From Acidobacteriota bacterium (lineage in GTDB: Bacteria > Acidobacteriota > Terriglobia > Bryobacterales > Bryobacteraceae), in the NCBI GenBank assembly GCA_025352795.1, contig JANXSF010000050.1, positions 1-64,000 on the forward strand: 64,000 nt of DNA, written 5' to 3'. Both the position numbers and the translations under genes were made by a program. The notes under the pieces are model-generated. The model saw nothing but the letters and a program-made list of their open reading frames with translations. It was not told where the DNA came from and made no database searches. Below are positions 1-64,000 of this stretch, piece by piece; within the stretch, counting starts at the first letter, position 1, and each line of letters opens with the position of its first letter.

Positions 1-140
1 CTGCGGAAGGTGTTCTTCGGGTTATGCTTGGACAGCGTTTTGGTGATCGCCGCCGTCAGCGTGGTCTTGCCGTGATCAATGTGGCCGATGGTGCCGATGT
101 TTACGTGCGGTTTGGATCGATCAAATTTTTCCTTAGCCAT
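1..140 (-). CDS. tuf: Elongation factor Tu, N-terminal part (cut by window edge)
   Basis: The first 46 codons of EF-Tu, the GTPase that delivers aminoacyl-tRNA to the ribosome. The visible N-terminus begins [20 protein letters not shown] and continues into the P-loop [13 protein letters not shown], which is diagnostic for the translational GTPases and matches EF-Tu rather than EF-G or IF2. The ATG is at 138-140. The remaining part of the gene lies beyond the left edge. Two tRNA genes (Thr and Tyr) precede it on the same strand, the tRNA-tufB arrangement known from many bacteria, so they are probably co-transcribed. Confidence 0.97.
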
Positions 141-208
141 GGGTTCTCCTACGATGTTAAGGTCTACGGGCTGGTTGCCCGACCTTGTGTAGATTGAAGC
201 GGAAACTA

Positions 209-284
<76 letters not shown>

Positions 285-335
285 CCGTTAACTTAAACTT
301 GCCCTATCCGACTGGTAAACCAACCCGGAGATGAA

Positions 336-421
336 TGGTGGACAGGGAAGGATTCGAACCTTCGTAGCCCGAAGGCGGCGGGTTTACAGCCCGCTGCTTT
401 TGACCGCTCAGCCACCTGTCC
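336..421 (-). tRNA. tRNA-Tyr (anticodon GTA)
   Basis: An 86-base class II tRNA on the minus strand. The acceptor arm GGACAGG pairs with CCTGTCC and is followed by A and an encoded CCA. The anticodon stem GCGGG/CCCGC surrounds the loop CTGTAAA, so the anticodon is GTA. A long variable arm, typical of tRNA-Tyr in bacteria, is present. It is 51 bases upstream of the tRNA-Thr gene and likely in the same transcript as tuf. Confidence 0.97.
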
Positions 422-528
422 AGGAACTCCTCAAAAAGGGCACTCAATTCACAGACAAGCACTTACGGGCAAGCGTCTGTAAGCAAGCAATTTTAGTTTA
501 GCATAGAGTTTTGATTTGATGAGAAAGT

Positions 529-558
529 TTGACGGTGCCCTCTCCGCTTTTCTACAAT
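529..558 (+). promoter_or_regulatory. Sigma-70-type promoter of tRNA-Gly
   Basis: TTGACG at 529-534 and TACAAT at 553-558 are separated by 18 bases. The -10 box ends 12 bases before the tRNA-Gly gene, so transcription would start at or just upstream of the mature 5' end. Confidence 0.75.
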
Positions 559-570
559 AGAGAAGGTAGT

Positions 571-645
571 GCGGGGGTAACTCAATGGTAGAGTCACAGC
601 CTTCCAAGCTGTTGGTTGCCGGTTCGATCCCGGTCCCCCGCTCCA
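571..645 (+). tRNA. tRNA-Gly (anticodon TCC)
   Basis: A 75-base cloverleaf on the plus strand. The acceptor arm GCGGGGG pairs with CCCCCGC, followed by T and an encoded CCA. The anticodon stem ACAGC/GCTGT encloses the loop CTTCCAA, giving TCC (glycine). The T-arm reads GGTTCGATCCC. It diverges from the tRNA-Tyr/tRNA-Thr/tuf unit and has its own promoter just upstream. The 250 bases after it, up to the next gene, show no supportable feature. Confidence 0.97.
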
Positions 646-896
646 TCCTCAAAACAACACCAAGCTGAAATCGTACAAGTTCCCATCGATTGCTGACCTA
701 AGAGAAAATACTGCGATGCGATGATCGCAACCTGGGGTGCTTCGGAAGACCAGCTCATGGGCGAGTACAAGAAAATTCAGCGCACCACACGTGAGAAGAA
801 GCGTACTGGTAAGTAGAGCACTTGTGCTCGATGCTACTTTTGAATCGGGCAGTGCGCTTAGTGTCTCGTCCTTAATCCCGTTCAATCGAATGGAGA

Positions 897-1799
897 CTAT
901 TTCACTGCTGGCTTCAGAAGTTGCTGGACCAGATCTTTCAGCGTGGACAGATCATCGCTGCCGTCTCCTGCATATCGGATCACACCTTCGCGATCAACAA
1001 CCACATAGAGTGGGATTGCAAATTTCACACCCTGCATGTTGCCAACCATCTTCCATAGAAAATCTTTTTCACCTTGAGCTCGAATCACTTGAGGGAATGA
1101 CAATGCCTTTTCTCGGATGAGTTTTTCAGCCGCCACACGACGCTCTGGCTCGTCTACGTTGATGCCGATTACCACTACATCGTTTTGATGATCGCGGGCA
1201 ACTGAATCCATTGCTACCAGCTTGGCAACGCAAGGAGCACACCAGGATGCCCAAAAGTCGATGATGTGTATCTTGCCACGGAAATCGGAGGAGCGAATCA
1301 ACTTGCCTTCGTTGGTTTCTACCGAAAACAACGGGATCGGTGTATTGATCGTTGGTACCGTTAAAGTCGAGACTCGGAAAGTAATGGACAGACCTGATGG
1401 GTCAAGTTCGGCGACTTGTAGGGGCAGCCCACAGACATCCATAATCTCTTCCAGCTTGCGGTATTCGCCAGCACCGTAAAGTCTCCCATCGTTGTTTAAG
1501 TCCAAACCAATCGTTGTTCCTTTCGTGGAGTCGTTGCGATCAAATACGCCATCTCCGTTAAGGTCCAGAACCATCAGTCCCATCTCGCAACCGGGAAGTT
1601 TCAGCCTGCCTTCTGCGCGATAGACTGGCTCCCAGTAAAGATCTTCGCGAGTCTTGCCATCTCTTTCTGACCTGTCATAACTCAGAAGGTATGGTAAGGA
1701 TTTGAACGATCCAAGGGTACGTTTGATCAGAACCAACGATTTCTGACGGTTCAACAAAACCATTGACGACGGCTCCGCATCGGGAAGGTGCACCACCAC
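897..1799 (-). CDS. TlpA-like thioredoxin-fold protein (C-terminal part of a probable frameshifted gene)
   Basis: The C-terminal half is a TlpA/AhpC-type thioredoxin fold with the active-site motif FWASWCAPC near residue 188, so it is expected to act on thiols outside the cytoplasm. Ahead of it is an acidic stretch with D-N-G-D calcium-loop-like patterns (LDLNGDGVFD, LDLNNDGRLYG). The start given (GTG at 1797-1799) is formal only. The protein has no signal peptide here, but one is encoded in another frame just upstream (1675-2031), and this frame is open back to a TGA about 30 bases before the GTG. The two segments most likely form one secreted protein broken by a single-base shift at about 1800-1830. 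Confidence 0.75.
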   Translation of the reverse strand: MVVHLPDAEPSSMVLLNRQKSLVLIKRTLGSFKSLPYLLSYDRSERDGKTREDLYWEPVYRAEGRLKLPGCEMGLMVLDLNGDGVFDRNDSTKGTTIGLDLNNDGRLYGAGEYRKLEEIMDVCGLPLQVAELDPSGLSITFRVSTLTVPTINTPIPLFSVETNEGKLIRSSDFRGKIHIIDFWASWCAPCVAKLVAMDSVARDHQNDVVVIGINVDEPERRVAAEKLIREKALSFPQVIRAQGEKDFLWKMVGNMQGVKFAIPLYVVVDREGVIRYAGDGSDDLSTLKDLVQQLLKPAVK

Positions 1800-2031
1800 G
1801 CCGAGTAATGGAGCAGGTGTTCGCTCCAGGCTTAGCTTTCAGGCCCCCTGGCAGAGTCGCTTCCAGGTGGCCCAATGCGCCAGTCTGTATCCTGAATCCG
1901 AGGCTCATCCCTTGCATTGTGCCAGTGGTAATGTGCAGGGGCACTTGCATTCGTTGCTCTGAAACGACGTTTGACGGCGGCTGAGCTATTGCTTCTAACG
2001 TCACGAACAAGAGTCCAAGAACTCTGAGCAT
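1675..2031 (-). pseudogene. Signal peptide and N-terminal part of the frameshifted TlpA-like protein
   Basis: The frame starts at ATG 2029-2031 with a clear signal peptide (MLRVLGLLFVTLEAIAQ). It continues as a plausible secreted domain to about residue 70 (LPGGLKAKPG). After that point the sequence looks like out-of-frame read-through of the TlpA-like gene, and it ends at 1675 inside that gene. I interpret 897-2031 as one gene carrying a frameshift. Whether the shift is real or a sequencing error cannot be told from the sequence. Confidence 0.6.
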
Positions 2032-2059
2032 TCGTTTACTCCGTTGTGGTCAGTTGACC

Positions 2060-2536
2060 CTAAGCTTGCGGCTTAAAGTACAGCGTCATCCCAGCACCAA
2101 CCGCAGCCATGATCATCCCAACAAACAGCAGTGGATTCGGGGAATCCTTGGGCGGATGCTGATACATAGAGAACAACACATTAATCACCGGAGCGCCGCC
2201 AAAAACAATGGGCATTACGTAGTTAGGAATGCCACCGTTGCGAAATGCAAAAATAATGAAAATCGCACCCAGCGCTCCCAAAGTGCCGCCCAGAGTCGCC
2301 GCCGTCACACCACCGGAATTGAAATTGTTGAGCCCACCTTGCGACCCCAACATGATCACCGGAACAATCACGCCCATCAGGAAATAGGCAACTCCAACGC
2401 ACAACAACGCCTTAAAGGGATTCCCCAGCGCTGCTTGGCCTTTATGCAGAATCGGGCCGTAAATGCCCCACGAAAGCGCCGCTCCCAGAGCGAATAGCAT
2501 CCAGATCATGGAACGTTTTTTCTCCTTATCAGCCAT
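2060..2536 (-). CDS. Small multi-pass membrane protein, DMT/EamA-like in character
   Basis: 158 residues with about four or five hydrophobic helices (starting near residues 10, 40, 80, 105 and 135). The Gly/Ala-rich helices and motif WGIYGPILHKGQ resemble half of a drug/metabolite-type transporter, but I cannot name a family with confidence. The charged N-terminus MADKEKKRS fits a cytoplasmic start. It lies downstream of the DUF4412-like secreted protein on the same strand, with a 21-base gap, so the two are probably co-transcribed. Confidence 0.7.
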   Translation of the reverse strand: MADKEKKRSMIWMLFALGAALSWGIYGPILHKGQAALGNPFKALLCVGVAYFLMGVIVPVIMLGSQGGLNNFNSGGVTAATLGGTLGALGAIFIIFAFRNGGIPNYVMPIVFGGAPVINVLFSMYQHPPKDSPNPLLFVGMIMAAVGAGMTLYFKPQA

Positions 2537-2557
2537 GTAGGGTCGATTGTAGCATCC

Positions 2558-3637
2558 TTACCGGCGTAAAGACTTTTCTGCCTTGTTCTCTATCTGTTTG
2601 AAGCCCGCTGGAACTGCCAGCTTTGAAACATCCGCTGTGGCCGAAATCGAAGTTGTGGTGAGTGTCATTTCCGACATCACACCTGCTTCCGCATCTGGAA
2701 CCTTGGCAGTTGCCGCTTGCGCTTTGGGGGCAGCGGCATCTGCTTCCGCCTTTCTGCGACCTCGTGACAAACCACCCAGACCGGCCGCACCAATTCCACC
2801 AAACTTCCCTAACCTGCTGGCAACAGCACTGGCAACGCTTTGTTCAGCAGCATCTTCCGTCGAAGTTTTTATGTCTGTACCCATATCGGCTCTGGCTTTT
2901 GCGCCCGCTTCTGACGCTTGCGCCATCTGCGCCGTCATCTCTGGCGACATCATCATTTTTGTCACTGACATCAAATGAAAGCCTTCCATGCTGCCCGCCT
3001 TGCTAGCCATTGCGGCCATCGCTTTGGCGGTTTGGGGATTTGCCTGAATGCTGCGGAATGTGTCTGCCGAAAAACCAATTTTGGTAGCCATACGCCGATG
3101 GAAATCCATCATCTCTTTGCCTGCGGGGACGTCCTTTGAAAGCCAAATGTGATTTTCCATCTTGGTGTCTACACCCTGGCCAGATTTGGGGTCGGCCATT
3201 TTCATCACAATGGTCATCACTACTTCACGAGCCGAGTATCCCGAAATCATTTTTGTATTGCCAGTCTCATTCACTTGAACATCGTAGGTCATGTCCACTT
3301 GATTCTTTTTCCCAGCATCGGAAACGTTGTTGAGCATTTTTTCATACATGGCTTTCATCTCGGCAAAAGTCATTACTGAATAGGTGCTCGATTTGTAGTC
3401 CACATTGGTGATGGTCTCTTTATCCAGATCCCAAATCATCCCAGAGTCTTTGGAGATGTGGGCCATGCGATTGCCTTTAATCACAGTGGTGGAATCGATG
3501 GGTTGTTTCAATCGGCCAGAGAAAGGCATTTTCAGCAATGCACCTCCAGTCATTTGAGTGGTCTGTTGATAGGTGATTTCGGCTTGGGCGGTAATGGCCA
3601 AAACGACCGAGAGAAAGGATAAGGGAAGAGTTTTCAT
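2558..3637 (-). CDS. Secreted protein, DUF4412-like
   Basis: About 359 residues from ATG 3635-3637, chosen because it gives a clean signal peptide (MKTLPLSFLSVVLAITAQA) and has AGGAC six bases upstream. An in-frame start 33 bases earlier would put charged residues ahead of the signal. The mature part has a beta-rich N-terminal half (ITYQQTTQMTGG...) reminiscent of DUF4412 outer-membrane-lipoprotein-carrier-like domains, a Met-rich central helix region, and an Ala/Lys-rich, low-complexity stretch near the C-terminus. Function unknown; likely periplasmic. Confidence 0.7.
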   Translation of the reverse strand: MKTLPLSFLSVVLAITAQAEITYQQTTQMTGGALLKMPFSGRLKQPIDSTTVIKGNRMAHISKDSGMIWDLDKETITNVDYKSSTYSVMTFAEMKAMYEKMLNNVSDAGKKNQVDMTYDVQVNETGNTKMISGYSAREVVMTIVMKMADPKSGQGVDTKMENHIWLSKDVPAGKEMMDFHRRMATKIGFSADTFRSIQANPQTAKAMAAMASKAGSMEGFHLMSVTKMMMSPEMTAQMAQASEAGAKARADMGTDIKTSTEDAAEQSVASAVASRLGKFGGIGAAGLGGLSRGRRKAEADAAAPKAQAATAKVPDAEAGVMSEMTLTTTSISATADVSKLAVPAGFKQIENKAEKSLRR

Positions 3638-3712
3638 AAGTTTGTCCTTGCTACATTGCAGTTTATCCAAAAACGGTGCCGTCTGGTGCTATACAATTAC
3701 TTAGAACTACGA

Positions 3713-4150
3713 ATGAACGACATTACCGTCCACCCCAGTATTAAGCCAATTCTGCCGCACTACCTATTGAGCGCTGTGCTTTTCATAATCGTTGTGGGTT
3801 GGTTAAGTTATAGCGGGTCACCTCTTTGGTGGCTGGTGATTCTGCCACTTTTGGTTGCCCTGTGGGCAGTTGCAAAGCATATTACATTGCGAACCACCCG
3901 GTTGGTAATTGAAGGTGACCTGATTAAATATGAATCCGGTTTCGCTTCCAAGCAACAACGGACCATTGTGATTCAGAAGCTGCAGGACGTGCGGGTGGAT
4001 CAATCGGTAATGGAACGCATGTTTGGAATTGGAAGTCTGACGTTGGAGACAGCCGGGGAAAGCAGTCGGCTGACAATTGAAGGGATTGATAATCCCGGAC
4101 GCATCGCGGAAATGCTTCATGAGAAAATGCAGCATCACGGACAACCGTAA
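3713..4150 (+). CDS. Membrane-anchored bacterial PH domain protein (YdbS/YdbT type)
   Basis: 145 residues from ATG 3713. Two membrane helices lie near residues 18-36 and 40-56, followed by a bPH_2 domain (RTTRLVIEGDLIKYESG, then IVIQKLQDVRVDQSVMERMFGIGSLTLET), which matches the YdbS/YdbT family pattern of two helices plus a PH fold. An upstream in-frame ATG at 3656 adds 19 residues but overlaps the promoter side of the divergent gene, so the internal start is preferred. A gap of 37 bases precedes the SDR gene on the same strand. Confidence 0.8.
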   Translation: MNDITVHPSIKPILPHYLLSAVLFIIVVGWLSYSGSPLWWLVILPLLVALWAVAKHITLRTTRLVIEGDLIKYESGFASKQQRTIVIQKLQDVRVDQSVMERMFGIGSLTLETAGESSRLTIEGIDNPGRIAEMLHEKMQHHGQP

Positions 4151-4187
4151 TTAAAATTTCGCTGCTTCGCGAATGGAAAAAGGAAAA

Positions 4188-4943
4188 ATGGCAAAAACCC
4201 TGGAAGGTAAAGTAGCAGTGGTAACTGGCGCAAGCCGCGGACTTGGACGAGCTATGTCGGTAGCGTTCGCGCAGGCAGGTGGCAAGGTTGCTATCGTCGG
4301 TCGGGACAAAGCGATGTTGGCGGAAACAGTAAAATTGTGCGCCGAAGCGGGTTCTGAAGGGGTCGCCTTCACCGCCGACGTCACCAGCGAAACGGACATG
4401 GCTCAACTGGAAAAAGACGTCATGGCCCATTTCGGTCGCGTCGATATTCTGGTAAACAATGCTGGCATTAACATTCGCAAAAACATTGACGAGTTCACGC
4501 TTGACGAATGGAACTCCGTACTTACCACCAACCTGACCAGTGCCTTCTTGTTGTGCCGAGCCTTTGTGCCGCATATGAAAGGCAAAGGCTGGGGACGCAT
4601 CCTCAACATGACCTCCATCATGAGCCATGTGTCGCTGGGTGGTCGCGGAGCTTACTCATCGAGCAAGGCAGCGCTACTGGGACTGACCAAGGCACTGGCA
4701 ATGGAACTGGCACCGGAAGGCATATGTGTGGTGGGCATCAGTCCCGGACCCTTTGCCACTGAGATGAATATTCCGTTGATGAACAACCCGGAGTTGAACA
4801 AGCAGTTCCTTTCAAAAATCCCTGCAGGCAAGTGGGGCCAGCCGAAAGACATCGGCGCCTTGGCTGCGTTCCTTTGCTCCGATGCGGCTGATTTCATCAC
4901 CGGTACCGATATTCTGATTGACGGCGGCTGGTGCGCTCAATGA
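4188..4943 (+). CDS. SDR-family oxidoreductase (FabG/KduD-like)
   Basis: 251 residues from ATG 4188, chosen over an ATG 15 bases earlier because AAGGA lies five bases before it. A classical short-chain dehydrogenase: NAD(P)-binding TGASRGLG near residue 14, NNAG near residue 90, catalytic Ser in MTSIMSH and YSSSK at about 156-160, C-terminal DGGW. Overall closest in style to gluconate 5-dehydrogenase / 2-dehydro-3-deoxy-D-gluconate 5-dehydrogenase and FabG; the substrate cannot be fixed. The neighbouring sugar-binding lipoprotein and Ldh2-type dehydrogenase suggest sugar-acid metabolism. Confidence 0.88.
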   Translation: MAKTLEGKVAVVTGASRGLGRAMSVAFAQAGGKVAIVGRDKAMLAETVKLCAEAGSEGVAFTADVTSETDMAQLEKDVMAHFGRVDILVNNAGINIRKNIDEFTLDEWNSVLTTNLTSAFLLCRAFVPHMKGKGWGRILNMTSIMSHVSLGGRGAYSSSKAALLGLTKALAMELAPEGICVVGISPGPFATEMNIPLMNNPELNKQFLSKIPAGKWGQPKDIGALAAFLCSDAADFITGTDILIDGGWCAQ

Positions 4944-5025
4944 TGTTTATGGGCAAGAGTAGGCAGACTGAAGGCTCAATGCCTCTTAGTAAGTGTTTGA
5001 GCGGAGCGTATCAGGCCTTTGAAGA

Positions 5026-5093
5026 ACCGCTCCCTCCCAGTCACGACTCGGTAGCGTCAGCAAGTAACCGAGCCGTGACCGCAAGGGAGCGGT
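5026..5093. repeat. Palindromic intergenic repeat, family B, copy 1
   Basis: A long imperfect inverted repeat. ACCGCTCCCT (5026-5035) and GTCACG-CTCGGT pair with ACCGAG-CGTGAC and AGGGAGCGGT (5084-5093), leaving a loop of about 11 bases. The same design occurs at 34191-34262. Intergenic, REP-like. Confidence 0.8.
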
Positions 5094-5164
5094 CTTATGA
5101 CCACAGGTTATCCCAAAAATCGTTGGAAATTCTACAAGGAAGCGGGGAAACTAAGTGGCATTGG

Positions 5165-5279
5165 GCTGAAGGCCTGCCCAACTATGGGATCCCTGCAGTT
5201 GCTGTTGAGAGTAGGCATGCTGAAGGCCCGCCCCACAGTATCCCTGCAGTTGAAAAGAGCAAGGCTGAGTGTCGGCACC
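5165..5279. repeat. Two diverged direct repeats of about 55 bases
   Basis: The units 5165-5218 and 5219-5279 both start GCTGAAGGCC(T/C)GCCC and both carry ATCCCTGCAGTTG about 25 bases in. A shorter related piece (TAGGCAGACTGAAGGC) is at about 4970-4985. They lie between two palindromic repeats and look like mosaic copies of the same intergenic material. Confidence 0.65.
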
Positions 5280-5287
5280 ATGCAATT

Positions 5288-5334
5288 GTGGGGCAGGCAG
5301 TTTTGCCTGCCAAGCCCGCTTGGCGGGCTTTCTT
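5288..5334. repeat. Double-hairpin intergenic repeat, family A, copy 1
   Basis: GTGGGGCAGGCA...TGCCTGCC (arms 5292-5299 and 5304-5311), immediately followed by AAGCCCGC/GCGGGCTT (5312-5319 and 5323-5330) and TCTT. The second hairpin with its T-rich tail also has the form of a rho-independent terminator for the upstream SDR gene. The reverse complement of the whole unit recurs at 34057-34103. Confidence 0.8.
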
Positions 5335-6310
5335 CTCCCCTTCCATTACAAGAAACCTATTACTAACCGCCTTGACAGCAACCATGCTGCTCATCACAGG
5401 CTGCAATCAAAACAAGCGAAAAGTGATTGCCGTAATCCCCAAAGGAACTTCCCACTTATTCTGGGTATCGGTTCAAGCCGGGGCACTATCCGCAGGCAAA
5501 GAATTCAACGTTGATATTGAATGGAACGGCCCTGCGGCAGAAACAGACTACACTCGTCAAATCCAAATTGTGGATAGCTGTATTGCCCGACATGTGGACG
5601 GCATCGTCCTCGCTGCCGGTGAGAAAAAAGCCCTGGTCGCACCCATGGAACGTGCTGTTGCTGCGGGCATTCCCGTAACTGTGTTCGATTCCGGTCTTGA
5701 ATCCGACAAATACATGACCTTTCTTGCAACCAATAATTATGAAGCAGGAAAGATGGCCGCAACCACACTGGCCAAGCTTCTAAATGACAAAGGCAAGATC
5801 GCCATGGTGGCCCATGAACCTGGCAGCCAATCCACCATGGATCGCGAACGCGGCTTTGAGGACTCGATCAAACAATCCTTCCCTGGCATGCAGATTGTTG
5901 CCACACAATTCGGCCATTCCGACCGTTCCAAAGCCATGGGTGCTACCGAAAATATTCTAACAGCCCATCCAGAACTGGACGGGATTTTTGCATCCTCCGA
6001 ACCCAGTTCCGTCGGAGCCTCGCTGGCTCTGAAATCGCGCAAGCTCAACGGTAAAGTGAAACTAGTCGCATTCGATTCCAGTGACGGCATGATTGAAGAT
6101 TTGCAAGCCGGTGTGATTGATGCCATGGTTGTTCAAGATCCGTTCCGAATGGGTCACGACGCCGTGAAGACCATCATCGACAAGTGGACCGGCAATCCGC
6201 CGCCGAAGCGCATTGACCTGAGTGCCCGCGTGGTTACCAAAGCCGATTTGGACAAGCCTGAGATTAAAGCGCTGCTGCATCCTGACGTGGAACAATACTT
6301 GAAAAAATGA
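5303..6310 (+). CDS. Sugar ABC-type substrate-binding lipoprotein (RbsB-like)
   Basis: A periplasmic-binding-protein fold of the ribose/galactose type: VIAVIPKGTSHLFWVSVQAG at the mature N-terminus, IVLAAGEKKALVAPMERA, GIPVTVFDSGL, HPELDGIFASSEPSS, VKLVAFDSSDG. The lipobox is LLITGC with the Cys codon at 5402-5404. The start is uncertain. The frame is open back to 4931, but the first 120 codons run through repeats and read as non-coding. TTG 5303 is the nearest usual start giving a long enough signal; ATT 5345 would give an ideal 20-residue lipoprotein signal, and ATG 5384 is too short. No permease or ATPase gene is adjacent. The stop overlaps the next ATG by four bases. Confidence 0.82.
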   Translation: MPAKPAWRAFFSPSITRNLLLTALTATMLLITGCNQNKRKVIAVIPKGTSHLFWVSVQAGALSAGKEFNVDIEWNGPAAETDYTRQIQIVDSCIARHVDGIVLAAGEKKALVAPMERAVAAGIPVTVFDSGLESDKYMTFLATNNYEAGKMAATTLAKLLNDKGKIAMVAHEPGSQSTMDRERGFEDSIKQSFPGMQIVATQFGHSDRSKAMGATENILTAHPELDGIFASSEPSSVGASLALKSRKLNGKVKLVAFDSSDGMIEDLQAGVIDAMVVQDPFRMGHDAVKTIIDKWTGNPPPKRIDLSARVVTKADLDKPEIKALLHPDVEQYLKK

Positions 6311-6750
6311 CCAGCCTTCCTGAACGTTTACAAACATGCGGATCATACGACGCCGCACTTACCTTGATTCTGACTGAGTTTACAGCCGACAGCGGCACCA
6401 TTCACCGCATTGGGGAAGATGGTGCGCTGCACTTGAAAGCGGCTAGTCAGGGCATCCCGGAAGTGGTGTTGAATATTGTTCGCATTGTTCCCATGGGCAA
6501 GGGCATGGCCGGATTGTGTGCCGAACGCGGCGAAGCAATCACCGCTTGCAACATCCAAAGCGATGCCAGTGGCGACGTTCGTCCTGGTGCTAGAGCCACG
6601 GGCATGGAAGGAGCAATCGTCGTTCCAATTTTCGATGGCGCAAAAGTGGTTGGAACTCTAGGCATCGCCAATCGAACAGAGCGGACTTTCAGCACGGATG
6701 AACAAGCGTTGTTGATTGCTGCTGGGCGCGTCCTATCTGGTCTCAACTAG
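6307..6750 (+). CDS. GAF domain protein
   Basis: 147 residues that are essentially one GAF domain: the helix SYDAALTLILTEFTADSGTIHRI, then GMAGLCAERGEAITACNI, MEGAIVVPIFDGAKVVGTLGI and a C-terminal helix. GAF domains bind small ligands or cyclic nucleotides and often regulate partners. It is translationally coupled at both ends (ATGA overlap with the binding protein; the next gene starts directly after its stop codon), so it probably senses a metabolite of this operon. No catalytic domain is attached. Confidence 0.85.
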   Translation: MTSLPERLQTCGSYDAALTLILTEFTADSGTIHRIGEDGALHLKAASQGIPEVVLNIVRIVPMGKGMAGLCAERGEAITACNIQSDASGDVRPGARATGMEGAIVVPIFDGAKVVGTLGIANRTERTFSTDEQALLIAAGRVLSGLN

Positions 6751-7800
6751 ATGGCAGCCACTGCCATCACGGTTTCACACGACAACCTGGAACTCTTCTC
6801 AAAACGCCTTCTGCTTGCTTCCGGTGTAATCGCTGAGCATGCGGATATCGTAGCCAAGTCCCTTGTTGCAGCGAATCTTCGTGGCGTTGATTCCCACGGT
6901 GTTCAACTGCTGGCCTACTATCTGCATCAGATTGTCGCAAAAAATATGCACGTCGAATCCGTTGGTGAGATCGCCACCGAATCCGGTGCAACCATGGCTT
7001 ACGATGCGCTGAATGGACTAGGCGCAGTGACTGCCGATCGTTGTTGTGAGCATGCCAACCGACTTGCTGCAACTTTTGGCATGGGCATGGTTACGGTGAA
7101 AAATGCTAACCACTTTGGTGCTTGTGCTTTCTGGGCGCAGCGACTTTCAGCCGCAGGCAACATTGGAATTGTGGTCTGCAATGCGTCCCCACTAGTTGCA
7201 CCGTGGCAAGGGAAAGAAGTCCGCTTTGGTACCAATCCAATTTGTATGGCCGTCCCCGGTGGAAAGTTTTTACTGGATATGGCCACTACCACGGTGGCCG
7301 CAAATCGCATCTATAAAGCGGTAACAAACCAGGAAACAACTATCCCACAAGGTTGGGCTCTGGATAGCGCTGGCCGCCCTACTACCGATCCGAAAGCTGC
7401 CCTGGCTGGTGGATTCGTCATGCCCCTAGGCGGATACAAAGGCTATGGCCTGGCGATCCTGGTGGAAATTCTTTGTGCCGTTTTGGGCGGCGGCGCCATG
7501 AGCACGGAATTGGGTGGCATACGCCTTCTGGACCGTCCCATGAATGCATCACACATGTTCTTGAGCATTGGCGTGAATCGCTTTTTGCCCAACGGTGAAT
7601 TTGAACAACGTATGGCCAAACTGGTAGCCATGTTGAAGTCAGTGGAACCTGCCGCAGACTTTGATGAAGTGTTGGTGGCGGGCGAACCTGAAGAACGGAT
7701 TGAGCAGCATCGGCTGGCCAACGGAATCCCCATTGAAACCGGTGTTTGGGATAAATTATGCGAACAAGCCACACGCCTTGCTGTCCCGCTGCCAGTCTGA
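6751..7800 (+). CDS. Ldh2/malate dehydrogenase-type NAD(P)-dependent oxidoreductase
   Basis: 349 residues, starting at the base after the stop of the GAF gene. It belongs to the malate/L-lactate dehydrogenase family 2 (Ldh2, YlbC/AllD, ComC), which is unrelated to classical LDH. Characteristic motifs: RGVDSHGVQLL near residue 45, the NHFGACAFWA block near 115, FGTNPICMAVP near 160, and GGYKGYGLAILVEIL near 230. The family reduces or oxidises 2-hydroxy/2-keto acids such as ureidoglycolate, malate, sulfolactate or 2,3-diketo-L-gulonate; the substrate cannot be resolved here. The genes around it suggest a sugar-acid or hydroxy-acid catabolic operon. Confidence 0.88.
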   Translation: MAATAITVSHDNLELFSKRLLLASGVIAEHADIVAKSLVAANLRGVDSHGVQLLAYYLHQIVAKNMHVESVGEIATESGATMAYDALNGLGAVTADRCCEHANRLAATFGMGMVTVKNANHFGACAFWAQRLSAAGNIGIVVCNASPLVAPWQGKEVRFGTNPICMAVPGGKFLLDMATTTVAANRIYKAVTNQETTIPQGWALDSAGRPTTDPKAALAGGFVMPLGGYKGYGLAILVEILCAVLGGGAMSTELGGIRLLDRPMNASHMFLSIGVNRFLPNGEFEQRMAKLVAMLKSVEPAADFDEVLVAGEPEERIEQHRLANGIPIETGVWDKLCEQATRLAVPLPV

Positions 7801-7816
7801 CGCTACAATAGAGCGA

Positions 7817-8053
7817 ATGCCGGAACAACCCAATCAGGAGCAGAGTTTCGAGGCTGGCTTAGCTGATCTCGAAGCAGTGGTAAAAGAACTGGAAACCGAA
7901 GGCTTGCCTTTAGAACGGGCCATCCAGATTTTTGAAAAAGGTGTGGCCCTCAGTGACCGTTGCCGCAAACAACTGGAAGATGCCGAATCGCGTATTGAGA
8001 TTCTTACCAGAAAGGGATCAAAGATCGTCCCGCAAATATTTGAGGCCGATTAG
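7817..8053 (+). CDS. xseB: Exodeoxyribonuclease VII small subunit
   Basis: 78 residues from ATG 7817. The start is chosen because the XseB fold begins here (SFEAGLADLEAVVKELE), and a longer frame upstream runs through the end of the previous gene. The motif LPLERAIQIFEKGVALSDRCRKQLEDAESRI is characteristic. XseB partners XseA to degrade single-stranded DNA; xseA is not in the window. It is the first gene of the tight group xseB-ispA-tlyA-nadK, three bases before ispA. TACAAT at 7804-7809 could be a -10 box, though I see no convincing -35. Confidence 0.95.
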   Translation: MPEQPNQEQSFEAGLADLEAVVKELETEGLPLERAIQIFEKGVALSDRCRKQLEDAESRIEILTRKGSKIVPQIFEAD

Positions 8054-8056
8054 CGC

Positions 8057-8923
8057 ATGAATATTTCAGCGTTTCTGGCTGATCGTACGACGATAACCGA
8101 AAGAGCCTTAGACCGGCTTGTCCCTTCGGAAACCACGCTTCCAGTGGCGATTCACAAAGCCATGCGCTACAGCTTATTCGCCGGTGGCAAACGCATCCGC
8201 CCTGCACTCTGCTTTGCGGCGAGTGAAGCGATTGGGGGCCATTGTCCAGGAATTGAAAACGTGGCTGCGACGCTGGAAATGATTCATACCTACTCGCTGA
8301 TTCATGACGACCTCCCTGCCCTGGATAATGACGACCTGCGCCGTGGTCGCCCCACCAATCACAAAGTGTTTGGCGAAGCGATGGCAATCTTGGCCGGTGA
8401 TTCCCTGCTGACGCTTGCCTTTGAAGTGCTAGGGAAACTGGGGAATGCACAGTTGGTGGTGGAATTGGCTACCGCATCTGGAACTGTTGGCGGAATGATT
8501 GGCGGACAGGTGGAAGATATTCAAGGCGAAGGCAAACCCGCTACAGCGGAGTTGTTGGATCGTATTCATCGGGCAAAAACCGGTGCCCTGCTGCGGGCCA
8601 GCGTTCGCATGGGCGCGATCTATGCCGGGGCCGCTGGGCCGCAGCTAGAAGCGCTTTCCAGCTACGGTGAGCATGTCGGCTTGGCCTTTCAAATTGTCGA
8701 TGATATTTTGGATGTGGAGCAATCTTCAGAAGCGCTCGGCAAGACCGCAGGCAAAGATGCGGCGCAGCAAAAAATCACATTTCCCGCCGTCTATGGCCTG
8801 GAACCTTCACGCCAAATGGCTGGGCGGGAACTGGAACTGGCCCACGCCGCCGTTGCACAATTTGGCGAAAAGGCCGACCCGCTGAAAGCTATCGCAGACC
8901 TGATCGTTCATCGGAAGGCATGA
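8057..8923 (+). CDS. ispA: Polyprenyl synthetase (farnesyl/geranylgeranyl diphosphate synthase)
   Basis: 288 residues of the trans-isoprenyl diphosphate synthase family. GGKRIRP is near residue 42. The first aspartate-rich motif is in IHDDLPALDNDDLRRGRPT (DDxxxxD) near 85, and the second is QIVDDILDVE near 217. It condenses isopentenyl diphosphate with allylic diphosphates in the cytoplasm, supplying precursors for undecaprenyl and menaquinone chains. Chain length cannot be fixed. It is three bases from xseB and overlaps tlyA by four, the xseB-ispA order widely conserved in bacteria. Confidence 0.95.
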   Translation: MNISAFLADRTTITERALDRLVPSETTLPVAIHKAMRYSLFAGGKRIRPALCFAASEAIGGHCPGIENVAATLEMIHTYSLIHDDLPALDNDDLRRGRPTNHKVFGEAMAILAGDSLLTLAFEVLGKLGNAQLVVELATASGTVGGMIGGQVEDIQGEGKPATAELLDRIHRAKTGALLRASVRMGAIYAGAAGPQLEALSSYGEHVGLAFQIVDDILDVEQSSEALGKTAGKDAAQQKITFPAVYGLEPSRQMAGRELELAHAAVAQFGEKADPLKAIADLIVHRKA

Positions 8924-9645
8924 AGACCAGACTCGATCAGTTACTGGTGCAACGGGGGCTCACCCAGTCCCGTGAAAAAGCACAGAGTCTGATTATGGCT
9001 GGGGCAGTTTTTGTGGAAGGCCAAAAATCCGATAAGCCTGGAAAATCCTTTGCGACGGATATTCAGATTGATGTTACCGAATCCTGCCCATACGTCGGCA
9101 GGGGCGGCTATAAGTTGGCTGCAGCTTTAGAAGCTTTCAAAATCCAGCCTGCGGGCAGAAGCTGCATGGACGTGGGATCCTCCACTGGTGGCTTCACCGA
9201 TTGTCTACTGCAAAATGGGGCTGCACGCGTCTACTGTTTCGACGTCGGGACGAACCAGTTGGATTGGAAAATCCGCAACGATCCGCGAGTTGTAGTGCGT
9301 GAAAATTACAACGTCCGCTACTTGAAGCCTGAAGATGTGGCGGGGAAAGTGAGCATTATTGTTTGCGATGTCAGCTTCATTTCCGTTACCTTAATCCTTC
9401 CTGCGGTGATGCCTCTATTGACCGACAACGGCGAAATGGTCGTTTTGATCAAGCCGCAATTCGAAGCTGGAAGAGAGCAAGTCGGCAAGGGCGGCATTGT
9501 TCGTGACCCCATCGTTCATAACCAGGTAGTGGAACGTATTGTTCTGTTTGTTGAGCAACAGTTACAATTGAAGACCGCCGTAATTCCCAGTCCCATTCTG
9601 GGGGCAGAAGGCAATCAGGAGTTCCTGCTACATGCACACCATTAA
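8920..9645 (+). CDS. tlyA: TlyA-family 16S/23S rRNA methyltransferase
   Basis: 241 residues. An N-terminal S4 RNA-binding domain (RLDQLLVQRGLTQSREKAQSLIMAG) is followed by an FtsJ-like SAM methyltransferase with DVGSSTGGFTDCLLQ near residue 85, VVLIKPQFEAGREQVGKGGIV near 175, and VSRGGYKL-like VGRGGYKL at the domain junction. TlyA proteins 2'-O-methylate rRNA cytidines and were once called haemolysins. The ATG overlaps the ispA stop (ATGA). The 3' end overlaps nadK by 14 bases. Confidence 0.93.
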   Translation: MKTRLDQLLVQRGLTQSREKAQSLIMAGAVFVEGQKSDKPGKSFATDIQIDVTESCPYVGRGGYKLAAALEAFKIQPAGRSCMDVGSSTGGFTDCLLQNGAARVYCFDVGTNQLDWKIRNDPRVVVRENYNVRYLKPEDVAGKVSIIVCDVSFISVTLILPAVMPLLTDNGEMVVLIKPQFEAGREQVGKGGIVRDPIVHNQVVERIVLFVEQQLQLKTAVIPSPILGAEGNQEFLLHAHH

Positions 9646-10495
9646 GCACGTGGCCATTATCGCCAAACCCGGTGCCACTGCCGGTAAGCAGCTTGTTCCC
9701 GAACTGGTTAGCTGGCTTGCCGCCAAGGGCATTACTGCAAGCTTGGATGAGCATGCGGCAGATTATACAGGGTCTTCCGATTGGCAGCCCCGGCAACAGG
9801 TTGTCCAAGGTGCACATTTAGTAATTGTCCTGGGAGGCGATGGAACGTTGCTAGCCGCTGCCCGTGCCGTAGGCGATAGCGGTGTCCCCGTATTTTCCGT
9901 CAACCTGGGGAGCCTGGGATTCCTTACAGCACTGACTATTGAAGAACTATATCCAGAATTGGAAAAGGCTTTGCGGGGCGAACTGCGTATGGGTTTGCGT
10001 CGCATGTTGTCCTGCCAAATTGTTCGCGATGACATTGAAATAGCCCATTACGACGCCTTGAACGACGTTGTGCTGACCAAAGCCGCCCTGGCCCGCGTCA
10101 TTGATTTGGAGACTTACGTGGACAACCATTTCATCTGCCGTTACAAGGCGGATGGCTTGATTATCGCCACGCCAACTGGTTCCACCGCCTATTCATTGTC
10201 CGCTGGTGGTCCTATTATTTTCCCGTCCGTAGCCGCACTGGCCATCACCCCGATTTGCCCGCACATGCTGACCAATCGCCCAGTGATTGTTTCCGATTCC
10301 AGTGTGATTCAAGTCGTCGCCCGTGGAGATGACGATTCGATTTGGTTGACTGTAGATGGCCAAGTGGGCCAACCCTTGCAGCAAGGGGATAAGCTGATTT
10401 GCAAAAGTTCGCACAAAACCATCAACCTGATCCGTCCGCCGAAAATGTTGTATTTTGACGTACTGCGTGCCAAGTTGCATTGGGGAGAACGCTAA
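9632..10495 (+). CDS. nadK: NAD kinase
   Basis: 287 residues. The family signature GGDGTLLAAAR is near residue 68, NLGSLGFLT near 91, the second conserved region ATPTGSTAYSLSAGGPI near 175, and a C-terminal ICPHMLTNRPV block. It phosphorylates NAD to NADP in the cytoplasm. The start at 9632 lies inside the last codons of tlyA, the usual tight coupling in xseB-ispA-tlyA-nadK clusters. A 16-base gap separates it from the transporter downstream. Confidence 0.95.
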   Translation: MHTIKHVAIIAKPGATAGKQLVPELVSWLAAKGITASLDEHAADYTGSSDWQPRQQVVQGAHLVIVLGGDGTLLAAARAVGDSGVPVFSVNLGSLGFLTALTIEELYPELEKALRGELRMGLRRMLSCQIVRDDIEIAHYDALNDVVLTKAALARVIDLETYVDNHFICRYKADGLIIATPTGSTAYSLSAGGPIIFPSVAALAITPICPHMLTNRPVIVSDSSVIQVVARGDDDSIWLTVDGQVGQPLQQGDKLICKSSHKTINLIRPPKMLYFDVLRAKLHWGER

Positions 10496-10511
10496 CAGGA
10501 GCTTCGCACTT

Positions 10512-11735
10512 ATGAAAAAGATTTCCATGACAACTTGGGTTTTTATCGCAATGGTGGCTGGCATTGTATTGGGCATAGTTGCGCCCGATGTGGCCAAGAA
10601 CCTTGCCCCTATCAGCAACATTTTTCTGCGCCTGATCAAAAGCATCATCGCGCCGCTGCTCTTCGGAACGTTAGTCTACGGCATAGCCGGCGCAGGCACT
10701 CCGAAAGCTATGGGACGCATTGCGGCCAAGGCATTCGCTTATTTCATTCCAGCAACTACGGTGGCCTTGTTTGTGGGATTGCTGGCCGTGAATCTCGTAA
10801 AGCCGGGAGTGGGCTTGACCATCGACAGATCGGCTAAGTTGGACCCCTCGCTGCAATCTACAAAAATCACCGTCGCGGGCATGTTGGAACATACCGTCCC
10901 CAGCAGCGTCGTGGACGCTATGGCCAAGGGTGAAGTGTTGCAGATCGTCGTGTTCTCAGTGATGTTCGGCATCGCCTGTTCCATGATTGGAGCCAAGGCT
11001 ACGCCCATGATTGAGTTCTGCCATTCACTTTCGGAGGTGATGTTTAAGTACACCGGCTTTGTCATGTATCTGGCCCCGTTTGGTGTGTTGGCGGCTATGG
11101 CGAGTACGGTGGGGTCTAAAGGGATCGATGTGCTGAGTAGCTTGGGGATGCTGGTGCTGACGCTGTACGGAGCGCTACTCGTCTTCGTAGTCTTCGTGCT
11201 GGGATTCGTAGCCCTGGTGATTCGCCTGCCCATTCGCAAATTCTGGAATGCGGTGAAGGAACCCTATTTCCTGGCTTTTTCCACCGCTTCCAGCGAGGCA
11301 GCCCTGCCCTTGGCGCTGGAGAACATGGAAAAGTTTGGAGTCCCCAAGCACATTGTTAGTTTCGTTCTGCCAACAGGTTATAGTTTCAATCTGGACGGCA
11401 GCACACTGTACCTATCCTTAGCCAGTGTCTTCGTGGCCCAGGCGGCAGGCGTGAACATGAGCATCGGCGAACAGATCATGATGATGCTGACCCTCATGCT
11501 ATCCAGTAAAGGCGTAGCCGCAGTGCCCCGAGCATCGCTAGTGATTCTGGCCGGGACTCTCTCAAACTTCAATCTGCCAATTGAGGGAATCAGCCTGATT
11601 TTAGGCGTCGATGCGTTGATGGACATGGCCCGGACATCGGTCAACTTACTGGGCAACTGTCTTGCTGCTGCAGTGGTCGCCAAGTGGGAAGGTTATGATT
11701 TGAATGCGGCGGCAGTGGAAACAATTCCCGCTTAG
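10512..11735 (+). CDS. Dicarboxylate/amino acid:cation symporter (DAACS family)
   Basis: 407 residues from ATG 10512; AGGAG lies about ten bases before it, and the upstream in-frame extension would overlap nadK. A glutamate/dicarboxylate symporter of the GltP/DctA fold: eight-helix topology, the serine-rich loop FLAFSTASSEAALPLALENM (re-entrant hairpin 1) near residue 258, and GYSFNLDGSTLYL near 295 in place of the usual GATINMDG. Located in the inner membrane, it couples acidic amino acid or C4-dicarboxylate uptake to Na+ or H+. The substrate cannot be told apart. The gene ends eight bases from the converging methyltransferase. Confidence 0.92.
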   Translation: MKKISMTTWVFIAMVAGIVLGIVAPDVAKNLAPISNIFLRLIKSIIAPLLFGTLVYGIAGAGTPKAMGRIAAKAFAYFIPATTVALFVGLLAVNLVKPGVGLTIDRSAKLDPSLQSTKITVAGMLEHTVPSSVVDAMAKGEVLQIVVFSVMFGIACSMIGAKATPMIEFCHSLSEVMFKYTGFVMYLAPFGVLAAMASTVGSKGIDVLSSLGMLVLTLYGALLVFVVFVLGFVALVIRLPIRKFWNAVKEPYFLAFSTASSEAALPLALENMEKFGVPKHIVSFVLPTGYSFNLDGSTLYLSLASVFVAQAAGVNMSIGEQIMMMLTLMLSSKGVAAVPRASLVILAGTLSNFNLPIEGISLILGVDALMDMARTSVNLLGNCLAAAVVAKWEGYDLNAAAVETIPA

Positions 11736-11743
11736 TGGCGCTC

Positions 11744-12586
11744 TTAGGTTGCGCTTGACTTGCAGTATAAATGGCCTTGCATGGTCACGTCGGAATTTTC
11801 TGGCGTGATCATCGAACCAGATTCAATGTGAAAGATATTGCGGTAATTGTTTTCCCATAAAAAGGCAACAATTGCAGCGGCTTTGGCTTTTTTCTCACGA
11901 ATCGTTTCGCCATGCATTTCCAGAAACAAGATTGGCTTGTAGAGCGCAAGCGTGGCCCGTGCTCCGCGCAGAGCCTCAATTTCCAGACCCTCAATATCGA
12001 TCTTGATGAAATCAGGAGCAGGTAAACCGGCGCTGGGAATTTCCTGGTCCAGCGTCACAATGGAAATCTGTTCCGTCACCGTTCCGTCGCCTGCTTCTAA
12101 AATACCAGCCACCATCTTTCCATCAACGCTTGCACCGCCCGGCATAAGTGGGCTGCTGACCATGGTTTTCGATTCTTGCAGCGAACCAACACCAACCTTG
12201 CGCACGGAAACATTCTTGATGTCGTTCAATTGCAAGTTTTCCATTAAACGCTTGTTATTTTGGGTATTGGGCTCGAAACAGACCACTTGTTTAGCTCGCG
12301 ACGCAAAAAACAAAGTCAACAAACCTTGAAAGGCACCAACGTCGTAGACGGTCATCCCACTGAGGTCGAGGCCGGACCAGAATTGATGCTCGGCATTCAC
12401 AGCGCCACCAGAAAGAGCCGCCGGAAGCCAACCGATTCCACCTTTCCGCTTCATCCCTTTCAGCAAACCATGGCGTACGGTGTAAACAACGGATCCGAAC
12501 ACATGAATACTAACCCAAGCGATCACCCGGTGTTTTAGTGAGTAATGTGCAAATGCAACGTCTTCATTCTGATTGGGGTGTGCCAT
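11744..12586 (-). CDS. FkbM-family methyltransferase
   Basis: 280 residues. SAM-binding motif VYDVGAFQGLLTLFFASRAKQVVCFEPN near residue 80, then FIKIDIEGLEIEALRGA near 190 and PILFLEMHGE near 210; the D-I-E-G motif is the FkbM hallmark. Such enzymes O-methylate sugars, lipids or natural products; the acceptor is unknown. The N-terminal 70 residues form a basic, partly hydrophobic region that may contact membrane. It is a single gene, convergent with the symporter. Confidence 0.88.
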   Translation of the reverse strand: MAHPNQNEDVAFAHYSLKHRVIAWVSIHVFGSVVYTVRHGLLKGMKRKGGIGWLPAALSGGAVNAEHQFWSGLDLSGMTVYDVGAFQGLLTLFFASRAKQVVCFEPNTQNNKRLMENLQLNDIKNVSVRKVGVGSLQESKTMVSSPLMPGGASVDGKMVAGILEAGDGTVTEQISIVTLDQEIPSAGLPAPDFIKIDIEGLEIEALRGARATLALYKPILFLEMHGETIREKKAKAAAIVAFLWENNYRNIFHIESGSMITPENSDVTMQGHLYCKSSAT

Positions 12587-12680
12587 TCGTATAAGGTATT
12601 ATAACTAACCAATGGTGATGATTGGAATGGTCGGGAATTGTTCCCTTTGGATGATTCCTTGACATGATAAAATCAAGGAA

Positions 12681-12888
12681 ATGATCACCACCTTGACTCG
12701 CAAGAATCAAGTAACGGTTCCTGCAGAAATCGTCAAGGAAATGTGGAATTAGGATTCCAACAGTGGATGCGCTCATAGCAGCAACCGCTAAAATCCACGG
12801 GTTCAAACTAATCCACCGCGATCCACATTTTGCTACGATTCCTGCCGATCTTCTTAAACAAGTAATGCTCCCCACCAAAGCCAAATAA
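12681..12888 (+). pseudogene. Chimeric remnant of an AbrB-type antitoxin and a PIN toxin
   Basis: ATG 12681 opens a 23-codon frame MITTLTRKNQVTVPAEIVKE... that is the N-terminal strand-swap region of an AbrB/MazE-type antitoxin. It stops at TAG 12750-12752. In an overlapping frame from about 12745 to TAA 12886-12888 the sequence reads VDALIAATAKIHGFKLIHRD then PHFATIP, the C-terminal half of a VapC-like PIN domain. The middle (antitoxin body and PIN N-terminus) is missing, consistent with an internal deletion of a vapBC-like operon. The stop codon abuts the rpoC terminator. Confidence 0.75.
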
Positions 12889-12917
12889 AAAACGACACCG
12901 AGTTTCCCCGGTGCCGT
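12886..12917 (-). terminator. Rho-independent terminator of the rpoBC operon
   Basis: Read on the minus strand: ACGGCACCG, an 8-base loop, CGGTGTCGT (one G-T pair), then six T. It begins 27 bases after the rpoC stop codon. Confidence 0.85.
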
Positions 12918-12943
12918 TTCATTTCTTAAACTAACTGCGAAAT

Positions 12944-15900
12944 CTACTCAGCAACATCCTCGCTGCCGCCGATCTCAGTTACTTCGCTCAACCCTCCGGT
13001 ATAAACCGTCCGAACCTCTTCGTCGTAACCACCCAATCCATCAGCCAGCGAAATCTCCGGCTCTTCCACCACCGGCTCTTCCACGATATCCTCGCCAGCG
13101 ATTTTCACACTGCGATAGTAATCGAGGCCTGTGCCGGCTGGTATCAGACGGCCCATGATCACGTTTTCTTTGAGTCCTCGCAAGTAGTCTACCTTGCCGT
13201 TGATGGCGGCTTCGGTCAATACACGCGTTGTCTCCTGGAAGCTGGCTGCTGAGATGAACGAATCCGTCGATAGCGACGCCTTCGTGATTCCCAACAACAC
13301 TGCCTTACCCGCTGCTGGCTTTCCGCCTGCATCCAGCACCCTGGCATTCTCTTCCTTGAACTTGAAGCGATCGACCACTTCTTCTGGAAGGAATTCGGAA
13401 TCGCCGATATCTTCAATACGAACCCAACGCAGCATCTGCCGTGAGATGACTTCCAAATGCTTGTCGTTGATGTTCACGCCCTGTAACCGGTAAACTTCCT
13501 GAATTTCGTTCACCAGGTACTTCTGCAGTTCGCGCTCACCCAGGACGGCAAGAATATCATGCGGATTGCGCGGACCATCCATTAACGGATCGCCAGCCTT
13601 CACCCGCTCCCCATCCTGCACGTTGATGTGGACACCACGCGGAATGGAATATTCACGCGCATTGCCGTCATCCCCGTGGATGGCAATCTTACGATAGCCC
13701 TTGGTCACTTCGCCGTGTTTAATGATGCCGTTGATTTCAGCAATAACCGCTGGATCACGAGGCTTACGAGCTTCAAACAGTTCCACAACACGCGGCAAAC
13801 CACCGGTGATGTCTTTGGTTTTCGATGTCGCACGCGGGATCTTGGCAATGACATCGCCGGCGTGAACTTCGTCGCCGTCGCGCATCATCAAGTGGGCGTG
13901 GGTCGGCATGAGATAGCGCTTCTCATCCGCTTTATGTCCTCCGTGCGGCCGGATCATGACCATCGGCTGACGCTTTTCATCCATGGAATCGGACACAACC
14001 AACTGGGATAGCCCAGTGATTTCATCCACCATTTCCGTAAGCGTGGCGCCTTCAATCAAATCCTTGAAGTGAGCGATACCAGTGAGTTCCGTCAAGATGG
14101 AGAATGTATAAGGATCCCATTCCAGCATCTTTTCGTTGGCCTTAACCGCAGCGCCCTCTTCGTACAGAATACGAGCGCCGTACACCACCTGATACCGTTC
14201 GCGTTCGCGATTCTTTTCATCCACAACGGCCAGAATACCGTTGCGATTCATAGCAACCAGTTCACCTTTTGCATTGCGAACCGTTTGGATTCCAATGTGC
14301 CGGACAAACCCGTTGGTACGTGCTTCCTGCGTCGATTGTTCCGATGCTCGCGTTGCCGCGCCACCGATGTGGAAGGTACGCATGGTAAGCTGCGTTCCTG
14401 GTTCGCCGATGGACTGTGCAGCAATAACACCGCAAGCTTCTCCGCGTTCCACCAATCTGCCAGTGGCCAGGTTACGACCGTAGCAGAGCTGACAAACACC
14501 GCGTTTCGATTCGCAGGTGAGCACCGAACGGATCTTCACCCGTTCAATACCCGCTGCTTGAATGGCGGCGGCCAACTCTTCTGTGATTTCCTGGTTCACC
14601 TTGACGATGACGTTGTTTTCAAAGTCGAGCTGCGTTTCAAGAGCCACACGACCCACAATGCGGTCACGCAACGGCTCAATGATTTCACCCGATTCAATGA
14701 TCGGCTCCACGTAAATTCCGTCCATGGTTCCGCAATCGGTGTCAGTGACAATAACGTCTTGTGCCACGTCCACCAATCGGCGAGTGAGGTAACCGGAATC
14801 GGCGGTTTTAAGAGCCGTATCTGCCAATCCCTTACGAGCACCGTGCGTTGAAATGAAGTACTGCAACACATTCAACCCTTCACGGAAGTTCGCAGTGATT
14901 GGCGTTTCAATGATTTCGCCAGATGGCTTAGCCATCAAGCCGCGCATACCGGACAACTGGCGGATCTGTTGTTTCGATCCACGAGCGCCGGAATCGGCCA
15001 TGATGTAAATCGGGTTCAGGTAACGACCGGTGCGATCGTCTTCTTCCATCACCTTGAACATCTCTTCCGAGACGCGGTCGGTGACTTTGGACCAGATTTC
15101 AATGATTTTGTTGTAGCGTTCGCGCTGGGTAATTGCGCCTTCCTGGTACTGATTCTGGACCTCAATAACGGCCTTTTCAGCTTCTTTAACCAGGGTAGCT
15201 TTCTGCTTAGGCACCACCATGTCGTCAATGCCGATGGAAATTCCGGCTCGGGTTGCGTACAGGAACCCAAGGGCCTTCACTTCATCCAGCATCTTCACGG
15301 TGACGTGCAGACCAAAGCGCAGGTAGCAATAGTGCACCATCTGCGTCAGGCCTTTTTTCTTCAACAGGCCATTGATAAACGGCATGTCATCGGGCAGCAC
15401 GTCGTTCAAAATTACGCGACCGACGGAAGTATCCATGTCGGCTTTGTCGTATTGAACAGGCTCGGTGTGCATGATGTTCTGGCTGTCGAACGCCTTGCCC
15501 AGTTCCATCACCGGTCCGGTATAACGCAGTTTGATGGGGGTGAGTGTTTCCACTTCGCCCATTTCAAGAGCGATTAATACGTCGTCAATGGATGCGAATT
15601 TCTTGCCTTCGCCCTTGGTGCCAGGAACTGCTTTAGTAAGGTAGTAGAGACCAAGAACCATGTCCTGCGACGGGATCGCGATGGGCGCGCCGTGAGCGGG
15701 GGACAGAATATTGTTCGACGAAAGCATCAGGGTTGTTGCTTCGATCTGAGCTTCCGGCGAAAGCGGAATATGGACGGCCATCTGATCACCATCGAAATCG
15801 GCGTTGAAGGCGGTACAAACCAGCGGATGTAGCTTGATCGCCTTGCCTTCGACGAGAATCGGTTCAAAGGCCTGAATGCCTAGGCGATGCAGTGTCGGAG

Positions 15901-17179
15901 CGCGATTCAGAAGGATCGGATGATCGCGAATGACTTCTTCGAGAATGTCCCAAACTACCGGATCCTGCTGTTCCACCAATTCTTTGGCTTGTTTAATGGT
16001 GGTGCAATGACCACGCTGTTCCAGGCGATGATAAATGAATGGCTTGAACAGTTCCAGAGCCATCTTCTTTGGCAGACCGCACTGATTCAGTTTCAGTTCC
16101 GGACCGACGACGATCACCGAACGACCAGAGTAATCGACGCGCTTTCCAAGCAGATTCTGCCGGAAACGACCCTGCTTGCCTTTCAGCGTATCGGACAGCG
16201 ATTTCAGAGGACGATTGTTGGCACCACGCAGAACACGGCCACGGCGACCGTTGTCAAACAAGGCGTCAACAGCTTCCTGCAGCATGCGCTTTTCGTTACG
16301 AACAATCACATCTGGCGCATGCAGTTCCATCAACTTCTTCAAACGGTTATTGCGGTTGATGACGCGGCGATATAGATCATTAAGATCGGAAGTAGCGAAG
16401 CGACCACCATCCAGCGGCACTAAAGGACGCAATTCGGGCGGGATCACTGGTATCACGTCCAAAATCATCCATTCGGGCTTGTTGGCAGACTTTCGGAAAC
16501 TTTCAGCAACGCGCAAACGCTTGGCATACTTCAGCTTCTTCTGGGCCGATTGCTCCGTCTTCATCTTTTCGCGAATCATGATGGACAGTGATTCCACGTC
16601 CATCTTGCGCAGTAGATCTTTAATGCCTTCGGCGCCCATCATTGCGACGAATTTACCCGGATATTCCAGGTCCAGTTGACGCTTGCGTTCGTCGGTGATT
16701 ACCTCACCGGCTGAAATTTCCTGCACGTCGCCTGGATCTACAATCACGTAAGCTTCAAAATAGAGAACCCGTTCCAATTCGCGTAAAGTGATGTCAAGCA
16801 GATAGCCGATGCGGCTGGGCAATCCCTTGAAAAACCAAACGTGCGAACAGGGGCTGGCCAGTTCAATGTGTCCCAACCGTTCCCGGCGAACCCGGGATAA
16901 CGTAACTTCAACACCGCACTTATCGCAGATTACACCGCGATGCTTCATGCGTTTGTACTTACCGCACAAGCATTCCCAATCGGCGATAGGTCCAAAGATG
17001 CGGGCACAGAAAAGGCCGTCCCGCTCTGGTTTGAACGTACGATAGTTAATGGTCTCTGGCTTGGTTACTTCGCCGTGAGACCAACTCCGGATTTTTTCCG
17101 GGGAGGCGAGACTGATCCGAATGGAATCAAAGTCCGCAATTAGATTCGCGCGATCATATGGGGAAGATCTATACATCAT
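12944..17179 (-). CDS. rpoC: DNA-directed RNA polymerase subunit beta'
   Basis: 1411 residues, the usual length. N-terminal zinc site [21 protein letters not shown] near residue 70, catalytic [16 protein letters not shown] near 460, second zinc site with [17 protein letters not shown] near 890, and trigger/bridge elements such as [18 protein letters not shown]. The acidic C-terminal tail is extended ([18 protein letters not shown]...). It forms the catalytic clamp of RNA polymerase with RpoB, whose gene ends 15 bases upstream; both are closed by the terminator at 12886-12917. Confidence 0.99.
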
Positions 17180-17194
17180 CGCTTAACCTCCTCC

Positions 17195-20100
17195 TTAGTC
17201 AGCCGCCAGCGCAGTGTCAATCACTTCGCGGGGCTTTTTCATTAATTCAACATCAAGGCACAACGATTGCAGTTCGCGGATAAGCACGTTAAACGACTCG
17301 GGCACACCCGGTTCGGCCGCAGCCTCGCCTTTCACAATTGCTTCGTAAATTTTCGCGCGTCCGTAAACGTCATCAGACTTCGCGGTTAACAATTCCTGCA
17401 ACACATACGCAGCGCCGTAGGCTTCCAAAGCCCAAACTTCCATTTCTCCGAAGCGCTGTCCGCCGAACTGCGCCTTGCCGCCCAGGGGCTGCTGCGTAAT
17501 CAACGAATACGGTCCAATAGAACGTGCGTGGATCTTATCATCAACCAGATGGGACAGCTTCAACATATAGATGTAGCCCACCGTAACTGGTTGTTCAAAC
17601 CAGATTCCCGACATGCCATCAATCAACCGGACCTTGCCGGAGCTTGGCAGCTCTGCCCGGGCCAGCATGGCTTTAATGTCAGCTTCTGTTGCGCCGTCAA
17701 ATACCGGAGTGGCAAAGTGGAAGCCAAGGAATTTTGCAGCCCAACCTAAATGGGTCTCCAAAATCTGTCCGACGTTCATACGAGAAGGAACGCCCAGCGG
17801 ATTCAGTACAATTTCTACCGGTGTGCCGTCAGCTAAGTGGGGCATGTCTTCTTCAGGAACAATGCGGGCAATTACACCCTTGTTCCCGTGACGACCAGCC
17901 ATCTTATCGCCAACGCTCAGCTTGCGCTTCATCGCGATGTAAACCTTCACCAGCTTGATAACGCCAGGAGGCAGTTCATCGCCCTTACGCAACTTCGCTG
18001 TTTTCTCTTCCGTGATCTTTTCCAGCACTGCGATCTGACGCGACGTCATCTCTTCGATTTCGTCAATCATTTCGTTCAGCCGGGGATTGCGATCTTTTAA
18101 CCGCAAACGCTTCAGATCACGACCGCGCATAGATTCCACGATTTCGCGGTTCATGTACGCGCCCTTGGAAACGAGTTTCTTGTTGCTCTTTTCGTCGTGC
18201 AGATCGGCAAGGATTTCCTGGCCGTCCATTTCCTTTGTCAGACGCTTGGCGCGTTCGTCGTTCAGAATACGCTTTTCGTCTTCCAAGTTGCGATGCAGCT
18301 TGGCCACTTGATTTTCAAGGATGAGCTTCGAGCGTTCGTCAAGTTCAGTACCCTTGCGAGCAAAGACTTTGCAATCGACAACCGTTCCTTCCATTCCAGG
18401 AGGACAGTAGAGCGAAGCATCTTTCACATCGCCGGCCTTTTCGCCGAAGATGGCCCGTAACAACTTTTCTTCCGGCGTAAGCTGCGTTTCACCCTTGGGC
18501 GTTACTTTGCCCACCAGAATGTCACCCGGCTTAACCGTTGCGCCGACGCGAATAATGCCGCTTTCATCCAGATTGCGCAGGAAGCTTTCTGAGATGTTGG
18601 GGATGTCCCGAGTGATTTCCTCAGGTCCCAGCTTGGTATCGCGAGATTCGATTTCCAGCTCTTCAATATGAATTGAAGTGTAATAATCTTCCTTCACCAA
18701 CTTTTCAGAAACCACAATGGCATCTTCAAAGTTGTAGCCGCGCCAGGGCATGAAAGCCACCAGAACGTTACGACCCAGGGCCAGTTCGCCCAGTTCCGTA
18801 CAAGGACCGTCCGCCAGCACATCACCTTTTTTCACGCGTTGTCCCAAGGCGACAATCGGCTTTTGCGTGATGCAAGTGTTCTGGTTGGAACGTTTGAATT
18901 TGATCAGCGTGTAGATGTCCGATCCTACTTCGCGGGACATCTGTCCTTCATGCGCAGAAGATCCATCCACACGAACAATGACGCGTTCGCTATCGACGGA
19001 ATCAACCACACCGGCACGCTTACAGATAACCACGGCACCGGAATCACGAGCCGTAACCCGTTCCATACCTGTACCCACAAACGGGGCTTCCGCACGAAGC
19101 AGCGGTACAGCCTGACGCTGCATGTTGGAACCCATCAAGGCGCGGTTAGCGTCATCGTTTTCAAGGAAAGGAATCAGGCTGGCAGCTACCGAAACAAGCT
19201 GTTTCGGACTGACGTCCATGTACTGCACTTCCTCGCGATGAATCAGCACAAAGTTACCTTGCTGACGGGCATTCACCAGATCGTCAGTGATTTTACCCAC
19301 CGGATCAAGCTTCACGTTTGCCTGAGCAATGATGTACTTATCTTCTTCCCACGCCGATAGATAATCGCAATGGGCTTCAATTTCAGCCAGATGTTTGCCA
19401 GCCTTCAGGTTGCCATTCATCTTTTCCATTTCGACGCGCGAGATAACCTGGTTCACCTTGGTTGTCGTATCCCCTGGGTTGAGCACGCGGATTTCGTCCA
19501 CCACGATGCCTTCAATCACACGACGATAAGGGCTTTCAATGAATCCGTATTCATTGATGCGGGCAAAGCAGGATAGCGATGAAATCAGACCGATGTTCGG
19601 GCCTTCAGGCGTTTCAATCGGGCAGATACGACCGTAGTGGGTGGGGTGAACGTCGCGGACTTCAAAGCCTGCACGTTCGCGGGAAAGACCACCAGGTCCA
19701 AGGGCGGAAAGTCTCCGCTTGTGAGTGATTTCAGACAGTGGATTCGTCTGATCCATGAACTGCGATAACTGACTGGATCCGAAGAATTCGCGGATGGCAG
19801 CCATAACCGGCTTGGCATTCACCAAGTCATGTGGCATGGCTGTAGACATTTCCTGGTACACCGACATCTTTTCTTTAATGGCGCGTTCCATACGGACCAG
19901 GCCAATGCGGAATTGATTTTCAAGCAGTTCGCCAACAGCACGAACGCGACGGTTACCCAAATGATCAATGTCGTCCACCAAACCAATACCCTTGCGCAGA
20001 CGCATCAGGTAGCGGATAGTGGAAACGAAATCGAAACCATCCAGAGTGCGGCGGTCCAGCGGGTTGCGTTCCGCATTACCGGGCTTCGCTCTCCAATCTT

Positions 20101-21562
20101 CTGGAGCATGGTCAGCCTTATCGTGCAACTTGATGTTGAACTTCATACGGCCAACACGAGATAGATCGTACTTGCGCGCATCGAAGAACATGCCCTGGAA
20201 CAATTGAGTGGCAGTATCGACAGTCGGCGGATCGCCTGGGCGCAGCTTGCGGTAAATTTCGAGCAATGCTTCGTTCTGCGTTTTGATCGGATCTTTACGC
20301 AGCGTGGAAACAATGACGTTGCCTACGTCGTCCCGTTCCGGGAAGAACAGCTCCAGCCTTTCAATACCGGCATCCATCAGCTTGGTGAGAAGCGATGGGG
20401 TCAGTTCCTGGTTGGCTTCCACCAGAATTTCACCCGTCTCCATGTCCACCACGTCGGCCATTACCAAGCCGCCTTCCAGGTCGTTTGGAGCGACTTCAAA
20501 CTGTTCGATCTTGGCCTTAGCCAGATCTTTCAGAACGCTATTCGTGATTTTGCGGCCCTGTGGAACAACCGTGTCACCAGACTTGCTGTTGATTGCGTGG
20601 GAAAGCTTCAAGCCGAGCAATGCGCCACGACCAGATTCCGAAGCCAGCCAGATCAGCTTCTTATCTTTGATCTTCAGCGTGGTGTGAGTATCGGTGTAGA
20701 ACGTGCGCAGAATCTGTTCGTCGGACTTCATGCCCAACGCGCGAAGGAATACACTACCGTAGAATTTGCGCTTGCGATCAATACGAACGTAGAGCAGGTT
20801 CTTGTTGTCGTACTCAAACTCAACCCAGCTTCCACGATAGGGGATAATTTTGCCCAGGTAATAGCCCTGTGCTGGTACTTTTTCGAAGAAAACGCCGGGC
20901 GAACGGTGCAACTGACTGACGATTACACGTTCCGTACCGTTAATGATAAAGGTGCCGTTATTGGTCATCAACGGGATTTCCCCGAAGAAAACTTCCTGTT
21001 CCTTGATATCGCGAACAGTCTTTACGCCTGTTTCAGGATCTTTATCGTAGACGGTGAGGCGGATGGTGACTTTGAGAGGCGCAGAGTAGGTCATGCCGCG
21101 CTCTTCGCACTCAGGCACGTCGTACTTCAGTTGCAGACCCACAGGATCACCGCAACGGTTGCAGAAAGTGACAATGTTCTTGTTGAAAGTGCCGCACTTG
21201 TGACAAAGCACTTCACCAGAATGGAACGGATCGGTTCTGATTGTGGCACCGCAAGCTGGGTTCCGACAAGTGGAACGCAGGTGATGCAGGCCCTTTAAGT
21301 TGCCGCATTTGCATTCCCAATTGCCGATGGCGTAGTCAACAAATTCCAGTTGTGACAAGCCGCGGAAATCAGTGATGGGAAATACGCTGGAAAATACGCT
21401 TTGCAATCCGGAATCATCACGTTCCGGAGGCAGCAGCTCCATTTGCAGGAAGCGGGCGTAGCTCTGCTTTTGCACTTCGATCAAGTTCGGAATTGGTACC
21501 GAAGTCTTGATCTTGGAAAAGTCCACACGCTCGCGAATATTGGAAATTGCCGTGTTACTCAT
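17195..21562 (-). CDS. rpoB: DNA-directed RNA polymerase subunit beta with Cys-rich N-terminal insertion
   Basis: 1455 residues, longer than the roughly 1180-1340 residues common in bacteria. Typical blocks include [33 protein letters not shown], the rifampicin region with [21 protein letters not shown], and the C-terminal [20 protein letters not shown]. Between LEFVDYAIG (residues 72-80) and [20 protein letters not shown] (146 on) lies an insertion of about 65 residues with eight cysteines at 84, 86, 99, 104, 120, 123, 134 and 137, spaced like two zinc-ribbon knuckles. Core regions look intact. A 482-base gap separates it from rplL. Confidence 0.99.
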
Positions 21563-22044
21563 TTTCGTTCGTCCACTCCTATGTGCAACGGCACAACAGC
21601 CGACGCAAACTTTCTAACGCCGGACGTAAAGCTAAACAAAAGAACAAATGCCGATTTCGACCCTGCCAAAACTAGTTAAAAGGTCGTTTTCACGTTGCGA
21701 ATCATCAGTTTTCGATTTAGGGTACACTTCAGCCAAGGTGGGTTCAAACACAGAAAGTTCGATCACAGTTTGAGGCAAACTGCTGGCTGAAGGGAGAAAA
21801 AATGTTTTCACAGGCGCAAATCCGGTCCGGCTCCGGCTAGTGCAGTTATAGTACCAAACTTGCAAGCCCCTGGTCAAATAGGGGCAAGTGGTAGGACTAT
21901 AAGTGGTTCTTTCGTAGGGGAAAGACCTTAGTCGGAACGTGCTAGTAGCTGATTGGGTGGCTACAGAATAGGATAACGCCAGAGGCTCCCCACCCAGGGA
22001 GCCGCCAGCGTCGTTCATTGTCGATTTGGAAATTGGAAGTTTGA
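21563..22044 (-). promoter_or_regulatory. rplL-rpoB intergenic region with processing/attenuator-like hairpin
   Basis: 482 bases without a convincing gene. On the transcribed (minus) strand a hairpin GGCTCCC/GGGAGCC (plus-strand 21984-22003, 6-base loop) lies about 40 bases after rplL, with partly pairing flanks (ACGC/GCGT). It is not followed by a T-run. In other bacteria this gap carries an attenuator and RNase III site that lower rpoBC expression relative to ribosomal proteins. A similar role here is inference. The rest of the gap shows nothing I can support. Confidence 0.45.
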
Positions 22045-22419
22045 TTATTTGACTTCGACGCTAGCGCCGGCGTCAACAAACTTCTTCTTGATTGCTTCCG
22101 ATTCGTCCTTGGTGATGCCTTCTTTAATTGTCTTCGGCGCGCCGTCAACCAGATCCTTGGCTTCTTTGAGGCCCAGGCTGGTGACTTCACGGACAACCTT
22201 GATGACATTGATCTTGTTTGCGCCTGCGGCGGTAAGTACGACCGCAAATTCAGTCTTCTCTTCGACTGGTGCGGCGGCCGCGCCACCGGCGGCGGGGGCG
22301 GCCACTGAGGCAGCTGCGGCGGATACGCCCAACTTCTCTTCCAGCATTTTCACCAGCTGGGAAGCTTCGAGCAGCGTCAACCCTTGAATCTGTTCTGCGA
22401 TAACATTGATGTCGGCCAT
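22045..22419 (-). CDS. rplL: 50S ribosomal protein L7/L12
   Basis: 124 residues. N-terminal dimerisation domain ([31 protein letters not shown]), an Ala-rich flexible hinge ([18 protein letters not shown]), and the C-terminal factor-binding domain ([36 protein letters not shown]). It forms the ribosomal stalk that recruits translation GTPases. It follows rplJ by 79 bases on the same strand, the universal rplJL order. Confidence 0.99.
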
Positions 22420-22498
22420 TGTCTTCTAAAACTCCTGAACCCGTTTAATAGATTTCGATTTTACTTCGTTTTTCGGTTAGCCAGCGCGCTTCAAAGCG

Positions 22499-23026
22499 TT
22501 AGGCCTGGAACTTGTTCTCTTTGACGCCCTGATCGATCACCACAGCAAGGTTGCGGCCCACACCATTGATGGTGGTAACCAAACGCTGTGCCGGGGAATT
22601 GATCAGCCACAGAATCTTTGCATACAACTCGTCCTTCGAAGGAAGACTGGAAATTTCCTGGATGCCCGCGAGATCTACCACGCGACCTTCCACCATACCC
22701 GCCTTGAAGACGAATGCCGGATTTGTTTTGGCGTAAACAGTCAATGCCTTAGCCAACGCAACCGGGTCACCCGAAGTGTATGCCAACGAATTCATGCCGG
22801 TGAGCTTTTCAAATAAGGGCTCTTTGCCGGTGCCTTCCGCTGCTTTTTGAACTACGTTATTCTTAACAACCTGATAGCTTCCGCCAGCCTGACGCACTGT
22901 CTTGCGCAGTTCGTTATCCTGGGAAACTTTCAACTTTGCAAAGCCTGTAAGAAATAAATGGTTCGCGCCTTCCAATTCCTTGTGAAGGTTTACGCCATCT
23001 TTTAATTTATCTGCTCTCTTTTTCAT
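22499..23026 (-). CDS. rplJ: 50S ribosomal protein L10
   Basis: 175 residues. N-terminal rRNA-binding domain (FLTGFAKLKVSQDNELRKTVRQAGGSYQVVKNNVVQKAAEGTG) with the typical L10 K-N-N motif, and a C-terminal helix that anchors L12 dimers. The start at ATG 23024-23026 has AAGGG about nine bases upstream. It is 15 bases after rplA. In other bacteria L10 represses its own operon by binding the mRNA leader; I did not find that leader by eye. Confidence 0.98.
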   Translation of the reverse strand: MKKRADKLKDGVNLHKELEGANHLFLTGFAKLKVSQDNELRKTVRQAGGSYQVVKNNVVQKAAEGTGKEPLFEKLTGMNSLAYTSGDPVALAKALTVYAKTNPAFVFKAGMVEGRVVDLAGIQEISSLPSKDELYAKILWLINSPAQRLVTTINGVGRNLAVVIDQGVKENKFQA

Positions 23027-23041
23027 ATGACGATTCCCTTC

Positions 23042-23758
23042 TTAGGACGCAACCTTGGTGGCGTTCATCTCGGTTGTTTCCAGCGCAATTCCAGGACCCA
23101 TTGTGGAACAGATGGTAGCACTACGGACATATTTTCCTTTGGCTGCGGCTGGTTTCGCCCGAACAACGGCGTTAATCAGACTGCTTACGTTCTGGAAAAG
23201 TTTTTCCGTGGTGAAGCTGACCTTGCCAACTGGAGCATGAATTACGCCGGTTTTATCGACGCGGAATTCAACTTTACCAGCCTTGGCTTCGGTAACAGCT
23301 TTGGTGATGTCCGTGGTCACGGTGCCAGTTTTGGGATTGGGCATCAGGCCACGAGGACCCAGTACTTTACCTAATTTACCAACGCTGCGCATCATATCAG
23401 GGGTGGCAATCACGGAATCGTAAGCCAGCCAGTTTTCCGCCTGAATTTTGGTGACCATTTCTTCGCCGCCGAAGAAGTCAGCACCTGCCGCCTCTGCTTC
23501 GCGAATTTTGTCACCCGATGCGATCACCAATACTTTAACGGACCGTCCCAAACCATTTGGTAGCACAACCGTGCCGCGAACCATTTGGTCAGCATGCTTG
23601 GGATCCACGCCCAAACGCAGGTGGACTTCGACAGTCTCATCAAACTTGACGAATTTGAGTTTTTGAACGAGAGGAACCGCTTCTGTAAGCGAGTATGACT
23701 TGAGCGCATCTACCTGTTTTGCGGCAGCTAGATACTTTTTGCCTTGTTTTCTTGCCAT
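23042..23758 (-). CDS. rplA: 50S ribosomal protein L1
   Basis: 238 residues from ATG 23756-23758, chosen because the family N-terminus ([17 protein letters not shown]) starts here; an in-frame ATG 66 bases upstream adds residues unlike any L1. The L1 signature [22 protein letters not shown] is near residue 125. L1 binds 23S rRNA at the E-site stalk. Odd features: no rplK directly upstream, and no Shine-Dalgarno in the ACCACACACACC preceding the ATG. Only pseudogenes lie upstream on the strand. Confidence 0.97.
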
Positions 23759-23854
23759 GGTGTGTGTGGTACAAGCGGCAGCAACATACAGCGCACTGCC
23801 TCCCAACTCATTAGAGGTTAGCATGGGGAGCGGGGAAGGTGCAACTTTAGTGGT

Positions 23855-24345
23855 TCAAAGCGGTGAAAGTGAGAATGATGCCAGACTTCGATTGAGAAGA
23901 TCCCGATTGAGAAAGACTCCCCGCAGTAGTAAATGTTCGTAAGCTGTTTTGAGATCGGAAAGGTATCCTTTACGAAAGCAAGCCTCCAAAATGCCGACTG
24001 GCCCCCTGCACACGAAACCCTTCCCGATGCGCGAATGCGCCGAGATCGTCAAGGATGACGAGTTCAGCTTCGATTTCCTTCGCTAGGATTATTGTGCTGA
24101 GCTCACCTGCCCCGAGGCCGAACCTGCCTTGCGCGGCTGTAACATCCATTCGATTATGAACTTGCCTAACTTTAATCCATTCGGCGTTGGCAGTTTCGAA
24201 GGCTCCGGGAAGCCTTGATCCTGAGATGACCACTTCCACATAGACTTCTGCGGAGATCAATATTGTCCCGTAAAGTTGTTGCAGAAGATGAAAAGACTCG
24301 ATTTTGGCAAGCGATCAGCGGTGATGAGTTGGAAACTACGGTCAC
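23855..24345 (-). pseudogene. DUF3368 PIN-like toxin, two frameshifts
   Basis: Three frames together encode one DUF3368 (PIN-like nuclease) protein. Frame 1 starts at GTG 24343-24345 with VTVVSNSSPLIA. Frame 2 continues with LAKIESFHLLQQLYGTILIS and AEVYVEVV, through a long middle part with AKEIEAELVILDDLGA, to about 24003. Frame 3 carries GPVGILEACFRKGYLSDLK to the end at 23855. The shifts lie near 24305-24311 and 24003. The start overlaps the stop of the UPF0175 gene, the usual coupled antitoxin-toxin order. The toxin is expected to be inactive. Confidence 0.75.
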
Positions 24346-24608
24346 AAACCGAGTTCGTCCAACACACGCCGGTCTTCTTCAAGCTCCGTTACGCCGTATC
24401 GTATCGGGGAGACTTGATGCGCTGCCGTAAAATCCATAAATGCAGAAAGTGGAGTCCGGCAAAGTTCGGCAGCGCGGCCCAAAGATATCTTTTCCTCACG
24501 AAACAACTCCAAGGCAAGTAGCCGTGCCGTTTACTGTGAAAAGTTATTAGCATCAAGGTTTGCTGCTTGTAGGAGTGCCACGGGCAAATCGACCTTTACT
24601 GTTTCCAT
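24342..24608 (-). pseudogene. UPF0175 antitoxin with in-frame stop
   Basis: From ATG 24606-24608 the frame reads METVKVDLPVALLQAANLDA, then NNFSQ, then TAA (24531-24533, codon 26). It continues in the same frame as TARLLALELFREEKISLGRA, AELCRTPLSAFMDF and ends EEDRRVLDELGL at TGA 24342-24344. This is the UPF0175 pattern, a small DNA-binding antitoxin normally paired with DUF3368. One nonsense change removes most of the protein. Restart downstream is possible but no good ribosome site is seen. Confidence 0.75.
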
Positions 24609-24668
24609 GATCCAAAGTACACCTGAAACAGCGATTTGTCATTCCATTTGATCGATCCCCGGGAAGCA

Positions 24669-24797
24669 TCAATCAAGGTCAAGTTGTTTCTTCGCTTGCT
24701 CCCAAACAATACCAGGGCGACCTTGCGCGGCATTCTCTGCGGCAAGCAGATCTCGCAGATCTTCGAGGTCTTCCACTCGTTCGCGCAATTGCGACAT
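24669..24797 (-). pseudogene. C-terminal fragment of an antitoxin-like gene
   Basis: A 42-codon stretch, MSQLRERVEDLEDLRDLLAA and then GRPGIVWEQAKKQLDLD, resembles the C-terminal helix and tail of RelB/Phd-type antitoxins (pattern ...RVEDLEDLRDL...G.PWEQ.K..L.L.). Upstream in the same frame the sequence turns into the GGGGTC repeats at 24848 and simple GA-rich sequence, so the N-terminus appears to have been replaced. No cognate toxin is adjacent. Confidence 0.5.
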
Positions 24798-24847
24798 TTC
24801 GAAGGCCCAGTTCTCGCAGGGTTGGTTCGCGGGTTTCAGGTAGCGGG

Positions 24848-25428
24848 AAATCCGGGGTCGAAAATCCGGGGTCAGACATCTCTGGCACGCACCGAAGACA
24901 AAGGGACAAAGGAAGACAGAGGGAAGACAGAGAAGACTGAGGGACAAGACAGAGGGACAAAGACCTCAATCCCCAAACACATGGCGCAAGACATTGAATA
25001 CAAATAACTAATCGAAACTTGTCTCATGCTTACTGAATCCCTTTTTGCAGACTTTCTCAATTACTTGCGAGCTGACACAATCTTGTTGTCATAGAGTTCC
25101 GTTGGCATTAGAACAAAGAAGCTTGGGTATGGTTTATTGCCAGTAAAATCCATTTTCTGCGCCTCCATGGTCGAAATGTCGAAATGAGCTACTAGGGTCT
25201 GTTCCATGCAAGACAGGTTTGGACTTAGGCTTAGAATTCCTTTTTTGTTTAAGAGATCTGGAATCGCCATCGAAGAGCAGCCAATCCGTTCATGGAAGCA
25301 TTCCAGTCAACGCAAAGCCATTGCGTCTAATGGGTTTAGTAACTTTGCGCGGCATTCCAATTGTCGTCAAGCTGGGATTTAAGGTCTTTGACCCCGTTTT
25401 CCGACCCCGTTTTCCCCGTTTTCCCACA
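24848..25428. repeat. Segment bounded by inverted CGGGGTC repeats (MITE/REP-like)
   Basis: Left end (24848-24880): CGGGGTC-gaaaat-CCGGGGTCAGAC. Right end, read on the other strand (25428 to 25384): GAAAACGGGGAAAACGGGGTCGGAAAACGGGGTCAAAGAC. The two ends are thus inverted, each with tandem CGGGGTCA units. Between them are a GA-rich imperfect tandem tract (24890-24965, units like GGGACAA/GACAGAGG) and about 400 bases with no recognisable gene. A 69-codon frame at 25061-25270 (minus) has no recognisable similarity. Both flanking genes are truncated at the borders. Confidence 0.5.
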
Positions 25429-25430
25429 AT

Positions 25431-25757
25431 TTAGGATGCGCCGATGAATGGCAGAGCGGACGCTCGTGGCTTCTTCAGTCCCATGCCCTCAATGAAAGCG
25501 ACAAGGTCGGCAGGCAGGCGATGCCCATCCGCATCGCGCCGAGCCGGACGGGCCAGCCCGGCGAGTCCATTTTGCCGATAGCGGGATAACCAGCGTTCGG
25601 CAGTGCGAACCGAGACACCGGCATGCCGAGCCGCTTGCGCCAGAGGCACGTCTTCTTCGAGATTGGGCCGGAGAACGGCGAACCGGCCCATAGCTGACTG
25701 GCGCTGCTCCTCCGTGAGGGCAGTGGCTGCGGGCTCTGTTTTGCCGGGATGAGCCAT
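25431..25757 (-). pseudogene. N-terminal remnant of a DDE (Mu/Tn552-type) transposase
   Basis: About 108 residues: an N-terminal region ending in a helix-turn-helix (PLAQAARHAGVSVRTAERWLSRYR) and the linker LAGLARPARRDADGHRLP, then VAFIEGMGLKKP. This is the N-terminal DNA-binding part of transposases that usually have about 500 or more residues. Near the end the expected continuation (SAIHRRIL) is in another frame, so there is a shift at about 25450. The gene is then cut off at 25430 by the CGGGGTC repeat. No DDE domain remains. Confidence 0.7.
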
Positions 25758-25892
25758 CGGTTCAATAACCTTTGTTTTTGCACCTCGTTCACGGCGGACC
25801 TAAAAACTACCCGAACTACCCAAAATACAGTTGCAGAACTATGGTGCAAAAGATATGGTGTAAAACAACTCTATCTCTTTGGTTTTTGCAAC
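25758..25892. promoter_or_regulatory. Divergent intergenic region, candidate res site
   Basis: 135 bases between the truncated transposase and the resolvase, which are transcribed away from each other. Short repeats are visible: ATGGTGCAAAAG and ATGGTGTAAAAC at about 25840-25866, and ACTACCCGAACTACCC near 25805. In Tn552/Tn3-type elements the resolvase acts at sites in this position. The assignment is by analogy. Confidence 0.35.
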
Positions 25893-26447
25893 ATGAAGAT
25901 CGGCTACGCTCGCGTCTCCACTGACGCCCAAGAAACGCACCTACAAATGGACGTGCTTTCACGCGCAAAGTGCGTCCGTATCTATCAGGAAAAGGCATCC
26001 GGGGCCAAAACTGAACGACCGGAATTGATGAGGCTTCTCGACACTGCGCGTAAGGGCGATGTTGTCATTGTTTGGAAGCTAGATCGGTTAGCCCGGTCTC
26101 TGCGCCAACTTATCGACACAACGGTCATGCTCAACGAGCGCGAAGTTGAACTCCATTCCCTCACCGAAAATATCGACACCACGACTCCGAGCGGTAAGCT
26201 TACGTTTCATATCTTCGCCGCGCTTGCGGAGTTTGAGCGCGACATCTTGCGCCAACGGGTAAACGCTGGCCTCAAGGCCGCTCGTCGCCGGGGTCGCGTG
26301 GGTGGCAGACCCAAAGCGCTTAATGAGGCGGATTTGAAGAAGGCGCGGGCGTTGCTACGGTCCGGGGAGTACAGCAAAGTGCAGGTCGCTGATGAGCTTG
26401 AGGTCAGTCGCCATACGCTGTGGCGGGCCCTGTCGCTGGAAAAGTAG
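25893..26447 (+). CDS. Serine recombinase/resolvase
   Basis: 184 residues from ATG 25893; an upstream in-frame ATG adds 48 residues unlike the family. Catalytic N-terminus MKIGYARVST with the nucleophile Ser9, VWKLDRLARSLRQLI near residue 62, the E-helix HIFAALAEFERDILRQRVNAG near 110, and a C-terminal helix-turn-helix (SGEYSKVQVADELEVSRHTLWRAL). A complete small-resolvase architecture, probably functional. It is divergent from the truncated transposase, the layout of Tn552-like transposons, and likely the surviving half of such an element. Confidence 0.92.
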   Translation: MKIGYARVSTDAQETHLQMDVLSRAKCVRIYQEKASGAKTERPELMRLLDTARKGDVVIVWKLDRLARSLRQLIDTTVMLNEREVELHSLTENIDTTTPSGKLTFHIFAALAEFERDILRQRVNAGLKAARRRGRVGGRPKALNEADLKKARALLRSGEYSKVQVADELEVSRHTLWRALSLEK

Positions 26448-26467
26448 AAATGATCAGATGAAAGTAC

Positions 26468-27169
26468 ATGCTGATCCTTAAGCGTCTGGCGGTCTGGTCG
26501 TTGGAGCGATTAGTAGAGGTCTGCTTACTGGGCGGCCTGTTCGGCTGCCTCTTGTCGCTCAGTTCCGTGGACAAATCGCTGATGTTACGCGACTCGCTGG
26601 CAGGCTTTTGGGTCTTCGGGCTTGTCGTCGCATACGTTCTGTTCGTCCATGGCTACTATGTGACGACGGCCTTCTTTGGAGTGATATGGCGAAGCGCCAA
26701 GACTTGGGTGTACCCAACGATGATAGCCGCTCTTTTTGTTTTTCACACCCATATCGTATTTATGCGTTTAGGGTCAGATCTCACCCCGGAAGCGCGGGCC
26801 ATGGAGTTTCCGTTTGCACTGGGAGGAGCGGGAATCGTTTTTTCCTGCGCTGTCGCAGGAAGCGGCGTTCTAAACAGGTGGACAACTGCTCGTTCTGAGA
26901 TGAACACAAATTTATCCGCACTCGGCATCACGATCTTAGTGTTCATGCTGGCTAACACCGCACATTTCCTACGCCCCGTTGTGGGTGACAGTGCCTTCCG
27001 TACTTACGGCCTGCCTTTCACTTTTTACCGCGATGGCGGGTACGTCAAGGAATGGATATGGCAACCTGGAGCGCTTGTGTGGAGTGGAATGGTCGCGGAC
27101 GTAGCAGTTTTCGTTGCCGTCGCTTTACTACTCGGTAGAGCGTGGCAGACCGTTCGGGCGCGAGCGTGA
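26468..27169 (+). CDS. Multi-pass membrane protein of unknown function
   Basis: 233 residues with about six hydrophobic segments (starting near residues 17, 47, 82, 115, 150 and 205). It has no family I recognise. A conserved-looking stretch is NTAHFLRPVVGDSAFRTYGLPFTFYRDGG, facing one side before the last helix. It begins 20 bases after the resolvase on the same strand and may be cargo of the element. The Met start has no strong ribosome-binding site. Confidence 0.6.
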   Translation: MLILKRLAVWSLERLVEVCLLGGLFGCLLSLSSVDKSLMLRDSLAGFWVFGLVVAYVLFVHGYYVTTAFFGVIWRSAKTWVYPTMIAALFVFHTHIVFMRLGSDLTPEARAMEFPFALGGAGIVFSCAVAGSGVLNRWTTARSEMNTNLSALGITILVFMLANTAHFLRPVVGDSAFRTYGLPFTFYRDGGYVKEWIWQPGALVWSGMVADVAVFVAVALLLGRAWQTVRARA

Positions 27170-27462
27170 ACGTCAAATATCGCCGAAGAAACCCCGCCAC
27201 TTATCTCTGAAGATCCCAACAAAACTGGGGCTGCAGGTGTCCCGTTTTCTTGTGCCGAGAGGAAACCGGAGACCGCGCTTCACCAGTGCGGCGTTCGTCT
27301 CCTTCCAATTTCTTGACATCGACTTGAAAGGATTTGTTGAGGCATCTCCAGACGATCTCCTTCGGTAAAGCATGTAACTGTGCCAAAGCGACATCGTCGA
27401 TAAGTCGATAACGAGCCTTCGAGCACGATTGTGCGCGATCAAGGGCAATAGTAAAAGACCGT
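27170..27462. other. Gap with a possible minus-strand gene fragment
   Basis: 293 bases between the membrane protein and the DUF433 gene. On the minus strand, about 27201-27415, a frame reads YRLIDDVALAQLHALPKEIV, then WRCLNKSFQVDV, which looks compositionally like coding sequence. It continues upstream only as antisense of the DUF433 gene. It could be the 3' end of a lost gene; I cannot identify it. Confidence 0.25.
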
Positions 27463-27792
27463 ATGGCGACACTCCACGATTTCGAGGAACTCCTACCCAA
27501 TCTTTCACGTGGTGAGAAGGCGCAACTTCTCAAGTGGGTGGTCCAGGACCTTGGCGACGATTTCCCGGGGATCGACTCCCAGCCCGATGTCTGTGGCGGT
27601 GAACCTTGCATCGTCCGGACTCGCATTCCTGTCTGGCTTCTTGAACAGGCGCGGCGGCTTGGAGCCACCGAGCAGGAATTATTGGAAGCATACCCTTCCC
27701 TTCGTGCCGAAGACTTGGTCAACTCAATGGCATATGCCCGCAGCCACTCAGCCGACATTGAGGCCCAGATTCAGGACAATGAGTCCGCCTGA
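27463..27792 (+). CDS. DUF433 antitoxin
   Basis: 109 residues. The second half is a DUF433 domain, a winged-helix antitoxin fold, with PDVCGGEPCIVRTRIPVWLL and LGATEQELLEAYPSLRAEDLVNSMAYAR. The first 45 residues are an extension (FEELLPNLSRGEKAQLLKWVVQDLG) seen in versions that pair with DUF5615. The stop overlaps the toxin start by one base. It should bind and neutralise the PIN-like partner and repress the operon. Two decayed DUF433 copies lie downstream. Confidence 0.85.
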   Translation: MATLHDFEELLPNLSRGEKAQLLKWVVQDLGDDFPGIDSQPDVCGGEPCIVRTRIPVWLLEQARRLGATEQELLEAYPSLRAEDLVNSMAYARSHSADIEAQIQDNESA

Positions 27793-28136
27793 TGGACAGA
27801 TTCTATTCCAATGAGAATTTTCCAAGACAGGCCGTTGAGCAACTTCGGCGGATAGGGCACGATGTCTTGAACTCATTCGATGCCGGAAACGCTAACCGCG
27901 CCGTGCCCGACGAAGAAGTTCTAATCTTCGCGGCTGCCGAAGCTCGCATTCTACTCACCCAAAACAGACGCCATTTCTTGATGCTCCACAACCGGAAAGC
28001 GATCAATCATGCTGGGATCGTGATTTGCACCTTTGACCACGATTTCGAACGATTGGCATTGCGCGTCCATACAGCAGTTTTGAAAGTGTCCGAAACGGAT
28101 GGAAAACTGATTCGCGTTATAAGACCCACTCGCTGA
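27792..28136 (+). CDS. DUF5615 PIN-like toxin
   Basis: 114 residues. Acidic residues typical of the PIN-like DUF5615 fold are visible: the N-terminal YSNENFPRQAVEQLRRIGHDV (an Asn-Glu in place of the more common D-E-N/D-E-D), PDEEVLIFAAAEARILLTQNRRHF and GIVICTFDHDFERLA. Predicted ribonuclease of a type II toxin-antitoxin pair. It is translationally coupled to the DUF433 gene (TGATG). Full length, with no disruption seen. The substitution in the first acidic motif leaves activity uncertain. Confidence 0.82.
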   Translation: MDRFYSNENFPRQAVEQLRRIGHDVLNSFDAGNANRAVPDEEVLIFAAAEARILLTQNRRHFLMLHNRKAINHAGIVICTFDHDFERLALRVHTAVLKVSETDGKLIRVIRPTR

Positions 28137-28200
28137 GAACACACTTAACCACATAAATCGATCCCTTGAACGTTTCCTTAGGCTGCTTCATACGAGCTCT

Positions 28201-28440
28201 ATGGACAAGTCGATTCCCGAGGCAACCATTAACAATGAACCGACAGTGCCGAGCAATTTCGCCAGCCTCTACCGTCAGGCCTTTGAAAAGTTCGGACCCT
28301 CCGCATTGTGGAGCAGCAAACCTGTGCCCAATCCAACTCCCGCCGATGCGCTGGCGATTACGCAGAGCCTGCGAGTTGAGGGCAATTTACAGGCGCGGCT
28401 GTTGGCGGAACAGATCGAGCAGGCTTGCCAGATATTATGA
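28201..28440 (+). CDS. Small orphan protein in the toxin-antitoxin island
   Basis: 79 residues: FASLYRQAFEKFGPSALWSSKPVPNPTPADALAIT, then LRVEGNLQARLLAEQIEQA. It is mostly helical. The pattern FxxLYxxAFxxFGxxALW...PTPxDALxI...LRxEGNLxARxLAExIExA looks like a conserved small family of acidobacterial and deltaproteobacterial genomes, but I know no function for it. Its stop overlaps (ATGA) the ATG of a decayed DUF433 gene, which suggests it was once co-translated with that antitoxin. Confidence 0.65.
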   Translation: MDKSIPEATINNEPTVPSNFASLYRQAFEKFGPSALWSSKPVPNPTPADALAITQSLRVEGNLQARLLAEQIEQACQIL

Positions 28441-28640
28441 CCAAACGCAATGAGTTAAATCCCTAAGTAATAGAAGGAAAGCCCGTCTTTCGCGGCACAC
28501 CGAATTCTGGTTGAACTTATTCTGCGCAAGCTCGCTGAGGGAGCGGAGATCGAAGACCTGCTGGACGCGTATCCGCGCTTGGTGTCAGACGACATTCATG
28601 CTGCGATTACGCAGTTCGCCTCCTCCACTAGCGCTTCACT
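28437..28640 (+). pseudogene. Decayed DUF433 antitoxin, copy 1
   Basis: From ATG 28437 the frame reads MTKRNELNP, a TAA stop, then VIEGKPVFRGT. After a one-base shift it continues ILVELILRKLAEGAEIEDLL and DAYPRLVSDDIHAAI. These are the DUF433 core motifs (GKPVFRGTRI-V-ILR-LAEG-DLL-AYP-L---DI-AA). One nonsense codon and at least one shift make it non-functional. A second copy with the same start is at 29800. Confidence 0.75.
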
Positions 28641-28722
28641 GCGCTCGGCAACTTGCCTCAAGAAACGGAACCCATTCAGAAACCCCCATATTCCTGTATT
28701 GTGAAAGGAGGAGCATTAGCGC

Positions 28723-28947
28723 ATGGAAGTTCAATTTACCCCTGACCAACAAGACAAACTTTCAAGCATGGCGGCGGCGCAAGGTTGCGCTCCGGAAGCT
28801 CTTGTGAAGGAAGCTGTGAACCGGCTCTTTGGTTACGATGAGTGGTTTTTGCAGGAAGTCGGCAAAGGTTTGGCTGCTGCGGATGTTGGCGAGTTTGTGG
28901 AACACGATGATATTCGCAGAATGATCGAAAGCCGGTTTCCTGCGTAA
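28723..28947 (+). CDS. RelB/CopG-like antitoxin
   Basis: 74 residues. The N-terminal ribbon-helix-helix-like part is MEVQFTPDQQDKLSSMAAAQ GCAPEALVKEAVNRLF. The C-terminal part DEWFLQEVGKGLAAADVGEF and HDDIRRMIESR is the tail that typically wraps the toxin. A strong Shine-Dalgarno (AAAGGAGGAG) precedes the ATG. The stop overlaps the toxin start (TAATG). Together they form an apparently intact type II module. Confidence 0.87.
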   Translation: MEVQFTPDQQDKLSSMAAAQGCAPEALVKEAVNRLFGYDEWFLQEVGKGLAAADVGEFVEHDDIRRMIESRFPA

Positions 28948-29225
28948 TGCTCGTGCGTTGGACGAAGCCCGCGGCAGATGACCTATCGCATATCTGCGAT
29001 TACACCGAAGAGCGATTTGGATCTCTGCAAGCCCACCTTGCAGCAGTGGCAATCTATAACGCCGCCGACTCTCTGCAACAAATGCCATGCCGAGGGCGAG
29101 CAGGTCGCGAGCGGGATACATTGGAAATCGTAATGTCCGGTCTTCCATTCGTTGTCATCTACCGAGGAGGAAAAGATGCGATTGAGATTGTCCGCATCCT
29201 GCATTGTGCGCAACAATGGCCGTAA
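28947..29225 (+). CDS. RelE/ParE-type toxin
   Basis: 92 residues with the ParE/RelE fold: VRWTKPAADDLSHICDYTEE near the N-terminus, MPCRGRAGRERDTLEIVMSGLPFVVIYR in the middle, and the C-terminal IEIVRILHCAQQWP, the usual V-x-R-I-L-H-x-R/C-Q motif. ParE members poison gyrase and RelE members cleave mRNA; sequence alone favours ParE-like. It is coupled to the antitoxin by a one-base overlap and is complete. Confidence 0.9.
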   Translation: MLVRWTKPAADDLSHICDYTEERFGSLQAHLAAVAIYNAADSLQQMPCRGRAGRERDTLEIVMSGLPFVVIYRGGKDAIEIVRILHCAQQWP

Positions 29226-29232
29226 CAAGTAA

Positions 29233-29673
29233 ATGGAAACACTAGTCATCGTTGCAATCATTTGCGCTGCGGCAACTATTGCTGCTTCAGCAATCAGTTT
29301 TTACCTGACAAAGAGCAAAGAACGACAAGCTGACTGGCAACGCTATAAGTTTGAGCTTTATAAGGAATTGGTTCTTTCTTTTAGCGGAATCGTCGGAACG
29401 GATTCAACGCCCGAGGGAGACCGCCGTTTCGCCGCTGCCTGCAATACGCTTCACCTGATTGCTTCCAATACCGTTTTGGATGCCTTGCACGATTTTCAGG
29501 ATGAGATTCGCGTGTCCAACCAAAACCGCAATGCGGATAGGCACGATGTTCTGTTATCACGCTTGGAATGGGAAATTCGGGAAGACTTACGCATTCCACA
29601 CAATCCCCCTCTGGCCCAATTCAAAGCCCGCCTTTGGTGTTCTGGGAACGACCATAATAAGACCAGCGTGTGA
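29233..29673 (+). CDS. Small protein with one N-terminal membrane helix
   Basis: 146 residues. A single N-terminal helix (about residues 4-25, VIVAIICAAATIAASAISFY) is followed by a charged cytoplasmic region with ERQADWQRYKFELYKELVLS, LDALHDFQDEIRVSNQN and a basic tail. This layout (helix, then K-R-Q-A-D-W-Q-Y-K-Y-E-L-Y) is common in short hypothetical proteins near mobile genes. No function can be assigned. It starts seven bases after the RelE-type gene. Confidence 0.55.
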   Translation: METLVIVAIICAAATIAASAISFYLTKSKERQADWQRYKFELYKELVLSFSGIVGTDSTPEGDRRFAAACNTLHLIASNTVLDALHDFQDEIRVSNQNRNADRHDVLLSRLEWEIREDLRIPHNPPLAQFKARLWCSGNDHNKTSV

Positions 29674-29799
29674 TTTTCTCCGCGTCCCCTCATTGTTTAT
29701 TAAGGTTAAGTTCCGGAACAGACGTGGAACCTAACAGAATCAGCCCCTTGCAGATCTGAGCACCCTTGTCAGACGGTACCGGATGGCGTTGATTGAATT

Positions 29800-30033
29800 A
29801 TGACCAAACGCACTGAGCTAAATCCGACGTAATGCAAAGAAAGCCCCTCATTCGCGGAACTCAATTCTGGTCGAACTAATTCTGAGCAAACTCGTTGAAG
29901 AAGCGAAAATCGAAGAACTGCTGGACGTGTACCCGCTTGGTGTCAGAAGATATTCATGCAGCGATTACACTCCCCGACTTGCAGAAGCTTTCGTGGTGCT
30001 GCGCCCTGGTTCCGTCCGCTTCAACTCCGCCTA
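29800..30033 (+). pseudogene. Decayed DUF433 antitoxin, copy 2
   Basis: It begins ATGACCAAACGCACTGAGCT, nearly identical to the start of copy 1 at 28437. The frame stops after MTKRTELNPT. Shifted frames carry ILVELILSKLVEEAKIEELL and LVSEDIHAAITLPDLQ, aligning with the DUF433 core and its C-terminal neighbour region. There are several stops and shifts. The flanking 29674-29799 shows no gene. Confidence 0.65.
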
Positions 30034-30095
30034 GCCAAAAGTTTAAAGCAGAATGTTTGTGGTCAATCCCATCCAGCGGCGTCTAAAATCGTAAG

Positions 30096-31817
30096 ATGCG
30101 TTTCGGTCAGCTAATTCTATTCCTCCCCTGGACTTTGTCCCTTATCGCACAAACCACCCAAATCCTACCCTTAAAAGACGTGCACCCTGGCCAGCACGCC
30201 ATCGGCAAGACCGTATTCGCTGGCGGTAAAGTGGAAGAATTCCAAGTGGAAATCTTAGGCATCCTGGAAAATTTGGGTCCCAAACAGAATCTCATTCTAG
30301 GCAAACTTTCCGGTGGACCTCTTGAAAAAACCGGAGTTATGCAAGGTATGAGTGGCAGCCCTGTTTACCTGAACGGTAAATTATTGGGTGCCGTAGCCAT
30401 GGCGTTTCCTTTCGCCAAAGATGCCATTGCAGGTATCCGTCCCATTGAAGAAATGTTGGCTGCTGACGGCAATCCGCCCCCGGATCGGCTTGAACCAGTG
30501 CGAGCAACCATTCTGGGCGACACAAAATTAGTAGACATCGCCACCCCGGTTTCCTTCACCGGATTCACTCGCGCAACCATTGAACACTTCTCGCCTATGC
30601 TTCGTGAACTGGGCCTCGAACCTCGGCAAGGCATCGCCGGCGGCAGGCCTACCGATGCCGTCACCTCGAAAACCAAGCCCTTGGAGCCCGGCGAAATGAT
30701 CAGCGTCCAACTGGTCTCTGGCGACATGAGCGTCGGTGCCGATGGCACACTCACCCACATCGACGGCAAAAAGATCTACGCCTTCGGCCATCGCTTCATG
30801 GGACTGGGTGAGGCTGAAATGCCCTTCGCCCGATCTGAAGTGATCACCTTGCTGGCGAATCTTTCTACTTCATTCAAAATATCCTCAGCCAAACAATGGA
30901 TCGGTTCTATCATGTCCGATCGCAATGCAGCTGTCTCCGGGGAGATAGGGCGCAAGGCCAACCTGCTGCCAGTCACCGTGAACGTGAAAAATCTATCACG
31001 ACCCGGCAGCGCCCACACTTACAAAATGCAACTCGTCCGTGATCGCTTCCTCTCTCCGCTGCTGCTACAGATGGCCGTGTTCTCTGCCATTGAAGGAACT
31101 GAGCGTACACTGGGTGCTGCAACAGTGCGGATCACCGGAAAAATCGTCATGTCCAGTGGTGATCCCATCCTGGTAGAAAATCAATATGCAGCCGATTTCG
31201 GTGCTCCGGTGCAAGCTGCCATTGCCGCTGTGCTACCAGTCAACTTCATTTTTCAGAGCCGTCTTCCCGGATGGAATCCAGAATCTATGGAGTTCAATAT
31301 TGAAGCTCGCGAAACTCGAGAAGCGTGGCAGTTAGATCGTTTCTATTCACGTCGCAATTCGTACCGACCCGGTGAGACTGCCGAGTTCGATGCTATCTTT
31401 CGTAGGGAAGATGGAACCGAGTTGCGACGTCTGCTTCAGTTTCCGATTCCCGATGGGGCCAGTGCAGGCAACCTGTTCGCGTCGCTTTCCGATGGGGCCA
31501 CCGCGAATGGTTTTGAAAATCGACTGAACTTTGGAACGGCACCACGCAACCAGGAGCAGGCCAGAAAATTCCTGACAGCGCAAAGAACCAACAGTTCCGC
31601 ATGGGTCCGCATTTGGCGTGCGGACATGTCCTACGATGTTTCAGGCGAAGCCATGCCCGCTGTGCCTTCCTCCGTAGCGCTGCTGTTCAACAAAACGCAA
31701 TCCTCACAAGGAACCGTGCAGCCCGGCCGCCCATCGAAACTGGCTGAGTTTGAAATTCCTTTGGGAGAAGTGCTGGGGGCGGTTTCCCGCACTGTGCAGA
31801 TTGAGATCAAACCATGA
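30096..31817 (+). CDS. SpoIVB-like S55 peptidase domain protein, secreted
   Basis: 573 residues with a signal peptide (MRFGQLILFLPWTLSLIAQ). The S55 signature is in the N-terminal part: LSGGPLEKTGVMQGMSGSPVYLNGKLLGAVAMAF, with GMSGSPVY carrying the presumed nucleophile Ser, and LTHIDGKKIYAFGHRFMGLGE in the middle, as in SpoIVB. The C-terminal half is beta-rich. In Firmicutes SpoIVB cleaves a sporulation protein; in acidobacteria the role is unknown. The stop overlaps the start of the propeller gene (ATGA), so the two proteins probably act together outside the cytoplasm. Confidence 0.82.
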   Translation: MRFGQLILFLPWTLSLIAQTTQILPLKDVHPGQHAIGKTVFAGGKVEEFQVEILGILENLGPKQNLILGKLSGGPLEKTGVMQGMSGSPVYLNGKLLGAVAMAFPFAKDAIAGIRPIEEMLAADGNPPPDRLEPVRATILGDTKLVDIATPVSFTGFTRATIEHFSPMLRELGLEPRQGIAGGRPTDAVTSKTKPLEPGEMISVQLVSGDMSVGADGTLTHIDGKKIYAFGHRFMGLGEAEMPFARSEVITLLANLSTSFKISSAKQWIGSIMSDRNAAVSGEIGRKANLLPVTVNVKNLSRPGSAHTYKMQLVRDRFLSPLLLQMAVFSAIEGTERTLGAATVRITGKIVMSSGDPILVENQYAADFGAPVQAAIAAVLPVNFIFQSRLPGWNPESMEFNIEARETREAWQLDRFYSRRNSYRPGETAEFDAIFRREDGTELRRLLQFPIPDGASAGNLFASLSDGATANGFENRLNFGTAPRNQEQARKFLTAQRTNSSAWVRIWRADMSYDVSGEAMPAVPSSVALLFNKTQSSQGTVQPGRPSKLAEFEIPLGEVLGAVSRTVQIEIKP

Positions 31818-34036
31818 ATATTTTTCGACTAGCCGCCTTCGCGGTGCTCATCGCGGTGCCCGGAATTTCGGCATCCAGTTCTGCTTGGGAAATGAATAGC
31901 CATCAGGATTTCATCAAGGGCGAATTCAAGAACATGGCCCTCAGTCGCGATGGCAAGCTTATGTTAGGTCCGCGTCTGGACACAATTTTCGATAGCGGGG
32001 AACAAGCCGTTTGGGCCATGGCCAAGGCGTCCGATGGGGCGACGTATGTGGCCACAGGGCACCGTGGAAAGCTTTACAAGATTAGCGCGCGCGGCGAAAA
32101 GACTTTGGTTTGGAGCTCCTCGCAACCAGAGATTTTCGCGTTGGCTGTAGATGCCAGCGGCATTGTCTACGCAGGCACTTCTCCTGATGGCAAAATTCAC
32201 CGGATTGAAAATGGCAAGGCTTCAGAATATTACGATACCAAAGGTAAATTTGTCTGGTCACTGGTCGTAAATAGCGCAGGCGTGCTGTTTGCCGGAACAG
32301 GACAAGGCAACATCCATCGCATCACGGGACCGCAGCAAGGGGAAATTTATTACGCCACCGGGCAAGCCCATGTCACGGCAATGGCCATAGACAGGCAGGG
32401 TCGTCTGCTGGCTGGAACAGAGCCAAATGGAATTCTGTATCGGATAGAAGCCAAGGACAAAGCCTTCGTACTTTACGATGCGAATCTTCCCGAAATTCGT
32501 GCCGTCATTCCAGCCGCAGATGATTCCATATATGTGGCCGCACTGGGAGGTTCCTTGGCTGGACGTGGTGCCCAGACGGGTACGCCAGCATCGGTGAATC
32601 CCGTCGCTGTGCCTGGGATTTCGATCACCGTTGCCGAAGGTGCTGCCGCTTCTGTTCCCGCAGTGGACTTGCCCAAAACCGATGCAGGCGCAAAGGTCCC
32701 TGCGGCCAATCAGCCAGTGCAACCTATGGTGACCAGTTCCGTAGAAATGACCGGGGTTGAGAAATCGGCTCTGTATCGTGTTCATCCTGACAACACGGTG
32801 GAAACGTTGTGGAGTTCGAAGGACGAAAATGTTTACGGGCTGGTCAAAGTAGGCGATTCCCTTCTCTTCGGCACCGATGTACGAGGCCGCATTTATCGGC
32901 TGTCGGCAGATCGCAAAGTGACCCTGCTTGCCGAAACAGGCGAATCTGCTGTAACTCGAATGACATTGGATGGGGCCGATGTGCTGGCCGCTACCAGCGA
33001 TCAAGGCAAGCTGATTCGCATTGGCGGTGGCTTTCACAGCAGCGGAAGTTTTGAGGCGCCCGTGCATGATTCTAATTCTGTAGCGCGCTGGGGCCGCTTT
33101 GAATGGCGCGCCGAATTGTGCCCCAATTGCAAGTTGAAGTTTCAGACACGTTCCGGAAATTCAGCCCGTCCAGATCGCACTTGGAGTGATTGGAGTGAGG
33201 TTGCTACCAATCAGAACAAGAGCCCCAATTCCCGCTACATGCAATGGCGCTTGGACATGACCGGAGCCGACGGCGCTTCACCCATCCTGGAAAGTGTTAG
33301 CTCATCTTATCTGCCGCAAAATATGGCCCCGGTGGTGCGGTCCATAAGCCTGCTGTTATACACTCCAACCGGTTCTACTAAAACAGCGTCGGCACCACAG
33401 CAAACTCCATCGTTCAGCGTCACCGTCACCGATACGGCCGACCCGCAACAAGCCACCAGTTCCGGGACTCCGTCACAGGTGATAACACGAGGTGGGGCAC
33501 AAAACTTGCAACTCTCCTGGCAGGCTGATGATCCCGATGGGGACAAGTTAGTGTATGCCGCTTACTTCCGTGGCGAAGGAGAGCGCGAATGGAAATTGTT
33601 GAAGGCAAATCTTCCCGACAACAGCTTTATCATTGACGCCGATGCGCTGGCCGATGGTCGTTACCTGTTCCGCGTTGTGGCCAGTGATCGGTTAATGAAC
33701 GCTGGTGTTTCGGCGCGGCAGTCAGAATTAATTAGCACACCGTTCCTGATCGACAACACACCACCACTGGTAACAATTGGACCTCCAGTAAAGTCCGGCC
33801 AGTTGGTCACGATCCCAGTGAGTGCGGTGGATGCCACCAGTCCAATTCGTCGTGCAGAGTATTCTGTAGATGCCGGACTGTGGACACCACTGGATGCTGT
33901 CGATGGAATCCTCGATTCGTTGACAGAGCGGATTGAAGTACGCATAGAAGGTCTGGCCCAAGGGGAGCATTTAGTGGTGGTACGTGTGTACGATGCAGCA
34001 GGGAATGTCGGGTTAGCGAAAATTCTTTTACCCTAA
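31814..34036 (+). CDS. Secreted beta-propeller protein with C-terminal Ig/fibronectin-like region
   Basis: 740 residues with a signal peptide (ending near PGISA). Residues about 60-230 and 305-400 contain WD/NHL-like blade repeats (WAMAKASDGATYVATGHRGKLYKI, FALAVDASGIVYAGTSPDGKIHRI, WSLVVNSAGVLFAGTGQGNIHRI, YGLVKVGDSLLFGTDVRGRIYRL). A Pro/Ala-rich linker separates the two groups. The C-terminal part has NMAPVVRSI, WQADDPDGDKLVYAAYFR and IDNTPPLVTI, which are Ig-like/cadherin-type strands. Such proteins usually bind ligands or partners rather than catalyse. Confidence 0.78.
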   Translation: MNIFRLAAFAVLIAVPGISASSSAWEMNSHQDFIKGEFKNMALSRDGKLMLGPRLDTIFDSGEQAVWAMAKASDGATYVATGHRGKLYKISARGEKTLVWSSSQPEIFALAVDASGIVYAGTSPDGKIHRIENGKASEYYDTKGKFVWSLVVNSAGVLFAGTGQGNIHRITGPQQGEIYYATGQAHVTAMAIDRQGRLLAGTEPNGILYRIEAKDKAFVLYDANLPEIRAVIPAADDSIYVAALGGSLAGRGAQTGTPASVNPVAVPGISITVAEGAAASVPAVDLPKTDAGAKVPAANQPVQPMVTSSVEMTGVEKSALYRVHPDNTVETLWSSKDENVYGLVKVGDSLLFGTDVRGRIYRLSADRKVTLLAETGESAVTRMTLDGADVLAATSDQGKLIRIGGGFHSSGSFEAPVHDSNSVARWGRFEWRAELCPNCKLKFQTRSGNSARPDRTWSDWSEVATNQNKSPNSRYMQWRLDMTGADGASPILESVSSSYLPQNMAPVVRSISLLLYTPTGSTKTASAPQQTPSFSVTVTDTADPQQATSSGTPSQVITRGGAQNLQLSWQADDPDGDKLVYAAYFRGEGEREWKLLKANLPDNSFIIDADALADGRYLFRVVASDRLMNAGVSARQSELISTPFLIDNTPPLVTIGPPVKSGQLVTIPVSAVDATSPIRRAEYSVDAGLWTPLDAVDGILDSLTERIEVRIEGLAQGEHLVVVRVYDAAGNVGLAKILLP

Positions 34037-34056
34037 TATAGTTTCGTCACCACAAC

Positions 34057-34103
34057 GAAAAAAGCCCGCATGCGGGCTTGGCAGGCTGAACTGCCTGCCC
34101 CAC
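34057..34103. repeat. Double-hairpin intergenic repeat, family A, copy 2 (inverted)
   Basis: AAAAAAGCCCGCATGCGGGCTT (perfect 9-base arms, 34062-34070 and 34071-34079), then GGCAGGC/GCCTGCC (34080-34086 and 34093-34099) and CCACA. It is the reverse complement of 5288-5334 with changes only in the loops. The first hairpin may also end transcription of the propeller gene or of antisense transcripts. Confidence 0.8.
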
Positions 34104-34190
34104 ATTCGATGACATGGACTTGCATTGGTAAGTTTGCCCACATCAACATAGAATCTCCAATTTTTATTGGGACAATCTGTGGTTAAAAGA

Positions 34191-34262
34191 CCCCTCCCTC
34201 TGCGGTCACGGCTCGGTAACGGACTGATTCTAAAGATCCGTGACCGCGAGGGAGCGGTTTTT
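34191..34262. repeat. Palindromic intergenic repeat, family B, copy 2
   Basis: Arms CTCCCTC-t-GCGGTCACGG (34194-34211) and CCGTGACCGC-GAGGGAG (34238-34254) with a 26-base loop, then CGGTTTTT. The arm sequence matches the copy at 5026-5093. The T-run after the right arm makes it terminator-like on the plus strand. Confidence 0.8.
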
Positions 34263-34292
34263 CAATGTCCTGATAAGTTTCGCCGCAAATCT

Positions 34293-34345
34293 GAATGCCT
34301 GCCTTAGGTCTGGCAAAAGTGGGGCAGGCGATTCCGTCTGCCACC
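34293..34345. repeat. Partial family A repeat, copy 3
   Basis: CTGAATGCCTGCC and GTGGGGCAGGCGATTCCGTCTGCC: the GTGGGGCAGGC half matches family A, and the hairpin GGCAG-CG/CG-CTGCC is conserved, while the AAGCCCGC hairpin is absent. The remaining intergenic sequence from 34346 to 34624 shows nothing else I can support. Confidence 0.6.
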
Positions 34346-34624
34346 ACCCACACTACTCCAACAGCGAGCGAGTCCGTTTGTCCCGTCTACCGCCTTGTCG
34401 CAAGTACTGATTCAGATCCTCAAGAGATCCGAATAGCCCAATGTAGCTTGGTGCCCTGCGCGACGGCGAACTTCTCCAAGGGGAGAAATCACGCGCACGA
34501 AATAAATCCGATTTAGCGATCACTGCCGCTCCCATCGGTCTATATTCGTGCGTCCCTTGTGCCCAAGCCGTATCGGTTTCCAGCCAAAGTGCGAATCCCA
34601 TGAATCAATGATATTATTTCGCCT

Positions 34625-35461
34625 ATGACCAGACGAACATTTGTCCCAGCCTTGACTGGACTCACCCTTGCCACTACGGCAGCCCAAGCAGCGCCCCGCA
34701 AGGGAAGATTGAAGCAGTGCGTCACCGGAGGCTGTTTTGGGCGTGGTAAGTTCAACTTTGAAGAACAGTGCCGCGAAGCTGCCAAGTTGGGAGTGGTTGG
34801 CTTTGACCTTCGCGGTCCTCAGGATTTCCCTCTTCTGAAACAATACGGACTCATTCCAACCATGGTGCCTGGCGGATCTACGATTCCTGATGGTGTCAAC
34901 GATAAAGCACTGCACGACGGCATTGAGAAGCGTATGCGCGAAGCCATTGACGCAGCCGTTGCCGCCGGTGGTCCCAACGTGATTGCGCTGGCCGGGAACC
35001 GCAAGGGACGCAGTGACGAAGAAGGAATTGCCAACTCAGTCATCTTCTTTAATCGCATTAAAGGCTACGCCGAAGATAAGGGAATTACCATCAACCTGGA
35101 ATTGCTCAACAGCAAAGTGAACCATCCAGACTATAATTGCGACCACACCTGGTGGGGTGTTGAGGTGTGCAAACGCGTCAATTCTCCAAAAGTGAAACTG
35201 CTGTTTGACATCTACCATATGCAAATTATGGAAGGCGATGTGATCCGTACCATTCGTGACAACTTTAAGTGGATCGGACATTTTCATACAGCCGGAAATC
35301 CGGGTCGACATGAAATGGACGATACACAGGAAATGAATTATCGCGGCATTGCCAAAGCAATTGCCGACCTTGGATATCAAGGCTATATCGCCCACGAGTA
35401 TTCGCCATTGGGTGACCCATTGACGTCGCTTGAAGCTACGCTAAAATTGTTTGAAGTATAG
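34625..35461 (+). CDS. Hydroxypyruvate isomerase-like TIM-barrel protein
   Basis: 278 residues. The N-terminus MTRRTFVPALTGLTLATTAA has a Tat/Sec-type signal with a twin arginine, so it is probably exported. The AP-endonuclease-2-type TIM barrel carries EEQCREAAKLGVVGFDLRGP, INLELLNSKVNHPDYNCD, VKLLFDIYHMQIMEGD and GHFHTAGNPGRHEMDDTQE, matching the hydroxypyruvate isomerase (Hyi) pattern with metal-binding Glu/Asp/His. The reaction may be sugar or keto-acid isomerisation; the true substrate is unknown. Confidence 0.85.
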   Translation: MTRRTFVPALTGLTLATTAAQAAPRKGRLKQCVTGGCFGRGKFNFEEQCREAAKLGVVGFDLRGPQDFPLLKQYGLIPTMVPGGSTIPDGVNDKALHDGIEKRMREAIDAAVAAGGPNVIALAGNRKGRSDEEGIANSVIFFNRIKGYAEDKGITINLELLNSKVNHPDYNCDHTWWGVEVCKRVNSPKVKLLFDIYHMQIMEGDVIRTIRDNFKWIGHFHTAGNPGRHEMDDTQEMNYRGIAKAIADLGYQGYIAHEYSPLGDPLTSLEATLKLFEV

Positions 35462-35727
35462 GACAATTTGGCCCACACCTTAGGGTCAAAGTTACACCTT
35501 AGTCCTAAAAGAATGAGCTAGTTGAACGCCATTCTCTTTGGCATTCGAATTGCAATTGAAGCAGAAGGGGGTAAAACTCCGGGCTGCTTTGTCCGTTCAA
35601 CCCCCGACCATTCCATGCTTAGTCATGTGACGAGCTCCGCTACTTGCCCCCAAGCAGCGGAGGGTTAGGGAGCAGGACCACCCCCTGGATCTGCTCCTGA
35701 CTCCTCTTTCAATTACTCCGTTCCACC
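35462..35727. other. Convergent intergenic region with two hairpins
   Basis: Stems CTCCGCT/AGCGGAG (35635-35641 and 35656-35662) and GGAGCAG/CTGCTCC (35669-35675 and 35691-35697) lie between the converging isomerase and LOG genes. Neither has a good T-run, so a terminator role is only possible. Confidence 0.3.
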
Positions 35728-36306
35728 TTACCTTGCAGCAGCAGTGGCCGTAACTCGTACCTTCTGATTTGTTAAGGATTCCAGTAAGCTCTCTGGATTG
35801 CTATCCACCACCAACAGATTGCGATAAGCCGGTTTCAGAAATCCGTCGGAAACGGCTCGATTGATTTGCAGAATAAGCGGATCGTAAAATCCGGCAGTGT
35901 TCAACAAGCCACACGGTTTGGTGTGCATTCCCAATTGAGCTTTTGTGAGGACATCCAGCAACTCTTCACAAGTGCCGAAACTTCCTGGAAGAGCAAGAAA
36001 CGCATCGCTCCAGCGGTCAATTACCTGCTTGCGTTCTTCAATGGAATCCACCACCAACAGCGAGGTCAAACAAGGATGGGCCACTTCACGGTTCACCAGG
36101 GAACGCGGAATTACTCCAAAAACTTCGCCGCCTCCGGCAAGCACCGCATCGGTCACCAGACCCGTTAATCCAATTCTTGAACCACCACAAACCAAGCTCC
36201 AATCCATGCCCGCAATGCAGCGTCCCACTTGCTGCGCAGCTTGGGCATAGGCTCGACGATTTCCGATACTTGATCCGCTAAACACACCAATACGGCCCCT
36301 TCTCAT
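35728..36306 (-). CDS. LOG/TIGR00730-family Rossmann-fold protein
   Basis: 192 residues from ATG 36304-36306, which overlaps the stop of the upstream esterase gene (ATGA); a start 21 bases earlier is possible but lies inside that gene. Family features: RRGRIGVFSGSSIGNR at the N-terminus, CGGSRIGLTGLVTDAVLAGGGEVFGVIP near residue 40, and PGSFGTCEELLDVLTKAQLG near 108. LOG enzymes hydrolyse cytokinin ribotides or nucleotide monophosphates. Here the usual PGGxGTxxE reads PGSFGTCEE, with Ser for the second Gly. Confidence 0.85.
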   Translation of the reverse strand: MRRGRIGVFSGSSIGNRRAYAQAAQQVGRCIAGMDWSLVCGGSRIGLTGLVTDAVLAGGGEVFGVIPRSLVNREVAHPCLTSLLVVDSIEERKQVIDRWSDAFLALPGSFGTCEELLDVLTKAQLGMHTKPCGLLNTAGFYDPLILQINRAVSDGFLKPAYRNLLVVDSNPESLLESLTNQKVRVTATAAAR

Positions 36307-36998
36307 CCAAATAACCTCGCGATCCAAGGCTCAATTAGCGCACCAGCTTTTGATGGAAACCGGTGCGGCCCTTCCATCATTTGAAACGTAACGTCCTGGG
36401 CATGTACTTTCAACCGCTGCTCAAAGCCACTTGCCACTGCCACCGGAAAAAATTCATCCTGATCGCGAGCAATATGCAAGATAGGAGCGGTAATCGGCTG
36501 GTATTTATCAGGTTCTTCCCAATCCTTGGGCACTCCCCCACAAATGGCGATCACTCCCCCAAAGGCAGTGGGGTAAGTCCCCACATATCTATAATTTAGT
36601 CCGACAGATTGGGAGTATCCCATCAAGATGGTTCGCTCTACTGGAATTCCGAATCTGGCCATCAGTTGGAGTCGCACGGAATGCACCATTGAGGAATGCA
36701 TGGCAATGGCTTCAGTCCAATGGTTCCGAGTTCCCCAGTTGTACCCAACCGGAGAAGCTGCCAGATTTGGTGTAAGAAATTGTTCGTTGGGACCTGCCAG
36801 TGCGGCAATGATTTTATCCTTACCTACCACCATCCTGGTCAGACGGAGCATGTCCTCCGGATTCTGTCCGTAGCCGTGAAGCGTCATCACTAAAAGCGTG
36901 TTTTCCTTTATGAAATCAGGTTGATACAGCAAATATCGGCACTGTTTCATTACCTCGAACTTACGTTCTTCCCAGACTTTTTCTGCTGACAAAAACAA
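36303..36998 (-). CDS. Alpha/beta-hydrolase, phospholipase/carboxylesterase type
   Basis: 231 residues. HGYGQNPEDML is the oxyanion-hole region near residue 41, and GYSQSVGLNYRY contains the nucleophile Ser near 125. Asp is in ARDQDEFFPV near 178 and His in MEGPHRFPS near 210. The order Ser-Asp-His matches the carboxylesterase 2 / poly(hydroxybutyrate) depolymerase-like group. No signal peptide, so cytoplasmic. The preceding residues up to MKQCRYLLYQP are less certain; the downstream LOG gene is coupled to it. Confidence 0.82.
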   Translation of the reverse strand: MFLSAEKVWEERKFEVMKQCRYLLYQPDFIKENTLLVMTLHGYGQNPEDMLRLTRMVVGKDKIIAALAGPNEQFLTPNLAASPVGYNWGTRNHWTEAIAMHSSMVHSVRLQLMARFGIPVERTILMGYSQSVGLNYRYVGTYPTAFGGVIAICGGVPKDWEEPDKYQPITAPILHIARDQDEFFPVAVASGFEQRLKVHAQDVTFQMMEGPHRFPSKAGALIEPWIARLFG

Positions 36999-37127
36999 CT
37001 CCTGGTGTTTTCTAATGTTTCACTATATGCCCGCCGATAAAACATTAGTAGTAAACGTTGGTTCATTCGGTACTAGAAAAGAGTACTACCCAATTCAAGG
37101 TAGACTGAAAAGGAGGAAACTTCCAAA

Positions 37128-37481
37128 ATGGAATTCTCAGGGCAATTGGCCAAACTCGATAAGGCGATCGCGCTGGAGCGTCTGGGTGGTGATGAAGAGC
37201 TTCTGCAGGAAGTTGCTGTGCTTTTCCTGGAGGAATACCCCACGTTAATGGGGGAAATCCGCGCCGCACTGGATGCCAACAATCCCAATCAAGTGGAGCG
37301 TGCCGCGCACAGCCTAAAGGGCTCAGTGTCCAATTTTGGTTCGGAAGCCGCATGCCAGGCAGCTCTCACATTGGAAATGTTGGGTCGAGCGAATGATCTT
37401 TCTTCCGCTGAAGCTTCCTACACTAATTTGGTTCAGGTGATGGAAGCAATCCACCCGGAATTAGTTGCACTGGCTGCGTAA
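37128..37481 (+). CDS. Histidine phosphotransfer (HPt) domain protein
   Basis: 117 residues, almost exactly one HPt domain. The phosphorylatable His is in RAAHSLKGSVSNFGS near residue 61, the classic A-H-x-L-K-G motif. Flanking helices ELLQEVAVLFLEEYPTLMGEIRAAL and a C-terminal helix complete the four-helix bundle. It shuttles phosphate between a hybrid kinase and a response regulator in the cytoplasm; no kinase or regulator is adjacent. A strong AAGGAGG lies about ten bases before the ATG. Confidence 0.93.
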   Translation: MEFSGQLAKLDKAIALERLGGDEELLQEVAVLFLEEYPTLMGEIRAALDANNPNQVERAAHSLKGSVSNFGSEAACQAALTLEMLGRANDLSSAEASYTNLVQVMEAIHPELVALAA

Positions 37482-37550
37482 GACCATCCGACCATTAACA
37501 ATTTACTATGGCGGGTCTGGTTTGCTATAGTTGGGATTAATCCCTTATTT

Positions 37551-38396
37551 ATGCCAGTTTTGGACCCCATGGAAATAGTCTGCGCGCACAGCCCAGATTC
37601 CGATGACGCCTACATGTTTTATGGTATGGCAACCAAGAAAATCCGCTCTAAGCTGTTGACTTTCCGGCATGTTCTTGAAGATATCCAATCCTTGAACCGT
37701 CGCGCCATGAATGGTGAATATGAGCTTACGGCCATTTCCTACCATGCCTACCCTTACGTGGCCGATAAATATATGTTGATGGCCAGTGGCTCCAGTGTAG
37801 GAGATGGATATGGCCCCATGGTGGTTTCCCAACACCCAATTGCGCCGGAAGACCTGAAGGGCAAGCGCATTGCGATTCCTGGAAAACTGACCACAGCCTA
37901 TCTCAGCCTGAAGCTGTTTCAGCCCGATTTTGAAGTGGTTGAAGTTCACTTCGACAAAATCATTGATGCCGTTCAAGAACGCCGTGTAGACGCCGGTTTG
38001 ATTATCCATGAAGGACAACTCACCTACGGTAAAAGTGGCCTGCATCTGGTTTTGGATCTGGGTAAGTGGTGGAAAAAGAAGTACGATTTACCCCTTCCTC
38101 TGGGGGCCAACGTATTGCGGCGTGATTTGAGTCCAGAACTGCAAAAAGAAGCTTGCCGGGTGATGAAGGAAAGCATTCAGTACTCTTTGGACCATCGCGA
38201 AGAAGCACTTAACTATGCCATGAATTATGCGCGTGACCTGGAAACAGCCATGGCCGACAAATTTGTGGGGATGTATGTCAATCATCACACCGTAGATTGC
38301 GGTCCAGACGTCCCTGTTGCTGCTCAAAAGCTGCTTGACATGGGCTATGAAGCTGGAATCATCCCCAATCGCGTCCAAGTAGAGTTTATTCGTTAA
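37551..38396 (+). CDS. mqnD: 1,4-dihydroxy-6-naphthoate synthase (menaquinone, futalosine pathway)
   Basis: 281 residues of the MqnA/MqnD periplasmic-binding-protein fold. AHSPDSDDAYMFYGM at the N-terminus, ELTAISYHAYPYVADKY near residue 58, GYGPMVVSQ near 85, VDAGLIIHEGQLTYGKSGL near 145 and LPLPLGANVLRRDL near 178 identify MqnD. It converts cyclic dehypoxanthine futalosine to 1,4-dihydroxy-6-naphthoate, so this organism makes menaquinone by the futalosine route. No other mqn gene is in the window. The ATG at 37551 is followed six codons later by another Met that could also serve. Confidence 0.93.
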   Translation: MPVLDPMEIVCAHSPDSDDAYMFYGMATKKIRSKLLTFRHVLEDIQSLNRRAMNGEYELTAISYHAYPYVADKYMLMASGSSVGDGYGPMVVSQHPIAPEDLKGKRIAIPGKLTTAYLSLKLFQPDFEVVEVHFDKIIDAVQERRVDAGLIIHEGQLTYGKSGLHLVLDLGKWWKKKYDLPLPLGANVLRRDLSPELQKEACRVMKESIQYSLDHREEALNYAMNYARDLETAMADKFVGMYVNHHTVDCGPDVPVAAQKLLDMGYEAGIIPNRVQVEFIR

Positions 38397-38446
38397 AATA
38401 TCGTCATTTGAGCGGTCTTTTGGACCATTTTGTACGTCTAAATGAC

Positions 38447-39718
38447 ATGTTTCGTGCCTGTTTATCCCTCTTTGTAGCAGTTCTTTGCACTGCTGGCGAG
38501 TCAGTTGTTGGCGTACGAGAGGCCAAAGATCTTGCCAAACAAGGTTCCACAGCCATTCCCAGGCTGGCCGAACTTATCTATGACCCTTCCCCAACTGTCC
38601 GCCTGCATGCAGTTCGCTCCATTGTCAGTATTGGAACCCAGCACAGCATCGATCCGCTGATTCGCTCCACCGCCGATGGCGATCCTCAAATCCAGATTCT
38701 TGCCATCAATGGGCTGGTAAATTTCTATCTGCCTGGCTTTGTTCAAACAGGCATGGGGGCCACGCTCAAACGATCTGGCGGCAAAGTGATCAGCAAATTC
38801 ACAGGACCTGAAGAACAGATCATCCCCAGTTTTATTATTGCCCGACCGGAAGTGATCGCCGCCCTTGCCAAGCAGATTTCCGAATCGAAAGAGCCCAGCG
38901 TGAAAGCAGCCGCTGCCCGCGCCGCTGGTATTCTGCGTGGACGCGATGCCATTAACGCGCTGACGGCCGCATTGCGCACCAAAGACGATGCCGTGTTGTT
39001 TGAATCGGTCACCGCCATTGAGAAAATTCGAGATCCCAGACCAGCCAACAGTTTGGTGCTACTTTTCCGTGACCCAAAAGAGCGCGTACAACTGGCCGCT
39101 TTGGAAGCTGCTGGATTGCTTAAAAATCGGGAGGTGATTCCCGATCTGGAAAAGATCCTGACTTTGCCAATGAGCAGTAAAGCCCGCAAAGCAGCTATTG
39201 GAGCGCTGGGGCAACTGGTTAGTTATGACAGTCGCCCAATTTTTGAGAAGTCCCTGGAAGATAAAGACGACGGCGTTCGCGCTGCTGCTGCTGAGGCACT
39301 GGGTCGTCTAAAGAATCCCGCCGATAGCAAGCGATTGGAAACGCTATTCAGCGATGAAGGAAGGATGGAACCGCGCTTAGCCCAGGCCTTTGCACTGGTA
39401 TCGTTAGGGAACCAGGAGTTCAAAGAATTCAGCCCGTTGAAATACCTTACTGATTCCTTAAATTCCAAGGCATGGGGCGGGGTGGCGGAAGCCTATGTAA
39501 CCGAACTAACCCGCGAACCGGCTATCCTGAATGCCATTTATTCGACCATGAATGTAGGAAATACGAAGGATGAGAAAATTCGTTTGGCACGCGCGCTTTC
39601 ATTGAGCGGCGATAAATCTTCTATTGATAAAGTGGAGATTCTGACGAGGGATGCTAACCCTGAGGTTGCTGGGGAAAGCCTGCGGGCACTTCGTGTTCTG
39701 AAGGCCCGCCTGCCTTGA
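38447..39718 (+). CDS. Secreted HEAT-repeat protein
   Basis: 423 residues from ATG 38447, chosen because it gives a signal peptide (MFRACLSLFVAVLCTAGES). Repeated HEAT/PBS-lyase-type helical pairs: STAIPRLAELIYDPSPTVRLHAVRSI, VIAALAKQISESKEPSVKAAAARAAGIL, AINALTAALRTKDDAVLFESVTAI, KERVQLAALEAAGLL and KDDGVRAAAAEALGRL. Such proteins act as scaffolds. Function is unknown. It lies downstream of mqnD on the same strand, with no link in function evident. Confidence 0.82.
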   Translation: MFRACLSLFVAVLCTAGESVVGVREAKDLAKQGSTAIPRLAELIYDPSPTVRLHAVRSIVSIGTQHSIDPLIRSTADGDPQIQILAINGLVNFYLPGFVQTGMGATLKRSGGKVISKFTGPEEQIIPSFIIARPEVIAALAKQISESKEPSVKAAAARAAGILRGRDAINALTAALRTKDDAVLFESVTAIEKIRDPRPANSLVLLFRDPKERVQLAALEAAGLLKNREVIPDLEKILTLPMSSKARKAAIGALGQLVSYDSRPIFEKSLEDKDDGVRAAAAEALGRLKNPADSKRLETLFSDEGRMEPRLAQAFALVSLGNQEFKEFSPLKYLTDSLNSKAWGGVAEAYVTELTREPAILNAIYSTMNVGNTKDEKIRLARALSLSGDKSSIDKVEILTRDANPEVAGESLRALRVLKARLP

Positions 39719-39724
39719 ATTTGA

Positions 39725-39931
39725 TTACTTCGCTTTCTTCTGTTTCTGTTGACCGACACGGACTTTGAACTGGCTGGCTTGCTGTTCTTTCCAAACCTTC
39801 CAATCAAAACGCTTGGATGCCTCGGTCAAATACTTGTCCACATCGCTGCCCTTCGGAATCACTGCCATCAAGGTGGCCACGTCGCCTTCCGGGCTGGAAA
39901 TGCGGAAACGTTTTACATTAGGAATTGCCAT
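39725..39931 (-). CDS. Small conserved-looking protein of unknown function
   Basis: 68 residues, MAIPNVKRFRISSPEGDVAT then VIPKGSDVDKYLTEASKRFD and a basic tail ending QQKQKKAK. The composition is coding-like (alternating strands, then a basic helix), and the gene fills the gap between two converging and tandem genes neatly. I do not recognise the family. It may be an RNA- or DNA-binding small protein, on the basis of charge only. Confidence 0.55.
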   Translation of the reverse strand: MAIPNVKRFRISSPEGDVATLMAVIPKGSDVDKYLTEASKRFDWKVWKEQQASQFKVRVGQQKQKKAK

Positions 39932-39954
39932 AACTACCTAAGATTACCATACAC

Positions 39955-40821
39955 TCAACCGTAAATCTCTTTCAACGCCGAAGCCAAATCAGGGAATCGG
40001 AATTGAAACCCCATCCGCTCCGTCGCTGTCGGTATCACCCGCTGACTTCCTAAAATCATTTGGGCCATTTCCCCATACAAAAGCTGTAACGCGAACTCAG
40101 GTACCGGGAAAACAGCTGGCCGATGCAACGCTGCTCCGTACATACGAGTGAAGTCGGCATTGGTCACCGGATTCGGTGCAGTCGCATTCAGCTCGCTGGG
40201 TAGCCCCGTCGTGTTAAGAGCGAACAAAATCAGCCGGGCCATGTCCTCCAAATGAATCCAAGACATCCACTGCTCACCCGACCCCAACTTTCCGCCAACT
40301 CCCAACTTAAACGGAGTCTCCATAGTAGCCAGTGCACCGCCTCCGCGCCCCAGCACCATCCCAATGCGTAGTTTCACTACCGACACCCCGAAACCAGCCG
40401 CCCTATCCGCTGCGGCTTCCCAGGCTACACAAACGTCCGGCAGAAACCCTTTCCCTGGGCTTGATGTTTCCGCCAGCAATTCATCCCCACGGAATCCGTA
40501 ATAACCAACCGCTGAGGCACACACAAAAACCTTTACCTTACTCTTGCCTAATGCATCGACAATGCTGCCTGTGCCGTCCACGCGCGACCGCATGATTTTA
40601 TCTTTCACCGTATCTGACCAGCGTTGCGCCACCGGCTCCCCGGCTAAGTGAACCACGGCATCCACACCGTCCAGCGATTTGGGATCCAGAACAGAATTGG
40701 CATCCCAAAGGACATCTGCATTTTTACGACCCAGTGTGACAAAGCTATGCCCCTGCCCTGCCCCCAGTTCCATAAACCGCTTGCCGATAAACCCCGACGC
40801 ACCTGTAATGGCAATCTTCAT
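39955..40821 (-). CDS. TIGR01777-family epimerase (YfcH-like)
   Basis: 288 residues. Rossmann N-terminus KIAITGASGFIGKRF, then VDAVVHLAGEPVAQRWSDTVKDKIMRSRVDGT near residue 53, which is the TIGR01777 signature, FVCASAVGYYG near 100, and the C-terminal DUF1731-like LPSELNATAPNPVTNADFTRMY. An atypical SDR, NAD(P)-binding, substrate unknown. The start overlaps the photolyase stop by four bases (40818-40821), so the two are translationally coupled. Confidence 0.93.
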   Translation of the reverse strand: MKIAITGASGFIGKRFMELGAGQGHSFVTLGRKNADVLWDANSVLDPKSLDGVDAVVHLAGEPVAQRWSDTVKDKIMRSRVDGTGSIVDALGKSKVKVFVCASAVGYYGFRGDELLAETSSPGKGFLPDVCVAWEAAADRAAGFGVSVVKLRIGMVLGRGGGALATMETPFKLGVGGKLGSGEQWMSWIHLEDMARLILFALNTTGLPSELNATAPNPVTNADFTRMYGAALHRPAVFPVPEFALQLLYGEMAQMILGSQRVIPTATERMGFQFRFPDLASALKEIYG

Positions 40822-42233
40822 GATTTCCCCTGAAATGGATCTTTTCCGGTAAGTTCCAAGTAGCTGATCTCGCGCAAATAGCTATCCACATCGGTCTTGC
40901 GCTTCATGCCATCCAGACCCATATAGCGGATCATCCCGAAGATTGGACGTTCCCCCCAAGGGCGGTCATGCAGGCCGAAACACCATAGGATATTGGTGTA
41001 CGTATTCGGATCCCGACCGTCCAGGGCATAGCGATCATGCAAATAAATCATGGTCTGTAGAGCTTCTTTGTGTGACCCGCTCCATTCGATAATCTTCTTG
41101 CCCCAATACATGCGATAGTAGCCGTGGATCTTACCGCGCAGCAACATTTCCTTCTGCATAGAGTTCCACAACACGTCGTGCGTTTCTGCTTTTTCGAATT
41201 GATCTTGCGTATAAACAAACTCTCGAGGATCGTTGTCGTGCTTACCCAAAGTGGTTCGCACCCAATCTGGCAGCACTTCTAGCGAATCGTGTCGAGGGGC
41301 AGTTCTGGCAAAGTTGAAAGCCAACTCCCGTCGCACGATCAACTCTTCCAGATATTCCGTGCTGATCAGTTGATGCGCATCGGCATAATCACGGACAGCA
41401 AGTGCCAATTCCAAACCTGAAATATGTCCGAAATGCAAGTAAGGGCTCATGTCACTGGTGGCATGGGTGGATGGTGAATTTCGTTCGTTGGCATAGCGGC
41501 GCAGCTTTGATTCCAGAAACTGCGAAAGTAATTTTTCAACAGCTTTGCGACCACCGCGAAAACTGGTGGACGGGGCAATGCTATGGTCAATTTCGCAATC
41601 GGCGACTAGTTGCGAAATTTTGTCTTCCTCAACTGAGGTATGAAAAAGAGGAACCGCTGCATCCCACTTGCGCTTGGGACTTTTCATTTCCAGCGGCTTC
41701 AAATGTTCCGCCAGGATCTTCTTAATTTTGGGGCGCATGGTGTACGCCGCGTACTGACGGTCTGGAATCAGAATGGGCGGAACCACGCAACTGGAATCCA
41801 CTACGTAGTAGGGAACGGTCACCTTTGTCGGAACGGAAGCGTTGTGCTGCGTTGCGATGAAAGTTGGGTAATCATCGGTGACAATCAGCGCAGCATCCGC
41901 CGCCGTCTGATAAAATGTGCTGTTCGGACTCTGCTTCGTTTTGCGCAAATAGAATGCATACCCAACGCCCAGCCGCTTCAAGCGCTTTTGTGTCTCGGGC
42001 ACGCCTTCCAAAATAAATGTGTGCAAGCGGTCATTGGCATAGGGGTAATCGCAAGTGAGTCCCTCATAGTAGAGCACCGGCAGGTTCAACTTGTCGGCCC
42101 AATGAATGGCGTAAGCAAGGCCATGGTTAGAATCTACACGCCGATTCATCTGAGCCCAATACAGAACATACTTCGCCCCGGGGTTCACGGGGGCTTCGTT
42201 TAGCAATCGAATTCTTGGATGCACAGTTCTCAT
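40818..42233 (-). CDS. Class II CPD photolyase
   Basis: 471 residues. It repairs UV-induced cyclobutane pyrimidine dimers using FADH- and blue light. The N-terminal photolyase domain starts YVLYWAQMNRRVDSNHGLAYAIHWA. The C-terminal FAD domain contains DMSPYLHFGHIS, EELIVRRELAFNF and MYWGKKIIEWS near residue 372, ending with DPNTYTNILWCFGLHDRPWGERPIFG, the block specific to class II enzymes. It is full length. It overlaps the TIGR01777 epimerase downstream, a partnership frequent in bacteria. Confidence 0.93.
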   Translation of the reverse strand: MRTVHPRIRLLNEAPVNPGAKYVLYWAQMNRRVDSNHGLAYAIHWADKLNLPVLYYEGLTCDYPYANDRLHTFILEGVPETQKRLKRLGVGYAFYLRKTKQSPNSTFYQTAADAALIVTDDYPTFIATQHNASVPTKVTVPYYVVDSSCVVPPILIPDRQYAAYTMRPKIKKILAEHLKPLEMKSPKRKWDAAVPLFHTSVEEDKISQLVADCEIDHSIAPSTSFRGGRKAVEKLLSQFLESKLRRYANERNSPSTHATSDMSPYLHFGHISGLELALAVRDYADAHQLISTEYLEELIVRRELAFNFARTAPRHDSLEVLPDWVRTTLGKHDNDPREFVYTQDQFEKAETHDVLWNSMQKEMLLRGKIHGYYRMYWGKKIIEWSGSHKEALQTMIYLHDRYALDGRDPNTYTNILWCFGLHDRPWGERPIFGMIRYMGLDGMKRKTDVDSYLREISYLELTGKDPFQGKS

Positions 42234-42275
42234 CTGATGCTAACTGAACCGAGCCAGCTACAATGAAAGTAACCC

Positions 42276-43409
42276 ATGCGTCTGTGGAACCGAACGAAGC
42301 TGCTGTGGGGCTACCTCACCAAACAGACGCGCCTTCATGCGCTGCCGGTGGAATACATTGTTGAAACCACTGCCAAGTGCAATATCTATTGCCCCATGTG
42401 TCCGCGGGAAACGCATCCCCAGCCCAAAGAAGACATGACCGACGAAGTGTTCCGCCGTCTGATTTCAGAAACTGGGGAGAGTGCCGAACACATGATGCTG
42501 ATCGGCTTGGGCGAACCGTTGCTGGACAAAGCTATTTTTGACCGGATTGAGCATTGCGAAAAACATAAAATCACTACACTGCTTTCCACCAACGGAACGC
42601 TGCTGGATGAACAAGCTTCCGCTAAGCTTTTGGCCACACCGCTAAAGCACATCACCTTCAGCTTCGACGGGTCAACCAAGGAAAGTTTCGAGCACTATCG
42701 CAAAGGTGCCCGCTTTGAAAAAGTGCGCGACAACTTTGTGCGCTTCGCCAAGATGAAGCATGACCGGGGTGCGAACATTCAACTTGTTGTGCAAATGGTT
42801 CGCATGGAAAAGAACCGGAACGAAGTGGACGATTTCATGGCGTTTTGGAAAGCCGTTCCAGGCGTGGACGAAGTGCGGGTGAAGGCTGACGAAACCAATG
42901 TGCTTGCTCCCGAATCGGCAGGGCATGCTGCGTCGGATTGGCAACATCCCTGCCACTATTTGTGGCGTGGACCCATGTATATCAAACACAATGGCGACGT
43001 TTACCCTTGCTGCCAGAGCTACATGCTGGATGGCCAACCAGTGGGCCGCATTGGCCAGCAACCCTTGACGGAAATTTTCAATTCCGAAGCCATGCAGAAC
43101 ATGCGTAAGCTTCACGTGGCTGGACGGGCTGGTGAAATTGATATTTGTGCACGTTGTTGTACAACCATCCCGCATCCCATTTTGGTGGCGGGCAGCTTGT
43201 TCTTTCATGGGGAGTTTGTGCGCAAGCTTTTGCCGCTTGTAGAAAGGCTTACTTATATGTCAAAACTACCGGCGGCACTGTTGCAACCACCACGGAAGGC
43301 ACAGGCACCGGAGCTGGTGCAGATTGCAACCGCTGCACGATCTTCATTGACGGTCGATCAAGAATCTCAAACAGTGGCCGTGGCCAAAGACCAATCAAAA
43401 ACGCACTGA
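42276..43409 (+). CDS. Radical SAM/SPASM-domain protein
   Basis: 377 residues. The radical SAM cluster motif CNIYCPMC (CxxxCxxC) is near residue 36. LIGLGEPLL follows near 72, and STNGTLL near 100. The C-terminal SPASM-like region has YPCCQSY near 246 and DICARCC near 290, for auxiliary iron-sulfur binding. Such enzymes modify peptides or small molecules; the substrate is not evident and no precursor peptide is adjacent. The last 53 codons run antisense through the 3' end of nuoM (43249-43409) and form a Pro/Ala-rich tail with no domain. Confidence 0.88.
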   Translation: MRLWNRTKLLWGYLTKQTRLHALPVEYIVETTAKCNIYCPMCPRETHPQPKEDMTDEVFRRLISETGESAEHMMLIGLGEPLLDKAIFDRIEHCEKHKITTLLSTNGTLLDEQASAKLLATPLKHITFSFDGSTKESFEHYRKGARFEKVRDNFVRFAKMKHDRGANIQLVVQMVRMEKNRNEVDDFMAFWKAVPGVDEVRVKADETNVLAPESAGHAASDWQHPCHYLWRGPMYIKHNGDVYPCCQSYMLDGQPVGRIGQQPLTEIFNSEAMQNMRKLHVAGRAGEIDICARCCTTIPHPILVAGSLFFHGEFVRKLLPLVERLTYMSKLPAALLQPPRKAQAPELVQIATAARSSLTVDQESQTVAVAKDQSKTH

Positions 43410-44796
43410 TCACCAGCGGCAGAAAGATCAATTTTTCGCGTAAGTTCAAATCGGGCAGATTGCGATTCGGCTCGCTGGTATTGCCCCAGATTGTCCGTTG
43501 AAAGACCCATAGAAGATAGGCAGCGCCCAGGACGATTCCGGTCATGCAGGCTACTGTCCAATTCCAGGAAACCGGATAAACACCCAGCAGAATGGTCATT
43601 TCTCCAATAAATCCGTTCAATGGCGGCATGCCCATGGAACTGAGCGAAGCAATTAACACTACAACGCCAAACAACGGCATGGGTTTCCACAATCCGCTGT
43701 ATTGCGCAATCTCCCGCGTATGTCGACGGTCATAAACCACGCCAATGATCAAGAATAACATGCCTGCAGAAATGCCATGGTTGATTTGCGCAAGCATGGA
43801 ACCGGTGATGCCAGCTTGGTTGAAAGTGAAGATTCCCAAAGTGACAAACCCCATGTGGCTAACGGAGGAATAGGCGATCAGCTTCTTCCAATCCTTCTGT
43901 AACAGGCAGACTAGCGCGCCGTAAAGAATTGCCCCGATGGACAAGGCCGCAATAATTTTTACGGTCAGCGGATCGCGAGAGGCATTGGGTGTCAGCGGTA
44001 ACGAAAATCGCAGAAAGCCATAGGTGCCCATCTTTAGCAAAATGCTGGCCAGCACCACTGACCCGGCAGTGGGCGCTTCAGTATGTGCATCGGGCAGCCA
44101 GGTGTGGAACGGAATCATGGGGACCTTCACGGCAAACCCGGCGAATAAAGCCCAGAAAATCCCCAGTTCCATGGTCAACGAAAGGGGCGTATTCATCAAC
44201 TCATCTATGGCGAAAGTTCGTACGCCGGTTGCCAGAAAATGTTGCCAATGGAGGGCAATGCCGCCGACCAGCATCAACACGGAACCGACCACGGTGTAAA
44301 TCAGGAATTTAATGGAGGCATAGGCCCGACGTTCCGCACCCCAAATGGCGATGATGAAGTACATGGGAATGAGGACCATTTCCCAGAACACGAAAAATAG
44401 CAAAAAGTCCAGAGAGAGAAAGACACCCATCATGGAAAATTGCAGGAACAGAAAGCAGGCGTAGTATTCTTTGACGCGTGTATCAATGGCATTCCAACTG
44501 GAAAGGATCGCCAAAAAAGTGATGAACCCGGTCATCACCAGCAACAATAAACTGATACCATCGACGGCCAGATAATAACTGGCACCAATGGAAGGAATCC
44601 AAGGCAGCCTTTCCACAAATTGAAAGTCCTGATTGCGATCAAAATTGGCAAGCAGCGGAAGCGTCATCAGCGCGCTTACCAGAGACGCAAAGTTAGCCCA
44701 GATTTTGATGCGTCGCGGGGAGGACGATGGGATGGCCAATAAAACCAGCAATCCGATTAAGGGTGCGACAAGAAGTGAGGTTAGAATGCTCAGCAT
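43249..44796 (-). CDS. nuoM: NADH-quinone oxidoreductase subunit M
   Basis: 515 residues, the normal length. An antiporter-like subunit with about 14 helices, including FFVFWEMVLIPMYFIIAIWG (with the proton-translocation Glu near residue 140), the broken helix around FHTWLPDAHTEAPTAGSVVLA near 230, and the second-half SSVSHMGFVTLGIF. It belongs to the membrane arm of complex I. It is not flanked by nuoL or nuoN here, unlike in the usual nuo operon, so it is an isolated copy. Its end overlaps the converging radical SAM gene by 161 bases. Confidence 0.93.
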   Translation of the reverse strand: MLSILTSLLVAPLIGLLVLLAIPSSSPRRIKIWANFASLVSALMTLPLLANFDRNQDFQFVERLPWIPSIGASYYLAVDGISLLLLVMTGFITFLAILSSWNAIDTRVKEYYACFLFLQFSMMGVFLSLDFLLFFVFWEMVLIPMYFIIAIWGAERRAYASIKFLIYTVVGSVLMLVGGIALHWQHFLATGVRTFAIDELMNTPLSLTMELGIFWALFAGFAVKVPMIPFHTWLPDAHTEAPTAGSVVLASILLKMGTYGFLRFSLPLTPNASRDPLTVKIIAALSIGAILYGALVCLLQKDWKKLIAYSSVSHMGFVTLGIFTFNQAGITGSMLAQINHGISAGMLFLIIGVVYDRRHTREIAQYSGLWKPMPLFGVVVLIASLSSMGMPPLNGFIGEMTILLGVYPVSWNWTVACMTGIVLGAAYLLWVFQRTIWGNTSEPNRNLPDLNLREKLIFLPLVISAFLIGLWPRPLFEILDRPSMKIVQRLQSAPAPVPVPSVVVATVPPVVLTYK

Positions 44797-44885
44797 TGCG
44801 ATGAATTGACTATTGTAACAGTCGGTAAGTCTGAGCCTGAATCCAGTTATCAGCGGACTGCAGTTTTAGAATCTACTGTGAGCTG

Positions 44886-45068
44886 TTACTTCGCCGGTCT
44901 ATAAAATGGATTTGGAATGGCATTTTGCCAAAACTTTTCTGAGAGCTCAGGGAAATCCGAAAAGTCGATTGTATCATCGGGCATTGCTGCCAGCGCCTGC
45001 AACTGCTGGCGCTGTGCTTCGGTTAGTTTGCAAGTTGACAAATTTCTTGTATGTCTTTTTAAGATCAT
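44886..45068 (-). CDS. Small orphan antitoxin-like protein (BrnA-like tail)
   Basis: 60 residues: a basic N-terminus, LTEAQRQQLQALAAMPDDTI, then SDFPELSEKFWQNAIPNPFY and PAK. The ending (DFPEL-x-FW-NA-x-NPFYRPxK) is typical of small antitoxins of the BrnA type and their relatives. No toxin gene is next to it on this strand, so it would be an orphan antitoxin. An ATG start at 45066-45068 fits. Only 21 bases separate its start from the dut stop, so it could be read from the dut transcript. Confidence 0.55.
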   Translation of the reverse strand: MILKRHTRNLSTCKLTEAQRQQLQALAAMPDDTIDFSDFPELSEKFWQNAIPNPFYRPAK

Positions 45069-45089
45069 CGAATTACATTGTAGCGTGGG

Positions 45090-45521
45090 TTACCGCCCGG
45101 AACTCCCAAATCCGCCAGCCCCGCGTTCGGACCCGGCCAAATCCCCTTCCAGCCACTCCACCGCTTCATACTTGGCGATGACCATTTGGGCAATGCGATC
45201 CCCCTTCTTCACGGTGTAACTCTGCTTCCCTAAATTCAGTAAAATCACCCGGATCTCCCCACGATACCCAGGGTCAATGGTCGCCGGGGAATTGGGTAGT
45301 GTGATGGCCTGCTTCAACGCCAAGCCACTACGCGGCCGCAATTGGCACTCGTAACCAGGAGGGATTTCAACGGACAATCCCGTGGGCACCAGCACCGGAA
45401 CATTGGGTTCCAGAACAACCTCTGCGACGGAACAAATATCCATGCCAGCGTCCTCCAAGGGACCATGTGCATATTGCGGAAGAACCGCATCTTCTGAAAC
45501 TCTTTTGATTCGGATTTGCAT
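45090..45521 (-). CDS. dut: dUTP diphosphatase (trimeric dUTPase)
   Basis: 143 residues with all five trimeric dUTPase motifs: DAGMDICS (1), PRSGLALK (2), SPATIDPGYRGEIRVIL (3), GDRIAQMV (4) and RGAGGFGSSGR (5). It hydrolyses dUTP to dUMP, preventing uracil incorporation and supplying the substrate for thymidylate synthase. The divergent neighbour is a ThyX-like protein, so both arms of dTMP synthesis lie together, separated by 37 bases. Confidence 0.97.
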   Translation of the reverse strand: MQIRIKRVSEDAVLPQYAHGPLEDAGMDICSVAEVVLEPNVPVLVPTGLSVEIPPGYECQLRPRSGLALKQAITLPNSPATIDPGYRGEIRVILLNLGKQSYTVKKGDRIAQMVIAKYEAVEWLEGDLAGSERGAGGFGSSGR

Positions 45522-45540
45522 GATGTGAGACGGTCTTAAG

Positions 45541-45552
45541 TTAACATGTTAA
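45541..45552. promoter_or_regulatory. Perfect palindrome between dut and the ThyX-like gene
   Basis: TTAACATGTTAA, within the sequence CTTAAGTTAACATGTTAAGTTA, which also contains the direct repeat TTAAGTTA. It lies in the 37-base divergent gap, six bases before the ATG of the ThyX-like gene. A possible operator for both genes; the regulator is not known. Confidence 0.45.
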
Positions 45553-45558
45553 GTTACC

Positions 45559-46989
45559 ATGCCACAGACTCCAGGGCGCATAGTCAGCGTCTCACCCATG
45601 CCTCCCGAAAAATGTGCGTACGCTTTGGCCCGCTACAGCCGATCCCCCGATTCCATCCATGAATCCATTGATTGGGTGCGCACCCACGATTCCTCAAAGT
45701 TCCTGGATAGTTTCTATTTTCAATACGGCCACGCATCCATTGCCGACCTGGGCCATTTGGTCATCTGCTTTGAAGGCGTCTCTGAACTGGCGGCCACTGA
45801 GGTAGAAGACGAACAATTGTGGGACGGCCAGGCGAAATCTTCGCGCTATCAGGATTTCGGTTCGGCTGGATTCATCACACCACCCGACCTTGACGATGCG
45901 CAAACCACCCTCTATCGATCCGCAGGCGCGGCTTTGCTGGAAGCATACAAACACGTCCACGAGCAATCGCTAGAGCACTTGAAGCAGAAGCTTCCTTGCC
46001 CTGCGGACATGAAGCCCGACGCCTATCTGCGCAACATCACTGCCCGAGCCTTCGATGTGGCGCGCTATTTTCTGTTCTGGGGCATTCCCACAAATGTCGG
46101 CCAAATCACCAGCATCCGCACCTTGGAACGGCAGATTCGGCGGATGAAAGCTTCAGAGTTCGCCGAAGTACGCGACTTGGGTGTGGAACTGGCCCAGGCC
46201 TGCGCATCGGAACCGGGTTGCTTGTGGGACAAGGATGGCAGCCGCGAAGCGCTGGCGCCGACCCTGGCGAAGTACGTCGATCCCGATGCGCACCTTATCG
46301 AATCGCAGAAGGCGTTGAGGCTATGGGCGTCGCAAAATCTACCCAAAGCGGCGGGTGTGGATCCTGGGGATGTGCATCTGTCGAAACCAACCAACACGCC
46401 AGCCGACATTGTGGCGACGCTGCTGTACCCCGTCACAAATCGGCCCTTTAGGGAACTCTATGAATGGGCATGCTCTGTTAGCGCAGCGGTGCGCGAGGAG
46501 GTGATTGACGCAGCATTGGCGTCGCGAACCCGTGAAGAACTGCTGCGTGGATTCCGTGGTGGACTTTACTGTTATGACATGGTGATGGATATTGGAGCTT
46601 ACCGCGATTTCCATCGTCATCGGCGTTGTCAGCAGTTTCGGCAAGCGTATGAAGGGAACCTGGGCTACGATACACCGGCAGTAATTGGGGAAGCGGGCCT
46701 GAGCGGTTACTACGGTGCGGCGATGGATTCTGCTTGGTTGGCAATGCGGGGACTGCCACAGCCAGCGGCTCAGTATCTGCTGACGTTTGCTGGCAAATCG
46801 CGATTCCTGTTCAAGATGGATTTTGCGGAAGCGGAGTATATTTCCCGGTTACGGAGTGGCGTGAAGGGTCATTTCAGTTATCGGAATATTGCCTGGCGGA
46901 TGAAGGAAGAGATGGAAAAAGTGGAGCCGGAATTGGGACGGCTGATTGAAGCTACTCCACCGTGGGTGGAGGATCCGCTGGTACGGTGA
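45559..46989 (+). CDS. ThyX-like flavin-dependent thymidylate synthase, two-domain form
   Basis: 476 residues, about twice a single ThyX chain, with two ThyX-like halves. In the first half the region that aligns with the ThyX motif is EGVSELAATEVEDEQLWDGQ AKSSRYQDF, where the RHR triad is not present, though the SRY part is. The second half contains GAYRDFHRHRRCQQFRQAYEG near residue 357, an intact RHR. ThyX uses FAD and methylenetetrahydrofolate to make dTMP from dUMP. dut is divergent next to it. Whether this long form is a true thymidylate synthase is uncertain. Confidence 0.82.
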   Translation: MPQTPGRIVSVSPMPPEKCAYALARYSRSPDSIHESIDWVRTHDSSKFLDSFYFQYGHASIADLGHLVICFEGVSELAATEVEDEQLWDGQAKSSRYQDFGSAGFITPPDLDDAQTTLYRSAGAALLEAYKHVHEQSLEHLKQKLPCPADMKPDAYLRNITARAFDVARYFLFWGIPTNVGQITSIRTLERQIRRMKASEFAEVRDLGVELAQACASEPGCLWDKDGSREALAPTLAKYVDPDAHLIESQKALRLWASQNLPKAAGVDPGDVHLSKPTNTPADIVATLLYPVTNRPFRELYEWACSVSAAVREEVIDAALASRTREELLRGFRGGLYCYDMVMDIGAYRDFHRHRRCQQFRQAYEGNLGYDTPAVIGEAGLSGYYGAAMDSAWLAMRGLPQPAAQYLLTFAGKSRFLFKMDFAEAEYISRLRSGVKGHFSYRNIAWRMKEEMEKVEPELGRLIEATPPWVEDPLVR

Positions 46990-47056
46990 TTACTGCGATA
47001 TTGAGGAGCAAGATTAAGGAATCTACGACGGCAAGGGTTTCAGTATTGGAGTTGCT

Positions 47057-47275
47057 TTACTCGTCGCCAGGAAGCAATACTTTGTCAGCAAGCCCTGCTT
47101 CTTCAACCATTTTCTCGATTCTCCGCAGTGACTCAATTCGCCCTTCTGCCCGAGCGCGTTGATCAAGAAGGAGAGAGACGGCCTCTTCCATAAGTTCGTC
47201 AGCAGTGCGATAGCTTCCCGTAGCGATTTGCTGTTCTACTTGCCGAGAAAGGTGATCTGACAAAGATATTTCCAT
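47057..47275 (-). CDS. ParD/CopG-type antitoxin-like protein
   Basis: 72 residues from ATG 47273-47275. SLSDHLSRQVEQQIATGSYR TADELMEEAVSLLLDQRARA is a ribbon-helix-helix DNA-binding region as in ParD. The tail RRIEKMVEEAGLADKVLLPGDE would contact a partner. The start codon touches the divergent PIN gene's start (CATATG). A longer frame could begin at 47305. No ParE gene follows on this strand, so its partner is either missing or the divergent PIN gene. Confidence 0.68.
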   Translation of the reverse strand: MEISLSDHLSRQVEQQIATGSYRTADELMEEAVSLLLDQRARAEGRIESLRRIEKMVEEAGLADKVLLPGDE

Positions 47276-47872
47276 ATGCGCCCTAAACAATATTCTACCG
47301 TTCATTTGCCCGATGCGTTTGCTGCGAATACATTTGTGATTTTGGATGCATGTGTTTTAGTCAATCATCGACTTTGCGACGTTTTGCTACGGTTTGCCGA
47401 ACCTCCTGAGATTTTTAAACCGAAATGGTCAAAGGAGATCATTGACGAGACGGTGCGCGCTTTAGAGGAAAAATTGAATTGGCCCACTCATTTGACCGCC
47501 TCGTTGCAAAGAGAATTAATATTCAATTTTTCAGAGGCGTGGGTCCGTAATTATGAACCGCTTATTCCCGATGTAGGCAATGACTTAAAAGACCGGCATG
47601 TGCTTGCCGCTGCCATCCGTTCCTGATCATCCGTCATTCTTACGTTCAATCTGAAGCACTTCCGACCGGAACATCTTGAGCCTTGGGGAATAGTCGCACT
47701 CCACCCGGATGTTTTTCTGCTTGAGCTTTATAGGAAAGAGCCCGCACTTATGCTCGATAAGCTCCAACTACAAGCGACGGAAACAAATCGCTCCATGCCG
47801 CAACTTCTTACAATCCTCAGCAAAACGGTACCGGTCTTCGCAAACGCTATTTCGATGAGTCAGGATACTTAA
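47276..47872 (+). pseudogene. PIN-domain gene interrupted by one in-frame TGA
   Basis: From ATG 47276 the frame encodes a PIN protein: FVILDACVLVNHRLCDVLLRF (first acidic residue), KWSKEIIDETVRALEEKL, PDVGNDLKDRHVLAAAIRS, then TGA (47624-47626, codon 117). In the same frame it goes on VILTFNLKHFRPEHLEPWGI and ALHPDVFLLELYRKEPALML to TAA 47870-47872, for a total of 198 codons. The reading frame is otherwise intact, so a single substitution separates it from a normal PIN protein of about 198 residues. Confidence 0.78.
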
Positions 47873-48868
47873 TTCACTAGATGTTCCACTGGTGCCCTGA
47901 AATTTTGCACGCTGTCCTTCAAATTCGGCAGTGATTCAGACCCACTCTTGCCGTCCAGGGCAGCCGCCCGATTGCGCGACCACTCCGAACGCGGGTGCCC
48001 TGGGGACAAGCGTTTATCCCACTCTGCCGCGGCTTGCAGATAAGCTTCGCGAGCTACATCCCAGTTTCCAAGCGCTTCTTCGGCTTCCGCCAAGATCTCC
48101 CAAGCTGGCATCTGCTCAGGGTCAAACAACATAGCTTGCCGTCCTTTTCCTCAAAGGCCAACGCAGCCCGAAGACCCTTTATCGCCGCTCAAACTCACCC
48201 TGATAGAGCAGCCATTCATCTTCACATCCAGCCTTGGCAACCAATCCTTCGGCGGCAAGGTTTGCATCCAAATTGGTGGAGAAAGCGGGGTCTTTAAGCG
48301 CCAAAACAGTAAGCCTGGAACAACGGGCCAAGGTGGTTTGAGCCTCGGCCTTTTCTCCATTGCGCCAAAGTGAACGCCCTAGCAAATGCAGTGTAGGAAC
48401 CAGGTGTGGGCTATCGATTGCGGTGTCCATTTGAATCGTCTCAAGATTCTTACGAAAAACAGGGATCGCTTCGTTGTACTTCCCCTTGGCCATAAGAATC
48501 ATCCCCATGAAGTCATTTGCCTCGCACACGGCGAGAGGGTTGACGCCTCAAGTGGAGGTCCGCGATTGCTGTAGAATTTCAAAATTCAGCGTAGCTGCGC
48601 GGTCCAGTTGTCCACTTCTAAAGAGGAGCTGCGCCAACCTTGGACGGCTCAACTGCCTCCATCGATCCCATACAGCACCCTTTCGTGAAGCGGCGTAGGA
48701 ATCTGCTTCGTTCAGCAAACGTTCGGCTGCAACAAGGTCACCTTTGGCTTCAGCATCGCTGGCAGCCTGCAACAGGAGAGTCCAGGGGCGGGTCGTTTTC
48801 TGAAGGCGGAACCTGAAAACTTTCCAGCCCAGAACCAACACTGCTGCAATGATCAGGAAACTGTACAT
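47869..48868 (-). pseudogene. TPR-repeat membrane protein gene with stop codons and shifts
   Basis: Begins at 48868 with a membrane helix (MYSFLIIAAVLVLGWKVFRF), then TPR-like helices (LLLQAASDAEAKGDLVAAER, RWRQLSRPRLAQLLFRSGQLDRA). An in-frame TGA is at 48548-48550, and the frame continues with VCEANDFMGMILMAKGKYNE and TPR repeats to TAA at 48179. A shift then leads through RAALAFEEKDGK and, after another shift, to AMLFDPEQMPAWEILAEAEE and the end at 47869. At least one nonsense codon and two shifts, so non-functional. It overlaps the upstream TPR gene by 16 bases. Confidence 0.7.
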
Positions 48869-49791
48869 TTTAACGCCTCGCGGATCTCTGTCGCCTTCTT
48901 CTCATAAAGCCCTTGCTCTGTATATCGGTTCAACCGTCCTAGAAGCGCCGCCTGTTTTTCCATTTGCTTTGCGACCTCTACGCTCTTTTCACCCAGTGCA
49001 CGTTGCAGCGCAGTAGTGGATGCCTGGCGCATTGGTTCCGCCTCTACAAGTCGATCCTGTGCTTCCATCAGCCGGGCATAGGTATCGTAAGCATTCCCAA
49101 GATCTTGCGTCGGACAGATTTTCAGGAATTCAATGGCTTGTCGCAAGTTGCGCTCTGCTTCCGTCCACTTTTCAAGACCGATGAGCGCCTCCGCAAGATT
49201 CAACTTTACCTTTGCGACTTGTATAGAATTCTGGCCGTACTTCGAGACCCGTATCTGTAGTGATTCTTCCAGGATCTTGACGGCTTCATTCTGCCGGCCA
49301 GCCTCTTCCAGCATGGCCCCCAGATTAAGTAAGGTACGGGCAACCTCGTCTACTTTCAGGGGAGATTTGTTCCGTTGGATACTGAGTACCATTTGCAAGG
49401 ATTCGATGGCTTAATGGCCCCGATCAATGGCGCGTTGGGCCAAACCAAGATTCATCAAATAAATAGTAAAGAGGGCGTCTTTGGGTCCTGTGTAAAGGGT
49501 GAAGAATTCCGTAGCCTTGTCCACCATGGCCCGACCGTCTTCTTTCAAACCATTTTCGTATTGGATCTGGCCCAGACTATATCTAGCAGTATTGGTGGCG
49601 ATGTGGTTTTCGCCTTTGGAGCCTCGTAGTCGCTGAAACTGAGCCTTCACCAATGGAAGGGCACGATCACTTCGCCCCTGAGATGTGTACCAGTCCAGCT
49701 TCAGTTGGATCCATTGCTCAAAGAAGAACAAACGAATCACGGCGATTGCCAACAGCGGCAAACCAACCAGGCAACCCAAAGATATCCACAT
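48853..49791 (-). pseudogene. TPR-repeat membrane protein gene with in-frame stop
   Basis: Starts near ATG 49789-49791 with a membrane helix (MWISLGCLVGLPLLAIAVIR). TPR repeats follow: DWYTSQGRSDRALPLVKAQF, ATNTARYSLGQIQYENG, DALFTIYLMNLGLAQRAIDRG H. An in-frame TAA occurs at 49411-49413. The same frame continues AIESLQMVLSIQRNKSPLKV, ARTLLNLGAMLEEAGRQNEA, and KLNLAEALIGLEKWTEAERN to 48853. Upstream, 49792-49845 adds residues unlike a signal. One change from a complete protein of about 310 residues. Confidence 0.7.
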
Positions 49792-50037
49792 ATACGACTG
49801 GGATCGGCAGATGCAAATGGTGACTTTAGTGAGTCGCATCGGCAAAGGTGTGTGTAAAAAGAGGTTGCGTTTAGCTCTGCCTTGCGAAGCAGTCCTAGGA
49901 CTGTCGGGATTCGCCTTACAAGAACCCAGGCTGGACCAGGTGGTTTGGATGAATCTTGCAGGTTTATCTCTGAAAAGTGGGATAGCGTGCGCCCTCCACC
50001 AAGGGGAACAACACCCTCATTCGCGCCAATCTACTAG

Positions 50038-50274
50038 GTGAATCCAGCCATCCAAGATAGGGATTCACATCTACTGGAAATCAAATCACCGAATGATACG
50101 ATCATCCAAGTGGTAAGTAGTTTTTTGAACTCTGTTCCTTTGTACGTTTCAAAACGGGATGAATTTCCCATTTTGGAACTGGTGCCACACGGCATTGTGT
50201 TCCGGAATGAAACGCGTGAAGAGTTGAGCCAATTAGCTTCCGGAGAGCGCGCAAAACAAGTGGCCTCCGCCTAA
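50038..50274 (+). CDS. Small protein of unknown function
   Basis: 78 residues from GTG 50038: DSHLLEIKSPNDTIIQVVSS, FLNSVPLYVSKRDEFPILEL VPHGIVFRNETREELSQLAS. The core could form a small alpha/beta fold. I do not recognise it. It precedes the sigma factor on the same strand by 198 bases, a gap in which I see no clear promoter or terminator. The region 49846-50037 before it holds nothing I can support. Confidence 0.45.
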   Translation: MNPAIQDRDSHLLEIKSPNDTIIQVVSSFLNSVPLYVSKRDEFPILELVPHGIVFRNETREELSQLASGERAKQVASA

Positions 50275-50472
50275 AACATACAACCCGATGGAGTTTCCTG
50301 TTGTGGGGCATTCGCCAAATGACCCCGCCCTGTCCGAAGTGTGTCTGAGCGGGGACTTGGAACAGTACGTGCATTCTTTTATCGTATCCGGCCAGTAAAA
50401 AGGTTGGAGAAATTCAAGGCGCGAAATCAATCCAAGGCCCTCCGCCAGGGCAATTGAGAAAGGAACAAAAAC

Positions 50473-51318
50473 ATGCCTGCTAGTAGTGTATCTACCGCAA
50501 CAGCCCGAGCCAAAGAGCCTGTAATCAGACGAAAGAAAGCCGTCTCCGCCAATAGTATTGCCGAAAAGAGCAACGCGGAAAAGAAGGCCCAGGCAGCAAT
50601 GATGGCTCGTCGGGACCAAGTGGTTCTGGAACATTTGCCGTTGGCCAAAGCGATTGCTTTGCGGATGCATGAAAACCTTCCTGTTCACGTTGACCTGGAC
50701 GATCTTGTTCATGCTGGCATTCTTGGTTTGTTCGACGCCGTCACTAAGTTCAATCCCGACAAAATGGTGACCTTCTCAAGCTATGCCAAACATCGCATTA
50801 AGGGCGCAATTTTGGACAGCCTGCGTCAATTGGATTGGGCTTCACGCGATCTACGCCGCCGTCACAAGCAGGTGGAACAGGCAACGCGCGAACTGACCGG
50901 GGAATTGCAGCGCGCTCCTAGCGAAGCGGAACTGGCCAGCAAATTGGGAGTAGATGTGGAACGTTGGCGGCAGATGGCCATTGACCTTAGGAACATTGGT
51001 CTCATTTCCGCTTCCACGCGGGCCAACGAATCCGAAGATTTACCTGCCCCGGAATTTCCCAGCAAGCCTGAGCTTCAGCCCGATCACATGTGTGCCCATG
51101 AACAGATGCGCGACATGCTGGGTGTGGCCATGAAAACACTCCCCGAACGCTATCAAAAAGTGGTCTTCCTGTACTATTCCAATGAAATGACCATGAAAGA
51201 AATCGGCGGTGTGCTGGGCATCAATGAAAGTCGCGTGTCACAAATCCACAAGACTGCTTTGGAAAAAATGTCAGTCGCTTTGCAGGATGCTGGCATTACG
51301 TCCGCTTACGCTTTCTAA
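50473..51318 (+). CDS. RNA polymerase sigma factor, FliA/WhiG type
   Basis: 281 residues. After a 45-residue basic N-terminal extension come sigma region 2 (LPLAKAIALRMHENLPVHVDLDDLVHAGILGLFDAVTKF then FSSYAKHRIKGAILDSLRQLDW), region 3 (ELQRAPSEAELASKLGVDVERWRQM) and region 4 (LPERYQKVVFLYYSNEMTMKEIGGVLGINESRVSQIH). The R-G-A-I-D-LR-D motif places it in the sigma-28 group, which controls flagellar or developmental genes. No flagellar genes or anti-sigma factor are in the window. It ends four bases inside the converging sppA. Confidence 0.93.
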   Translation: MPASSVSTATARAKEPVIRRKKAVSANSIAEKSNAEKKAQAAMMARRDQVVLEHLPLAKAIALRMHENLPVHVDLDDLVHAGILGLFDAVTKFNPDKMVTFSSYAKHRIKGAILDSLRQLDWASRDLRRRHKQVEQATRELTGELQRAPSEAELASKLGVDVERWRQMAIDLRNIGLISASTRANESEDLPAPEFPSKPELQPDHMCAHEQMRDMLGVAMKTLPERYQKVVFLYYSNEMTMKEIGGVLGINESRVSQIHKTALEKMSVALQDAGITSAYAF

Positions 51319-53084
51319 CGGAACTCCATGTGATAGGGCAACATTCCCAATATGTGGCCGTCCAGCAAGAGACGCGGTGAGAATCCAAGTTCCGATTCCA
51401 TCTGCTTCTCAAAGGGAATCACTATCCTAGTTGTTTCACCATTAGCCAACATCCACATCCGCGTTGTGGCTTGCGACGTCTTGGCAAACAACTGCTCAAA
51501 CAAGGTCTTCTTCGGTGGAAAGAGCATTAGAGCCACCTTTTCGTTAGGTCCGATCTTGGCCTTTTCCTTGATTAGTTCCAGGCTCCGATCAAGCCCACCC
51601 AACTCATCGACCAAGCCTCGCGATTTCGCCTGGCTTCCCAGCCACGCTCGCCCTTGTGCCAAATCTTCAATCACCTTCACATCCTTTTTTCTGGCCGAAG
51701 CCACATGGCCCAAGAATGTCTGGTAGATTTCATCTATCCCTTCTTTCAACTTCTTACGACCATCCGGTCCAAGAGCCGTGTATTCGCTATCGATCGCCGC
51801 ATTTTTCCCGCGAATCAACGTATCTTTCGTGACGCCAATTTTGTCGTACAATCCCCGCAAATTCACCTTGCCAAAGATCACGCCAATGGAACCAGTAATC
51901 GTCCCGGGGTAGGCCAACACGGGGTCGCCAGTCATGGAGATGTAGTAACCGCCGGATGCGGCCACGTCGCTCATGGAAATGACCATCGGCTTCTTCTGGC
52001 TAAGCAGTTTCATTTCGCGTAAGATCTCATCGGAAGCAATGGCATCGCCGCCTGGGGAATCCACACGAAGGATAACGCCTTTGATCGAACTATCGTCGCG
52101 AATCTGGCGGATCTGCTTCATCATGGAAGTGGAAGTGATTCCGCTTTCTTCACCCAATGCCGATGCGGGCGATGAGCCTCTGGTAATTGCGCCGTCCCCC
52201 ACAAGAATCGCAATTTTGTTTCGCGTGTCTGTGGCGCGATTCGCCTGACTATATTCAGCCATGGAAATTTTCTTTAATTCCGGAACGCCAGCAACCTTTT
52301 TAACTTCGTCGTAGAACTGATCTTCAAACAGCAGGCCATCAATTAAACCTCTTTCAACGGATACTTTCGATAGCAGCGGCCCGTCATCGATCATCGCCCG
52401 CACCTCAGCCTCAGACTTCTTTCTGCTGCCAGCGATGGTGGTCACAATCTGACCATATAAATCGTCCAGAAACGAATTCATGACCTCGCGAGTTTCCGGA
52501 GTCATACTGGTCCGCACAAAGGAATCTAAAGCGTCTTTATATTTGCCGGCGTGCTCCATTTCCATTTGCACGCCTAATTTATCGAGGGTGCCCTTGTAGT
52601 AAGTCAACTCGGCGCGCAATCCCTTGATGTAAAGAACGTCGGTGGGTGTGAAGTAAATTTTGTCGGCAGCAGATGCCAGATAATATTCGCGCAACCCAGG
52701 GTTTCGCAGATAGGCGTAAATCGGTTTGCCTGACTTTTTGAATTTCACAAGATCGGCGCGGATCTCCTGCATCTTCGCCCAACCCATTGCCGTGTTGTGC
52801 GGTTCCAGAATGATCGCCTTGATCTTGCTATCGCTAGACGCCCTGTCCAGACTTCGCCAGATTTCGGTAACCGTGACCGCGTTGCCTTCTTTTTCTAAAA
52901 AAGGAATGGGCATGTCGGTCTGCGGCTTTTCCGGCACATCCCCTTCCAGGCGCATCACCAGCACGGAGCCGTCGGCAACTTTTACTTTGCGATCGCCCAG
53001 GCTGGCAAACACCAGTCCAGCGATGAACACAATCATCCCGGCAAGCACCAAGCCAGTAAGTAAGCCAATCAAGAATTTTTTCAT
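51315..53084 (-). CDS. sppA: Signal peptide peptidase SppA, long type
   Basis: 589 residues, the tandem-domain 67K form. A membrane anchor is at residues 4-28 (FLIGLLTGLVLAGMIVFIAG). The N-terminal domain carries the catalytic Lys in EHAGKYKDALD near 182, and the C-terminal domain carries the nucleophile Ser in DVAASGGYY near 375. LRVDSPGGDAIASDEI is typical. It degrades signal peptides left in the membrane after secretion, acting on the periplasmic side. It runs convergent with the sigma factor gene. Confidence 0.95.
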   Translation of the reverse strand: MKKFLIGLLTGLVLAGMIVFIAGLVFASLGDRKVKVADGSVLVMRLEGDVPEKPQTDMPIPFLEKEGNAVTVTEIWRSLDRASSDSKIKAIILEPHNTAMGWAKMQEIRADLVKFKKSGKPIYAYLRNPGLREYYLASAADKIYFTPTDVLYIKGLRAELTYYKGTLDKLGVQMEMEHAGKYKDALDSFVRTSMTPETREVMNSFLDDLYGQIVTTIAGSRKKSEAEVRAMIDDGPLLSKVSVERGLIDGLLFEDQFYDEVKKVAGVPELKKISMAEYSQANRATDTRNKIAILVGDGAITRGSSPASALGEESGITSTSMMKQIRQIRDDSSIKGVILRVDSPGGDAIASDEILREMKLLSQKKPMVISMSDVAASGGYYISMTGDPVLAYPGTITGSIGVIFGKVNLRGLYDKIGVTKDTLIRGKNAAIDSEYTALGPDGRKKLKEGIDEIYQTFLGHVASARKKDVKVIEDLAQGRAWLGSQAKSRGLVDELGGLDRSLELIKEKAKIGPNEKVALMLFPPKKTLFEQLFAKTSQATTRMWMLANGETTRIVIPFEKQMESELGFSPRLLLDGHILGMLPYHMEFR

Positions 53085-53085
53085 T

Positions 53086-53979
53086 TCACTCCCCGTTAAG
53101 GATTAAATCGAATCGACTGCTGACATCTTTTAGGTAAGCAGCTTCCCCGTCTCCGCCCAGTTCCACTGTGGCAAAGCCAGAATAACCAATATCTTTTAGC
53201 GCCGTATGAATGGCTTTCCAATCGATTTCGCCATCCCGCAGATTCACCCAGTCGGCTACATTCTTTTTCAAATTCGCATCGCGACGAAAGGTAAAGTCCT
53301 TCAAGTGCAATCGTACAATTCGTTTGCCCAGGGTGCGAATCCAGTCTTGCGGATAACCGTAGAGAACCACATTGCCGACATCGAAATAGGCGCGGACCCA
53401 GGGCGATTGGAAATCGTCGATATAGCGCGCAAACTCAAGCGGGGAGAGCAGAAACTTGTTCCAAACTTCTTCCACCGCAATGATCACCTTTAACTTTTCG
53501 GCCATCGGAATCATTTTACGAATCTCGGTTTGCGAACGCTGCCAGGCATCGGCGTAGCTGGTTTGAGCGTTCACCACGGCTGGAACAAGAAGCACTGTTT
53601 CCGCACCCCACATGGACGCTTGCTCCATACTTGTCGTCATCCCCTGCACGCTTTTGTCGACAACGGATCGATCCGCCGAAGACAACGGATATTGCCAGTG
53701 ACTCATGTTCATTACGGAATGAATGCGCACGCCCGTTTGTTCAGAGGCTTTGCGGATCTCGGCAGCCTCTTCTACTGTTTTCGCAGTACCCGCCTCAATG
53801 GCGTCAAAGCCTGTATCTTTGGCCAGTTGAAAACGGTCCTTAAAGGTCGACTTGGGACTGAGCATACTGAGCAACACTCCCTTTTTGATGGGAAGACGTG
53901 TTGCGCCAAAAGACAGCGTGGGAACTGCTGCCAATGCGCTCATAACAAGCAGGTCCCGGCGATTCATCAGATGTTTCAT
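53086..53979 (-). CDS. Sugar phosphate isomerase/epimerase-type TIM barrel, exported
   Basis: 297 residues with a Tat-like signal (MNRRDLLVMSALAAVPTLSF). The xylose-isomerase-like TIM barrel has DTGFDAIEAGTAKTVEEAAE near residue 50, VIIAVEEVWNKFLLSPLEFA near 165, VRAYFDVGNVVLYGYPQDWI near 190 and VRLHLKDFTFRRDA near 220, giving the metal-binding Glu, Asp and His of this fold. ATG 53977-53979 is used; Met 53967 is an alternative. The enzyme probably isomerises a sugar or keto acid outside the cytoplasm. Substrate unknown. Confidence 0.87.
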   Translation of the reverse strand: MKHLMNRRDLLVMSALAAVPTLSFGATRLPIKKGVLLSMLSPKSTFKDRFQLAKDTGFDAIEAGTAKTVEEAAEIRKASEQTGVRIHSVMNMSHWQYPLSSADRSVVDKSVQGMTTSMEQASMWGAETVLLVPAVVNAQTSYADAWQRSQTEIRKMIPMAEKLKVIIAVEEVWNKFLLSPLEFARYIDDFQSPWVRAYFDVGNVVLYGYPQDWIRTLGKRIVRLHLKDFTFRRDANLKKNVADWVNLRDGEIDWKAIHTALKDIGYSGFATVELGGDGEAAYLKDVSSRFDLILNGE

Positions 53980-54111
53980 AGGAATGTTATCTCGTCTGCC
54001 AACGATGATAGCGCAGGAAAGGCAAATGAGGTCTTTGCCTTAGGAAGTCGGATAGAAAACTTGTGGTCGCGGATAAAACTGAAGATGGTCAGGGACAAGA
54101 CACTTAGCAAA

Positions 54112-54167
54112 CGAAAAAACGCCGGAAAAGCGTTTGAGCGGCTGGTAGGCCACGCTTTTCCGGCGTT
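54112..54167 (-). terminator. Rho-independent terminator after the response regulator
   Basis: Perfect 16-base arms, AACGCCGGAAAAGCGT (54118-54133) and ACGCTTTTCCGGCGTT (54152-54167), with an 18-base loop. On the minus strand a T-run follows (plus-strand A at 54114-54119). It ends the transcript of the response regulator, whose stop is 81 bases upstream on that strand. Confidence 0.85.
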
Positions 54168-54247
54168 GGATTTGGAGAATACTATTTCCTGATTCAAGGC
54201 ACCGCTTGGTACAGGGCTTGGGTGGCCCTTGCACTAGCAGCAAATAC

Positions 54248-54913
54248 TTAAACCAGATTCGGTATCTTGATAATTTTCTTTTGAATTGCGTATTGCACAA
54301 GCTGTGCTTTGTTATGAATATCCAGCTTGCGCATTAGGTTGAATTTGTGCGCCTCCACGGTCTTCACGCTAAGGTTAAGATCGCAGGCAATTTCTTTCAC
54401 CGAGTTACCCTCCGCAAGCATCTTCAGCACTTCACGTTCGCGAGCAGTGAGAGTGGCAAAGCGCGGCAAGCGGTTGGCGGACTTGATGCGTGAGCGGAAA
54501 TCGTCGACCAATTGAGACAGCATCCGCGGGCTCAGGTAGCTGCCACCACGGCAGACATCCCGAACTGCGGCGACCAGTTGTTGTGAAGGACTATCCTTCA
54601 AAACGTATCCAGCAGCCCCGACTTCCATTCCTTCCACTAGATAATCTTCATCGTCATACATCGTGAGGAAGAGAATTTTTGTTTCAGGACGGTTTTTCTT
54701 AATCTGCCGGGTTGCTTCAAAACTGGACAGTCCAGGCATGTGAATGTCCATCAACACCACGTCCGGACGGATCTCATTGGCCCTTTCGACGGCTTCCCCA
54801 CCATTGGAAGCTTCCCCAATCACTTCCATGTCGGCTTCCGCTGAGAGTAGAGTACGGATGCCCTGTCTGAACAAGGTGTGGTCATCCGCTAACATTAATC
54901 TTATTTTGGCCAT
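54248..54913 (-). CDS. NarL/LuxR-family response regulator
   Basis: 221 residues. Receiver domain with acidic pocket DDHTLF, phosphorylation site VVLMDIHMPG (Asp near residue 55), and Lys in YVLKDSPS near 108. The C-terminal LuxR-type helix-turn-helix is ATLTAREREVLKMLAEGNSV KEIACDLNLSVKTVEAHKFN. It should be phosphorylated by the histidine kinase at 55152-56867, whose gene ends 238 bases upstream on the same strand. Targets are unknown. Confidence 0.95.
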   Translation of the reverse strand: MAKIRLMLADDHTLFRQGIRTLLSAEADMEVIGEASNGGEAVERANEIRPDVVLMDIHMPGLSSFEATRQIKKNRPETKILFLTMYDDEDYLVEGMEVGAAGYVLKDSPSQQLVAAVRDVCRGGSYLSPRMLSQLVDDFRSRIKSANRLPRFATLTAREREVLKMLAEGNSVKEIACDLNLSVKTVEAHKFNLMRKLDIHNKAQLVQYAIQKKIIKIPNLV

Positions 54914-55151
54914 TCGTTTTTCCGATTGAGCTTAATCCCAACTTCCTGTTTGACCAGGTTGCAAAGACTAGCACCGATTGTTTGAAAACTCATTTGAGGC
55001 AGAGTTTCCAGCATCAAGATTTCTCAATGCCGCCTTTTGTCCCTTGTGGCTTGCCGCCACCCAAACCCATTCCAAGACTTCTTGGATCGACCCTGGCATA
55101 AGCAGACATCTTGTCTACCCGCTTCTACATGAATAGCGCGCACCCCGCGCT

Positions 55152-56867
55152 TCAAGCAGCAACTGCCTCTCTAGGAATCGGTAACTGGATCCATATCTTT
55201 GTGCCCTGTTTGGTGGCTCTTACTTGCGATGAGCGTTCTCCTCGCATAACGCGAGCTCCTCGAGCCGCTTTCGCTTTCCGACCGCCACTCTTCGCCGGGC
55301 AACTGACTACTTCACACTTTCCGCCGAGCAGCACCACTCGTTCCCTCATCCCCTGAAGCCCAAACGACTCCAATTTGGTGGCAGCTTGCTTAACGTCAAA
55401 GCCGACGCCGTTATCTTCGACTATCAACCTTAGTAAACCATCGGATGTTCCTACGGAAATGTTTACGCTGGTGGCAAAAGAATGCTTAGAGATGTTATTG
55501 AAACACTCCTGTACCAACCGGTAGACAACCACCTCAGTATTCTTTGGAATCGCACTCAGATTTCCTATTTGCAATTTTACTTTCACTGGGTACCATTGCT
55601 TAAACCGCATCACCAGTTGACGCAGTGCCGCGCCTAGTCCCAATTGTTCCAAAGCTGCCGGACTGAGAGCCGCAATCAACCGCCGAACCTCTATGATGGT
55701 GCGTTCGGTAGCCTCACGAGCTTCTTTCACTTTGGCTCGCAATGGATTCAATTCGGGCATGGCGTTTTCAACCATTTCCATCTGCAAGCGCACAAACAAC
55801 ATGGATTGGCCTGCTTCGTCGTGCAATTCACCGGAAATACGACGACGCTCGCGCTCTTCCACTTGCAGCATATGCTCTGCCAGTTGACGAATTTGCTCTT
55901 CACTAGCCCGCAAATCTTCCATCAAACGGGCTTTTTCAGCAGCTTTAAAGCAACGTTCCGCCGCCGCCGCCAATAATTCCTGCTCGCGGGGCAGCCATTG
56001 ATAATCCTTGCGGAAGGCAAACTGGAAAACTCCCGTCAGCCCTTTGTCGTGCAACTTTTCATGAATTAGAGGCATGGACCAAACGGTGGCATATTCGCTC
56101 TTCCATTCAGCTTCATGTGATAAATCGGCGCCTGAGGCACATTGCGGTTCACGCAAGCGATTCCCAAGATCCCTGTTGATTTTTAAGGTTTTCTGATTGA
56201 GCTTCCAGCAATTCGATGATTCGTCAAATGCCAGATAACGCGCTGCATCGGCCCGACAAAACTTGGCCAAAGTTGCCAGAAAACGGTCGAATAACTCCCC
56301 TAAACTTTGCGATTCCACCTCGTCCCGGAATAGCTCGTAAAAGGTGTCTGCTTCCGCTTCTCGTACTTCGTAGTAAGCGTTGTTTAACGCAAGCATTACG
56401 CAAAACTGAAGTTGTTCCCGTACCCAGCGGAAGTTGGCCGCTTCCTTCACGGTTACTTTGGCGAACTCCTCCTCAAGCAGCCCGTCATACTCCGCCAAAG
56501 CTTCCACGATCACGCCAGGCGGCAGATTCAATTTTGCCAGCCGACGTCCACTATAGGTTGCTTGTTCAAAAAAACCGGCCAGATTCCCGTCGTCCAGCCA
56601 AAACCGGACTGCTGAACCCAGAGTGACCGCAGCAAGGGCGACCCGCTGCTGTTGGTCATGTTTTCTGGCGATGAGTTTTCGATCAAATCTTCGACTTAAT
56701 TGGGCGCTACATGGACCTAACAGAGCCCCTAGACGACTCAGGTGCTTACGCATTTGGCCGCCCAAAACATCAGCCGCCTCAGCCAACACCGGCGTGCTAT
56801 TCGCTGGTGCTTGTTTCCCTGCTACGGCTCTAAGGGGCTTGTAGGCTGTTTGCGTTGATCGCGTCAT
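55152..56867 (-). CDS. Sensor histidine kinase, NarX/DegS type (HisKA_3)
   Basis: 571 residues, no membrane helix. Residues about 20-200 are an all-helical region, then a GAF-like sensor segment (DTFYELFRDEVESQSLGELF and following). HisKA_3 dimerisation with phosphoacceptor His is in RRRISGELHDEAGQSM near 345, and the ATPase has VVYRLVQECFNNISKHS (N box), VEDNGVGFD and SFGLQGMRERV. A 30-residue Arg/Ala-rich insertion (GGRKAKAARGARVMRGERSS) lies between the last two strands, before GTKIWIQLPIP. It acts with the NarL-type regulator downstream. Confidence 0.93.
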   Translation of the reverse strand: MTRSTQTAYKPLRAVAGKQAPANSTPVLAEAADVLGGQMRKHLSRLGALLGPCSAQLSRRFDRKLIARKHDQQQRVALAAVTLGSAVRFWLDDGNLAGFFEQATYSGRRLAKLNLPPGVIVEALAEYDGLLEEEFAKVTVKEAANFRWVREQLQFCVMLALNNAYYEVREAEADTFYELFRDEVESQSLGELFDRFLATLAKFCRADAARYLAFDESSNCWKLNQKTLKINRDLGNRLREPQCASGADLSHEAEWKSEYATVWSMPLIHEKLHDKGLTGVFQFAFRKDYQWLPREQELLAAAAERCFKAAEKARLMEDLRASEEQIRQLAEHMLQVEERERRRISGELHDEAGQSMLFVRLQMEMVENAMPELNPLRAKVKEAREATERTIIEVRRLIAALSPAALEQLGLGAALRQLVMRFKQWYPVKVKLQIGNLSAIPKNTEVVVYRLVQECFNNISKHSFATSVNISVGTSDGLLRLIVEDNGVGFDVKQAATKLESFGLQGMRERVVLLGGKCEVVSCPAKSGGRKAKAARGARVMRGERSSQVRATKQGTKIWIQLPIPREAVAA

Positions 56868-56955
56868 CTTACCTATATCGCCCGAAATCTACATAATCTT
56901 TAGAGAAGTTAAGGAAATTTCCAGGGACACTCCAAGCCATTGCCTTGCAACTTAA

Positions 56956-57963
56956 CTAGTAGCCTTTCTGCTTATCCACCACGTTAATCAGTGGCCTTCC
57001 ATCAGCAAAGCGGGCTATGTTAGCCTTCACTGTTCCCAACATTCTTCCACGATCCCGATCAGACCGACCAGCGATATGCGGCGTGATAATGGCGTTGTCG
57101 AATTTCCATAAAGCGTTTCCTGCGGGCAGCGGTTCGGGATCGGTCACGTCCACACCGGCCCCGGCCAACCGCTGGCTATCCAGCGACTTCACCAGGCTCG
57201 GCAAATCGTAAATTCCGCCACGGCTGACGGCAATGAAGTAGGAACCCTTCTTCAATAGTTCAAACTGTTGCGGACCCATCATCTTATGACTTTTTTCGGT
57301 ATGCGGTGCGGAAATGAACACTACGTCGGCTTCAGGCAGGACCTCGTTCAACTGGTCCGGCTTGACCACTTTGCTGATGAAGGGGCTGAACGGGATATCT
57401 TCCGGATCCACGCCGATCACCTTCATTCCATGAGCCCAGGCGCGTACCGAAATCTGGGAGCCGATGCCGCCCACGCCGATCACCACCGCCGTTTTTCCAG
57501 CCAACTCAATCCCTGGGTAGGGTGTCGGATTCCAGGTTTCTGTCTGGCGATTGGCGAAGAATTTCGGCAATCCACGAGCCAGCGCCAGCAGCATGGCCAT
57601 GGCATGATCCGCAATTTCCGGACCCTGCACAATCTGGTTATTCGTTAGGACAATTTCGCTATCGCGCAGGTCGTTGCCACCGGATTTGTGAAGTACTTTT
57701 TCCGCGCCAGCGCTGGTGATTTGCACCCACTTCAGCTTCTTTCCAATGCGCACCTGCTCTGGAGTAATCTCACCGACGTATGCATCGGCGTCAACCAGTT
57801 CTTTGTCAATCATCGCTTTGGGCACATTGACGATGCGCACTTTCGATGAGGCCGATTGCCAATCCTGAATCACTTCAGGGGTTTGTCCACTGGTGACGAT
57901 CTTTAGAGTTTGGGCGTTCAATGCCAGGGCGCTGAGGGTTGCTAAGGTAAGCAGTCGTTTCAT
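56956..57963 (-). CDS. D-2-hydroxyacid dehydrogenase with signal peptide
   Basis: 335 residues. The catalytic domain is the D-isomer specific 2-hydroxyacid dehydrogenase fold: Rossmann VVIGVGGIGSQISVRAWAHG near residue 165, DVVFISAPHTEKSHKMM near 220, SRGGIYDLPSLVKSL with the active-site Arg near 250, and ITPHIAGRSDRDRGR with the His near 300. The first 19 residues MKRLLTLATLSALALNAQT form a Sec signal peptide with a plausible cleavage site. Export of an NAD-dependent dehydrogenase is unusual. Substrate unknown. Confidence 0.92.
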   Translation of the reverse strand: MKRLLTLATLSALALNAQTLKIVTSGQTPEVIQDWQSASSKVRIVNVPKAMIDKELVDADAYVGEITPEQVRIGKKLKWVQITSAGAEKVLHKSGGNDLRDSEIVLTNNQIVQGPEIADHAMAMLLALARGLPKFFANRQTETWNPTPYPGIELAGKTAVVIGVGGIGSQISVRAWAHGMKVIGVDPEDIPFSPFISKVVKPDQLNEVLPEADVVFISAPHTEKSHKMMGPQQFELLKKGSYFIAVSRGGIYDLPSLVKSLDSQRLAGAGVDVTDPEPLPAGNALWKFDNAIITPHIAGRSDRDRGRMLGTVKANIARFADGRPLINVVDKQKGY

Positions 57964-58091
57964 TTGATTCTCCTGTCCAAGTGCCTGATTCTATCGCAGC
58001 AGGCCGGGGGTTCGCTAATGTATTTAAACTAGGCTATTTAAGCCAAGACTGGGGCTATCTTCTTACAACCGGAACCCGCATACTAGTGATT

Positions 58092-58442
58092 ATGCGGCCA
58101 CCCATTCCTTCCACGATTCAGACCGCAATGAAATTGATGACCTTCAATTCCAAAGAAAATGAAAAGGAGGCCGTTATCAGTACCGAACCGCCTGTAGATA
58201 TAAAAGCTGAGCAGCAAAAGCGCACTGCCGTGCTGGAATTGCTTTACACCAAGATGATTCGTCAACCAATTTCCCCAGCTATGAATGCTCGTGAATTGGA
58301 AACTGAATTAGGAATGGAAAAAGCTTCTCTGGACGTCACCGTTTGGTATTTGAAAGAACGTACAATGATTCGCACTGGCGATAATGGCCGCTTTCTGATT
58401 ACTGCCGATGGCATTGATCGATTTGAAAGTCAGCGAAGCTAA
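58092..58442 (+). CDS. Small protein with a likely winged-helix fold
   Basis: 116 residues from ATG 58092. The second half (RTAVLELLYTKMIRQPISPA MNARELETELGMEKASLDVT VWYLKERTMIRTGDNGRFLI) has the helix-helix-helix-wing pattern of a winged helix-turn-helix, with a two-strand wing at TMIRTGDNGRFLIT. The N-terminal 45 residues are polar and probably flexible. It may regulate transcription or bind a partner. The start at Met 58128 is an alternative. It converges with the ankyrin gene with four bases of overlap. Confidence 0.62.
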   Translation: MRPPIPSTIQTAMKLMTFNSKENEKEAVISTEPPVDIKAEQQKRTAVLELLYTKMIRQPISPAMNARELETELGMEKASLDVTVWYLKERTMIRTGDNGRFLITADGIDRFESQRS

Positions 58443-59623
58443 AGTAACCCAACCACCGCAACATGACCGTTCTCCCTAGCCAAATCAATGGCTCGTTTCC
58501 CGGCGCGATTGACCACACCCTTATCTGCGCCCTTCTTTAGAAGGAATTGAACAATTTCTAAGCGACCCCACGATGCCGCATTTCCTAGCGCCGTATTCCC
58601 CGATTCCTTATCGACGGAGTTCAAATCTGCCCCACGTTGCAACAGCAGTTCCACCATTGCCTTTTGTCCGCCTAGCGCTGCATCGTGCAGCGGGGTAGCC
58701 CCGGCGGCATTTCGAAGATCCACCTGGGCACCCTTGCGCAATAGCAACTCCACCAACTCCAGATGACCCTTCAACGCGGCATCGTGTACTAACGTGGAAC
58801 CCAACTGCGTCCTGGAATCGGCTTTTGCGCCATGATCCAACAATAGCTCCACCATTTCTGTTCGACCCTCCAACACCAACTCCTCCAACCGCGCCTGATC
58901 CACCACAACGCCTGCCCTATCCAACAAAATGGTAGCCGTAGCCGGTTGCCGATAGCGCAGTGCTTCGTCCAGTGGAGTGGCGCCGTCCCTTGATTTTTGA
59001 CCGGCAGCAGCTCCACGATTCAGCAACAATTTCAACACTTCCGGATGCCCCCTTCGCGCTGCAATGTGCGTCAGAAAGTCCCCAGACTTGGCATTCCCTA
59101 CGACGGCATTGGCTTTGTGGTCCAGCAACAGCCGCACCAGTTCCGTCTGGCCTTTCCAGACGGCTTCTTCAAGAGCGGTCGCCCCAACCACATCGCGATC
59201 ATTCACATCAGCACCTTTGCTTAGCAAATAGCGAGCCATTTCTACATAGCCGCGGTTCGCTGCCAGATGCAGCACTGTGGAACCGGGCCCATAGCGCAGC
59301 CGGATATCGGCACCACGGGCCACCAGCAACTCCACAATCTCCAGACGATTCGTAATCACGGCATAGTGCAGCGGGGTTGATCCGCCTTCTTTGTGCCGCG
59401 CATTCACATTGGCACCCTTGCTCAAAAGCAGTTCAACCACATTGCGATAGCCGCCCCATGCCGCATCGTGCAACGGCGTGCCGCCCAAGCCATCGCGACT
59501 ATTCGGATCAGCACCCTTGGCCAATAAAGCGGCCACCGCATCGGCATCCCCGGCCCGTGCGGCAACATGCAGCTCACCGGCAAATGTAGCGGTAACGAAG
59601 AGGACAATCCAAAGCAGCCGCAT
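58439..59623 (-). CDS. Secreted ankyrin-repeat protein
   Basis: 394 residues from ATG 59621-59623, chosen because it gives a signal peptide (MRLLWIVLFVTATFAGE). About eleven ankyrin repeats of 33 residues fill the protein: GLGGTPLHDAAWGGYRNVVE LLLSKGANVNAR, GSTPLHYAVITNRLEIVELL, GSTVLHLAANRGYVEMARYL, GATALEEAVWKGQTELVRLL, through GNTALGNAASWGRLEIVQFL. Ankyrin arrays mediate protein binding, here presumably in the periplasm. It follows the D-aminoacylase gene by four bases, so they are one operon. Confidence 0.9.
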   Translation of the reverse strand: MRLLWIVLFVTATFAGELHVAARAGDADAVAALLAKGADPNSRDGLGGTPLHDAAWGGYRNVVELLLSKGANVNARHKEGGSTPLHYAVITNRLEIVELLVARGADIRLRYGPGSTVLHLAANRGYVEMARYLLSKGADVNDRDVVGATALEEAVWKGQTELVRLLLDHKANAVVGNAKSGDFLTHIAARRGHPEVLKLLLNRGAAAGQKSRDGATPLDEALRYRQPATATILLDRAGVVVDQARLEELVLEGRTEMVELLLDHGAKADSRTQLGSTLVHDAALKGHLELVELLLRKGAQVDLRNAAGATPLHDAALGGQKAMVELLLQRGADLNSVDKESGNTALGNAASWGRLEIVQFLLKKGADKGVVNRAGKRAIDLARENGHVAVVGLL

Positions 59624-59627
59624 GAAG

Positions 59628-61247
59628 CTATTGAGCCTTGCCCCGACCATACAAAATGGTCCCTGGTCGCGCTCCGGTATGCCTGCCTTCCTCAAGAACC
59701 ACTGTGCCGTTCACAATCACATAGTTGATACCTGTGGCATACTGATGAGGCTTATCGTAAGTGGCGTTGTCGATCACCTTGGCTGCATCAAACAGCGTGA
59801 TATCGGCCCACTGCCCTGGTCGCAGCAATCCCCTGTCAAACATTCCCACTTTGGCTGTATTGGCCGACGTCATTTTACGCACAGCCTCTTCCATGGAAAT
59901 CACCTTCTCATCACGAACGTAGCGCCCCAGCACTCGTGGAAACGTTCCATACCAGCGTGGATGCGGATTTCCAACCGACAATGGTCCGCTTACAGCCACC
60001 GCTGACCCATCGGAACCAATGGAAACGAAAGATTGCTTCAACGCGTAGCGCATGTCCTCTTCTGAATGATGAAAGAACACCGTTGGCACCGATGCATTAT
60101 TTTGTATGAGTAGTTCAAACAACGCATCCACTGGCGGCTTGTTCAGCGCCGTAATGACTTCACTCATCCTGCGACCTTCAAACTTTTTATAAACAGGATT
60201 CGATAGGTTCACAAGCAGCATGCCTTCCCACGATCCGGTCGCCGTGTAGTGGTTATACCAGTTCGACCCAGGAACGCCGTGCAGGACTTCACTTTCTAAC
60301 CGGGCCCGCAATGCCGGGTCTTTCAATCGGGTGATGAGTGCTTGTGGACCGCCATCGTGAACCCAGGGCGGCAGGATGGAGGAGAGATTGTTTTGCCCCG
60401 CGCGGTACGGATACACATTCGCTTCTACCTGCTGTCCGCTGGCCCGGGCATTGGCGATGAGTCCAATCAATTCCGGCATTTTGCCCCACAACTGCTTTTC
60501 CGCCAATTTCAGATGGATGATGTCGACAGGAACACCAGCTCGACGGCCAATATCCAGCGCTTCGGCAACTGATTCAAAAACACCAAAGCCTTCGGTGCGC
60601 ATATGAGTGGAATAGATTCCTCCATAGGGTGCGGCGGCGGTGCACATTGCTACCAGGGTATCGGTGTCGATCCAGGCTCCGGGAGGTCCGCTGAGGGAAC
60701 TGGCAACACCGAGCGCACCTTGTTCCATGGCTTTGCTGACCTCTGCCTGCATGGCCTCAAGTTCAGGCTTGGTGGGCGGCCCTTCCTTTAGACCGTGCAC
60801 ATGAGTCCAAATTTGGCTGGACCCAACATAGGTCCCCACATTGGTGGCAATCCCTTGCTTTTTGAGCAGGGCGAAGTAACTTGTGAAATCGGTCCAGGGC
60901 TGCCTGTCGATGACTGGTGCGACAGATCCACCTTCGCCTAGAATCATGGATGTGACACCCTGGCGGATCATGCTTTGGGCATCGCCATCGGTCACCAATG
61001 TGTAATCGGAATGATTGTGGATATCGACAAAGCCGGGGGCAACGGTCAGTCCGTTGGCTTGAATTATACGAACGGACTTTTCCTTTGGAAGTTTGCCGAC
61101 AGCGATGATTTTTCCACCACGCACCGCGACATCGCCAAGGAAGGACGGGTTACCGGTGCCGTCGACGATTCGGCCACCGAGGATGACCAAGTCGAAGGGT
61201 TGGGCCCACGCACAGGCGGCGGCAAGCAGGAAAATGGGGAAACGCAT
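59628..61247 (-). CDS. N-acyl-D-amino-acid deacylase/D-aminoacylase-type amidohydrolase, secreted
   Basis: 539 residues with a signal peptide (MRFPIFLLAAACAWAQ). An amidohydrolase-superfamily D-aminoacylase: FDLVILGGRIVDGTGNPSFLGDVAVRGGKI, metal-binding GFVDIHNHSDYTL near residue 75, STHMRTEG near 215 and IVNGTVVLEEGRHTGARPGTIL at the C-terminus. It hydrolyses N-acyl-D-amino acids or related amides in the periplasm. The gene downstream is a secreted ankyrin protein; both probably lie in one transcript. Confidence 0.9.
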   Translation of the reverse strand: MRFPIFLLAAACAWAQPFDLVILGGRIVDGTGNPSFLGDVAVRGGKIIAVGKLPKEKSVRIIQANGLTVAPGFVDIHNHSDYTLVTDGDAQSMIRQGVTSMILGEGGSVAPVIDRQPWTDFTSYFALLKKQGIATNVGTYVGSSQIWTHVHGLKEGPPTKPELEAMQAEVSKAMEQGALGVASSLSGPPGAWIDTDTLVAMCTAAAPYGGIYSTHMRTEGFGVFESVAEALDIGRRAGVPVDIIHLKLAEKQLWGKMPELIGLIANARASGQQVEANVYPYRAGQNNLSSILPPWVHDGGPQALITRLKDPALRARLESEVLHGVPGSNWYNHYTATGSWEGMLLVNLSNPVYKKFEGRRMSEVITALNKPPVDALFELLIQNNASVPTVFFHHSEEDMRYALKQSFVSIGSDGSAVAVSGPLSVGNPHPRWYGTFPRVLGRYVRDEKVISMEEAVRKMTSANTAKVGMFDRGLLRPGQWADITLFDAAKVIDNATYDKPHQYATGINYVIVNGTVVLEEGRHTGARPGTILYGRGKAQ

Positions 61248-61449
61248 TGTGTTTAAACTATCGCATTCCAGGTTAGGCTGAGCTAAATTTGCGTCTACAG
61301 AAGAGCGGATGCATTAACAGATGTAAGATGTTTGGGGTGAAACGCAAGTATCGATTGACAACTCCAGTCTTTTGTTTCAGTTCCATGTTTTCATAACTGG
61401 AATTCTATTATTGGAAGCTGTAAGTTGTTCCAACTAAATCTGTTAAGGC

Positions 61450-61478
61450 TTGCTTGCGATCGAATTGAGCGGTATGAT
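61450..61478 (+). promoter_or_regulatory. Candidate promoter of the TonB-dependent receptor gene
   Basis: TTGCTT (61450-61455), a 17-base spacer and TATGAT (61473-61478), 28 bases before the ATG at 61506. The spacing and boxes fit sigma-70. The 258-base gap upstream contains no other signal that I can name. Confidence 0.55.
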
Positions 61479-61505
61479 TTAAGGCACAAAGGGTTTATTT
61501 TCACT

Positions 61506-64000
61506 ATGAAAAAACTATTAGAAGTCGCCCTGTTCAGCGCGTTGTTAGGCCTTACCGCCTTCGCGCAAACCATCACAGGTGCAATCACGGGAACTGTTAC
61601 GGATCCCACGGGTTCCGCCGTACCAAACGTCAAAATGACCGCTACCGACACTGGCAAGAACCAGAAATCGGAAACCACAAGTAATGCTGCTGGCATTTAC
61701 ACCTTCACATTCCTGCCCGTTAGCGACTACACAATTGCTGCCGAGGCACAAGGTTTCCGCCGCGCCGCCGTCGGACCTTTCAAACTGGAAACCAACCAAG
61801 TCGCCCGCGTCGATGTGCAACTCCAGGTCGGTCAAATCACAGAATCAATCGAAGTGAAAGATTTCGTCCAAGCCTTGCAAACAGAAACAACGCAAACTGG
61901 CGAAAGTTTAGGATCGAAGAAACTTACCGATCTTCCACTAAATGGACGAAACATCGTTTCCGCAATGTTGTTGATCCCTGGTGCTGTGCAAACCAACCCA
62001 GGATCAGTCAACACAGCCACTCGCTTTTCTGGTCGCGCCTTCGTCAACGGCAACCGGGAACAGACCAACAACTTCTTGTTGGATGGCGTTGATGTAAATG
62101 ATTCCATGGATAACCGCATTGGCTACGTGCCGAGCGTCGATGCATTACAGGAAGTGCAAGTGATCACCGGTAACGGTGGATCCGAATTCGGCAACTCTGC
62201 TGGAGCGGTAGTAAACATGACATTGAAGAGTGGAACCAACCGCTTCCACGGCAGTGTCTTTGAATTCCTTCGTAATGACAATCTGGATGCGAACAGCTTC
62301 TTTGCTAATCAGAACACTGCTGTAAGCAAAGAAAAGCAACGCCGCAACTTGAGCCAGAACATGTATGGTTTCACTTTGGGAGGCCCGGTTAAGAAGGACA
62401 AAATTTTCTTCTTCACAAACTATGAAGGAACACAGCGTCGCGATAGCGGTGCCGCTTTTGCCAGCGTCGCTACAGCAGCTTGGCGGGTTGGAAACTTAAG
62501 CAGCCTTCCGCAAACCATCAACGATCCAGCCACCTGCACGGTCACTGGCGGGGTCCGCACTTGCCAGCCTTTCCCGAATAAACAGATCCCGTTGGCCCGA
62601 ATCGTAGGTCCTGCAAAAGTATTGTTCAGCGACAATGCACTTTACCCTCTGCCTAACTCCAGTGGCACTGGGGCGTTGGGCGTGGTGAACAATTACAGTG
62701 GCAGCGCTGCCAACTTTTTGAAAAACAATCAGGGTGACGCAAAAGTGGATTGGCGTGCATCGGAAAAAGATAATTTCATGTTCCGATTTTCGCAAGGCTA
62801 CTACACAGACGGAACTCTTCTCCCTGTACTGCCAACCTCCGCTGCTGGCGTGAAAGAAGCACCGACAGTTGGTGCTGTTATCGCTTGGACGCGCACGCTC
62901 AGCGCTTCGGTGGTAAACGATTTCCGTTACGGCCTAACCCGAACCACCATCGTGGATACATTTGCCGATCCGTTTGGTACCCAAACTGGTGGAAACGCGA
63001 AGATCGGAATTCCCGGTTCTCAACTTTCCCCTGGATTCAGTTCGCTTGGACCAGGTGAAGGACTCTCCGGTATCGGCACGACTGGTATTCTTTCTGACGG
63101 AAAAGATAACAAATTCCACATTTCAGAATCAGTCAACTGGTCTAGAGGTCGCCATTTCATCAAGTTCGGAATGAACGGTGTCCGCTACCAACAGAACCGT
63201 TTTTACTCGGGCAATAATGGAGCGCTAGGCAGCTTCGGTTACTCAGCCACCTACACTGGTTCCTCCTTCGCTGACTTCTCCCTTGACCAGGTATCCTCAA
63301 AGGGCAAAGGACAAGGCGACGGTCGCCGCTGGGGTCAACGTCACTGGCGTTTCGGCACTTTCTTCCAGGACGATTACAAGGTCAACAATAACTTGACTTT
63401 AAACTTGGGCCTGCGTTGGGAATACACGCAACCTCTTACCGAAGTCAACGATTTACAGGCTAATATTGATCTTACAACCGGCAAACTGCAGTTAGCTGGA
63501 AAGAACGGTAACAGCCGCGCACTTTTCAACCCCTACTACAAGCAGTTCATGCCGCGCCTTGGTTTTGCCTGGACGCCTGAAATGCTCAAAAAGCGTTTGG
63601 TTGTACGCGGTGCTTACGGTATAACCAGTTTCCTTGAAGGGACTGGCGTTAACCTACGGCTGCCACTCAATCCGCCAAACTTCTTCGAATCCAATCAAAA
63701 TTTTGATTTGACCACCGGTGCAGGATCTGCTCGGCTTGGTTTCAGTGATCAACCTGGATTTACTGGCGTTCTTGCCGGAAACATTCGTACTTGGGATCCA
63801 AATCTACGGCCACAATTCACGCAACAACGAAATTTCAGCCTGGAATACCAGTTGGCTAAAGACTTCGTTGCAAGCGCCGGATACGTCAGCCAACGTGCAA
63901 CTCATACGATTGTCGCTCGTGACAGTAATCAGCCACTCCCTGGACCTTCAAACATCAATCCTTCGCTGTGGGCTAGTGCGCAGACTCGACGTCCACTCTA
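61506..64000 (+). CDS. Oar-like TonB-dependent receptor, N-terminal part (runs off the window)
   Basis: 831 codons are visible; the frame is open to the right edge. Signal peptide MKKLLEVALFSALLGLTAFA, then a carboxypeptidase-regulatory-like beta domain (ITGAITGTVTDPTGSAVPNV, near residues 22-105), and a plug domain with LTDLPLNGRNIVSAMLLIPG near 140, FLLDGVDVNDSMDNRIG near 195 and SGGTN-like MTLKSGTNRFHGSVFEFL near 240. The barrel strands follow (NLTLNLGLRWEYTQPL, ASAGYVSQRATH). This is the large receptor family abundant in acidobacteria, thought to import oligosaccharides or other polymers through the outer membrane. The ligand is unknown. Confidence 0.95.
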   Translation, partial: MKKLLEVALFSALLGLTAFAQTITGAITGTVTDPTGSAVPNVKMTATDTGKNQKSETTSNAAGIYTFTFLPVSDYTIAAEAQGFRRAAVGPFKLETNQVARVDVQLQVGQITESIEVKDFVQALQTETTQTGESLGSKKLTDLPLNGRNIVSAMLLIPGAVQTNPGSVNTATRFSGRAFVNGNREQTNNFLLDGVDVNDSMDNRIGYVPSVDALQEVQVITGNGGSEFGNSAGAVVNMTLKSGTNRFHGSVFEFLRNDNLDANSFFANQNTAVSKEKQRRNLSQNMYGFTLGGPVKKDKIFFFTNYEGTQRRDSGAAFASVATAAWRVGNLSSLPQTINDPATCTVTGGVRTCQPFPNKQIPLARIVGPAKVLFSDNALYPLPNSSGTGALGVVNNYSGSAANFLKNNQGDAKVDWRASEKDNFMFRFSQGYYTDGTLLPVLPTSAAGVKEAPTVGAVIAWTRTLSASVVNDFRYGLTRTTIVDTFADPFGTQTGGNAKIGIPGSQLSPGFSSLGPGEGLSGIGTTGILSDGKDNKFHISESVNWSRGRHFIKFGMNGVRYQQNRFYSGNNGALGSFGYSATYTGSSFADFSLDQVSSKGKGQGDGRRWGQRHWRFGTFFQDDYKVNNNLTLNLGLRWEYTQPLTEVNDLQANIDLTTGKLQLAGKNGNSRALFNPYYKQFMPRLGFAWTPEMLKKRLVVRGAYGITSFLEGTGVNLRLPLNPPNFFESNQNFDLTTGAGSARLGFSDQPGFTGVLAGNIRTWDPNLRPQFTQQRNFSLEYQLAKDFVASAGYVSQRATHTIVARDSNQPLPGPSNINPSLWASAQTRRPL

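Follow-up and report, generated by a model that had tools for sequence, protein, structure and literature searches.

The stretch of DNA analysed here (the window) comprises 64,000 nucleotides, positions 1 to 64,000 of the forward strand of contig JANXSF010000050.1 (assembly GCA_025352795.1). The genome belongs to the Acidobacteriota, near Bryobacterales, and the closest named relatives are metagenome assemblies of Acidobacteria and Bryobacterales (best identity 81%). Two genes lie head-to-head at the locus: dut, whose product yields dUMP, the substrate of ThyX, and a gene encoding a tandem ThyX-like protein. The features are as follows.

45090-45521, minus strand: dut, dUTP diphosphatase of 143 aa (Pfam dUTPase 5e-28; NCBIfam PRK00601 159.6 bits, cut-off 103)
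45522-45558, no strand: divergent dut-thyX gap of 37 bp with the start signals of both genes (from the ORF coordinates)
45541-45552, no strand: palindrome TTAACATGTTAA, non-conserved, followed by six bases (45553-45558) and then the thyX ATG
45559-46989, plus strand: tandem ThyX-like protein of 476 aa (ORF; Pfam Thy1 in two stretches)

The first-pass annotation had described the same geometry, with dut head-to-head, 37 bases between the two ATGs and the perfect palindrome six bases before the thyX ATG, and all of it was confirmed. A search of 44800-47300 for Rfam families found none. Downstream lie two small overlapping head-to-head ORFs, 47057-47305 (minus strand) and 47276-47626 (plus strand), which by eye resemble an antitoxin and a PIN-type protein; the plus-strand ORF has its stop at 47624-47626, although the frame seems to continue.

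Two ThyX halves in one chain

When the 476-aa protein was compared with the Pfam Thy1 profile, it scored 79 bits over the whole protein (cut-off 24.8), in two stretches. For the NCBIfam thyX equivalog TIGR02170 the score was 27.8 bits, under the cut-off of 87.9. A sequence search of solved structures, made with the window protein or with a profile of 26 tandem proteins, gave no ThyX match, while fold comparison did match ThyX. The AlphaFold2 model used, for which 26 relatives were supplied, had a pLDDT of 84.4 and a pTM of 0.86; confidence was low for the active-site loops of the N-half (near aa 51-70 and 81-100, pLDDT 51-69). Foldseek gave rmsd values mostly of 12-14 Å, probably an effect of aligning single chains over the fused protein, and per-half alignment was used instead. 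Each half of the predicted structure aligned to a solved ThyX, and hence each has the ThyX fold. The two ThyX-like halves claimed earlier are thus found by both Pfam and structural alignment.

45571-46284, plus strand: N-terminal ThyX half, aa 5-242, with a proposed dUMP-side role (VIA-align to MtbThyX 2af6: Z 10.4, 165 residues aligned, 2.8 Å, model range 6-242)
46357-46971, plus strand: C-terminal ThyX half, aa 267-471, with a proposed FAD-binding (RHR) role (VIA-align to TmThyX 3g4c: Z 9.4, 149 residues aligned, 3.4 Å)

Sorting of the catalytic motif

The motif of canonical ThyX is a contiguous RHRx7SxRY, and RHR and SxRY occur together in the single-domain relatives used. In the window protein the motif is divided, RHR being present in the C-half only and SxRY in the N-half only. 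EDEQLW at aa 83-88 of the first half and HRHRR at aa 352-356 of the second are exactly what the first-pass annotation had read there.

The sorting was counted in 87 tandem proteins, chosen by domain matches or homology and without motif selection. They came from the best 30 loci of the 56 matching genomes in the window's family, together with 57 of the 76 other genomes of the phylum with two matches; one genome (G097) was dropped, as it has a single ThyX with a probable intein. A first list of 131 tandem entries, based on a motif pattern, was kept out of these counts; the subtype tables rest on that motif-found list (non-redundant rows). The residues concerned are listed below in the numbering of the window protein, with the equivalents in Thermotoga maritima (Tm) and Mycobacterium tuberculosis (Mtb) ThyX.

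45730-45738, plus strand: H58 to S60 (Tm H53 and T55; Mtb H69 and S71, mapped by alignment); His in 78/86 aligned tandem proteins, with Asp in the other 8/86, and Ser or Thr at the second position in 86/86
45805-45849, plus strand: N-half motif EDEQLWDGQAKSSRY, aa 83-97, with RHR lost and S94, R96 and Y97 (Tm S88, R90 and Y91) retained; 86/86, 86/86 and 85/86 aligned rows
46063-46065, plus strand: R169 (Tm R147); 87/87
46117-46119, plus strand: R187 (Tm R165, Mtb R190); Arg in 53/87 overall and in 34/34 of the window's own subtype
46615-46623, plus strand: RHR, aa 353-355 (Tm R78, H79 and R80), no SxRY following; 87/87 for each residue
46852-46854, plus strand: R432 (Tm R174, Mtb R199); 87/87 C-halves, with Arg at or beside this column in many N-halves too

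At positions 78-79 (Tm numbering) RH occurred in none of the 87 N-halves, one row being gapped there. Even the loose pattern [ST]xR[YF] was seen within 30 residues after the C-half RHR in a single protein (1/87; L142). One entry (L146) is truncated at the edge of its locus and so misses the N-half motif, and another (L139) has SRF in place of SRY. Four sequence subtypes, A to D, share the split; they were found by motif, and the count of 87, made without motif selection, agrees.

The three-monomer ThyX site reportedly goes back to Leduc (2004). Canonical ThyX is a homotetramer in which every active site is drawn from three subunits (PMC6514825). For the M. tuberculosis enzyme these are subunit A with R95-R97 (the RHR) and R199, subunit B with S71 and R190, and subunit C with the dUMP-binding S105 and R107, the Tyr lid Y108 and also R87 (PMC6514825); they are referred to below as roles A, B and C. 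The account of the site also draws on PMC11940539 and PMC3498832. The equivalent of Mtb R87 is Glu in the window protein, and this residue has no TmThyX counterpart by eye.

Not every residue of the site follows the division. In the window's subtype (34 of the 87 proteins) R187, the role-B Arg, is invariant in the N-halves and the same column holds Ala in 34/34 C-halves. In the other subtypes the role-B Arg (Tm R165) is found in both halves (subtype B), in the C-half only (D, with Gln in 7/8 N-halves) or in neither half (C). An alignment of the halves placed Arg at the R174 column also in N-halves (44/44 in subtype A, 11/16 in B, 3/24 in C and 7/8 in D); in the whole-protein alignment the N-half Arg of subtype A sits one residue off this column. 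Many rows have Thr or Ser at the C-half column that corresponds to Mtb S71. Clean sorting is therefore limited to RHR versus SxRY and R147, and outside the window's subtype role B is not sorted in the way that the composite-site model would require.

Since RHR and SxRY come from different subunits in solved ThyX, and are sorted to different halves here, a composite site is suggested. The C-half would act in role A and the N-half in role C, the N-half of the window's subtype holding the role-B Arg as well. Two chains would then form a pseudo-tetramer with two working composite sites instead of four; the two sites lost would be those needing the RHR of an N-half and the SxRY of a C-half. As in other ThyX, dUMP, here supplied by the divergent dut, would be converted to dTMP with FAD and folate. 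Judged from the sequences and the structural model, we favour, at a probability of roughly three in four, the reading that this protein is the thymidylate synthase of the cell, made of two fused ThyX copies with the catalytic motif divided between them and two composite sites. The fusion argues against four identical three-subunit sites.

The presence of RHR in the C-half only could lead one to take the C-half as the sole catalytic ThyX and the N-half as a degenerate pseudoenzyme of structural or regulatory use. Such a view, one good and one degenerate half, is suggested by the wording of the first-pass annotation; its first part stands for RHR, while its second overlooks the complementary SxRY of the first half. 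The C-half has no SxRY, the N-half keeps the Ser, Arg and Tyr almost without exception in the aligned proteins, and a dispensable half would hardly be expected to retain, in bacteria and phages alike, just those residues that the other half lacks. A pseudoenzyme N-half is thus highly improbable. The first half does not appear simply degenerate; the halves look divided in function, and the tandem form, which is easily taken as one good and one dead domain, is probably misread in that way.

The window protein resembles canonical ThyX (Thy1, PF02511; TmThyX, MtbThyX) in fold, in its main catalytic residues when the halves are combined, in its genomic role as sole synthase and in the link to dUMP supply. 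It differs in that the chain has two halves, RHRx7SxRY is divided and there are probably two rather than four sites per tetramer-like unit. A partly comparable case is the trypanosomatid deoxyhypusine synthase with its catalytically dead paralog (PMC3663545), where likewise an active enzyme reportedly arises from two impaired, complementary copies; there, the enzyme is unrelated and the copies are separate chains, whereas here they are fused. Papers on tandem or fused ThyX were not found in the openly licensed literature, nor by term searches within PMC9931769 and PMC5954106. ThyX is a drug target, and because three identical subunits share a site, the subunit roles are hard to separate by mutation. 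Evolution appears to have separated much of this by leaving RHR to one half and SxRY to its partner, so that both the model of a shared site and the question whether four sites are needed would become testable half by half.

Synthase content of genomes and spread of the tandem form

The first-pass annotation had proposed a search for a separate ThyX or ThyA. In the window's own genome (completeness 96.58%) profile matching found neither a second Thy1 match nor a ThyA (PF00303) match, and the tandem protein is the only thymidylate synthase candidate found there. Thymidine kinase is present in the genome, so salvage could cover for a weak enzyme.

Among 149 Acidobacteriota genomes, Thy1 was matched in 114 and ThyA at more than 300 bits in 29; none had both and six had neither. 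In ten further genomes among the 149 only weaker, partial ThyA matches (28 to 88 bits) were seen. The six with neither ThyX nor full ThyA are G037, G085, G113 and G122, all of family f28, and G048 and G090; the four f28 genomes gave only weak partial ThyA matches. Another dTMP route or assembly gaps could account for the six. Of the 61 genomes in the window's own family, 56 had the tandem protein, and it was not found in the other five. A ThyA match was obtained in six of the 61, five being weak and partial and one strong over a partial stretch. Three of the five weak ones are in genomes where the tandem protein was not found (G164, G172, G205), and the strong one is in a genome that has it (G196).

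Two Thy1 matches occurred in 77 of the 114 genomes with Thy1, at least two of which probably do not have the tandem form: in G045 each match is at the end of a different contig, and G097 has the probable intein. In the latter (L103; G097:C1:4375900-4381000) about 400 aa, including an HNH-like stretch, are inserted into a 692-aa frame of a single-domain ThyX. The insertion lies between KHRIA and SEFNEISGRY, and is a probable intein in the active-site motif (domains assigned by eye).

These data bear on whether the protein might be a ThyX relative with another substrate, that is, another uracil-nucleotide methylase, with dTMP coming from salvage or from a synthase that escaped recognition. The low thyX equivalog score (27.8 against 87.9 bits) and the thymidine kinase in the genome are compatible with this, and fold comparison showed that PolB, a UMP/dUMP methylase, also has the ThyX fold. 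Against it, ThyX and full ThyA never occurred together in the 149 genomes, dut is head-to-head with the gene in 62 of 86 loci, a dCMP deaminase gene adjoins it in phage Tunturi_5, and the conserved residues are the dUMP-binding ones. We consider a different substrate improbable, and a role in dTMP synthesis remains the preferred reading.

The tandem form was also found in Nitrospira assemblies and in one Yanofskybacteria assembly, where a second ThyX was not found. Sixteen phage records matched, six of them over at least 80% of the protein, and PHROG 36506, named 'thymidylate synthase' (491 positions), is a full-length relative. The tandem ThyX of four phages was compared with the window protein: Tunturi_5, MaMV-CH01, BONAISHI and My-WqHQDG (hosts Tunturiibacter, Microcystis, Vibrio and Microcoleus, respectively). 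They are 22-39% identical to it and show the same N/C split. H58, S60, S94, R96, R169, R353, H354, R355 and R432 are invariant in all five proteins, while Y97 is replaced by Phe in one phage protein and R187 is not retained in the phages. In Tunturi_5 the tandem thyX follows dCMP deaminase, which is another source of dUMP; dut is annotated in none of the four phage stretches. Several of these records from phages of Acidobacteriota, cyanobacteria and Vibrio (L193-L196) carry the protein only as 'hypothetical protein'.

In a tree of 58 halves there was one group of all the C-halves (97/84) and a second that united the N-halves of subtypes A, B and D (100/99); the N-halves of subtype C fell separately. 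Subtypes A and D grouped together among the N-halves and again among the C-halves, the pattern expected from a fusion that came first. A larger quick tree had a single N group, without support. A single fusion event is likely for subtypes A, B and D; long branches meet in the tree of 58 halves, and its deep joins are unsure.

The gap between dut and thyX

Of the 86 loci collected, besides the 62 head-to-head ones, 19 gave no match to a dut motif, two had dut elsewhere and three lacked the thyX N-terminus. After 12 repeated gaps had been dropped from the head-to-head set, 50 distinct gaps remained, the window included, with a median length of 23 bp. The sequence TATSATA recurred in 30 of the 50, whereas 1000 mononucleotide shuffles gave 0.13 on average and never more than 2. 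An earlier set of gaps gave 21 of 41, against 0.25 (maximum 2) for dinucleotide shuffles. TATSAT can be read as a -10 hexamer on both strands. With start codons set by rule, which made the assigned thyX start GTG or TTG in 14 of the 30 TATSATA gaps and gave two clearly wrong dut starts (CTC, TTA), both hexamers ended 5-11 nt from the assigned starts in 18 of these 30 gaps, and the distance to the assigned thyX start was 5-9 nt in 22. Shine-Dalgarno-like strings, which leaderless genes would be expected to lack, were seen on the thyX side of 6/50 gaps and on the dut side of 1/50.

The distance from a -10 element to the transcription start is usually about 7 bp, according to PMC12825309. Together with the position of the hexamers this would leave leaders of a few bases or none, and suggests that TATSATA is one bidirectional -10 element giving near-leaderless mRNAs. 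The same source describes bidirectional promoters with a shared symmetric -10 (Warman, Grainger and colleagues), likewise short pseudo-symmetric elements between divergent genes, whose divergent starts are most often 18 bp apart, with 10 and 23 also common. In contrast to those promoters, 18 of the relatives' 30 gaps here have both start codons only 5-11 nt away from the hexamers, and the window is without TATSATA. For leaderless genes PMC3160421 places a TAnnnT hexamer some 12 bp upstream of the start codon, and it reports 13.3% leaderless genes in three of three Acidobacteria. In 261 other ORFs of at least 250 aa from the same loci no TAnnnT peak was found near the first ATG; this count is crude, as first-ATG starts blur it, and it speaks weakly against a general leaderless habit. 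The expectation of the first-pass annotation that so short a divergent gap favours near-leaderless mRNAs agrees with this reading of the gaps.

In relatives the element extends to GYTATSATARC, a palindrome of 11 bp whose flanks are conserved. Each of three genomes (5.1 to 7.6 Mb) had 2 to 4 such sites, one of which was the dut-thyX gap, whereas the reversed pattern had 0 to 2. This rarity and the conserved flanks lend some weight to the alternative that the palindromes found in the gaps, TTAACATGTTAA for the window and GYTATSATARC for relatives, are operators of a regulator of dut and thyX and not core promoter. The other genomic sites are about as many as for the reversed control and no shared regulon is evident by eye, TATSAT reads as a -10 hexamer on both strands, and its distance of 5-11 nt to both starts in 18/30 gaps fits a leaderless -10 element as described in PMC3160421. 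Operators are thus doubtful, and a shared core promoter is preferred. One other site of the element, GCTATCATAGC, was seen at L189:1501-1511, with the hexamer 9 nt from the ATG of an ORF that by eye resembles homoserine dehydrogenase; this placement fits a core promoter better than a dut-thyX operator.

TATSATA is absent from the gaps of the window and of its same-genus relative (L003/L110). A scan of 45400-45700 found no sigma-70 promoter pair, and its single terminator-like match is inside dut. In place of TATSATA the window gap has TAACATGTTA. TTAACATGTTAA is readable as TAACAT, of the TAnnnT type, on both strands, and TAACATGTTA could be a symmetric element in the window, with 11 nt between it and the thyX ATG and 24 nt between it and that of dut. 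The same-genus relative has in common with the window only TGTTARRTTACC beside the thyX ATG, so that the perfect palindrome is probably incidental or recent. Of 20,000 shuffled versions of the gap, 178 contained some 12-bp perfect palindrome, and 12 palindromes of this kind are present in the window; with one mismatch allowed, TTAACATGTTAA itself occurs once in the window against 0.09 expected. The palindrome is only mildly above chance.

The perfect palindrome was also considered as a conserved operator and rejected, as neither the same-genus gap nor any of the remaining 18 among the 20 distinct non-TATSATA gaps contains it. The shared control site proposed by the first-pass annotation was accordingly not upheld, the element common to the relatives being TATSATA.

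In many relatives one symmetric -10 element would most likely start both genes, with leaders of a few bases. The dut-thyX gaps may then serve as a compact natural case of bidirectional, near-leaderless transcription of two linked pathway genes. At slightly better than even odds, the wider history would run as follows: tandem ThyX is ancient and widespread; a fusion was followed by strict division of the motif into an FAD/RHR half and a dUMP/SxRY half, by which the ancestral tetramer irreversibly lost half of its sites; the fused enzyme spread to Acidobacteriota, Nitrospira, a candidate-phyla bacterium and large phages; and the gene of Bryobacterales came to share a single symmetric promoter with dut, giving two near-leaderless mRNAs. 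A co-directional variant was noticed by eye at one locus (L033, upstream of 4001), where dut seems to be followed immediately by a thyX of the same orientation.
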